In this document: piece by piece, positions 1 through 39,256 of the stretch
Layout of the letters: each line of letters opens with the position of its first letter
How positions within the stretch are numbered: the first letter of the stretch is position 1
Origin: Calidithermus chliarophilus DSM 9957
GTDB lineage: Bacteria > Deinococcota > Deinococci > Deinococcales > Thermaceae
Reading direction: 5' to 3'
DNA length: 39,256 nt
Assembly: GCF_000430045.1 (NCBI RefSeq)
Contig: NZ_KE387025.1
Location: 123,891-163,146 of the forward strand
Translations under genes and position numbers: made by a program
The notes under the pieces: generated by a model
Told to the model about the DNA's origin: nothing
The model's input: the letters and a program-made list of their open reading frames with translations, nothing else
Database searches by the model: none

Positions 1-558
1 GGCCACCGGGGGCTCGGGCTCGGGGGGCGCGGGCAGCCGCACCCGCCCCAGCCGGCGGGCCATCACGTCGCGGATACCCGCCAGGCGCTTGTGCCCCACC
101 CCGGCCAGGTGCTCCAGCCGCCCGTCGAAGGCGGCCGCCTCGAGGTCCTCCAGCGAGTCGACCCCCAGCTCGTCGTGCAGCCGCTCGGCCAGCTTGGGGC
201 CGACCCCGGGGACGGTCATGAGCAGCCTCTCGGGCCTGCTCTCGCCCCGCAGGCGGCCCAGCATCGGCAGGCCGCCGGTGAGCACCAGCGTGCGGATCGA
301 GCGGGCCAGGCTCTCCCCGATGCCCGGCAACGCCTCCAGGCCCTCGAGCCCCTCGCGCCCCAGCAGCGCGTCGACGGGCTCGCCCAGCCGGCGCAGGGTC
401 TCGGCCCCGCGGCGGTAGGCCCCGACGCGGAAGGGGTTGGCCCCCTGCTGCTCCAGCAGGGCCGCCACCTCGTCCAGCCGCGCGGCGACGTCGGCGTTGA
501 GCCCCCAGTGCTCGCGCACCTCAGGCCCCGCGCCCCGTGGTTCCCTGAAAAAGCCCAT
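1..558 (-). CDS. Helix-hairpin-helix protein, PolX N-terminal-like (3' end outside window)
   Basis: The reverse strand is open from an ATG at 558 to base 1 without a stop (186 codons), so the gene continues beyond the window. The product begins MGFFREPRG and then resembles the N-terminal DNA-binding part of bacterial family X DNA polymerases: a first helical segment with NPFRVGAYRRGAETL, then HhH-type turns LPGIGES and VPGVGPK and a third LAGVGHK. The expected role is non-sequence-specific DNA binding. The visible part ends before a polymerase palm or PHP nuclease domain could appear, so PolX and a stand-alone HhH protein cannot be told apart. A purine-rich stretch before the ATG can serve as ribosome binding site. 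The promoter at 578-609 has an unusual direct repeat. Family assignment is fairly sure; the exact name is not. Confidence 0.75.
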   Translation of the reverse strand, partial: MGFFREPRGAGPEVREHWGLNADVAARLDEVAALLEQQGANPFRVGAYRRGAETLRRLGEPVDALLGREGLEGLEALPGIGESLARSIRTLVLTGGLPMLGRLRGESRPERLLMTVPGVGPKLAERLHDELGVDSLEDLEAAAFDGRLEHLAGVGHKRLAGIRDVMARRLGRVRLPAPPEPEPPVA

Positions 559-577
559 GACCACCCCCTTCGCCTCG

Positions 578-609
578 AGGCTAGCCCCCGGCCATTACCA
601 GGCGGTTAC
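578..609 (-). promoter_or_regulatory. Direct-repeat promoter upstream of the HhH gene
   Basis: On the minus strand CGTAAC and GGTAAT lie exactly 11 bp apart (start to start), followed after 10 nt by TAGCCT (583-578), a possible -10 box. The predicted transcription start is about 13 nt before the ATG at 558. The same arrangement, including the 10-nt gap and TAGCCT, occurs at 31423-31455, which makes chance less likely. Direct repeats with an 11-bp period are typical of OmpR/PhoB-type regulators; which regulator acts here is unknown. Confidence 0.5.
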
Positions 610-631
610 GAACGGTGCCTGGGGACCCCGC

Positions 632-648
632 GCTAACGCGCCGGTAAT
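632..648 (+). promoter_or_regulatory. Second 11-bp direct repeat, opposite orientation
   Basis: GCTAAC (632-637) and GGTAAT (643-648) are 11 bp apart on the plus strand, mirroring the minus-strand pair at 594-609. It may be the operator of the gene whose 3' remnant follows at 685-831. Confidence 0.35.
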
Positions 649-684
649 CCGCCTGCTTCAACCCGGGACCGGCGGGGCGCTCAG

Positions 685-831
685 CCCCTCGAGGTCGCCG
701 TCTTCTCGCGCGACCCGCAGGCCGTGCCCCCGCGGATGCTGGTGAACGCCAAGCCCGCTGCCGCGAACGGCTGGAGCGGCTGGCAGAGCATCGAGGCCTG
801 GGCCGAGCGGGTCTACGAGGAGCTCGCGTAG
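685..831 (+). pseudogene. 3' remnant of an unidentified gene
   Basis: A plus-strand frame without a credible start ends at TAG 829-831 and reads like genuine coding sequence: it contains LEVAVFSRDPQAV, then PRMLVNAKPAAANGWSGW and ends in WAERVYEELA. Composition and codon choice match real genes of the window, and the frame dissolves into non-coding sequence upstream of about 685. I do not recognise the family. The likely explanation is a truncated gene. The minus-strand frame over the same stretch is Arg/Pro-rich and looks like a shadow. Confidence 0.4.
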
Positions 832-843
832 GCAACCTTCTCG

Positions 844-2151
844 CTAAGGCTTATCAAAAACCAGGACGTGCTCCCATCGCATCCGCTTCTCGAGAGGCGA
901 TCCTCCGGGATGGGTCGGCGGGGGCAGGTACCGCCGGTTCGGGGGGATCTCCCGCCTGTATTCCCGACCAAGCTCCAAGCCTGCCCCTAGCGCGGCGACC
1001 CTGAGGGCGGCCGAGTTGCTGATCTGTACCCCGCGAAGGCAGGAGTCGCCGATGACGTAAATGGCCTTACCGCCTTGCTTGAGCACGCGCACCGTCTCGC
1101 GGACCATGGCCTGCAAGTCTGCCGCATACCGCTTTACCACGCGCTGTTCTGACGGCGGTAGGCGGTCAGTCTCCCCCATCTCCCTCAGCATGAGCTCGAG
1201 CACTTCACGCGCCGGGGAGCCAGCCTGTTCTTCCGTCATACCTGAGCCGTTCAAGCGGAAACTTTCTCCTGCTTTATAGCCCAGCCAAACTAGGGAAAGT
1301 CGATGACCGCGCAGGTAGGAGATGGCGTTGAGGTAAGGCGGGGAGGTGATCACTGCATCGGCTAAGCCGTCCTCCGTGGCGTCGAGCGACCTGGCGTCTC
1401 CGGGCAGGATCGTCGCCCCGTCCTTAGGGGGCTGCTTCTCAAACAACTTCGCCAAATAGGCAGCCGATCTGGCAAAGCCTTCGTAGACGTCGAAGTCGTT
1501 ATCATCGGCCACGCGGTGGGGACGGCTGTGTGAAGTGTCCCAGGCTAGTGAAGCACCCCCTTTCTTCGTGATGATGATTCGGCTCAGAGCGATGCGTAGG
1601 GCATCTGCGAGGGGCCCTTGCATGGCGTTTAGGTGATAGGCAATCTTCCGCAATTGGCGGCGTTGCTTGTCCGCGAACCAGAAATTGACGAATTGCGTGG
1701 TTCTAGAGTCCTCGTCTATCCAGGGAAGCTCAACCTTGCCCAGCGCCTTGGCAGATTCAACCAATTCGGTTGCAGAATCCATCAGAGCCTGATGACTCAC
1801 GGGCGTCGTCCACACACGGGACATCATGACGGCTAACGGATCGAGGTCGAAACCGAGTGCCCGGTGGCCTAATTCCGTCGCCACGCGCACGGTGGTCCCT
1901 GAACCGACCATAGGGTCGAGGATCAGCGAACCTGGCGGCAGCGGTTTCATTTGCGAGAAAGCGATCTCGGGAGCCATGCGCGCAGGAAAGGGGTGGACCG
2001 GCCTTAACCTTGGCACCTGAGTGTCGGGGCCGCCCGAAGAAGGGCCGCCAGAGACGGCGGCCCAATCGTCCTCGTGGGCGGGTTGCCGTGCCCGGCCAGC
2101 TCTCGAGGATGCGGTGACACCTTTGCGAGGCAGGCTCATAGCTGGGCTCAT
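844..2151 (-). CDS. DNA methyltransferase (N4-cytosine/N6-adenine amino type)
   Basis: The 435-aa product carries the two hallmarks of SAM-dependent amino-methyltransferases: the SAM-binding motif DPMVGSGTT at about residues 79-87, preceded by the frequently associated HPFPARMAPE, and the catalytic motif TSPPY near residue 265, followed by LNAISYLRGHR. It should methylate an exocyclic amino group of C or A in DNA; the target site cannot be read from sequence. The ATG at 2151 has only a weak ribosome binding site; ATG 2139 is an alternative, and the conserved part begins around residue 45. It is the last gene of a minus-strand series after the HerA-like gene (65-bp gap). No classical restriction endonuclease lies beside it, so it may mark self DNA for the NurA/HerA pair or be an orphan. 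Confidence 0.85.
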   Translation of the reverse strand: MSPAMSLPRKGVTASSRAGRARQPAHEDDWAAVSGGPSSGGPDTQVPRLRPVHPFPARMAPEIAFSQMKPLPPGSLILDPMVGSGTTVRVATELGHRALGFDLDPLAVMMSRVWTTPVSHQALMDSATELVESAKALGKVELPWIDEDSRTTQFVNFWFADKQRRQLRKIAYHLNAMQGPLADALRIALSRIIITKKGGASLAWDTSHSRPHRVADDNDFDVYEGFARSAAYLAKLFEKQPPKDGATILPGDARSLDATEDGLADAVITSPPYLNAISYLRGHRLSLVWLGYKAGESFRLNGSGMTEEQAGSPAREVLELMLREMGETDRLPPSEQRVVKRYAADLQAMVRETVRVLKQGGKAIYVIGDSCLRGVQISNSAALRVAALGAGLELGREYRREIPPNRRYLPPPTHPGGSPLEKRMRWEHVLVFDKP

Positions 2152-2216
2152 CCTAACTGATGGCCAGCACCCGAGGAAGCCCAGCCGGCCCTAAGGGCCT
2201 CCACAGCGCGACAGGG

Positions 2217-4070
2217 CTATTCCACCATGCGGAGCTTGCATGGGGTGGGGTCTACCGCGATGAGTAGGGGCCGGCTCATGTGCGGGAAAGACACGATGGC
2301 TTGGCCCGGCGCCAGACCTGGCAGCCGTTGCCAGAGGCTCTTCTCTATGCCCGGCACGACCCGCTCGAGCGTGCTCACCACCTGCGGGTCGGTGATCTTG
2401 TGCAGGATGTAAGAGTTGACCAGCCCGAAAATCTGCCGGGGCAGGTGTTGAGGCAGTTGGGTAACGAAAACCAGGCCTAGCCAGCGCTTGCGGCCCCGCT
2501 TAGCGATGCGTGCTACTTGCTCAAATAGGATTGGCATTTTGTCGATGCGCTCGGCACTCAGGAACTCGTGCGCTTCCTCGATGATTACCAGTACCCGTGC
2601 GGGCGGTCCGGCTTTTCCCTGCTCCCAAGCCTGGTAAGCGTTGTCCTGGGCTTCCAGCAAACCCCGCAGGAGGTCGGCAATCACGATATTGCTCAGCTCC
2701 GAGGCCCCAAAGGCCGACAAGTCTACCAGGGAAACCTGGCCCGGCTGGAGGAGCTTGCTGTAGCTGAGGGGTCTGGCCGTGGGCTCGGGGGAGTCAAAGA
2801 CCTTGAGCCTGCTTAGCCGGGCCAACCGCCCCAGCAGAGCAGCCCAGGAGCTCACGTTCCCTGGAATGTGGGCCTCGGCGATACGCCTGGTGAGCTTTTC
2901 TTTGGCCTCCGGGCTGCGAAACTGGGGGGAGCGCAGCTCGATCTCCCGTTTGTCCGTTTTCGCCAGACAGGCCCCCACCACATCCAGCGTCATCTGCAAT
3001 GTGAGGCGGGGCCAGCCCCGGTCGAACTCGTCGATCTCCAACGCAAGTTGCTCTTGTTCAGCGTCTCCTTGTTTCGGGAAGATGTCGAGATCGCGCATCA
3101 CTGCCTTAGCGATGTCGTATGCCTTGAGAAAACGCTCCTGTTGGGCATCGCTCAGATCGAGAATCTCGATGATGGTGTGAGGTGAGAGGCGAGCGAATTG
3201 CAGCGAGAAGGCCCTGAGGTTGGGATGGTCGGGATTAGCCGACTCACGCCCAACCAGGTGGTACACCGTCATCTGGCCCGCTGGGACGCCGGCGGGCTGC
3301 TGGCCACGCTCGCTGAGCGCCAAGAGCATGTTCGGGTCTTCGGTGGGCTCGTGCAGGTGGGTATATTCCCCTTCCACATCTAGCACGATTACCGCCATGC
3401 CGGCTTCCTGGGCCTCCTTGATCAGACGCGATACCGTGGTGGACTTTCCTCCACCGGTGGTGCCGAGAATGGCCGTATGCCGGGGCAGAACCGCTTTTTG
3501 CTGGGAAGGGATACCAACCTCGATCCCCTCATAACCAAAGGCCAGCCCGAGTCGGACATCCCCCCCGGCTTTCAGCACCGCCGCCGACTCAGCCTCGTCC
3601 AGCACGAAGACCGGGCTGTTGGGCAGCGGGCGGAAACGGGGCGGGACCAGTTTGCCATCGGCCCGCTCCTCTCCCAGTAGGTTCACCTGGATACGCCCGT
3701 GGTAGGGGGGCAGAAAGATGCCCCCTCGAGCCTGCACGTTGACCAGCATGGGAGCATCCCCCCGCAGGCTGTCCGGCTCGGCAAAGGGCCCGGCGGCGAC
3801 CACCCCCAAGTAGGTGCGCCCGTCGGTGCTTTTGATCCTTAAAAGCGCCTGGGAGGGCGCTTTTAGAAGGTGCTCCCGGGGCAGCAGCACCACCAACGTG
3901 CCGTCCTCGCTGTTGGGCAGGTCGAACATTGTGGCACCGATCGAGCCTTTGCGGAGTTCATCCGGCTCGAGCTCACCCCCAGCCTCGCTGATATCACGGT
4001 CAAGCCGTTCCATGAAATCGCTGGGAAGTTCCTTGGGCTCAGCAGGGTTGCCAGAGCGGAATTCGTCCAT
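2217..4070 (-). CDS. herA: HerA-like hexameric DNA translocase ATPase
   Basis: The 617-aa protein belongs to the HerA/FtsK superfamily. Walker A is GTTGGGKST (about 203-211), followed by VIVLDVEGEYTHL as in HerA proteins; a Walker B-like VLVIIEEAHEF lies near residue 500, with RIAKRGRKRWLG and a sensor-like FVTQLPQHLP after it. The N-terminal ~190 residues have the composition of the HerA HAS-barrel. HerA proteins form hexamers that pump DNA and work with the nuclease NurA, which is the next gene upstream (start 15 nt after the NurA stop). A clear GGAG site precedes ATG 4070. In Archaea and Thermus HerA-NurA acts in end resection; here, next to a methyltransferase and a protease/sigma pair, a defence function is equally possible. 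Confidence 0.85.
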   Translation of the reverse strand: MDEFRSGNPAEPKELPSDFMERLDRDISEAGGELEPDELRKGSIGATMFDLPNSEDGTLVVLLPREHLLKAPSQALLRIKSTDGRTYLGVVAAGPFAEPDSLRGDAPMLVNVQARGGIFLPPYHGRIQVNLLGEERADGKLVPPRFRPLPNSPVFVLDEAESAAVLKAGGDVRLGLAFGYEGIEVGIPSQQKAVLPRHTAILGTTGGGKSTTVSRLIKEAQEAGMAVIVLDVEGEYTHLHEPTEDPNMLLALSERGQQPAGVPAGQMTVYHLVGRESANPDHPNLRAFSLQFARLSPHTIIEILDLSDAQQERFLKAYDIAKAVMRDLDIFPKQGDAEQEQLALEIDEFDRGWPRLTLQMTLDVVGACLAKTDKREIELRSPQFRSPEAKEKLTRRIAEAHIPGNVSSWAALLGRLARLSRLKVFDSPEPTARPLSYSKLLQPGQVSLVDLSAFGASELSNIVIADLLRGLLEAQDNAYQAWEQGKAGPPARVLVIIEEAHEFLSAERIDKMPILFEQVARIAKRGRKRWLGLVFVTQLPQHLPRQIFGLVNSYILHKITDPQVVSTLERVVPGIEKSLWQRLPGLAPGQAIVSFPHMSRPLLIAVDPTPCKLRMVE

Positions 4071-4085
4071 GACATCTCCTTACTT

Positions 4086-5357
4086 TTACTTGCGGGTTGC
4101 GCGCTCACTCAGGTACTGCCAGGGGGCGCCAGCTTCGGTGTAGGCGGTCGAGACAGGGCCATAGAGGGTTTCCCGCCCGAAGACGTGGGAGCAGACGTGA
4201 TCGGCCAGGTCAATGAGCATCGGGAAGCCCCGATGGTATTGCAGGATGCTGTCGGCAATGGCAATGTGGGCGGCCATGTGGGCGTGTTCGGCGTGGGCGT
4301 AGAAAACCTGGGCGGGGGCGGCGGGGGTAGCCCGGTAGACGCCTACCACCACCTGGGGAGCCACGAAGTCGCGGAAACGGCGGATCCAAGCTTCGGGGCT
4401 GTCGATCTTTCTCCCATCCCAGGTCATGTCCACGTTTACCTTCATCCGGTAGTGGCCATTCTCCACGGTCTTGCTGATCGCCTCCTGCAAACTACCCACG
4501 ATGGCGTACTCGAGGGGGTAGAGGGCCTGCCCGATCGTGAGCAGCAAGCGGTCGCTGGGCTCACTGGCGACATAAATGAACTTCTGGTGGTGCTCCACCA
4601 GCTCACGGATCACCTTGGTGGACTCCACCATCATGTCCATCGTCCCCGAACCGGTGATGAGCTCGTAGGGCGCGGGATTGCCGTGGCCCATGCGCCAGAC
4701 GGCCTGCGAGCGGCGCAGCAGGATGGCCCGCTCGGCATAGCTCATGACCGCCCGGCCAGCCAGGTTGCTGATCTTGTCACGTGGGCTCTCCTGGTTCTGG
4801 CCGGCCCGATGGCTGCGCCGCTGGAGCAATTCCAGCGCCTCATCAGCAGGGTTTCCCCCGCCGGGGTTGGCACGCAAATCCCGGCGGAACAGCCGGTGGA
4901 CCCATGTGCCCTGATCGCCCCGGTACGAAACCAGGCTCACGCCGATCTGGTAAATGGTCAGAGGCAGGGTGTCGTGTACCTGGCGTGTACCATCGCAAGC
5001 TTCTACCCCGCCGTTGAAGAGTAGTCCTCTCTGGATTTGCTCCAGATCGGCCCTTTTGCAGGCGTAAGGAGCGCCCGCGTGCTTTGGGGCTCCTGGGCGC
5101 TTCTCGAGCTGAGGGAAAACCAGCCTGCGGATCTCTTCGCGGGTGCGGTTCTCCTGCTCGATGGCCTCGCGCACCTCGGCCTCGAGGCGGGCGTACACCT
5201 CGGAAAGATCCTCGCCGGTCTTCCAGGTCTCGAGGTCGAGGGTACGGGTGATGTCCTCACCGAAGGCTTCCTGGTACTCCTCGGCGCTTACGTCCGGCAC
5301 TCGCTCGTCCGTACCGCTGACCACGTACTCGTATTCGTCGGGATCTCGCCCAGCCAT
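4086..5357 (-). CDS. nurA: NurA-like nuclease, partner of HerA
   Basis: The 423-aa protein has an acidic, helical N-terminus (about 1-95) and a NurA-type core. The core starts with an aspartate in the short motif CDGT (D122) preceded by FNGGVEA, as in NurA where the first metal-binding aspartate follows a strand. The C-terminal part contains FPMLIDLADHVCSHVFGR, a region typical of NurA. NurA is an Mn-dependent 5'-3' exo/endonuclease loaded on DNA by HerA, and the HerA-like gene follows directly. GGAGGGGAAGG upstream of ATG 5357 is a strong ribosome binding site. Similarity is judged by motif and context only, so the family is likely but not certain; activity is inferred. Confidence 0.65.
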   Translation of the reverse strand: MAGRDPDEYEYVVSGTDERVPDVSAEEYQEAFGEDITRTLDLETWKTGEDLSEVYARLEAEVREAIEQENRTREEIRRLVFPQLEKRPGAPKHAGAPYACKRADLEQIQRGLLFNGGVEACDGTRQVHDTLPLTIYQIGVSLVSYRGDQGTWVHRLFRRDLRANPGGGNPADEALELLQRRSHRAGQNQESPRDKISNLAGRAVMSYAERAILLRRSQAVWRMGHGNPAPYELITGSGTMDMMVESTKVIRELVEHHQKFIYVASEPSDRLLLTIGQALYPLEYAIVGSLQEAISKTVENGHYRMKVNVDMTWDGRKIDSPEAWIRRFRDFVAPQVVVGVYRATPAAPAQVFYAHAEHAHMAAHIAIADSILQYHRGFPMLIDLADHVCSHVFGRETLYGPVSTAYTEAGAPWQYLSERATRK

Positions 5358-5410
5358 GCTGCCTTCCCCTCCTCACCCTCTTTTCCCGGTCTCCCCTAAA
5401 AGTTCGACAC

Positions 5411-6133
5411 TCAGCGCCGAAGCCCCAGGCGAAGGAGCCAGGGGCTATGCTCCCCTTCGGGTAGCAGAGTCGAGGCGTACTGCTGGGCAGGAACGCGAGG
5501 TAACCCGTACACCCTGCACAGCACCTCCATCAGACGGTTCCGCTCAAAGGAGCCAGCTAAAACATGCTCGGCGGGCGCGAGCAGTTCGAAGGCCAGACGG
5601 TCGGCTTGCGCCTCGGCTCGCCGAACCCTGAGGTCACTCGTGAATCCTTCAGGCGAACGCTCCATCAGGTGCAGGTGGGCTTCCACGGGGATTCGGGCCA
5701 GCAGCGAGTAAACCTGCTCGGCAGGGGAAGGGGCCCTTCTCCCGTCGAACACCTCGAGCACCCCTGGGCCCAGGCCTTTTACGGCCTCCTGGCGCGGTTT
5801 CCAGTAGTCCCTGAGGTAATGAGCCACCTCGTGCGCCAGCGAGAAGCGCTGCTCGTCGGGTGGGTCGGCGGCGTCCAGGAAGACGATGCCCCTGCCAAAG
5901 CGGGCTACCAAGCAGGCGCGCAGATTGTGCTCTGGAGCGTCTATAACGAGATTGACCCCATTGTGGGCTAACCAGCGCCTCACCCCGCCCACACTCAGGG
6001 CCGGGATAGTCACCACGCTGAGCGGCAGACCTAGAGCTATGCCTCGGCGCAAGTCTCGAGGGAACGGCTCCTCCTCCCCTGCTTGCTCCCAGAAGGCGGC
6101 GGCCAGCTCCGATACCCACAAAGGGGTATTCAT
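5411..6133 (-). CDS. ImmA/IrrE-family zinc metallopeptidase
   Basis: The 240-aa protein has the zinc-binding motif HEVAH at 101-105 and a downstream EAQADRLAFELLAP stretch, the usual third-ligand/helix region of the ImmA/IrrE (M78) family. Family members cleave repressors: ImmA cleaves the ICE repressor ImmR, and IrrE/PprI of Deinococcus cleaves DdrO after DNA damage. ATG 6133 overlaps the stop of the preceding small gene by one base (TGATG), so the two are translationally coupled. The protease may cut the small 117-aa protein or a repressor of this cassette; no HTH repressor is visible among the neighbours. Function by family is likely, target unknown. Confidence 0.8.
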   Translation of the reverse strand: MNTPLWVSELAAAFWEQAGEEEPFPRDLRRGIALGLPLSVVTIPALSVGGVRRWLAHNGVNLVIDAPEHNLRACLVARFGRGIVFLDAADPPDEQRFSLAHEVAHYLRDYWKPRQEAVKGLGPGVLEVFDGRRAPSPAEQVYSLLARIPVEAHLHLMERSPEGFTSDLRVRRAEAQADRLAFELLAPAEHVLAGSFERNRLMEVLCRVYGLPRVPAQQYASTLLPEGEHSPWLLRLGLRR

Positions 6134-6486
6134 CAGGGCTCTCCCTCATCCGGCTCTTGTCGATCACGGGCAGCCATCAACAACCCCTTCCCTTCAGCAG
6201 CGCGTAGACTCTCGAGCGCCTCGGCCCGGCGTAGCACCTCAGCTAAAGCTTCGATCTTGAGGTCGAATCGCCCCGCGATGGTCCGAAGTTCCTCCCGGAA
6301 TGCCGGCGATGCGGATGAAGGGCGCCGGCACAGCCGCAGGGCGGGAAGGCCATCAGTCTCGCCTCCCAGGAAGGACGCGAGTTCAGGATCGCCCATCGCC
6401 TCACTCTCGGCATACACCCGAAGTGCCCAAGCGAGGAAGAAGGGGTCCTGACCCACCCGTTTAGACATGTGTCGGATGGCGCTCAT
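6133..6486 (-). CDS. Small helical protein between sigma factor and protease
   Basis: A 117-aa protein starting MSAIRHMSKRVGQDPFF. I chose ATG 6486 because AAAGGAGAGG sits directly upstream and the ATG overlaps the sigma-factor stop in an ATGA. No known family is recognised. It is charged, predicted mostly helical (FREELRTIAGRFDLKIEAL and AEVLRRAEALESL) and has no membrane segment. Its place between a sigma-like gene and an ImmA/IrrE-type protease would fit a sigma-binding protein or protease substrate, but that is inference from order only. Confidence 0.65.
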   Translation of the reverse strand: MSAIRHMSKRVGQDPFFLAWALRVYAESEAMGDPELASFLGGETDGLPALRLCRRPSSASPAFREELRTIAGRFDLKIEALAEVLRRAEALESLRAAEGKGLLMAARDRQEPDEGEP

Positions 6487-7106
6487 GGCCTCTCCTTTCC
6501 CCAAGTGCGCTCTAGACGCTTTTTGAGCCGGTCCTTAACCCGCTTGATTTCGCGCTTCTGCTCAGCAGCGGGTAGCCCTGAGAGACCTAAGGCTTCGGCA
6601 TAGACCCGGGTTTTCCGCTCACCGTCCAGCATCAAATCCATCACCCTTCGCTCCTCGAGGCTCAGCTTCGCCCGCAAAGTGCCTACCACCTTTGCAGACA
6701 TCAGGCTCCACTCCTTCACTTCCAGCCGCTGAGCCGGGTCAGCCTCCCCATCCCTTAGGTATTTCCCCTCTCCCGGTGAAAGTTCGACATCCTCGAGGCC
6801 AGTCTTGCGCCAAACATGCCGTCGTTCTGCCCTCCACCGGTTTTTGAGGTCACCAGAAGCGGACATTCGAAGGTATCCAAGGAGCGAGCTTCGCTTCGGG
6901 TCGTAGCTAGTAGGGTTTTTAATCAAAGCCAGCAAAGCATCCTCGGCAGCAGTAAGGCAGTCTTCAGCACTTACGGCTGGGTTCCGGCCTTGAAGCCAGC
7001 AGGCAAGATCGTCCAAGTAAGCCACGACTAAATCTGAAGGCGCGGTCGGGTCGCCCGACCGCAGCCGAACAAGCAAGGCTTTTGCCTCATCGTGGGAGGG
7101 AGGCAT
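6483..7106 (-). CDS. Sigma-70-like RNA polymerase sigma factor (small, ECF-like)
   Basis: The 207-aa product resembles small sigma factors. The first half has a region-2-like segment around SSLLGYLRMSASGDLKNRW, and the last third a region-4-like helical part beginning LSLEERRVMDLMLDGE followed by a very basic tail (KREIKRVKDRLKKRLER). It is the first gene of the minus-strand cassette and is probably its own or its neighbours' activator. No Shine-Dalgarno precedes ATG 7106; instead TACACT stands 6 nt before the ATG, as in leaderless mRNAs. The gene lies 50 bp beyond the trailer end of CRISPR array 1. Homology is visible by pattern only, so a diverged or degenerate sigma cannot be excluded. Confidence 0.6.
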   Translation of the reverse strand: MPPSHDEAKALLVRLRSGDPTAPSDLVVAYLDDLACWLQGRNPAVSAEDCLTAAEDALLALIKNPTSYDPKRSSLLGYLRMSASGDLKNRWRAERRHVWRKTGLEDVELSPGEGKYLRDGEADPAQRLEVKEWSLMSAKVVGTLRAKLSLEERRVMDLMLDGERKTRVYAEALGLSGLPAAEQKREIKRVKDRLKKRLERTWGKERP

Positions 7107-7112
7107 GGCTCG

Positions 7113-7118
7113 AGTGTA
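7113..7118 (-). promoter_or_regulatory. Leaderless -10 box of the sigma/HerA cassette
   Basis: TACACT on the minus strand ends 6 nt before ATG 7106, which puts the transcription start on the A of the ATG. No good -35 box is seen, so an activator or the cassette's own sigma factor may be needed. Confidence 0.4.
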
Positions 7119-7155
7119 AAGGAGAGGAGCTCTAAAGCTTGGCTATCTGTCTTAA

Positions 7156-10100
7156 TCCCAGCCAACATGAGGGCTTAATTGCCCACTGCAACCCCCTGCC
7201 GATGGCGGTCAGCAATCGCCTGACCCTGTTTCAATCCTCAGTGGGCTTAATTGCCCACTGCAACCCGCCGGGGGGGCCTTTTTCGGCTGGCCGCCCTTCG
7301 TTTCAATCCTCAGTGGGCTTAATTGCCCACTGCAACGACGTAGCCGCGATTTTTACCCAACGTCTTCAAGGTGTTTCAATCCTCAGTGGGCTTAATTGCC
7401 CACTGCAACCGGCCGGAGCCGGTGGTGTGGCGAACCTGCATGTTTCAATCCTCAGTGGGCTTAATTGCCCACTGCAACATGTTGGCGAGTCTCTGGCCGA
7501 TGGGCTGGAGTTTCAATCCTCAGTGGGCTTAATTGCCCACTGCAACATATTTTCCCCCCTGTGGCCTCAGCCACGGGATCAGTTTCAATCCTCAGTGGGC
7601 TTAATTGCCCACTGCAACAGGAGGCTATGGCGATCTCCTCCCCTGGCACCCCCGTTTCAATCCTCAGTGGGCTTAATTGCCCACTGCAACCCCGCGACCA
7701 CGCTCCGCCGCGAGCCCTCGGCGCGGTTTCAATCCTCAGTGGGCTTAATTGCCCACTGCAACGGGGTCGGTGGCGAGGGCCGAACCGGGGAGGGTGTTTC
7801 AATCCTCAGTGGGCTTAATTGCCCACTGCAACACAAGCGCCGCGTGGCCTACCCCCTGGCCCGCTGGTTTCAATCCTCAGTGGGCTTAATTGCCCACTGC
7901 AACCAAGCAGATCATACCCAACAATCCCATTTTGGGTTTCAATCCTCAGTGGGCTTAATTGCCCACTGCAACGCCGGGGCTTGAGCACGGCCATCAGCTC
8001 GGCGGCGTTTCAATCCTCAGTGGGCTTAATTGCCCACTGCAACCCTGATGCTGACATGCATGCTGATATGGCCAAAGTTTCAATCCTCAGTGGGCTTAAT
8101 TGCCCACTGCAACGACCGAAACCGAGGCCGAGTTCGAGTTCATGACCCTGGTTTCAATCCTCAGTGGGCTTAATTGCCCACTGCAACTGACCTGGACCGC
8201 GTAGGTGCCGGCGTCGACGAAGTTTCAATCCTCAGTGGGCTTAATTGCCCACTGCAACCCGCCGAGGCGCCGGTGCTGCTGCCCGCGCACCTGTTTCAAT
8301 CCTCAGTGGGCTTAATTGCCCACTGCAACCTGGTGGCCCCCACCGACACCGGGGCGGCCGCGCTGTTTCAATCCTCAGTGGGCTTAATTGCCCACTGCAA
8401 CCCCGCTCGGTCGCCATCGCCGCCGAGCGCATGTTTCAATCCTCAGTGGGCTTAATTGCCCACTGCAACCGGGGTTGGGGAAGAGCGCCTGCAGCCACTC
8501 GTCGTAGTTTCAATCCTCAGTGGGCTTAATTGCCCACTGCAACGAAGAAGGCCAAGGCCCTCGAGGGCGAGCTGGAGTTTCAATCCTCAGTGGGCTTAAT
8601 TGCCCACTGCAACCCTCCATCCAGGCCAAGGGGTCGGCGTCGGCATGGTTTCAATCCTCAGTGGGCTTAATTGCCCACTGCAACCACGACCAGGGTGAGT
8701 TTTGGTGGCGGGGCGTGATGTTTCAATCCTCAGTGGGCTTAATTGCCCACTGCAACGGTGATGTTGCCGTTAATCGAGAGTACCGCGCGGTAGGTTTCAA
8801 TCCTCAGTGGGCTTAATTGCCCACTGCAACGCTCACGGCTCGGGCAGCTCCTTGGGGTTCCAAAGTTTCAATCCTCAGTGGGCTTAATTGCCCACTGCAA
8901 CCTTCGGGCATGGCCTCGAGCGTCTCGATGAGTTTGGTTTCAATCCTCAGTGGGCTTAATTGCCCACTGCAACGTGCAACGACCGAACTCCGTACCGTGG
9001 GGCACACGGGTTTCAATCCTCAGTGGGCTTAATTGCCCACTGCAACTTAGCTTTCACCTCCTCAAGTAATCGGCGTTCGAACAAGTTTCAATCCTCAGTG
9101 GGCTTAATTGCCCACTGCAACCAGGAGGGTCTCGAGGGTGCGGATGCGGCGCTGCTGGTTTCAATCCTCAGTGGGCTTAATTGCCCACTGCAACCAGCAA
9201 GTTCGAACCTGGTCTCATCCCACCCATAATCAGTTTCAATCCTCAGTGGGCTTAATTGCCCACTGCAACCCAGCAGGATGTTCCGATAAACATGAACGTT
9301 AGGCGGTTTCAATCCTCAGTGGGCTTAATTGCCCACTGCAACGGTAAGCCCCCCACTTGGTCACCCCCTTCTATGAGTTTCAATCCTCAGTGGGCTTAAT
9401 TGCCCACTGCAACTGTCCGTTCTGATACGGAGGATGCAATACCCCACGTTTCAATCCTCAGTGGGCTTAATTGCCCACTGCAACTCAGCTCTCCTACCTC
9501 AGGAAGGCTGCTTTAGAAGGGTTTCAATCCTCAGTGGGCTTAATTGCCCACTGCAACGGGGCTGCCGGACGAACCAGAAAACCCCGATGAGGTTTCAATC
9601 CTCAGTGGGCTTAATTGCCCACTGCAACCCATTGCTCTCCTCCTCGCCGCTGCCCTCCGATCGCGTTTCAATCCTCAGTGGGCTTAATTGCCCACTGCAA
9701 CGGGGGTTCTCGGGGTGAGCTGGTGGCTCCTGGGGTTTCAATCCTCAGTGGGCTTAATTGCCCACTGCAACTTGTAGCCACGGGCCAGCATTTCTTTCAG
9801 GAAGTCGTTTCAATCCTCAGTGGGCTTAATTGCCCACTGCAACAAACCACGACCTGCCCGAACACGACACTCCAGATGTTTCAATCCTCAGTGGGCTTAA
9901 TTGCCCACTGCAACGGTCCGTAAGCGGGGCGACGCGGGCTCCCTCTCCGGGTTTCAATCCTCAGTGGGCTTAATTGCCCACTGCAACGCGCCTCCACGGC
10001 GTCGCCGAGCTGTACCTGCTCGTTTCAATCCTCAGTGGGCTTAATTGCCCACTGCAACGCGCTCCTGGGTGGCCTGGGGCGTGGCGTCCTCGTTTCAATC

Positions 10101-12211
10101 CTCAGTGGGCTTAATTGCCCACTGCAACGGCCGGAAAGGGCTGAAGCCGAATTGCTCAAGGCCGTGTTTCAATCCTCAGTGGGCTTAATTGCCCACTGCA
10201 ACAGCCTGATGAGCCAGGGCAAAGGAGTGGTGATCATGTTTCAATCCTCAGTGGGCTTAATTGCCCACTGCAACCTCCAGCGCTAGCGCCAACAAAACCA
10301 TACGGAAGTTTCAATCCTCAGTGGGCTTAATTGCCCACTGCAACAACCCTCTCTAGTAGGGCTAGCCCTCATCGGCTAGCCCTAGTTTCAATCCTCAGTG
10401 GGCTTAATTGCCCACTGCAACCATCGCTGAGGCTGAGCGGGCGGGATACTCACCGGTTTCAATCCTCAGTGGGCTTAATTGCCCACTGCAACCTACTACG
10501 AGGGCATCCCCGCAGCCACCGTGGCGTTTCAATCCTCAGTGGGCTTAATTGCCCACTGCAACCGGGCGGCTCCGACCCCGGCTACATCGCCCACGTCGAG
10601 TTTCAATCCTCAGTGGGCTTAATTGCCCACTGCAACACCGTGACGGATAAGCTCAGGGGTTGCCGCATTAAGTTTCAATCCTCAGTGGGCTTAATTGCCC
10701 ACTGCAACCGCTGGCTCGAGGCGGTGAACCCCGCCGGCCTGCAGTTTCAATCCTCAGTGGGCTTAATTGCCCACTGCAACCTGGGCGGGGGTCTTGATCG
10801 AGTTCATGGGGCCTCCTAGTTTCAATCCTCAGTGGGCTTAATTGCCCACTGCAACGCACGTCCTCTACATGGCGTACCAGCGAGACAACGTTTCAATCCT
10901 CAGTGGGCTTAATTGCCCACTGCAACGCGGGGGGAGACCTTGTGCCCGGCGGTGGCGAAGTCGTTTCAATCCTCAGTGGGCTTAATTGCCCACTGCAACG
11001 CCGGACGGGGCGCTCACCCTCGCGGGGCAGTTTCAATCCTCAGTGGGCTTAATTGCCCACTGCAACCTGCGCGGCCCGACCGACTGGACATGAAGGAGCG
11101 TGTTTCAATCCTCAGTGGGCTTAATTGCCCACTGCAACCCACCTCTACTGCTACTTCTTCCGCTTGGGGGCGGTTTCAATCCTCAGTGGGCTTAATTGCC
11201 CACTGCAACTCCACCTCTACTGCTACTTCTTCCGCTTGGGGGCGGTTTCAATCCTCAGTGGGCTTAATTGCCCACTGCAACCTGGCGAGGATGGGGGCGG
11301 GGTCCACCGGCTCGTTTCAATCCTCAGTGGGCTTAATTGCCCACTGCAACGTGGAGCCGCTGGTCAAGCGCCTCAGCGAGCGGGCCGAGTTTCAATCCTC
11401 AGTGGGCTTAATTGCCCACTGCAACACGGTCCCTGAACCACGGCTGCCCTGCTGGTAGCGGTTTCAATCCTCAGTGGGCTTAATTGCCCACTGCAACGCC
11501 CCTGGACCCGCGAGCCCCTCGCCGAGGCCTCCAGTTTCAATCCTCAGTGGGCTTAATTGCCCACTGCAACCTCGCGGTAGGCCTCCCGCCACTCCCACTC
11601 GGCGTTTCAATCCTCAGTGGGCTTAATTGCCCACTGCAACTACCGCACTCGAGGTTGACGGAGACTATTGGCATAGGTTTCAATCCTCAGTGGGCTTAAT
11701 TGCCCACTGCAACCTCGCCCGGGCGGGCTGGACGGGCTGGGCATCGCGTTTCAATCCTCAGTGGGCTTAATTGCCCACTGCAACGGTCCGCTCGAGCACT
11801 ACCGGCCTGTCCCGGCGTCCGTTTCAATCCTCAGTGGGCTTAATTGCCCACTGCAACTGTAGCGTGGGCGGGGCACGCGCGCCAGGTGGCTCAGTTTCAA
11901 TCCTCAGTGGGCTTAATTGCCCACTGCAACGTGGATCCACCAGGCGCACCAGTGGGCCTCCGAGTTTCAATCCTCAGTGGGCTTAATTGCCCACTGCAAC
12001 GATTGCTCCTGGGCGGATCCAGGGCTGAGGGCTGTTTCAATCCTCAGTGGGCTTAATTGCCCACTGCAACACATCACTGCCCCTACTGGAGTGCAGGATC
12101 CTAAGTTTCAATCCTCAGTGGGCTTAATTGCCCACTGCAACTTCGAGATCGAGGACTGACATCCTCCCCGGACTGTTTCAATCCTCAGTGGGCTTAATTG
12201 CCCACTGCAAC
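7156..12211 (-). CRISPR. CRISPR array 1: 70 intact repeats plus one degenerate terminal repeat, 70 spacers
   Basis: I located 70 identical-looking 37-bp repeats, the first at 7228-7264 and the last at 12175-12211, plus a degenerate one at 7156-7192. Spacers are 31-40 bp. In crRNA orientation (minus strand) the repeat begins GTTGCAGTGGGC and ends GAGGATTGAAAC. It folds into a perfect 8-bp hairpin (CAGTGGGC/GCCCACTG, loop AATTAA), leaving the 11-nt handle AGGATTGAAAC expected after Cas5c cleavage in type I-C. The degenerate copy has lost its handle end but keeps the 5' 22 bp, so 7156 is the trailer end and the leader is at 12212 next to cas2. Spacers at 11139-11172 and 11210-11244 are nearly identical; the spacer at 10345-10384 carries a perfect 11-bp inverted repeat. 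Confidence 0.98.
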
Positions 12212-12391
12212 GGCCTCAAAAACCCATACGTGCAGGACTGCATTTATTGCCAGTACCGCGCGAACCTGGGAGCCAAGGCCACCTCCGCGGTGTGAGGTGG
12301 TTCCCAGTATAGCCAAGTTTTCAAAGTACCCAAGCCACAAAATGGCTTTGCGCGAACCCCCCGGGTTTTCGCACCTACTAGGGGTTCGCGC
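12212..12391 (-). promoter_or_regulatory. Leader of CRISPR array 1 with three conserved 9-bp motifs
   Basis: The leader reads towards the array on the minus strand. It has the 9-mer GGTTCGCGC (minus strand) at 12266-12258 and 12358-12350, and the inverted copy GCGCGAACC (minus strand) at 12391-12383. The distance from the array edge to the first motif is 46 bp and to the second 138 bp; both distances are identical in the leader of array 2. The outermost copy overlaps the last base of the cas2 gene. The conserved motifs are likely contacts for adaptation proteins (Cas1-Cas2-Cas4 or an architectural protein) or a regulator. A short frame that looks codon-like (12212-12297, plus strand) is probably accidental. 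Confidence 0.75.
12306..12333 (-). promoter_or_regulatory. Predicted pre-crRNA promoter of array 1
   Basis: On the minus strand TTGGGT (12333-12328) and TATACT (12311-12306) are separated by 16 bp, giving a start about 90 nt upstream of the first repeat. Confidence 0.5.
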
Positions 12392-12690
12392 TAAAGGACT
12401 AGGGGGTCATCGAAGTCCTGATACCGGTCTTGCCCGTGGGTCCTCAAGCATTTTTCCCGCCCGCCTGGGAGGGTGTAGATGCGGAGGCTGTCCTTGTCGG
12501 GCTCGATCACCTTGAGCAGCTTGGCCTCGAGCTCCTCGAGCTGAGCCCGGGTGACGCGGCACTCGAAAACCGACATCTGGACGCGCTGGCCGTAGTTCTT
12601 GCAGACCTTAGCCACCCGGGCCAGCCGCGCTTTGCCCTCCTCCGAGACGGTGTTGACGTCGTAGGTGACCAGGATGTCGAGCCGTTCCAT
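12391..12690 (-). CDS. cas2: CRISPR-associated endoribonuclease/adaptation protein Cas2
   Basis: The 99-aa protein starts MERLDILVTYDVNT, the ferredoxin-like first strand with the conserved aspartate of Cas2, and continues with YGQRVQMSVFECRV, the second typical strand. It ends in DFDDPLVL. Length is normal for the family. Together with Cas1 it forms the integrase that inserts new spacers at the leader-repeat junction. ATG 12690 lies 10 nt after the cas1 stop with TAGGAG upstream; the reading frame extends further upstream but those codons overlap cas1 and lack family similarity. It is the last gene of the cas operon, and its stop codon touches the outer motif of the array 1 leader, so operon readthrough into the array is possible. 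Confidence 0.97.
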   Translation of the reverse strand: MERLDILVTYDVNTVSEEGKARLARVAKVCKNYGQRVQMSVFECRVTRAQLEELEAKLLKVIEPDKDSLRIYTLPGGREKCLRTHGQDRYQDFDDPLVL

Positions 12691-12700
12691 CGGTACACTC

Positions 12701-13714
12701 CTACTTGCCCACGAAGGGCACGTACTCTGGCAGGTCACCCCGCAGGTAGCGGGCGAGCAGACGGGCTTGGATGTGGGGCAACAGGCCGATGGGCACGGGC
12801 TCCTTGAAGAGCGGGTGCTGTACCGTCTCCTGGCGGCGCTTCTGGAAGGCGACGATCACCTCCTTGCGGCCGTCCTCCGACAGGAGCACCGCCCCGCCGG
12901 GGCGCTCTTCGAAGTGCCTCGAGGTCAGTTGCTTGCGGTTGAGGAGGGCCAGGACCAGGCGGTCACCCCACCAGGCGCGGAACTCCTCGAGGAGGTCCAG
13001 GGCGAGCGCGTTCCGGCCCGGACGCAGGGCGTGCAGGAAACCTACCTGCGGGTCGAGGCCCACCCCCTCCAAAGCGGCGGTGCACTGGGTGGCTAGAAGG
13101 GCATACACGAACCCCAGCAACGCGTTCACCGGGTCGCGGGGAGGACGCTTGTTACGGCCGTTGAAGGAAAACTCTCCTCCGATTAGCAATTCACCGAACG
13201 CCGCGAAATAGGCGGAAGCCGCGTTACCCTCCAGGCCGCGGACTTCGTCGAGGGTTTGTGCGTAGGGGAGCCAGCGTAAGGAGGTTTCGTGCTCCGCCAG
13301 GGCCGAGGCCAAGGCTTCGGTCTCCCCCCGTTCGCGCATCGCCCGTTGAAGCAGCGCCCGGGTATTCCTGAGCTTGCCCTCCACGAAGCGCTGGGCAAGG
13401 TATACGGCCTTGGCGTCTAGCGCCTGGTGCTGGGCCCGCCGCAGGAGCACGTTCCCCGAGACCGGGCCGGCCAAGCGCCCCTGAAAGCGCCCGTTCTCGC
13501 CGTACCAGGCCACCTCGCGGCCGTCCTGGGCGCAGCGGTGGAGCAAAAAGGGCGAGACGAGCACGTTGCCGAAAAGGCACAGGCCGTCGAGGTGGTGCAG
13601 CGGGATCTGGCGCTTGAGGCTGCCCTCCACCTCGACGCGTACCGTATCGCCCTGGAGGCGCAGGTAGGCCCCCTGGGCCTGGACGTAAAGGGTGTTGAGC
13701 AACTGGGTGTTCAC
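12701..13714 (-). CDS. cas1: CRISPR adaptation integrase Cas1 (type I-C)
   Basis: The 337-aa protein starts at a GTG that overlaps the cas4 stop by GTGA, preceded by GGGGGAG. The N-terminal beta domain begins NTQLLNTLYVQAQGAYLRL. The catalytic helical domain has the Cas1 signature AALEGVGLDPQVGFLH (metal-binding Glu and His) followed by LALDLLEEFRAWW with the acidic third ligand region. Cas1 is the transposase-like integrase of spacer acquisition and acts with Cas2; in I-C, Cas4 joins to trim prespacers at the PAM. Length is standard. The open frame continues upstream of the GTG, but that part is a shadow of cas4. Confidence 0.97.
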   Translation of the reverse strand: MNTQLLNTLYVQAQGAYLRLQGDTVRVEVEGSLKRQIPLHHLDGLCLFGNVLVSPFLLHRCAQDGREVAWYGENGRFQGRLAGPVSGNVLLRRAQHQALDAKAVYLAQRFVEGKLRNTRALLQRAMRERGETEALASALAEHETSLRWLPYAQTLDEVRGLEGNAASAYFAAFGELLIGGEFSFNGRNKRPPRDPVNALLGFVYALLATQCTAALEGVGLDPQVGFLHALRPGRNALALDLLEEFRAWWGDRLVLALLNRKQLTSRHFEERPGGAVLLSEDGRKEVIVAFQKRRQETVQHPLFKEPVPIGLLPHIQARLLARYLRGDLPEYVPFVGK

Positions 13715-14340
13715 GGCTCCCCCGAGCCGGGCGGTGACGGCAGGTGTGCGGCCATCGCGGAGCCGACGTAGGGCATGCAGGTGTCGATCAGCGAGCAGTT
13801 GGGGCAGCGGGCGTCGGCGACCGGGGGCGGGAGTTGGTCCTGCTCGAGCAGCCGCCGCACCTCCGCGACTATCCGCTCCACCTCGGCCCGCAGCTCTGGA
13901 GTGAAGGCCACCTCGAGCCTGCGCCGGGAGGCTTTGTAGAACAGCGCTCCCGCCGGCACTCGCACGCCGAACATTTCTTCCAGGCACATCCCCTGGGCGC
14001 ACAACTGCACCTGATCGGCCCGCTTGGCCCAGCGTGAGCCCACCTTGTGCTCGACCGGGTAGGGCAGGCCGTCGGCGAACTCCACCACGTCGGACCGCCC
14101 GGCGATGCCCAGCCGGTCCGACCAGAGCGGCAGGGCATACTCGACCCGCACGCCCTCGCGCACCAAGCCTTCGGGGACATCCACGCCCTCGTGGGCCCGC
14201 CGCCCCCGCAGGGTGTAGAGGTTTTCGTCCCAGACTTGCTCGAGGTGGATCAGGGCGCACTGGCGGGGGCAGTAGACGTAGTGCTGCAGGGCAGAAATGG
14301 GGATGGGGTCATCCCCCATTCCCCGCAGCTCAGGGCTCAT
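13711..14340 (-). CDS. cas4: Cas4 prespacer-processing exonuclease (Fe-S, RecB-like)
   Basis: The 209-aa protein has the four-cysteine Fe-S set expected for Cas4 (C24 in YCPRQC, then C179, C182 and C188 in RCPNCSLIDTC). The RecB-type nuclease core includes H50, D84 in GRSDVVEF, E97 and K99 in VEHKVG and a QVQLCAQ helix. It removes the PAM-side overhang from prespacers and fixes spacer orientation with Cas1-Cas2. It starts at ATG 14340, overlapping the cas7 stop (ATGA), and ends overlapping the cas1 start (GTGA), so synthesis is coupled. The C-terminal tail is short and proline-rich. Confidence 0.96.
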   Translation of the reverse strand: MSPELRGMGDDPIPISALQHYVYCPRQCALIHLEQVWDENLYTLRGRRAHEGVDVPEGLVREGVRVEYALPLWSDRLGIAGRSDVVEFADGLPYPVEHKVGSRWAKRADQVQLCAQGMCLEEMFGVRVPAGALFYKASRRRLEVAFTPELRAEVERIVAEVRRLLEQDQLPPPVADARCPNCSLIDTCMPYVGSAMAAHLPSPPGSGEP

Positions 14341-15221
14341 ACCAGTTGGGTGAGCGTCACCCCTTCGGGCAGGTTTTCCCGGTCCACCTGCACGGTATAG
14401 TCCGAGAATTGCCGGGCCACCCCCACAGGTTCAACCTTGATGCGGTCGATGAGCTTGTGTGCGGCCACGTTCCCCAGCGGGCTGCTGTGGGAGAAGACGT
14501 AGAGCCCCCGGCATGCGGTGTAGCCGCGGCTCGCCGAGCGGTCGAGGTCCCACATCTGCTCGAGGGCCGTCCAGAGCACCGCCAGGTCCTCGGAGCTGAA
14601 CCCGGTGTCCTGGGCGAAGCTCGGCACGAAGAAGCCTTTGGTGATGTAAAGCCCGTAGGGGATGTAGGCTTTGCGCCCGATGGTCCCGCTACGGGCGGTC
14701 TCCTCGCCCTCGTCATCGGCCACGCTTCCCTTCTCCTCCGCCCTCGTCAGGGCCACACGGGTGATAGCGGCATCCATCGGGAGGATGCGATCGACCGAGC
14801 GGGCGAAGGTGAGCTGAACGGGGCCCCGCACCTGTCCGCAGTTGACCTCCGTGCTCATCACCGCGCCGAAGGCCCGGATGTCGAAGAAGTTGTCGCACAT
14901 CCACCTGCGCGCTTCGGGGTCGGCAGCCTCACCCTTCCCTCGGGGCTTCTTCCCCAGGGCCGTGTAGGCGCGCAAGTGGTGGTTGTTCAGGATCGCCCCC
15001 TGCTGGACATAAATCTTGTAGCGCTCTTCCTTACCCTTGTAGGCATCGACGAAGTTGCGGATCTTACGCTTGAGGGCCACGTCGGTCACGATGCCCAGGC
15101 CGGTTTCGGGGTCTACGCGGGGGAGGTTACCGGCGTCGGGGTCGCCGTTGGGGTTGCCGTTGGTGACGTCGAACAGGAGCACGAAGTCGTGACGGACTGC
15201 GGGGTTGAGGTGGGGGTTCAC
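14337..15221 (-). CDS. cas7: Cas7c (Csd2), Cascade backbone subunit
   Basis: The 294-aa protein starts at GTG 15221 with AGGAGG six nt upstream and a GTGA overlap with the cas8c stop. Its N-terminus contains FDVTNGNPNGDPDAGNLPR, the classic Csd2 signature, followed by DVALKRKIRNFV. Also typical are FFDIRAFGAVMST and QVRGPVQLTFARS. Cas7c forms the helical filament that holds the crRNA spacer. Length and order (cas5-cas8-cas7-cas4-cas1-cas2) are canonical for subtype I-C. Confidence 0.97.
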   Translation of the reverse strand: MNPHLNPAVRHDFVLLFDVTNGNPNGDPDAGNLPRVDPETGLGIVTDVALKRKIRNFVDAYKGKEERYKIYVQQGAILNNHHLRAYTALGKKPRGKGEAADPEARRWMCDNFFDIRAFGAVMSTEVNCGQVRGPVQLTFARSVDRILPMDAAITRVALTRAEEKGSVADDEGEETARSGTIGRKAYIPYGLYITKGFFVPSFAQDTGFSSEDLAVLWTALEQMWDLDRSASRGYTACRGLYVFSHSSPLGNVAAHKLIDRIKVEPVGVARQFSDYTVQVDRENLPEGVTLTQLV

Positions 15222-15646
15222 TGGACTCCTCCTTCGGCCTGCTTGGCCTGTTGTGCGGCTTTGGCTTCGGCGATGGCTTCGAACTTTTCGGCTTTCTGGT
15301 GGTAGTAACCGAGACTGAACAGCGCCTGGTTCTCCAGGTCGAGGGTGGCGGGGATGCTCTTCAGGTGCAGCGAGATCTCAGCGATGCGCCGCTCGAAGAG
15401 GCCGTGTAGCCCCTTCTTGCTGGGGTCTTTGCGGAGCTTGCTGAGGTGGGCCTGTGCCCCGTTCATCAGGGCGCGGTAGGGCATCACCGGGGTGCTGCTC
15501 AAGGAGCCGTAAAACCGGTCGGTGACGGTGGTGTTGACCTTGCCGAGGGCGGCGTACTGAAGGTCTTCCAGCAGGGCCATGAGCCGCCCCAGGTGGTAGC
15601 CCGGGGAGTCCGGCCGGTCGGGTTCCAGACGCTTGAGTTCATTCAT
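15218..15646 (-). CDS. cas11: Internal translation product Cas11c within cas8c
   Basis: An in-frame ATG at 15646 inside cas8c is preceded by GGAGG (minus strand 15661-15657; 10 nt to the ATG) and would give a 142-aa protein beginning MNELKRLEPDRPDSP and ending in the helical, Ala-rich C-terminus of Cas8c. In type I-C and several other type I systems the small subunit Cas11 is known to be made from an internal start in the cas8 gene. Position and size fit that. The internal ribosome binding site is visible; expression is inferred. Confidence 0.65.
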   Translation of the reverse strand: MNELKRLEPDRPDSPGYHLGRLMALLEDLQYAALGKVNTTVTDRFYGSLSSTPVMPYRALMNGAQAHLSKLRKDPSKKGLHGLFERRIAEISLHLKSIPATLDLENQALFSLGYYHQKAEKFEAIAEAKAAQQAKQAEGGVQ

Positions 15647-17005
15647 ACCGATCTTTCCTCCAGAGATAAGCACCATTCGGGTGAGGACGGCTCGAGGGGC
15701 GGTCACCCGCTGCTCGGCGCGGTTGCGCGCGACCAGTTGAGCCAGAAAGGCCCACGGCAGCGGGGTTTGTTTTAGGGCAAAGGCCGTGAGTGCCGTGGGG
15801 ACGGAGGCCACCATCTCTTTGTTGGCGTCACGGTAAAGGCTTCCCGCCAGCGCATAAAGGCCGAAGGGCTCGAGGTCGTAGAGCTCCTGGCTCTCGAAGT
15901 AGCGCTCGAGGTTCCGCCGGACCTCCTTGACCGTTGCGGTGATGTGGTCGCGCACCACCACGCGGCTCCCGCTCGCCGAAAGGCTCACCGCGTAGAACTC
16001 GTCCTCGGGGAGGGCCGTAAACTCTCTGCCGCTGAACACGCCGCGGATGGCGCTGCGTACCTGCTGCGTGTCGGCGGCAATCTTTGGCTTGGACTCCGCT
16101 CCCCGCTTGAGCCGCTCGAGGACACTCTCACCTCGGGGGTTTTTCAACAACTCGGCCACGGGCGGGATTGGGCCGGTCTTGGTCCAGAAGGCGTAGACCA
16201 CCGGCCCCACGCGGAGGTGGGTCGATTCATTCTTGAGCAGGTGGTTGAGGGCGTTGGCGTACTTTTCGGCGAGGTCGAGGCGGACTGGGGCGATTTGGGA
16301 GGCCGAGAGCCCGTACGACTCGAAAGCAGCCGCGTTGGCTGAGATGAAGTTCATCCCTGAGGTCTGGCCGCCGGGGATTCCCTTGACCTTGACGGGCTCA
16401 CGCTCCATGACCGGCCCGACAACGCCCGAAATCAGGCACTCGGCCCTAAGCCCCTTCGTGCCATCGGCACCCTCCGCCACCGCGAATTGGCCTGCCCAGT
16501 ACTGCTGGACCTCGGGAAGATCGATCGGACGCACCCCGTCCACCACGAAGGTCAGGTTGTCATCCGCGCTGAAACCGGCTTCCAGGCCTAGTTTGGAGGG
16601 ATCCAGGGCTTCCAGGAAGCGATGCACAGCCCAGACTTCGGGTATTTCCGTGGCTTTGGCACAGGCCAACACCTCCCGCTTGAAGAGCTCGTGGCGCTGC
16701 CGAACCTTGGAAGCGTCGGCCCCCTCCTTGCTCAGCCCGAGCACGTACTCCCCGTTATCGGCGAGGAGTTTGGCCCTCGGGGCCACCGTCCGGATGACGT
16801 GCGGGGTGAGCAGACGCTTCCCCCGGTCACTCTTCTTCCCCGAGCCGTCGGAGGTGCGCTCGAGGCGCTGGAAATTCCCTTGTGCGTCCAAGTAGACCAG
16901 CCAGCGAACCGGCTGCTCCTGGTACATGAACGGCACTTTGGGCCTGCCGCCGGCCTCCTCGCGCTCCAGCCGCTCGGCGTAGGCTACTAGCTGCTGCAAG
17001 AGCAT
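15218..17005 (-). CDS. cas8c: Cas8c (Csd1), Cascade large subunit
   Basis: The 595-aa protein starts at ATG 17005 (MLLQQLVAYAERLE), sharing one base with the cas5c stop (TGATG) and having AGGAG upstream. Csd1-like features include VRWLVYLDAQGNFQRLE, LADNGEYVLGLS, a glycine-rich GGQTSGMNFISANAAAFESYG segment near the middle and AFWTKTG. Cas8c recognises the PAM and recruits Cas3. The 3' quarter also encodes the Cas11c start. The frame is open for 31 codons before the chosen ATG, but these overlap cas5c. Length agrees with the family. Confidence 0.95.
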   Translation of the reverse strand: MLLQQLVAYAERLEREEAGGRPKVPFMYQEQPVRWLVYLDAQGNFQRLERTSDGSGKKSDRGKRLLTPHVIRTVAPRAKLLADNGEYVLGLSKEGADASKVRQRHELFKREVLACAKATEIPEVWAVHRFLEALDPSKLGLEAGFSADDNLTFVVDGVRPIDLPEVQQYWAGQFAVAEGADGTKGLRAECLISGVVGPVMEREPVKVKGIPGGQTSGMNFISANAAAFESYGLSASQIAPVRLDLAEKYANALNHLLKNESTHLRVGPVVYAFWTKTGPIPPVAELLKNPRGESVLERLKRGAESKPKIAADTQQVRSAIRGVFSGREFTALPEDEFYAVSLSASGSRVVVRDHITATVKEVRRNLERYFESQELYDLEPFGLYALAGSLYRDANKEMVASVPTALTAFALKQTPLPWAFLAQLVARNRAEQRVTAPRAVLTRMVLISGGKIGMNELKRLEPDRPDSPGYHLGRLMALLEDLQYAALGKVNTTVTDRFYGSLSSTPVMPYRALMNGAQAHLSKLRKDPSKKGLHGLFERRIAEISLHLKSIPATLDLENQALFSLGYYHQKAEKFEAIAEAKAAQQAKQAEGGVQ

Positions 17006-17694
17006 CAGTTCACGCTCCTGTACAAGTCGGGGACTTTCAGAACGCCCCGCTCGAGCCGCGCCGCGAAGAATTTGGGGACTGCTCTCCCCTTCACCCACGC
17101 TCCCCCGTTGGCGCCGTGCTTGCGGAACCTGACCGGCCCGTCCTCATCCTCGGTGAACTCGAGGTCGAAGAGCATCCGGCCTAAGTCTTCGGTGAGCGCC
17201 TCGAGCGGCCGGTCTTCGGCGCTCACCGGGGCGAAGTAGCCGGTGAACTCCCGCGTGCCCAGGTAGGGCTGGTGGCGGGCCTGACCCTTCTCTACCCGCC
17301 GCTCGAAGATCTCGCGGTATTTGGTGAGCGGGTCGGTGGCGTGGGGGGCGAGCTCGAGGTCGGCCCGGATCACGTAGGCCACGTCCTTGAGAACCAGGGC
17401 GTTGCGCTGGGCACGGTCTTCCTCGGCGAAGAAACCCCCGCCCGACTTCTGCCAGCCTTGGGCGGAGCGGGCCGAGGCCACGGTGTTGACCTCGTTGCGG
17501 AGGATGGAAAAGCGCTTGATGGGGTTGAGCACCCAGATCTCGCGCACCCTCCAGCGGAACTCGGGTTTCCAGAAGATGGCCTCGAGCACCCCTCTGGCCG
17601 CGCTGGGGGTCATCACGTCGTAGGAAACGCGCTCCACCTTGTTCTCGGGGCGGGTGAAGCAGGCGTACTCGCCCCATACCTTCACAGCTACCAC
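17005..17694 (-). CDS. cas5: Cas5c (Cas5d), pre-crRNA endoribonuclease and Cascade subunit
   Basis: The family-typical N-terminus VAVKVWGEYACFTRPE and the following KVERVSYDVMTPSAARG identify Cas5c. In type I-C this protein replaces Cas6: it cuts the repeat below its hairpin and stays on the 11-nt handle. No cas6 is present here. I place the start at GTG 17694 (229 aa), because AGGAGGAGG lies 6 nt upstream and one base separates it from the stop of the 58-aa ORF, whose last codons form that ribosome binding site. An ATG six codons upstream (17712) is a weaker alternative. Confidence 0.93.
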   Translation of the reverse strand: MVAVKVWGEYACFTRPENKVERVSYDVMTPSAARGVLEAIFWKPEFRWRVREIWVLNPIKRFSILRNEVNTVASARSAQGWQKSGGGFFAEEDRAQRNALVLKDVAYVIRADLELAPHATDPLTKYREIFERRVEKGQARHQPYLGTREFTGYFAPVSAEDRPLEALTEDLGRMLFDLEFTEDEDGPVRFRKHGANGGAWVKGRAVPKFFAARLERGVLKVPDLYRSVN

Positions 17695-17695
17695 C

Positions 17696-17872
17696 TCAAT
17701 CCTCCTCCTCATCCTCAAGCCTTTTGGGATCGCCATAGAGCCGGTAATGCAGACGAAGCTTGAACTCCTCCAGTAGATCCTCAGGGGTAGGGAAGGGTCT
17801 ATGCGAGTAAATGCACTCCGCCAACTCATTAACCGCAAGTTCATAGGCTACTTTGAGGTCGGTTCGTCTCAT
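17696..17872 (-). CDS. 58-aa acidic-tailed ORF, first gene of the cas5-cas2 operon
   Basis: The frame reads MRRTDLKVAYELAVNELAE, then RPFPTPEDLLEEFKLRL, and ends in RLEDEEED. It looks genuinely coding, but I recognise no family. Two starts compete. ATG 17872 lies exactly at the start point predicted from TTGACT-17-TATCTT and would be leaderless. TTG 17890 has AGGAGG 5 nt upstream and would add six residues. Only one base separates the stop from cas5c, and the codons for the acidic tail provide the cas5c ribosome binding site, so coupling with cas5c is likely. It could be a small regulator or accessory Cascade protein, or simply a leader ORF that sets cas5c translation. Confidence 0.6.
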   Translation of the reverse strand: MRRTDLKVAYELAVNELAECIYSHRPFPTPEDLLEEFKLRLHYRLYGDPKRLEDEEED

Positions 17873-17878
17873 GCATCG

Positions 17879-17907
17879 AAGATAGCGCAACCCTTCCTCC
17901 TAGTCAA
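17879..17907 (-). promoter_or_regulatory. Predicted main promoter of the cas5-cas8-cas7-cas4-cas1-cas2 operon
   Basis: TTGACT (17907-17902) and TATCTT (17884-17879) are 17 bp apart on the minus strand; the seventh base after the -10 box is the A of ATG 17872. This is the best consensus promoter seen near the cas genes. The PAM of the mini-CRISPR target (17909-17911) begins one base upstream of the -35 box. Confidence 0.6.
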
Positions 17908-17908
17908 T

Positions 17909-17940
17909 TTCACTGGTAGTGAAGAAACCTAATCAGTAGA
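17909..17940 (+). promoter_or_regulatory. Predicted self-target (PAM plus protospacer) of the mini-CRISPR RNA
   Basis: TTC (17909-17911), the usual type I-C PAM, is followed by ACTGGTAGTGAAGAAAC and then CTAATCAGTAG. The mini-CRISPR spacer reads ACTGGGTAGGAAGAAAC and then ACTAATCCAGTAG. In fixed register positions 1-5 and 10-17 match and 6-9 do not; most of the rest aligns after single-base shifts. Such partial pairing would allow binding without Cas3 cleavage, as known for CreA/CreR-type RNAs. Confidence 0.6.
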
Positions 17941-17960
17941 AACGTGCATCATCCACCGAA

Positions 17961-17966
17961 TATACT
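17961..17966 (+). promoter_or_regulatory. -10 box of the mini-CRISPR RNA
   Basis: TATACT on the plus strand; the predicted start (about 17973) falls directly at the first base of the repeat-like element. The -35 region is poor. Confidence 0.45.
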
Positions 17967-17973
17967 ACCCAGC

Positions 17974-18058
17974 GTCGGCACGCCCCACGGCGAGGATTGA
18001 AACACTGGGTAGGAAGAAACACTAATCCAGTAGTGCCCCCTATAAGGGGGCCCTGTTT
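17974..18058 (+). ncRNA. Mini-CRISPR regulatory RNA, CreR-like
   Basis: A single repeat-like element (17974-18003) starts GTCGGCACGCCCC and ends GAGGATTGAAAC, the last 12 bases being identical to both arrays. A short GC stem (CGCC/GGCG) directly precedes the 11-nt handle AGGATTGAAAC, so Cas5c could process it. The first part resembles the GTCG...ATTGAAAC repeats of other I-C systems rather than the local repeats. A spacer-like stretch follows (18004-18034), then a 6-bp hairpin GCCCCC/GGGGGC (18035-18051) and a T-rich tail, which looks like a terminator. With the -10 box just upstream, this forms a complete small transcription unit, convergent with cas3. Its spacer resembles the site next to the cas promoter. 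Known CreR RNAs guide Cascade to repress cas genes; I infer the same here. Confidence 0.6.
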
Positions 18059-21000
18059 ATATGACGCTGCTACTAGCATCGAACAGCTCCTCGATCCCCA
18101 GCTTCTCGCTGTAGTTCCCGGTCCACTCCCAAAGTTCGACATCGAGTTCGGTCATCTCGCAGATGAAGGGGGCCAGCTTTTCCTTGTTGCTGGCGTAAAT
18201 GTTGACGATGTACGGCTGGAGCTTCCGCAGAGCCATAAAGCCTGTGTGCTGGCTCAAGATCCGGTCGATGGCTGCGGCATCCTGGGCCCGCTTGCGCACC
18301 AACACAGGGAAGGTGTTGTCGCCGATTAGCCGGTACAATTCGGCCACCTTCGGGTAATTGAATTGCTGGCGGAAGCTCTGGACCTCCTTGGCGTCGGTGT
18401 GGGTGAGGTCACGGTAGAGCTCGGTGAAGTACCGGGTGAAGAGTTCGGGGTCGTCCAGGTCAGCGCCCTGGCGCAGCAAATTCCGTGCGAGGCCGGTGGC
18501 GCTGGCGTAGACGCCTTGCGGCAGGCCTTCACGCTCGGGGCGGAATACGGTCACCTCGCCCAGGACCGGCTGGCCCCCGCGCTCGAGCCTCCCCTCGCGG
18601 TTGCAGCGCCCTGCGGCCTGCACCACCGAGTCCAGAGGCCCCAGGGCCCGGTAAACCATGGGGAAGTCCAGGTCCACGCCCGCTTCGACCAATTGGGTCG
18701 AGACCACCCGGCAGGGGAGGTTGCGCTTCAGGCGGTCCCGGATGGCGGCGAGCACCTCTCGCCGGTGGGCGGGGTACATGTGGGTCGAGAGATGGACGGC
18801 CTCGGGGTCGTCGAGGGCAGCGTACAAATCCCGGGCCTGCTGTTTGGTGTTGACGATGCACAATACCTGATCGTGCCCGCGAAGCCGCTCGGCCACCGCC
18901 TCCCAGGGCTGCGGCTGGAGCTCGAGCCTGTACGCCACCCGCTTGAGCTGTCGGAAGTAGCGCCCGGGGTCGGGCACGATCTCCCGCACGCCCTCCAGCG
19001 TGGCGAAGCCCAGGGGAGCGTCGAGCGCGGGCTGGGTCGCCGTGCACAGCACCACGCTCACCCGGTAGCGCCGGACCAGCTCCTTGAGCACGTCCAGGGT
19101 GGGCTGGAGGAGGTTGGCCGGCAGCGTCTGTACCTCGTCGAGCACGATCACCGACCCGGCGAGGTTGTGGATCTTGCGGAGCTTGCTGGGGTTGTTGCTC
19201 AGCAGGCTCTCGAACAACTGCACGGTGGTGGTAACCACCACGGGCATGTCCCAGTTCTCCGAAGCCAGCCTGGCGCGGCTTTCCTCCTCCGCGTCGGCGG
19301 GCTCGTAGGCTGAGTGGTGCTCGAGGACGTTCTCTGCCCCTAGCAGCTTGGCGAACTCTTCGGCGGTCTGGTCGATGATGCTGGTGTAGGGGACCGCGTA
19401 GACCACTCGCCGCAGGCCGAACTTCACCGCGTGTTCCAGCGCGAAGGCCAGGCTCGAGCGGGTCTTTCCGCCCCCGGTCGGCACGGTGAGCCGGAAGAAG
19501 CCGGGCTCGAGAGCGGCGGCCTCGAGGGCGGCTTGATAGATCTCCCAGCGGGTCCGGTTGACCAGGGTATCGGCGCTGCGGATCTTCTCCTGCCCCTCTT
19601 TCACCCTGGCGAGCAGTTCCTGCAGGCCGGCTTTGGGGACGGTGCGGTAGGCGTACCGCCTGGGGCTCCAGAAGCGCTCTGTATCGAGCCGGTCCGCGTC
19701 CACCAGGGCGCTCAGCAGCATCCGGATGAAGAATTCGCGGGCAAGGGGCTCGAGCTCAGCGATTTCGGGAGCCACCCCCCCGAAGATGTCCTTCAGCTCC
19801 TCGCAGGCCCGGTCCAGGGCCTGCCGGACCTCCGGGCTCTCCCTGCGTCGGAGCAGCCGGTCGGTGAGTAGGGAGCGGTCGCCAATCCTGCCGTGGTGGT
19901 ATGCCACCGCCCACGCCAACTCGCTGCCGAGCCCGTTCGCAGGGATGAGGTCGTCCTCATAGCCCGCGAGCAGGAGGTCCCGGCCCAGTACGGCCCCGGC
20001 GCTGGAATGGTCCACTTTCCCGGCGGGGGGCGGGCTTCCGAATCGGTCAGCCCGGTACGCTGCCCGGAGGTAGTCCTGAAACTCCTGGCTGTACTTGCCC
20101 AGGTCATGGAGGATGCCCAGCCAGTAAGCCAGCTCGGAGGCCGCCGGAACGTTGAATTGGGCGGCGAAGTCGCGGGCCAGGCCGGCGACGGCCTCGAGGT
20201 GCTCGCGCAACGGCTGCCACCGCTGCCTGGGGTCGTCTTTGCGGGGCGTATGGGCCCAGTACGGGCTGTTGGCCGTTGAGCCAAGGTTCCGGTCGGAGCT
20301 GTACAACTCTGCCACGGCTACGGCCTCCTCGAGCCAGCGCTGCCGGAAGAACTCCGGCTCCAGCACCTCCACCCTCGGCCCCCAGCTCTGCACCCATGAC
20401 AGCAGCTCGATGGGGAAACCGCCCTCGTCGGTGCCTACCGTAACCTCCACCACCAGGCTGCCGTCGTCGCGCTGCTCCAGCTCCCTGAGGTTGGGGTAGC
20501 CCCCCTCCCGGATGCGCTGGACGGCGCTGGGCAAGAAGCGCAGCTTCACCCGCACGGGGTTCCCCCCGCCCCCCACGATGCCCCAGGCGTCGGAGAGGTA
20601 CTCCCGGGGGTCGAAGCTGGCCGGGATCTCGTAGGCCTCGGTCGAGCCGACCAGGGTGACGAACTGCATCCGCGCGAGCTTAAAGGTGCGCAGCTCGTTC
20701 TTGTAGCTGCGCTCGCGGCCGATGACGTAGACCGCCATGTTGGCCCGCGAGACCTCGATGAAGTAGGTTTCCAGCTCGAATTTGGTGGGCTCGCGCCGCC
20801 CGGGGAGCTGGTAGTGGAACTGGACGAGCTGGCGGCGGAACCAGGCGTTGGTGATCTTCTCGAGGTTGCTGCCCTCGAGGCCTGGTCCACGGGCGGCCAT
20901 GGACTCGGCGCTGCGCTGCGCGACGGTCCGGGCGGGCTCGGGTAGGCCGCGCGCCAGCTTGAGCATGGCCTCGAGGTACTGCTGGTTATGACCCGGCGAG

Positions 21001-21299
21001 TGGTGGTAGAGCATCCGCAGGGCCGTGTGCGCCACCACCTTGTCGATGTCGCTCAGGAGCACGCCGGCGTTGAGGGCGTAGGTGTGCCGGATCTCATCGT
21101 GCAGCAGTCGGAAGCCCAGGTAGGGCTCGAGCTCCTTGAGGTCTTCGAGGTAGTACAGCACCGCCCGCTTCCTGACGCCGAGTGCGGTGGCGAGCTGTTG
21201 TGCCGTCCAGGGCTTGAGCTTGAGCAGCTCCAGCAGCCTGACGAGCCGGAGGGCCTTCTCGTGGGTGGCATTGGGCAGATCAGTGTCGTCCGGCTGCAT
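18057..21299 (-). CDS. cas3: Cas3 helicase-nuclease with N-terminal HTH-WYL regulator domain (fusion)
   Basis: One uninterrupted 1080-aa frame. Residues 1-75 form an HTH (RLVRLLELLKLKPWTAQQLA, then GVRKRAVLYYLEDL). About 150-240 is a WYL-type domain, with VYV in place of WYL (190-192) followed by RTFKLARMQFV. About 245-333 is the WCX-like extension (VKLRFLPSAV ... VEVLEPEFFRQRW). Cas3 then begins: HD nuclease with H350, H398-D399, H431 and H468-H469; helicase with PTGGGKT (607-613), DEVQ (721-724), TAT (753-755), STQLVEAGVDL (867-877) and QAAGRCNREG (894-903). The Cas3 part (~745 aa) and regulator part (~335 aa) are each of full family length. No convincing internal start separates them. Cas3 is recruited by Cascade to degrade target DNA; the fused sensor domain suggests direct regulation of, or by, the nuclease. 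Confidence 0.9.
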   Translation of the reverse strand: MQPDDTDLPNATHEKALRLVRLLELLKLKPWTAQQLATALGVRKRAVLYYLEDLKELEPYLGFRLLHDEIRHTYALNAGVLLSDIDKVVAHTALRMLYHHSPGHNQQYLEAMLKLARGLPEPARTVAQRSAESMAARGPGLEGSNLEKITNAWFRRQLVQFHYQLPGRREPTKFELETYFIEVSRANMAVYVIGRERSYKNELRTFKLARMQFVTLVGSTEAYEIPASFDPREYLSDAWGIVGGGGNPVRVKLRFLPSAVQRIREGGYPNLRELEQRDDGSLVVEVTVGTDEGGFPIELLSWVQSWGPRVEVLEPEFFRQRWLEEAVAVAELYSSDRNLGSTANSPYWAHTPRKDDPRQRWQPLREHLEAVAGLARDFAAQFNVPAASELAYWLGILHDLGKYSQEFQDYLRAAYRADRFGSPPPAGKVDHSSAGAVLGRDLLLAGYEDDLIPANGLGSELAWAVAYHHGRIGDRSLLTDRLLRRRESPEVRQALDRACEELKDIFGGVAPEIAELEPLAREFFIRMLLSALVDADRLDTERFWSPRRYAYRTVPKAGLQELLARVKEGQEKIRSADTLVNRTRWEIYQAALEAAALEPGFFRLTVPTGGGKTRSSLAFALEHAVKFGLRRVVYAVPYTSIIDQTAEEFAKLLGAENVLEHHSAYEPADAEEESRARLASENWDMPVVVTTTVQLFESLLSNNPSKLRKIHNLAGSVIVLDEVQTLPANLLQPTLDVLKELVRRYRVSVVLCTATQPALDAPLGFATLEGVREIVPDPGRYFRQLKRVAYRLELQPQPWEAVAERLRGHDQVLCIVNTKQQARDLYAALDDPEAVHLSTHMYPAHRREVLAAIRDRLKRNLPCRVVSTQLVEAGVDLDFPMVYRALGPLDSVVQAAGRCNREGRLERGGQPVLGEVTVFRPEREGLPQGVYASATGLARNLLRQGADLDDPELFTRYFTELYRDLTHTDAKEVQSFRQQFNYPKVAELYRLIGDNTFPVLVRKRAQDAAAIDRILSQHTGFMALRKLQPYIVNIYASNKEKLAPFICEMTELDVELWEWTGNYSEKLGIEELFDASSSVI

Positions 21300-21460
21300 A
21301 AGGGTTGGTAACTACGAATGTACCGAAGGGCATCCAGAGACCATCCATCTCACCGCGTAAGGGCTAAAGGGCGCAAGAAACTTGAGTGTTGTTTTAGAGG
21401 GTTTACCGCGTGAAGCGCAGGGCAGGGCGTAGAAGTGGGAAGAGGGGCGCAACGCGAACC
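21300..21460 (-). promoter_or_regulatory. Region upstream of wyl-cas3 with near-copy of leader motif
   Basis: This 161-bp gap between the TPR regulator and wyl-cas3 contains ACGCGAACC (21452-21460, plus strand), one mismatch from the GCGCGAACC of the CRISPR leaders, directly after the regulator's stop codon. No good -35/-10 pair is seen; a TACATT at about 17 nt before the cas3 ATG is a weak -10 candidate. The ATG at 21299 lacks a clear ribosome binding site. Confidence 0.35.
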
Positions 21461-23092
21461 TCAAACCACCCACGGCGACATGCCGCGCCGTTCCTGGATC
21501 CAGTTGGCGTAGTGACCGACCATGAACTCCGCCGCGTTCGGGGTCGGCGGGCGGTCGCGGTACACCCACTCGGCGGCGGGGTCGAGGCGGTAGACCCCGC
21601 CGTGGACCTGGATGCTGCCCTTCCACCCGAGCGCTCGCCGCAGGCGTTCGGCGGTCTCCCACAGGGCCTTGCGGTCTTGGGGGCGGTCTTGCCCGTAAAG
21701 CTGGTCGAGGAGGTGCTCTACGCCGGCGCTTCCGCCGTTCTCAAGCAGGAGCACCAGCAGTTCGCCTGGGCGCCCGGTCGGGCTGATGGGCACCGGCCGG
21801 CCGTTCACCTTGACCTCGAGCGAGCCGAAGGGGTTGACCTCGACCCACAGCTTCTGCGGCACCTCCGGCGCCGGCTGGCCCAGGCAGGACTTCAATCCGG
21901 GGAAGCAGTGCAGCTCCTCCCGCACCCAGAGGTTGGCGGGCTCGAGGCCCTCCAGCAGCCCCCGGGCAGCTTCCCCCGCCCCGCTGTGGTGGTGCAGGGC
22001 TGCCTGCACCACTGCCCGCACCACCCTCCCCCGCTCGCCCAGCACGAGGGGGCCGGCAAGGGCGTTTCGGGCCCCGGCGACGTCCCCCAGCATCAGCCGC
22101 GCCGCAGCGATATCGGCGTTCAGCCAGCTCGAGGCGGGGGAGGGATCGCACTCGAGCGCCAGCGTGAGCTGGGCCAGCGCCTCCTCGGTCCGGCCCAGCA
22201 GGCGAAGGGTATGGCCGTAGCCCCATAGGGCTTGCTGCCGGTCGTCCCGGTCGCAGGTGACCTGGGCAGCTTCCTGGTAACTGTCCAGGGCCCGCTCCCA
22301 CTCCCCAAAGGAGCGGCGGACGGCTCCCAAGCCACACAGGGCCCGCGCCCGGAATTCCCGCGCCACCGCCTTGCGGCTGAGCCGAACGGCCTCGAGCAGG
22401 TGCTGCTCGGCCTCCTCCGGGCGGTCCTTGATGAGCGCCGTTCCCAAGCTGTGGCGTGCCCAGGCCAGGTAATAGGGGTCATCGCGCAGATAAGCCAGGG
22501 CCTCGGCCCACACCACCCGCGCCGCGGAGCGCTGGCCCGAGAGGTAGAGCAACCCGCCCTCGTCGACGAGGCCGCGGCCCAGCGCCGCCCCCTTTAAATG
22601 TCCCCGCGCATTCACGAACGCCTCGTGCCACTCGGCCCGCCCCAGGCGGAACAGCACCTCCCCTCTGGTGCGCCAGTAGAGCCCGCGCTCGAGGGGGGTG
22701 TGCTCCTCGAGCGCGGACGAGCTCCGCGCCACGTCCAGGGCCTCGAGCTGGTTCAGCGCCTCCTGATGGCGGCCTTCCCGCAGGAGGGCCCAGGCCCGGT
22801 ACGTTCCCAGGGCAGGGGAAAGTGGCAGGGACAGCGTATCGAGGTAGGCCAGCAGCGCCCCCGATCGGCGGGAACGGCACAAAACCGCGGCATACAGCCG
22901 TTGTAGGGAAGCCTCCTGGCGCAACCAGCTTTCGGGAAGCAGGCCGAACAGCTCCGCCACCTGCTCAGCCTGCTGGTGGGTAGAAGCCTGGTGCACCAGG
23001 CTCTCCAGTAACCGCGCCGCCGGTGCCATCCGGTCCGTGTCCACCAGGGCCATAAGGCTCACTCGAGCATCATCAATCGCGATTTTTCCCAC
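21461..23092 (-). CDS. TPR-repeat transcriptional regulator with C-terminal winged helix
   Basis: The 543-aa protein consists mainly of tetratricopeptide-like helical pairs (about 90-400; for example GTYRAWALLREGRHQEALNQ, ALWGYGHTLRLLGRTEEAL). A C-terminal OmpR/SARP-type winged helix follows at about 414-505 (LEVKVNGRPVPISPTGRPGE, then LLDQLYG and VHGGVYRLD). DNA binding at the C-terminus with TPRs in front is the reverse of RRNPP quorum-sensing regulators. The start is uncertain: GTG 23092 has no Shine-Dalgarno, but TAAAAT lies 9 nt upstream, which would give a nearly leaderless mRNA; ATG 23053 is an alternative. It is followed by wyl-cas3 and preceded by a small exported-peptide ORF. A role in CRISPR regulation is inferred from position only. 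Confidence 0.7.
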   Translation of the reverse strand: MGKIAIDDARVSLMALVDTDRMAPAARLLESLVHQASTHQQAEQVAELFGLLPESWLRQEASLQRLYAAVLCRSRRSGALLAYLDTLSLPLSPALGTYRAWALLREGRHQEALNQLEALDVARSSSALEEHTPLERGLYWRTRGEVLFRLGRAEWHEAFVNARGHLKGAALGRGLVDEGGLLYLSGQRSAARVVWAEALAYLRDDPYYLAWARHSLGTALIKDRPEEAEQHLLEAVRLSRKAVAREFRARALCGLGAVRRSFGEWERALDSYQEAAQVTCDRDDRQQALWGYGHTLRLLGRTEEALAQLTLALECDPSPASSWLNADIAAARLMLGDVAGARNALAGPLVLGERGRVVRAVVQAALHHHSGAGEAARGLLEGLEPANLWVREELHCFPGLKSCLGQPAPEVPQKLWVEVNPFGSLEVKVNGRPVPISPTGRPGELLVLLLENGGSAGVEHLLDQLYGQDRPQDRKALWETAERLRRALGWKGSIQVHGGVYRLDPAAEWVYRDRPPTPNAAEFMVGHYANWIQERRGMSPWVV

Positions 23093-23113
23093 TCCAGAGT
23101 CATTTTACAAACC

Positions 23114-23140
23114 TTAGGGGAGGCACACGGCCTCCCCTAA
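23114..23140 (-). terminator. Strong hairpin between peptide ORF and TPR regulator
   Basis: An 11-bp perfect stem (TTAGGGGAGGC with its complement) and 5-nt loop lies 11 bp after the peptide ORF stop; GGTTTGT follows on the minus strand. It probably terminates or attenuates transcription before the regulator gene. Confidence 0.6.
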
Positions 23141-23151
23141 CCCAACCTCCG

Positions 23152-23346
23152 CTAGCCGCCAGTACCAATCTTGGGGTCATCGCCATCGGCGATCACCTGG
23201 GGGTGGCTTCCTACCGGCTGGGTCGGGGTCAACAGCGAGCCCGCCGACAGGAACAGCACCAGAAGGAAACCCAAACCTCCTTTCACGAGAAGAGAGCGCT
23301 TAATGCCGAGGTTGCCGACCGTTCGGGTGAGGTATTTGTCTCTCAC
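23152..23346 (-). CDS. Small exported-peptide-like ORF (64 aa)
   Basis: The ORF encodes a basic segment (IKRSLLVKGG), a hydrophobic core LGFLLVLFLSAGSLL and a polar C-terminus PVGSHPQVIADGDDPKIGTGG-like tail. This is the layout of a signal sequence followed by a short mature peptide. No homologue is recognised. The start is uncertain: GTG 23346 gives 64 aa but has no good ribosome binding site; the frame stays open further upstream to 23451. It lies directly upstream of the TPR regulator and divergently from array 2. A peptide sensed by the TPR protein is an attractive but unproven idea; a membrane-anchored peptide or a spurious ORF are the alternatives. Confidence 0.4.
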   Translation of the reverse strand: MRDKYLTRTVGNLGIKRSLLVKGGLGFLLVLFLSAGSLLTPTQPVGSHPQVIADGDDPKIGTGG

Positions 23347-23422
23347 GCCGCACAGGGTCGGGCCGAGGCGCGCATGATCTTTGCGCGGTGCTCCAGGACA
23401 GCCAACTTCACCTGCACCGCTA

Positions 23423-23603
23423 GCGCGAACCCCAAGCAAGGACGAAAACACCGGGGGGTTCGCGCAAGCCGAATTCGGCCCTTCAGTACGTCATAAACCC
23501 GGCAAGCAGCTTGAGCCTAATACTGCCGCCGGCTACCCTTCACAACAGGGTTCGCGCGTTGAAGCCCAACTATCCGCCTCACGACGCTGCTAAAATGGAC
23601 CCC
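23423..23603 (+). promoter_or_regulatory. Leader of CRISPR array 2 with three conserved 9-bp motifs
   Basis: Copies of the 9-mer lie at 23423-23431 (GCGCGAACC), 23457-23465 and 23549-23557 (both GGTTCGCGC). The last two end 138 and 46 bp before the first repeat, exactly as in leader 1. The outer inverted pair (25-bp gap here, 24 bp in leader 1) and the flanking GAAAAC and CGGGGGG bases are also conserved. TAATACT at 23518-23524 is a possible -10 box for pre-crRNA. The outer pair also lies upstream of the divergent peptide/TPR genes and could serve both directions. Confidence 0.75.
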
Positions 23604-26134
23604 GTTGCAGTGGGCTTAAATGCTCACTGAGGATTGAAACTCGCGGCGATAGGGCTCGATGCGGATTTGCAGCGGTTGCAGTGGGCTTAAATGCTCACTG
23701 AGGATTGAAACAGGCCCGCTCCGCCCAACTCGAGGCCGAGGGCACCCCGTTGCAGTGGGCTTAAATGCTCACTGAGGATTGAAACCCCCTCGAGGTGGCC
23801 CCGTGAGCCCGCTCGAGCGGTTGCAGTGGGCTTAAATGCTCACTGAGGATTGAAACGAGGCCACCATCGCCGTCGACCGCAACGACATTGAGGGTTGCAG
23901 TGGGCTTAAATGCTCACTGAGGATTGAAACCAGCCCTCGGTCCAGGGCGGCACCAGCGGCGTCGGTTGCAGTGGGCTTAAATGCTCACTGAGGATTGAAA
24001 CAACATCCGCCAGGCCATCGGCCGCCGCGTGGCGCGTTGCAGTGGGCTTAAATGCTCACTGAGGATTGAAACTCCAGGGCCATCCGGGCGGCCATCTCAT
24101 CGAGTTGCAGTGGGCTTAAATGCTCACTGAGGATTGAAACCCGTGGTCAACCCGGCCAACGTGCGTGAGGTGAGTTGCAGTGGGCTTAAATGCTCACTGA
24201 GGATTGAAACGCGATGCCCAACCTGCCCAGCCCATCCAGGCGAGGTTGCAGTGGGCTTAAATGCTCACTGAGGATTGAAACAGCAAGGACAAGGGCAAGG
24301 CCCTGCTGACCTACTACGTTGCAGTGGGCTTAAATGCTCACTGAGGATTGAAACGGGGTGATGCTCCGGGAGGAGTCCCAGGAGTTCCCGTTGCAGTGGG
24401 CTTAAATGCTCACTGAGGATTGAAACGGCCACGCTGAAGGAGGTGGCGGGGACGGAGCGCGGTTGCAGTGGGCTTAAATGCTCACTGAGGATTGAAACAT
24501 CCCCGACCTCGAGCCCATCCGGCTCTCAGACCTTGTTGCAGTGGGCTTAAATGCTCACTGAGGATTGAAACAGCTCCTAGCGCCCGGCGCACGAACCCGC
24601 GATACCCGTTGCAGTGGGCTTAAATGCTCACTGAGGATTGAAACACCGCCTACCTCGACGCCCGCATCGTGGGGGCGTTGCAGTGGGCTTAAATGCTCAC
24701 TGAGGATTGAAACCAGTCCAGCGAGTACTACCGGGTTTGGGACATCAGTTGCAGTGGGCTTAAATGCTCACTGAGGATTGAAACATGAGTTCACCTAGAG
24801 CTCCAGGTAACTCGAAGAGTTGCAGTGGGCTTAAATGCTCACTGAGGATTGAAACTGCCACGGCCACCTCCCCGATCGCCTCGTAGGTGGCGAGTTGCAG
24901 TGGGCTTAAATGCTCACTGAGGATTGAAACCGCTGCGCCAACACCAACGAGGCCAGCCTCTCCTAGGTTGCAGTGGGCTTAAATGCTCACTGAGGATTGA
25001 AACTTCAACGGCATCGCCCAGGGGGAGATGGTCACCGTTGCAGTGGGCTTAAATGCTCACTGAGGATTGAAACCAGCGGATGACGAGTTGCGCGTAGGGG
25101 ATGCTCATGTTGCAGTGGGCTTAAATGCTCACTGAGGATTGAAACGTGAGTCGGGCCCGCTCCCGCTCGGCTTACCTGGAGTTGCAGTGGGCTTAAATGC
25201 TCACTGAGGATTGAAACCCGTAGACGGGCTTGTGAATGTCCCCGGCGAGTTGCAGTGGGCTTAAATGCTCACTGAGGATTGAAACCTGGGCATCAGCGGC
25301 CCCCTCGAGGGCGGCGGTGTTGCAGTGGGCTTAAATGCTCACTGAGGATTGAAACAACGGGACCGCCGGCAACAGCCTCCAGGGCAGGTTGCAGTGGGCT
25401 TAAATGCTCACTGAGGATTGAAACCTCCTCCCGCCACACATGCACCGGCAGGTTGAGTTGCAGTGGGCTTAAATGCTCACTGAGGATTGAAACATGAGCT
25501 GGACCAGCAGCCCCAGGACCGGCAGGAAGTTGCAGTGGGCTTAAATGCTCACTGAGGATTGAAACGACGTGCAGGGCTGGCGGTTTTTCGCCGGGCACGT
25601 TGCAGTGGGCTTAAATGCTCACTGAGGATTGAAACCTGATCGACGACGAGTTTTCCGGCGTGGGGATGGGTTGCAGTGGGCTTAAATGCTCACTGAGGAT
25701 TGAAACTCGCAGGCCGAGGTCTGCGACGCCTACGACTGCGGGTTGCAGTGGGCTTAAATGCTCACTGAGGATTGAAACCTGGCCTGGGCGCGGATGGAGA
25801 AGGCGGCCCTGGGTTGCAGTGGGCTTAAATGCTCACTGAGGATTGAAACCCCCGGCGCACGTCGCGGGGCGGGCGGGCCTGGGGTTGCAGTGGGCTTAAA
25901 TGCTCACTGAGGATTGAAACTGCGGTAGAACAGCCAGAAGGCCAGCAGGCCCACGTTGCAGTGGGCTTAAATGCTCACTGAGGATTGAAACATCGAGTAC
26001 GTGGGCCAGGGCTTCGCCCTCGGCCTGTTGCAGTGGGCTTAAATGCTCACTGAGGATTGAAACTCTTGTCCCCCTTGGCTACCCTGCCGGGTGCGGGGAT
26101 GTTGCAGTGGGCTTAAATGCTCACTGAGGATTGA

Positions 26135-27211
26135 TACCCTTTCATGCTGATGCCTTCGCCCTCGGCCACCAGTGGAAGAGGGTGTGCCGCCGCAGGGTCT
26201 TTGGGTCCCCCTCCAGGACCCGGCACCGCTCGGCCACCCCCTCCATCATCTCCTGCAGGTCCTGGAAGTACCGGTTCGCCACCGCCTCGTTCACCAAAGG
26301 CCACACCCGCTCCACCGGTTGCAGCTCGGGGCTGTAGGGGGGCAGAAAGACCAGACGTATCCCTTCAGGCACCTCCACCTTGGGGGAGACGTGCCACCCC
26401 GCCCGGTCCAGCACCACCCAGGCCTCCTCTTCCTCCCGCAAGGCGGCCCTGAACTCCCGCAGCACCCAGCCCATCACCTCGGTGTCCATCCCGTCTACCA
26501 GCAGGCTCAGGTTCTCTCCCGTCTCCGGTTCCACGAAGGTGCACACGTAGAACCACCGGTACCGGTGTGCCCCCACCGCCAAAGGCCGCTTCCCCCGCCG
26601 GGTCCACACCCGCCGGTACACGGGCCTAAGCCCCAGGCGGTGCTCGTCGTAGGCCCAAAGCCTCACCCTCCGCCCCTCCGCCCTGGCCCGCCGGACCTCG
26701 GCGAGGAGGTTTTTTTAAAGGCCTCCTGCGCCTCCATGTCCGCCCTCCGGTGCCGGGGCCTTGGGGTGCGCAGGGAAAAGCCCATCTCGTGCAAGAGGCG
26801 GTAGATGGGATAGAGGGAGACCTTCTTCCCCAGTTCCCGCTCCACCCAGTCCCGCAGCTTGGGACCCGTCCATAGGCCCCCGTCGGGAGGAGGACCCTGC
26901 AAAGCCTCCAGGACCCTCGCCTGCTCCTCGGGGGTCAGCTTGGGCCTCTGCCCTGGGTTATGGTGCCGCCTGTCTTTTAGGGCCTCGGGGCCTTCCTGGT
27001 GGTAGCGCCTCACCGTTGCCTGCACCCAGCGGGAGCTGTTCAAGGTGATCCTGGCGATCTCCTTGGCGGTGAGCCCCCGCTTGGCGTGGTAGACCGCCAG
27101 GAAGCGGGTCCTTTCTATCGGATCCTTGGCCTTCTTGACCCTCCGCCATAGCTCGCTCAAGGTTAGATGGTCGGCTACGGTCATAAACGAAGGATACAAC
27201 AGGAAAGGGTA
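26135..27211 (-). mobile_element. IS630-family insertion sequence inside a CRISPR repeat
   Basis: The 1077-bp element has imperfect terminal inverted repeats of about 24 bp: TACCCTTTC at 26135 and its complement at 27203-27211, then partial matches including CCTTCG. The interrupted repeat resumes after the right end with TGAAAC, so TGA appears on both sides (26132-26134, 27212-27214). A 3-bp TGA duplication explains the flanks best; the family norm is TA. The single transposase is on the minus strand. Intact ends and ORFs suggest a recent, possibly active insertion. Confidence 0.9.
26142..27184 (-). CDS. IS630-family DDE transposase, two frames joined by -1 frameshift
   Basis: The first frame (27184-26663) encodes the HTH part (TLSELWRRVKKAKDPIERTR, LTAKEIARITLNSSRWVQ). 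The second (to 26142) encodes the DDE domain with LWAYDEHRLG, VVLDRAGWH and the family signature PPYSPELQPVE. The frames differ by -1 and overlap around a run of seven A (minus strand, 26716-26710), a classical slippery site; shifting there gives a continuous protein of about 345 aa. I chose ATG 27184; TTG 27199 is possible. The frameshift is probably programmed rather than a mutation. Confidence 0.88.
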
Positions 27212-30200
27212 TGAAACAGCAGCTCCTCGAGGTCCACCCCGAACAGCGCGTGTTGCAGTGGGCTTAAATGCTCACTGAGGATTGAAACTTGGTGAAGGCC
27301 CTCCCGCTCGGATGGTCGGTGGTTGCAGTGGGCTTAAATGCTCACTGAGGATTGAAACTACCTGGCCCTCACGGTCAACCGTTACGGCTTCTGTTGCAGT
27401 GGGCTTAAATGCTCACTGAGGATTGAAACTGCGTGGTCTACAGCCGCGACGTGGACCTCACCGGTTGCAGTGGGCTTAAATGCTCACTGAGGATTGAAAC
27501 GTCCCAGGCCCTCGCCACCGCCGTGGACTCCTACATGTTGCAGTGGGCTTAAATGCTCACTGAGGATTGAAACATGAACCCGTAGCCGCCCGGCCCCGTG
27601 ACCACGTTGCAGTGGGCTTAAATGCTCACTGAGGATTGAAACGTATAGGTGTCGCGGTTGTAGGCCCAGCGGCCCGCGTTGCAGTGGGCTTAAATGCTCA
27701 CTGAGGATTGAAACGTTGATGAATACCTCATAGACCTCAACGCCACCGCCGGTTGCAGTGGGCTTAAATGCTCACTGAGGATTGAAACCCCTCGAGCAGC
27801 TTGCGGCCGCTGCTGCCGAGCTGGTTGCAGTGGGCTTAAATGCTCACTGAGGATTGAAACCTCCTCCACCAGCGGCGCCCCCCGGGCCACCTCATCCGTT
27901 GCAGTGGGCTTAAATGCTCACTGAGGATTGAAACACCCGCACCGGCAGCGGGGCCTGCCGTGCATGGATGGTTGCAGTGGGCTTAAATGCTCACTGAGGA
28001 TTGAAACTACGCCGCGCTCGAGGCCCACGCCCCCCTGACGGTTGCAGTGGGCTTAAATGCTCACTGAGGATTGAAACTGCTTCGCCACCCAGCTCAACCG
28101 CCGCCCCTCCGGTTGCAGTGGGCTTAAATGCTCACTGAGGATTGAAACCAGCCGAGCGCGGTGGAGGAGTCGAACACGACGGGTTGCAGTGGGCTTAAAT
28201 GCTCACTGAGGATTGAAACTTGTTCGCGCCGCCCGCCGTACTGGGCAGGGCCGAGTTGCAGTGGGCTTAAATGCTCACTGAGGATTGAAACTGCTCCGGG
28301 CGGGCCTTGGGGTGGATGACCTTCCGTTGCAGTGGGCTTAAATGCTCACTGAGGATTGAAACGGCGGGGGGTGGGGGCCGTGAAGGCGGCGCTCGAGTGG
28401 GTTGCAGTGGGCTTAAATGCTCACTGAGGATTGAAACTTGGCGACCTCGTTGGTGCCCAGCGCGCCGCCGGTTGCAGTGGGCTTAAATGCTCACTGAGGA
28501 TTGAAACCTGCCGACGCGAGCAGCCTGACGGGGAGGACCCGCCGTTGCAGTGGGCTTAAATGCTCACTGAGGATTGAAACGGGCGAGAGCGGGCCGAGGA
28601 AGCAGTCCACGTGGGTTGCAGTGGGCTTAAATGCTCACTGAGGATTGAAACTGCATCCCGACCCCGACCTCAACCCCGACTTCGTTGCAGTGGGCTTAAA
28701 TGCTCACTGAGGATTGAAACAAGAATAGGCTCGGCGTGTGCTTGCTGGGGGGGGTTGCAGTGGGCTTAAATGCTCACTGAGGATTGAAACTTGCGGTAGG
28801 TTCCACGGGCACCGTCAACCCCCCGTTGCAGTGGGCTTAAATGCTCACTGAGGATTGAAACGCCAAGAAGCTGCGCGAGAGCAACGTCCCCGACGGTTGC
28901 AGTGGGCTTAAATGCTCACTGAGGATTGAAACCTCGAAGGTGGCCGGGCCATCGTGGACGGGAGTTGCAGTGGGCTTAAATGCTCACTGAGGATTGAAAC
29001 TCATAGCGCACCCGGACGGTCATCTCACCCTCGGTTGCAGTGGGCTTAAATGCTCACTGAGGATTGAAACCCCTGGATGACGTTGATGGAGTTGAGGGCC
29101 TCCATGTTGCAGTGGGCTTAAATGCTCACTGAGGATTGAAACAAGATCATCGCCAATCGGCGGGTGGTCAACAAGGTTGCAGTGGGCTTAAATGCTCACT
29201 GAGGATTGAAACGAGCGCACGATGGCCGCGTGGCGGGACACGATGCGGGGTTGCAGTGGGCTTAAATGCTCACTGAGGATTGAAACAAGGGGGGTAAGCC
29301 GGTGCTCTGCCCTTGTGCCAGGTTGCAGTGGGCTTAAATGCTCACTGAGGATTGAAACCTGGAGTGGCTCTTCGGCCAGGGTTACGCCATGTTGCAGTGG
29401 GCTTAAATGCTCACTGAGGATTGAAACGGGCTCGGGGATAAAGGGGCGGGCGGGCATCCGCACGTTGCAGTGGGCTTAAATGCTCACTGAGGATTGAAAC
29501 ACGAAGGCCCCCGGTATCGGCAGGCGGAGGGGGTTGCAGTGGGCTTAAATGCTCACTGAGGATTGAAACTCCTCGAACAACGTCCCCAACACCGCCGGGG
29601 CGGTTGCAGTGGGCTTAAATGCTCACTGAGGATTGAAACCACATCCGCCGCGCCAGCGCCACCAGCTCCTCGTTGCAGTGGGCTTAAATGCTCACTGAGG
29701 ATTGAAACGTCGGGGTAGAGCGGAAGAGGACTCTACAGGGCGCGTTGCAGTGGGCTTAAATGCTCACTGAGGATTGAAACCCTCCGTCTCGTCGTAGTGG
29801 CGAAGCTGGACGCTCGGGTTGCAGTGGGCTTAAATGCTCACTGAGGATTGAAACACCGCGAGCTACCTCCTGGGGCTCGGCACCAGCCCGGTTGCAGTGG
29901 GCTTAAATGCTCACTGAGGATTGAAACCGCAACTCGCGCAGGCGGGAAGGGTCGTTCCCCTCGTTGCAGTGGGCTTAAATGCTCACTGAGGATTGAAACA
30001 TCGATATCGAGGGCGAAGTCCTCGGGGATCGTTGCAGTGGGCTTAAATGCTCACTGAGGATTGAAACTATCTGCCCCTCAACAGCGCCCCCGCCTCAAGC
30101 TAGTTGCAGTGGGCTTAAATGCTCACTGAGGATTGAAACTCGACCCACAGTGCCAGGGTGCCCTCGAGGTTGATGTTGCAGTGGGCTTAAATGCTCACTG

Positions 30201-30563
30201 AGGATTGAAACCGCAAGACCTACCTGCGGGGGAGATTCCGCCTCGAGGTTGCAGTGGGCTTAAATGCTCACTGAGGATTGAAACGCACGGACATGATTAG
30301 CGGCTTGCAGGGGCATGTGAGTTGCAGTGGGCTTAAATGCTCACTGAGGATTGAAACTGCCACGGCCACCTCCCCGTGGCGAACACGCCGTGTTGCAGTG
30401 GGCTTAAATGCTCACTGAGGATTGAAACGCACTGTGCAGGGACATGGGAGGGGACGGGCTACGTTGCAGTGGGCTTAAATGCTCACTGAGGATTGAAACT
30501 TGGATGCTGAAACCAATCTTGCTATCCTCAGGGTATACTTTGCTTATCCCACACAGCGTTAGC

Positions 30564-30604
30564 GTTCCTCCCGCCTCAATCCTTCCGAGGCGGTCCGGAG
30601 GAAC
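30564..30604 (+). other. Large hairpin behind CRISPR array 2
   Basis: GTTCCTCC and CGCCTC pair with GAGGCG and GGAGGAAC, giving 14 bp interrupted by a 4-nt bulge (GTCC) with a 9-nt loop. It lies 65 bp after the last repeat. There is no T-run, so it could be an array trailer structure or a processing site rather than a simple terminator. The remaining sequence between the array and 30754 shows no other clear feature except a weak small ORF. Confidence 0.45.
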
Positions 30605-30635
30605 CTGCGACGACAAAAGCTCAACAGGAGGAAGT

Positions 30636-30764
30636 GTGAACGAACGCCATGCTAGCAATGCTCCAGCCCTCGGCCGTCCCCTGCCCGGGGTCTCCCTCAC
30701 CCCGCCCTGGCGCGGGAGCGGCTCGAGCCCGGCCAGCATGAGAGGGGGCAGAAATGCTGAGTGA
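30636..30764 (+). CDS. Possible 42-aa upstream ORF of the HD hydrolase
   Basis: GTG 30636 has AGGAGG 4 nt upstream; the ORF ends at 30764, overlapping the start of the next gene by 11 bases. Its sequence (VNERHASNAPALGRPLPG and a Ser/Gly/Arg-rich rest) is not protein-like. It may be a coupling leader or chance. Confidence 0.25.
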   Translation: MNERHASNAPALGRPLPGVSLTPPWRGSGSSPASMRGGRNAE

Positions 30765-31332
30765 GCGCTTCAGAGAGGCCCTGGGCCTGGCCTTCGAGCT
30801 GCACAAGGACCAGAGGCGCAAGGGCACCGACGTCCCGTACCTCGCGCACCTCCTGGCCGTGAGCGCGATCGTCCTGGAGCACGGCGGGGGCGAGGACGAG
30901 GCCATCGCCGCCCTGCTGCACGACGCCGCCGAGGACCAGGGCGGGAGGGAGACCCTCGAGCGCATCCGCCGGCGGTTCGGGGAGCGGGTGGCGGCCGTCG
31001 TGGAGGGCTGCACCGACGCCTGGGAGGAGCCCAAGCCGCCGTGGCGGGGGCGGAAGGAGGCCTACCTGGCCCACCTGCCCGGGGCCGACGCCCGGGTGCG
31101 GCTGGTGTCCTGCGCCGACAAGCTGCACAACGCCCGCGCCATCCTGGCGGACTACCGCAGGCTGGGCGAGGGCCTGTGGGCGCGGTTCCAGGGGGGTAAG
31201 GAGGGGACGCTGTGGTACTACCGGGCCCTGGCCGACGCCTTCCTCGAGCACGGCCCCCCCGAGCTGGCCCGGGAGCTCGACGAGGTGGTGAGGCGGCTCG
31301 AGGCGGAGGCGACCTCGAGAGGGGCGAGCTAG
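30754..31332 (+). CDS. HD-domain small alarmone hydrolase-like protein (SpoT/Mesh1 type)
   Basis: The 192-aa protein is a single HD domain of the RelA/SpoT hydrolase type: H32 in PYLAHLLAV, H56-D57 in LLHDAAED with the following E60-D61, and CADKLHNARAIL further on. These are the Mn-binding and catalytic residues of (p)ppGpp 3'-pyrophosphohydrolases; no synthetase, TGS or ACT domain is present, so it is like the stand-alone Mesh1 proteins. AGAGGGGG precedes the ATG. It should remove (p)ppGpp or a related nucleotide (NADPH for some homologues) in the cytoplasm. Confidence 0.8.
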   Translation: MLSERFREALGLAFELHKDQRRKGTDVPYLAHLLAVSAIVLEHGGGEDEAIAALLHDAAEDQGGRETLERIRRRFGERVAAVVEGCTDAWEEPKPPWRGRKEAYLAHLPGADARVRLVSCADKLHNARAILADYRRLGEGLWARFQGGKEGTLWYYRALADAFLEHGPPELARELDEVVRRLEAEATSRGAS

Positions 31333-31422
31333 CAGCGCGAGCCGCGGGACCGGAGCGGGTGCGTGTCCCTCGAGCCGCCCGCGCTAACAGGAAGCACCCC
31401 ACGAACCCCGGGGGACGGCTTC

Positions 31423-31455
31423 GGTAATAGCCCGGTAATGCCCCGCCCCTAGCCT
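31423..31455 (+). promoter_or_regulatory. Direct-repeat promoter upstream of the ABC ATPase gene
   Basis: GGTAAT at 31423 and 31434 (11 bp apart), then 10 nt, then TAGCCT (31450-31455) as possible -10 box; predicted start about 22 nt before the ATG. Same design as 578-609, similar to 35134-35166. Confidence 0.5.
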
Positions 31456-31483
31456 GGGGCTAAGAACCCACCTGGGGGCGGTT

Positions 31484-32587
31484 ATGGCGAGAGTCGTGCT
31501 CGAGCACATCACCAAGCGCTTCGGCAAGGTCGTGGCGGTCAAGGACTTCAGCCTGAGTATCCGCGACAAGGAGTTCGTGGTGCTCGTCGGGCCCTCGGGC
31601 TGCGGCAAGACCACGGTGCTGCGGATGATCGCGGGCCTGGAGGAGCCCACCGAGGGCAAGATCTACATCGGGGAGCGGCTGGTCAACGACGTGCCGCCCA
31701 AGGACCGTGACATCGCCATGGTCTTTCAGAACTACGCGCTCTACCCCCACATGAGCGTCTACGACAACATGGCCTTCGGCCTTCAGCTGCGCCACACGCC
31801 CAGGGCCGAGACCGAGGCGCGGGTGCGGGAGGCCGCCCAGACGCTGCAGATCGAGCACCTCCTGGAGCGGCGGCCCCGCGAGCTCTCGGGCGGGCAACGC
31901 CAGCGCGTGGCGCTGGGCCGGGCCATCGTGCGCAAGCCGAGGGTCTTCCTGATGGACGAGCCCTTGTCCAACCTCGACGCCAAGCTGCGCGTGGAGATGC
32001 GGGCCTCGCTGGCCGAGCTCCACCAGGAGCTGGGCGTGACCACCGTCTACGTGACCCACGACCAGATCGAGGCCATGACCATGGGCTACCGCATCGTGGT
32101 GATGCGGGCGGGCGCGATCGAGCAGGTGGACACGCCCCTCGAGCTCTACAACAAGCCGGTGAGCAAGTTCGTGGGCGAGTTCATCGGCTCCCCGGCCATG
32201 AACTTCCTGCGCGGGACGGTGGCCGGGGGGCACGTGGTGAGCCCGCACATGGACATCACGCTCCGGGACGAGCTCAGGCGCGCCCTCGTGGCCTACGAGG
32301 GGCGGGAGGTGTGGGCGGGGTTCCGCCCCGAGAACCTGTCGCTGGGGGGCGCGGCGGCCGTGGAGAACGTCATCCGCGCGAGGGTCAAGCTGGTCGAGCC
32401 CGTCGGGGCCGAGACCATCATCATCGCTACGGTGGGGGGTGAGGGCGTCACGGCGCGGGTCGAGGCCGAGGCCACCGCCAGCGCCGGGGAGGACGTCACC
32501 CTCGTCGCCCGCCCCGACAAGGTGCACGTCTTCGACGTGCAGACCGAGCGCAACATCCTGTTCGCCGCCCCTGCGGTGGCGGCGTGA
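31484..32587 (+). CDS. ABC transporter ATP-binding protein, MalK/UgpC/MsiK type
   Basis: The 367-aa protein has Walker A GPSGCGKTT (36-44), Q-loop FQNYALYPHM (Q82), signature LSGGQ (134-138), Walker B FLMDEP (155-160) and a C-terminal TOBE/MOP regulatory region from about residue 235 (FIGSPAMNFLRG). This is the carbohydrate-uptake class (CUT1), whose ATPases often serve several sugar permeases. No permease or binding-protein gene is adjacent, so it is probably a shared ATPase. The start at 31484 fits the family N-terminus. It is followed 18 bp later by a universal stress protein gene. Confidence 0.92.
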   Translation: MARVVLEHITKRFGKVVAVKDFSLSIRDKEFVVLVGPSGCGKTTVLRMIAGLEEPTEGKIYIGERLVNDVPPKDRDIAMVFQNYALYPHMSVYDNMAFGLQLRHTPRAETEARVREAAQTLQIEHLLERRPRELSGGQRQRVALGRAIVRKPRVFLMDEPLSNLDAKLRVEMRASLAELHQELGVTTVYVTHDQIEAMTMGYRIVVMRAGAIEQVDTPLELYNKPVSKFVGEFIGSPAMNFLRGTVAGGHVVSPHMDITLRDELRRALVAYEGREVWAGFRPENLSLGGAAAVENVIRARVKLVEPVGAETIIIATVGGEGVTARVEAEATASAGEDVTLVARPDKVHVFDVQTERNILFAAPAVAA

Positions 32588-32605
32588 GGAGGAAGGACGG
32601 AGGCC

Positions 32606-33514
32606 ATGGCCCAGACCCGGCTCGAGACCCTGTTGATCGCCACCGACGGCAGCACGGGAAGTGAGAAGGCGGTGCGGGTGGGCCTCGAGCTCGCCCGGCG
32701 CCTGGGGGCCGAGGTGGAGTTCGTCAACGCGGTGGAGCACGGCGAGGAGCCGGCCGACGCGCACCTGGCGACCGGCCTGACCCTGCTCCACGACCTCGAC
32801 CGCCACCGCGGCAAGCTGGCGCTCGAGCAGGCCACCGGGCTGGCCGAGGAGGCCGGCGTGCGGTCGCGGGCCCTGCAGCGCTCGGGCCACCCCGAGCAGG
32901 TGATCCTGGAGCGGGCCGGGGAGGCCGACCTGGTGGTGATGGGCACCCACGGGCGCGGCGGCCCCGGGCGCTGGGTGCTGGGCTCGGTGGCCGAGGCCGT
33001 GCTGGCCCGCAGCCCCAAGCCGGTGCTGGTGGTGCACGAGTCCTACACCCCCCGCCCCGGGGCAGAAACCGACTTCCAGCGCCTCCTGATCGCCACCGAC
33101 GGCAGCGGCTGCAGCGAGAAAGCCGCCCGGCTCGGCCTCGAGCTCGCCCGGGCCCTCGGCGCCGGGGTGACCTTCCTGTACGCCGTCGAGGAGGCCTGGC
33201 GCCCCAGCGCCTCCGCGCTCCCCCTGGCCGAGGCGCTGGGCCTGATCGAGCGCGACACGCTGGCCCAGGCCGCGGCGCTCCTCGAGGCCGCCCAGGCGCA
33301 GGCGCGCGAATCGGGGGTGGACGCGGAGGTGCGGCTGGCGCAGGGGCGGGCGCGGGGGTGCATCCTCGAGGCCGCCCGGGAGCACGACCTGGTGGTGATG
33401 GGGACCCACGGGCGCACCGGGCTGGACCGGCTGGTGCTGGGCTCGGTGGCCGAGGGGGTCATCCGCCGCAGCCGGGCGCCGGTGCTGGTGGTGCCCTGCC
33501 CGGGGCTGGGGTGA
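32606..33514 (+). CDS. Tandem universal stress protein (two UspA domains)
   Basis: A 302-aa protein with two UspA folds. The first starts TLLIATDGSTGSEKA and ends with the nucleotide motif GTHGRGGPGRWVLGS; the second starts LLIATDGSGCSEKAA and ends with GTHGRTGLDRLVLGS. Both keep the G-x2-G-x9-G-S pattern of ATP-binding Usps. GGACGGAGG precedes ATG 32606, and the gene appears to form an operon with the ABC ATPase upstream. Role: general stress survival; ligand effects are not predictable. Confidence 0.9.
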   Translation: MAQTRLETLLIATDGSTGSEKAVRVGLELARRLGAEVEFVNAVEHGEEPADAHLATGLTLLHDLDRHRGKLALEQATGLAEEAGVRSRALQRSGHPEQVILERAGEADLVVMGTHGRGGPGRWVLGSVAEAVLARSPKPVLVVHESYTPRPGAETDFQRLLIATDGSGCSEKAARLGLELARALGAGVTFLYAVEEAWRPSASALPLAEALGLIERDTLAQAAALLEAAQAQARESGVDAEVRLAQGRARGCILEAAREHDLVVMGTHGRTGLDRLVLGSVAEGVIRRSRAPVLVVPCPGLG

Positions 33515-33537
33515 ACGCGCGGTCGCCGGGGGCTGAC

Positions 33538-34140
33538 GTGACCCAGGCCGAACCCCCCATGAACCTGCTGCGGCTGTGGTGGACCGCGGTGGTCCGCCCC
33601 GGCCGGGCCTTCGCGGAGGTGGGGCGCAGGCCCGCGCCGCTGTGGGCCTTCACCGTGATATTGGCCTTCAACCTCCTCATCTCCCTCACCACCACCCTGG
33701 GCCGCGTCCTCGGCGGCGGGGAGGTGCTGCTGCCCTCCTGGCTGACCTTCCTGCCCGACGACCGCTACCTCCTCGCCGAGCTGTTCTTCCTGCCGGCGGT
33801 GCGCATGGCCACCTGGCTGCTGGGCGCGGCCGTCGTGTACCTGGGGGCCCGGCTGGCGGGCCGGCCCGCCGACATGGACCGGCTGCTGCAGGTCGGGGGC
33901 GTGGTGTACCTGGTGGTCATGCCCTACACCTTCGCGGTCGACTGGACGACCCTGGCCTTCGGGGCCTTCGGGATGGGCCTGATCGTCTACGTCCACGGGG
34001 TGGTGGACCTGGTGTGGTCGGTGGCCCTGCAGGTGGTCGGCCTGCGGGTGCTGCTGGGCCTACCGGCCGGGCTGGCGCTGGGCCTGACCCTGCTGAGCAC
34101 CCTCTTCACCCTGCCGCTGCTGATGATCTTCGCCCGCTGA
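33538..34140 (+). CDS. Yip1-like integral membrane protein
   Basis: A 200-aa protein with an N-terminal cytoplasmic stretch typical of bacterial Yip1 proteins (LLRLWWTAVVRPGRAFAEV) and about five hydrophobic segments (for example LWAFTVILAFNLLISL, MATWLLGAAVVYLGARLA, LALGLTLLSTLFTLPLLM). The function of this family in bacteria is unknown. I chose GTG 33538, with GGGGG upstream; ATG 33559 is also possible. It lies 23 bp after the universal stress protein gene. Confidence 0.65.
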   Translation: MTQAEPPMNLLRLWWTAVVRPGRAFAEVGRRPAPLWAFTVILAFNLLISLTTTLGRVLGGGEVLLPSWLTFLPDDRYLLAELFFLPAVRMATWLLGAAVVYLGARLAGRPADMDRLLQVGGVVYLVVMPYTFAVDWTTLAFGAFGMGLIVYVHGVVDLVWSVALQVVGLRVLLGLPAGLALGLTLLSTLFTLPLLMIFAR

Positions 34141-34147
34141 GGCCGTC

Positions 34148-35138
34148 ATGGTCGTCGCACTGGCCGGGGACACGATGCTGGGGCGGGTGGTCAACGAGGC
34201 CCTGCTCCGCCACGGCCCGGCCTACCCCTGGGGCGACGTCCTGCCCGAGCTGCACCGGGCCGGCGCCCGCGTCGTGAACCTCGAGTGCGTCGTCGCCCGG
34301 CGCGGCACGCCCTGGGGGCGCTGGCCCAAGGTCTTCCACTTCCGGGCCAACCCGGTGGCGGTGGACGCCCTGAAGCTGGCCCGGATCGACTGCGTGGCCC
34401 TCGCCAACAACCACGTGCTCGACTACGGGGAGGAGGCCTTCGTGGAGATGCTGGGCCTGCTGGAGGCGGCGGGGATCGCCTACGCGGGGGCGGGGCGCAA
34501 CCTCGAGGAGGCCCGCCGCCCGGCGGTCCTGGAGGCCGGGGGGCTCCGGCTCGGCGTCGTGGCCTTCACCGACAACGAGCCCGGCTGGAAAGCCGCCCCG
34601 GCGGCCCCCGGGACCCACTACCTCCCGGTCTCGCCCGGGTCGGTGCCGGCGCTGGGGGAGGGGGTGGCCCGGGCCCGCGCGATGGGGGCCGAGTTGGTGG
34701 TCGTCTCCGCCCACTGGGGGCCCAACATGCGCCTGCGCCCCGCCCCCGCCTTCCGCGAGTTCGCGCGCGGTCATCGAGGCCGGGGCCGACGCGTTCTACG
34801 GGCACAGCGCCCACGTGTTCCAGGGCGTCGAGGTCTACCGGGGCCGGCCCATCCTCTACGACTGCGGCGAGTTCGTGGACGACTACGCCGTGGACCCCGC
34901 GCTGCGCAACGACTGGGGGCTGCTGTTCGGCCTCGAGGTCGAGGGGGGCCGGGTCCGGCGGGTGGCGCTGACCCCCCTCCTCATCGACGGCTGCCAGGTG
35001 CGGCGCGCGGCGGGGGAGGACCTCGAGGCCATCGCCGCGCGCATCCGGGAGCTCTCGGCGGAGATGGGCACCGAGGTCGGAGGAGAAGGGCACCGGCTGT
35101 GGGTGGAGTGCGGGGAGGCTCAGCCCCGCCGCCGGTAA
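34148..35138 (+). pseudogene. CapA-like metallophosphatase gene with a frameshift
   Basis: The product begins VVALAGDTMLGR and has NLECVV and ALANNHVLDYGEEAF, the metal-binding motifs of CapA/PgsA-like (calcineurin-type) phosphatases, then FTDNEPGW and VVVSAHWGPNMRL. At about 34762-34771, in an alternating GC run, the frame shifts by +1: the family continuation (VIEAGADAFYGHSAHVFQG, YDCGEFVDDYAVD) is in the other frame down to TAA 35138. In frame it would be about 330 aa, normal for the family. Either a real inactivating change, or a sequencing error in the GC run. The stop codon lies within the GGTAAT repeat at 35134. Confidence 0.7.
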
Positions 35139-35166
35139 TGCCCGGGTAACGGTCCGGGTGTCTCAT
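35134..35166 (+). promoter_or_regulatory. Direct-repeat promoter upstream of the second universal stress protein
   Basis: GGTAAT (35134) and GGTAAC (35145) are 11 bp apart; 10 nt later follows TCTCAT, a weaker -10 candidate than in the two sister sites. The ATG is at 35184. Confidence 0.45.
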
Positions 35167-35183
35167 CAGGATAGGAGGTGGGC

Positions 35184-36137
35184 ATGTTCGGCAAGATCCT
35201 GATCGCCGTGGACGGCTCGAGCTGCAGCGAACGGGCGGGGCGGGTGGGGCTGGCCTTCGCCCGGGGGCTGGGCGCGGAGGTGTGGGTGGTCCACGTCGTC
35301 AAGGCCCCTCCGGCCTACCTCGAGGCCGGCGCGGGCGCGGCGGAGGCCGAGTCCTGGGCCGAGGCGCTGCTGGGGAGTTGGCGCGAGCTCGGCCGCCGGG
35401 CGGGCCTCGAGCCCCGCACCGAGGCCCTGCGCCACGACCACGCCGGGGAGGGCATCGCGGAGGCGGCCGGGAGGCTGGGCTGCGAGTTGGTGGTGCTGGG
35501 GACGCACGGCCGGGAGGGCCTGCGCCGGGTGCTGCTGGGCAGCGTGGCCGAGCGGGTCTGTAGGCTCTCGCCGGTGCCGGTCCTGCTGGTGCGCGGCGAC
35601 GGCGGGGTGGAGCCCGCCACCGGGGCGTTCGGCCGCATCCTGGCCCCCGTGGACGGCAGCGCCGCCGCCGAGGCCGCCTTCCGGGTCGCCGACCGGCTGG
35701 CGGTGCGGCTGGGGGCCGAGCTCCACGTGCTGCACGTGGTCCCGCCGCTGGCCGTCCCGCTCCCCGAGCCCTGGGGCGGCGCGACGAGCGTGCTGTACGC
35801 CTGGGCCGAGATCGAGCGGGCCCTCGAGCAGGAGGAGCACGCCATCCTCGCGGCCGCCCAGGCCCGGGCCTGCGCCGCGCGGGTCACGACCGCCAGCGTC
35901 AAGGCGGGCCACCGGCGCGAGGCCGACTGCATCGTGGAGTACGCCCGCGACAACGGCACCGACCTCATCGTCATGGGCACCCACGGGCGCACCGGCCTCG
36001 AGCGCCTCCTGCTGGGCAGCGTCGCCGAGGGGGTGGCCCACCACACGCCCGTCCCGCTGCTGCTGGTGCGCCCCGGCCAGGCCGGGGGGCTCGAGGCGGC
36101 CCTGAGCCCGGGCCGGGAGAAGGAGGAGTCGCGATGA
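35184..36137 (+). CDS. Tandem universal stress protein (second copy)
   Basis: 317 aa from ATG 35184, chosen because AGGAGG lies 5 nt upstream (GTG 35178 is inside that site). Two UspA domains: ILIAVDGSSCSERAG ... GTHGREGLRRVLLGS and ILAPVDGSAAAEAAF ... GTHGRTGLERLLLGS. The ATP-binding glycine motif is intact in both. It is the first gene after the GGTAAY repeat and overlaps the hydrolase gene by ATGA, so both are co-translated. Confidence 0.9.
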   Translation: MFGKILIAVDGSSCSERAGRVGLAFARGLGAEVWVVHVVKAPPAYLEAGAGAAEAESWAEALLGSWRELGRRAGLEPRTEALRHDHAGEGIAEAAGRLGCELVVLGTHGREGLRRVLLGSVAERVCRLSPVPVLLVRGDGGVEPATGAFGRILAPVDGSAAAEAAFRVADRLAVRLGAELHVLHVVPPLAVPLPEPWGGATSVLYAWAEIERALEQEEHAILAAAQARACAARVTTASVKAGHRREADCIVEYARDNGTDLIVMGTHGRTGLERLLLGSVAEGVAHHTPVPLLLVRPGQAGGLEAALSPGREKEESR

Positions 36138-36829
36138 ACGACCTGCACCAGATGGTCCGAATACCCCTGGACGACGGCTCCGAACACCTGGGGGGCGACC
36201 TGGCGGTACCGGCCGGGGCGCGGGGCATCGTCCTGTTCGCGCACGGCAGCGGCAGCAGCCGCCTGAGCCCCCGCAACCGCTACGTGGCCGAGGAGGTCCA
36301 GAAGGCCGGCCTCGCCACGCTGCTCCTCGACCTGCTGACGCAGGGCGAGGAGGCCCGGGACCTCGTCACCCACGAGCTGCGCTTCGACATCCCTCTGCTG
36401 GCCCGGCGGCTGGCCCTGGCCACCGGCTGGGCCTCGAGGCAGCCCGCGACCCGGGGCCTGAAGGTCGGCTACTTCGGGGCGAGCACCGGGGCGGCGGCGG
36501 CCCTGGTGGCCGCGGCACAGCACCCCGAAGCGGTCGGGGCGGTGGTCTCGCGCGGCGGGCGGCCCGACCTGGCGGGCCCGGCGCTGGCGAGGGTGCGGGC
36601 CCCTACCCTGCTCATCGTGGGCGGCCGGGACGGGCCGGTGATCGAGATGAACAAGGAGGCGCTCGAGGAGATGCGCTGCGAGAAGGAGCTGGTGGTCATC
36701 CCGGGGGCCACGCACCTCTTCGAGGAGCCCGGGAAGCTGGAGGCGGTGGCCCGCCTGGCCACCCTCTGGCTCGCCCGGCACCTCGACGCCCGCTCCTCCG
36801 GGAACGAGCACCCCGTCCGGTCGCGTTGA
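36134..36829 (+). CDS. Alpha/beta hydrolase (dienelactone hydrolase-like)
   Basis: The 231-aa protein has an alpha/beta hydrolase fold: oxyanion region LFAHGSGSS (36-42), nucleophile S117 in GASTG, D166 in VGGRDGPV and H194 in GATHLFEEPG complete the triad. Related bacterial proteins are often fused to phosphoribosyltransferases or sit beside stress genes; the substrate is unknown. The start overlaps the stop of the universal stress protein gene. Confidence 0.82.
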   Translation: MNDLHQMVRIPLDDGSEHLGGDLAVPAGARGIVLFAHGSGSSRLSPRNRYVAEEVQKAGLATLLLDLLTQGEEARDLVTHELRFDIPLLARRLALATGWASRQPATRGLKVGYFGASTGAAAALVAAAQHPEAVGAVVSRGGRPDLAGPALARVRAPTLLIVGGRDGPVIEMNKEALEEMRCEKELVVIPGATHLFEEPGKLEAVARLATLWLARHLDARSSGNEHPVRSR

Positions 36830-36866
36830 GCCCCGGCCCGGACCCGCCGGGCCAGCGAGGTGAACC

Positions 36867-37322
36867 ATGGAAGGCAAACCCACCACCGACATCCCCACCG
36901 GCGACATCGACACGCTGATCTCGATCCTGTTCAAGAGCTACCCCGGCGGCCTGCGGGGCGAGCGGGAGGCCCTCGTCCGCTCGCTGATGGCCGAGGGGTT
37001 GGACCTGGGGGACGCCGAGGAGGCGCTGCGCTGGCTCGAGGAGGCCCGCCACGCCCACCTCGTGGGGGACAACTGGGTCTTCACCCGCCACCCCGTCGGG
37101 CTGCCCGAGCTGCTGCGCAGCCTCGACGAGGAGTACCCCGCCTTCGTGGGCCGCGACCGCGACGAGCCCCGCGCCGAGGCCGCCGAGTTCATCGCCTCGC
37201 GGATGGGCCTCGACGAGGACGTAGCCCGGGAGGTGCTCGAGGACCTCGAGGCCGCCGGCTACGCCGCCCTCGACTACGACCCCGAGGAACAGCGCACCCG
37301 CATGCTCTTCCGCAAGCCCTGA
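36867..37322 (+). CDS. Hypothetical protein with winged-helix-like N-terminus
   Basis: A 151-aa acidic protein starting MEGKPTTDIPTGDIDTLI. The part around LRWLEEARHAHLVGDNWVFT resembles the wing of a small helix-turn-helix, and two similar alpha-helical halves are separated near residue 80. No family recognised. GCGAGGTG precedes the ATG. It follows the hydrolase gene after a 37-bp gap and may belong to the same operon. Confidence 0.6.
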   Translation: MEGKPTTDIPTGDIDTLISILFKSYPGGLRGEREALVRSLMAEGLDLGDAEEALRWLEEARHAHLVGDNWVFTRHPVGLPELLRSLDEEYPAFVGRDRDEPRAEAAEFIASRMGLDEDVAREVLEDLEAAGYAALDYDPEEQRTRMLFRKP

Positions 37323-37338
37323 CCAGCGCGACGCTGAG

Positions 37339-37360
37339 GGCCGGGTCTCGAGACCCGGCC
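37339..37360. terminator. Perfect 22-bp palindrome between convergent genes
   Basis: GGCCGGGTCT and its complement meet around CG at 37339-37360, 17 bp after the plus-strand stop and 40 bp before the end of the minus-strand lipoprotein gene; it probably terminates transcription from either side. No T-tract. Confidence 0.55.
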
Positions 37361-37399
37361 CCGCAGCCGGACTGCCGCGAGGAACGCCGTCGGAAGGGT

Positions 37400-37999
37400 T
37401 CAGGGCCAGTAGCGGGCCACGGCGAACTCGAGCTCGCTCTGGGCGCCCCGGAGCTCCCGCCACCCGGCCACCACGATCCTGCCGTCGGCCTGCAGGCGCA
37501 TGGCCAGGAGGGAGTCGGCGGCGCCGGCGAAGTCGGTGACGACCTTGCCGTCGGCGTCGAAGCTCGCGTCGAGGCTGCCGTCGGGGTTGTACCGGGCCAG
37601 GGCGAAGCTGGAGGTGTAGCCCCCGCCCGCCCCGCCCCCGCTGCCCCCGGCGGCCACGATCTTGCTGCCGGGCTGGAGGGCTAAGGCGAAGATCACGTCG
37701 CTCCCCCCGAGGTCGGTGGTCACGACGCCCTGGTCGCCGAATTGCGTGTCCAGGGTCCCGTCCGGGTTGAAGCGGGCAAGGGCGAAGTCCTGGCCAGGGG
37801 TGTACGCCAGCCCTCCCACCACCAGCTTCCCGTCGGGCTGGACGAGCAGGGCGAACGCCTTCGACCCGCTCCCCGCCTTCACGGTGACCAGGCCGTCCCC
37901 GCCGAAGCCGGCGTCCAGCGAACCGGCGGGGGGTTTGGGGGGCGGGGTGATGCAGGCCGTCAGCAGCAGCCCCAGCCCGATGATCGCGTACCTTCGCAT
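37400..37999 (-). CDS. Delta-60-repeat lipoprotein
   Basis: The 199-aa protein has a lipoprotein signal (MRRYAIIGLGLLLTAC, lipobox LTAC) and then about three delta-60 repeats, each with the pattern SLDxxFGxxG ... DLGG ... QPDGK(I/L)VVxG ... FALARYNPDG. Such repeats form beta-propeller-like structures; the function is unknown, the location is probably the outer side of a membrane. AGGAGGTGACCC precedes the ATG. The next minus-strand gene has the same repeats, indicating a tandem duplication. Confidence 0.8.
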   Translation of the reverse strand: MRRYAIIGLGLLLTACITPPPKPPAGSLDAGFGGDGLVTVKAGSGSKAFALLVQPDGKLVVGGLAYTPGQDFALARFNPDGTLDTQFGDQGVVTTDLGGSDVIFALALQPGSKIVAAGGSGGGAGGGYTSSFALARYNPDGSLDASFDADGKVVTDFAGAADSLLAMRLQADGRIVVAGWRELRGAQSELEFAVARYWP

Positions 38000-38053
38000 G
38001 GGTCACCTCCTCGAGCCCGGCGCCCTGAGCCGGCGGGTCACCCCTCGAGCGCC

Positions 38054-39256
38054 TCAGGGCCAGTAGCGGGCGAGGGCGAAGTTGGCGCCGGCCCCTCCGG
38101 CCGCCACGATCCTGCCGTCGGGCTGCACGGCCACCGCCCCGGCGAAGTCGTAGCCGCCGAAGTCGGTGAGCGCCCTGCCGTCGCCGTCGAAGGCGATGTC
38201 GGGGGTGCCGTCGGGCGTGTAGCGGGCGAGGGCGAAGTCGCCGCCGCCGCCGTCGTAGCTGTGCCCGGCCAGCACGATCTTGCCGCCCGGCTGCAGCGCC
38301 ATCCTGTAAGCGTCGTCCTGCTTGCCGAGGTCGCTGACGACCACCCCGCCGGCCCCGAAGCCGGTGTCGGGGGTGCCGTCGGGGTTGTAGCGGAACAGGG
38401 CGAAGTCGAAGTCCTTCACGTAGCGCACCCCGCCCGCCACGATCTTGCCGCCCGGCAGCACGGCCAGCGCCCGGATGCCCCCGCCGCCGATGTCCACCCG
38501 GCCGTCCGAGCCGAAGGCGGGGTCCAGCGAGCCGCCGGGGGTGTAGCGAGCCAGCGCGTCGCCGTCCCCGAAGCCGCCCGCCACGATCTTCCCGTCGGGC
38601 TGCAGCGCCAGGGCCCAGACCCCCTCGTTGCCGCCGAAGTCGCTGACGACCTTGCCGCCGGCGCCGAAGTCGGGGTCGAGGCTGCCGTCGGGGCGGTAGC
38701 GGGCGAGGGCGAAGTCGGCCTTCGCGCCGGCGCTCCAGCCCGCCACGACGAGCCTGCCGTCGGCTTGCAGCGCCAGGCCGTAGGCCTCGTCCCGCCCGCC
38801 GAAGTCGGTCGTCACCTTCCCGCCGCTGCCGAAGTCGGGGTCGAGGCTACCTTGCGGGGTGTAGCGGGCCACGGCGAAGTCGTAGTTGCCCGCGGAGCGG
38901 CTGACCCCCGCGACCAGGATCTTCCCGTCGGGCTGAAGGGCCAAGGCCTGGGGCTCGGCGTAGTCGCCGAACACGGTGATCGCCCTGCCGCCGTCGCCGA
39001 AGCCGGCGTCGGGGGTGCCGTCGGGGTTGAGGCGCAGCAGGGCGAAGCGGCCGTTGCCGAAGCCGGCGGCCAGGATCTTTCCGTCCGGCTGCAGCACGAG
39101 GGCCTGGGCGAAGTCGTTGCCGCCCAGGTCGCCGACGTACCTCCCGCCCGTGCCGAAGCTCATGTCCAGCGAGCCGGGCGCCTCCCTCACCACGCCCAGG
39201 CTCAGCGGGGTCTGGCGCGAGGTGGCGCCGGAGGTGCCGGTCACGGCGGGGCTCCA
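38054..39256 (-). CDS. Delta-60-repeat protein, 5' end outside window
   Basis: At least 396 aa with about seven delta-60 repeats (for example ALALQPDGKILVAG, FALARYRPDGSLDPDFGAGG). The frame is open to the edge of the window (WSPAV precedes the GTG at 39244), so the real start and a probable signal peptide lie outside. It ends ANFALARYWP, almost the same as the end of the next lipoprotein (FAVARYWP), as expected for paralogues. Role unknown. Confidence 0.78.
   Translation of the reverse strand, partial: WSPAVTGTSGATSRQTPLSLGVVREAPGSLDMSFGTGGRYVGDLGGNDFAQALVLQPDGKILAAGFGNGRFALLRLNPDGTPDAGFGDGGRAITVFGDYAEPQALALQPDGKILVAGVSRSAGNYDFAVARYTPQGSLDPDFGSGGKVTTDFGGRDEAYGLALQADGRLVVAGWSAGAKADFALARYRPDGSLDPDFGAGGKVVSDFGGNEGVWALALQPDGKIVAGGFGDGDALARYTPGGSLDPAFGSDGRVDIGGGGIRALAVLPGGKIVAGGVRYVKDFDFALFRYNPDGTPDTGFGAGGVVVSDLGKQDDAYRMALQPGGKIVLAGHSYDGGGGDFALARYTPDGTPDIAFDGDGRALTDFGGYDFAGAVAVQPDGRIVAAGGAGANFALARYWP

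Follow-up and report, generated by a model that had tools for sequence, protein, structure and literature searches.

A solo repeat with a guide to the cas operon promoter in a type I-C locus of Calidithermus chliarophilus, probably a CreR-type regulatory RNA

The crRNA-like mini-arrays of Shmakov et al. 2023 are said to be standalone repeats, mostly of type I, whose spacers are partly complementary to promoters of cas loci, and the element described here shares this build: one standalone repeat, with a spacer partly complementary to a promoter within the cas locus. The cas-regulating RNAs known as CreR (Liu et al. 2023 Cell Host Microbe; PMC12737573, PMC13131331) are closest to it. Common to both are a standalone repeat-spacer unit within the cas locus, a spacer partly complementary to the cas promoter, repression through the effector complex (expected here) and release under competition by crRNAs or anti-CRISPRs. 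Our element differs in belonging to type I-C with predicted processing by Cas5c, in having one repeat closed by a hairpin, in its position in the cas3-cas5 gap, antisense to the operon and at a leaderless promoter, and in that some targets here have no base opposite guide positions 18 and 24. The review among these sources names autorepression of cas genes for types I-B, I-E and V-A (PMC13131331).

Two further systems are related. The CreA RNAs of CreTA modules (PMC9458426) likewise have one or two degenerate repeats and a spacer partly matching a TTC-flanked promoter, and they guide Cascade to repress without cleavage, which can only be inferred for our element; they differ in that no toxin gene was identified here, and in that the targeted promoter of many relatives runs straight into cas5. 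Racr RNAs (PMC10651486) are also solitary CRISPR repeat RNAs, but they are viral, phage-borne and inhibit the effector, whereas the element analyzed here sits inside a host cas locus and bears a guide matching the cas promoter. A Racr would be carried by a virus or another mobile element; this does not hold here given the location in the cas operon region, and no convincing match of the guide was found in phage records.

The analyzed window comprises 39,256 nucleotides (positions 123891-163146 of the contig, from a genome of 4.69 Mb). By NCBIfam it holds a type I-C locus entirely on the minus strand, flanked on both sides by CRISPR arrays: a WYL-Cas3 fusion (18057-21299), cas5c (17005-17712, TIGR01876; the predicted repeat-processing subunit in type I-C), cas8c (15218-17098, TIGR01863; an open frame whose true start is probably further in), cas7c (14337-15221, TIGR02589), cas4 (13711-14340, TIGR00372) and cas1 (12701-14260, TIGR03640, its match covering the open frame only from residue 186 onward). 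The N-terminal WYL/HTH part of Cas3 shares 91% identity with the WYL-Cas3 of a genome of the same genus (G003), whereas its HD-helicase part reaches only 37%. Because of this split the protein seems chimeric, and the I-C operon seems, from sequence identity, to have been exchanged, with the WYL-Cas3 junction as the breakpoint. Elsewhere in the window, the right-hand array is broken at 26064-27277 by a two-frame IS630-like transposase with DDE_3 and winged-HTH parts, and a long series of imperfect repeats of 150-180 nt at 37400-39180 is probably coding for a repetitive protein.

A gap of 184 bp separates the stop of cas3 (18057) from the ATG of a 58-aa ORF (17696-17872, minus strand, function unknown). 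On the plus strand this gap contains, in this order, a TTC (17909-17911), the target (protospacer, 17912-17939), a candidate promoter, a degenerate repeat (17977-18003), a guide (18004-18034) and a hairpin (18035-18051). The initial annotation had proposed this arrangement as a mini-CRISPR aimed at the cas promoter, and all its sequence elements lie where it had placed them. Consensus scoring assigned the guide RNA a candidate promoter (TAGAAA-18-TATACT, 17937-17966) whose -35 box sits at the end of the target. The hairpin GCCCCCTATAAGGGGGC, supported by sequence and fold, resembles a terminator and would close the RNA; the T-rich tail that had been described after it is present but weak (CCTGTTTATA), and this weakness counts against the reading as a regulatory RNA.

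The repeat is of type I-C, with a short stem (CGCC/GGCG, 17981-17984/17989-17992) followed by the 11-nt 5' handle AGGATTGAAAC (17993-18003), as seen in its sequence and fold. Of the 152 copies of the motif GAGGATTGAAAC in the window, all but the one at 17992-18003 on the plus strand lie within the two arrays; chance alone would give 0.01 copies in the entire window, and no second solo repeat was found elsewhere in it. The Rfam covariance model CRISPR-DR9 aligns to 17977-18003 including the short stem, under its gathering score (E=0.012). An earlier suggestion that the repeat resembles I-C repeats of other lineages more than the local ones finds weak support (12-13 of 18 matches to local repeats in the 5' part, 13-15 of 18 to others). 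It does not decide on age or foreign origin, which we rejected as a conclusion; simple degeneration would also give this picture.

The guide starts at 18004 with ACTGGGTAGGAAGAAAC. In fixed register it matches the target at exactly positions 1-5 and 10-17, reproducing the earlier count, and ACTGGTAGTGAAGAAAC (17912-17928) is the part of the target covered in this way. When TTC sites in the gap were scored, 0 of 2000 shuffled guides and 0 of 151 real array spacers came up to the score of the guide itself. A search of the 4.69-Mb genome for the pattern TTCACTGGNNNNGAAGAAAC with at most two mismatches returned only the target and the spacer itself, and a reversed control pattern had no match; by this measure the TTC-preceded match is unique in the genome. 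An origin of the guide from a phage was considered and rejected, as phage records gave only a chance match of 20 nt (E=8). One must keep in mind that the fixed-register seed, with its mismatches at 6-9, is among the weakest of the whole set of pairs described below, which counts against the preferred reading.

To see whether the element recurs, more than 150 type I-C loci were surveyed, with Cas5c loci drawn from Deinococcota (111 genomes), Armatimonadota (291), overlapping samples of Actinomycetota (39, 396 and 299 genomes) and plasmids. Solo repeats were found in the cas3-cas5 gaps of other Deinococcota (L038, L041), of Armatimonadota, of Actinomycetota and of one alphaproteobacterium. Among the first 97 loci whose gap could be resolved, the window included, the solo handle GGATTGAAA[C/T] is present in 13 of the 16 gaps of at least 150 nt and in 0 of the 81 smaller ones, with the caveat that the element itself partly creates the large gap. 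One of the three large-gap exceptions (L111) has a more degenerate handle and a match of 13/15. No such handle was found in 253 kb of control I-C loci. Ten further loci were added, nine from Actinomycetota (L195 being Streptomyces microflavus) and one from Tistrella; four of them have handles with two mismatches and were retained partly for their target score, while the six with at most one handle mismatch all give TTC. Its strand differs by group: the element is antisense to the operon in Deinococcota and in the actinomycetotal order, and shares the operon's strand in Armatimonadota. In two loci (L101, L153) a solo handle stands in the gap without a convincing target there; these count against the preferred reading, and their guides may act elsewhere.

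On the Cas5c tree, presence of the element requires 12 changes, compared with a mean of 12.4 for shuffled labels, and loci with and without it occur as sister pairs. A single origin is not supported by any clustering and was rejected; from the scattered presence and the sister pairs it follows that the guide-target pairs are largely independent. Co-variation of guide and target in related genomes had been named beforehand as a test that could refute the proposal. It is seen in other Deinococcota and in further phyla, where the spacer differs from locus to locus and finds a PAM-flanked match of its own within that gap, in most cases over the promoter. In other genomes of the Thermaceae the element was not found, and the gaps, where resolved, measure about 50 nt or less; the lack of recurrence in the same family is explained by cas3 and cas5 lying so close together.

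For the comparison of pairs, the surroundings of each solo repeat were searched for the top-scoring ungapped 17-nt match, with neither the PAM nor position weights taken into account, and this site served as the target. The top site scored at least 11 in 20 of 21 loci, and these 20 unbiased pairs are preceded by TTC in 18 cases and by GTC and TTT in one case each. Matches per guide position amount to 18-20 of 20 at positions 1-5, 7 and 9-11, to 16 at position 8 and to 12-15 at positions 13-17, and drop to 4 at position 6 and 5 at position 12. Taken together, positions 6 and 12 are matched in 9/40 cases compared with 258/300 at the others (Fisher p=3e-16). Type I effector complexes are known to flip out one guide base in six. 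The clustering of mismatches at these positions is therefore direct evidence that the similarity is kept for pairing with a guide, and not as a site for a protein.

This bears on two other ways of reading the locus. Both stretches could be operators of a regulatory protein, with the WYL/HTH portion of the Cas3 fusion as one candidate, and the repeat-like 3' end would then be a coincidence. The neighbouring gene does encode a WYL-HTH domain, and inverted repeats (ACTGG...CCAGT and CTACCCAG/CTGGGTAG) surround both stretches. Against this, the targets differ wholly between loci as the handle stays constant, the TTC before the target and the mismatches with a period of six are traits of Cascade and not of a protein operator, and only one of eight other WYL-Cas3 loci found has the element (L067, the L038 locus). 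We regard a protein operator as the most improbable of the explanations considered. Alternatively, the element might be a dead relic, a decayed repeat with a spacer accidentally captured from the cell's own cas promoter and no longer made or used. Its degenerate, single-copy repeat would fit this, as would a spacer-target similarity over 30 nt, which a self-derived spacer would show. Such a remnant would not be expected to reappear with the same anatomy and new guide-target pairs in four phyla (at least three of them well supported), nor to retain hairpin and handle, and conservation of positions 1-5 and 7-11 but not of 6 and 12 requires selection on pairing; a relic is thus very improbable. 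What would be expected of a CreR RNA is present instead: a repeat with intact handle outside the arrays in a cas locus, a PAM-flanked partial match at the cas promoter, guides and targets that co-vary across loci, and the pairing of a type I effector with every sixth position free.

A further hint, overlooked in the initial annotation, is that the similarity in the window continues past position 17 if bases are missing from the target. It spans 30 nt, so that the 28 nt of the target face guide positions 1-30, if the target lacks single bases opposite guide positions 18 and 24; in an equivalent alignment a base is also missing at 6, with one extra T at 9. The blocks 13-17, 19-23 and 25-29 then match at 15/15 positions. 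The same pattern of 5-nt blocks is found in L117 (14/15) and, with an additional skip at 12, in L089 (13/15) and L116 (12/15); L194 is less complete (10/15, skips at 12 and 18). In free alignments of the window, L089 and L117 all eight target gaps fall at multiples of six, allowing for runs of a base, and over 21 loci phase 0 sums to 182, other phases to 156-171. It is possible, and no more than a tentative idea, that some CreR targets offer five DNA bases per six guide bases, so that I-C Cascade skips a base, the R-loop can reach further towards the guide's end and its geometry blocks Cas3. With similar reserve, the absent base would then face a flipped-out guide position (18, 24, sometimes 12). 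The pattern was spotted after the fact, most pairs are without it and the extra T at position 9 in the window has no explanation. As most pairs lose similarity past position 17, missing bases were rejected as a general rule, and we treat the pattern as a lead.

The promoter next to the target is the best one found near it on the operon strand (TTGACT-17-TATCTT, 17879-17907, minus strand). Its TTGACT (17907-17902) is one base from the PAM, confirming the earlier placement of the site, TATCTT follows at 17 bp, and the ATG is only 6 nt further, which makes the 58-aa ORF leaderless. This ORF runs into the beginning of cas5c, and the promoter is thus also that of the cas operon. Across the survey, 13 of 21 targets lie on or directly next to the best sigma-70-like promoter of the operon strand, where random placement expects 3.5; some targets (L041, L089, L100) have no good promoter over them, which counts against the preferred reading. 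Being the first gene after the targeted promoter, the 58-aa ORF could also be a toxin that Cascade silences by a CreA-type antitoxin, addicting the cell to CRISPR and leaving the control of cas genes a side effect. Several related gaps do have other, unrelated small ORFs at this place, HNH-like (L108) and XRE-like (L117) ones among them. Three points speak against it. The 58-aa ORF cannot be silenced apart from the cas operon, given the overlap; it has no toxin match, with no hit in Pfam or PADLOC and no homologue among 110 other genomes of the phylum; and nine loci have no ORF of at least 30 aa between target and cas5, which speaks for autorepression of cas over the guarding of a toxin. An antitoxin role is therefore unlikely, though less so than a relic or a protein operator. 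A relation of the ORF to the 70-aa ORF of L038 was rejected, as the two do not align. Three loci of Armatimonadota (L035 at 6138-6389, L089 and L100) have a small ORF in common (LKPGVVV...HPAL...) between the guide gene and cas5.

Autorepression of the cas operon could proceed as follows. The promoter around 17937-17966 would give a short plus-strand RNA, and Cas5c may cleave the degenerate repeat and leave the 11-nt handle, so that the RNA would begin at about 17993 with AGGAUUGAAAC. I-C Cascade loaded with this guide would find the TTC and bind from 17912 onwards, a stretch that abuts the -35 box of the leaderless promoter for the 58-aa ORF and cas5-cas8-cas7-cas4-cas1; the bound complex would also reach the -35 box of the guide RNA's own promoter. 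Cascade on the DNA is presumed to exclude RNA polymerase, and the imperfect, interrupted pairing (mismatched at 6-9, out of register past 17) might stop Cas3 from destroying the chromosome. Once Cascade becomes scarce, or is taken up by other crRNAs or anti-CRISPRs, the operon would be released.

We put the probability of a CreR-type cas-regulating RNA belonging to a type I-C system at roughly 0.84. Its anatomy, recurrence, co-variation, PAM, pairing signature and promoter overlap are direct observations. They support the targeting of the cas promoter that had been claimed from the window alone, chiefly through recurrence, co-variation, PAM and the mismatches at 6 and 12. Transcription, processing, loading, repression, the absence of cleavage and the sensing of a shortage are all inferred, and the lack of transcript or protein data counts against this reading.

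The guide gene appears to direct the cell's own CRISPR machine to the switch of its cas genes, by which the level of defence would be self-limited. This would extend RNA-guided autorepression of cas genes to type I-C in at least three well-supported phyla; priority for I-C remains open. As the regulator has a fixed place, the gap between cas3 and cas5, it is easy to find. The targets with missing bases pose the question whether Cascade can pair with DNA that lacks the nucleotide opposite its flipped-out guide bases, and whether such an absence uncouples binding from cleavage. The twenty natural guide-target pairs reveal which positions are kept when Cascade must bind and not cut.
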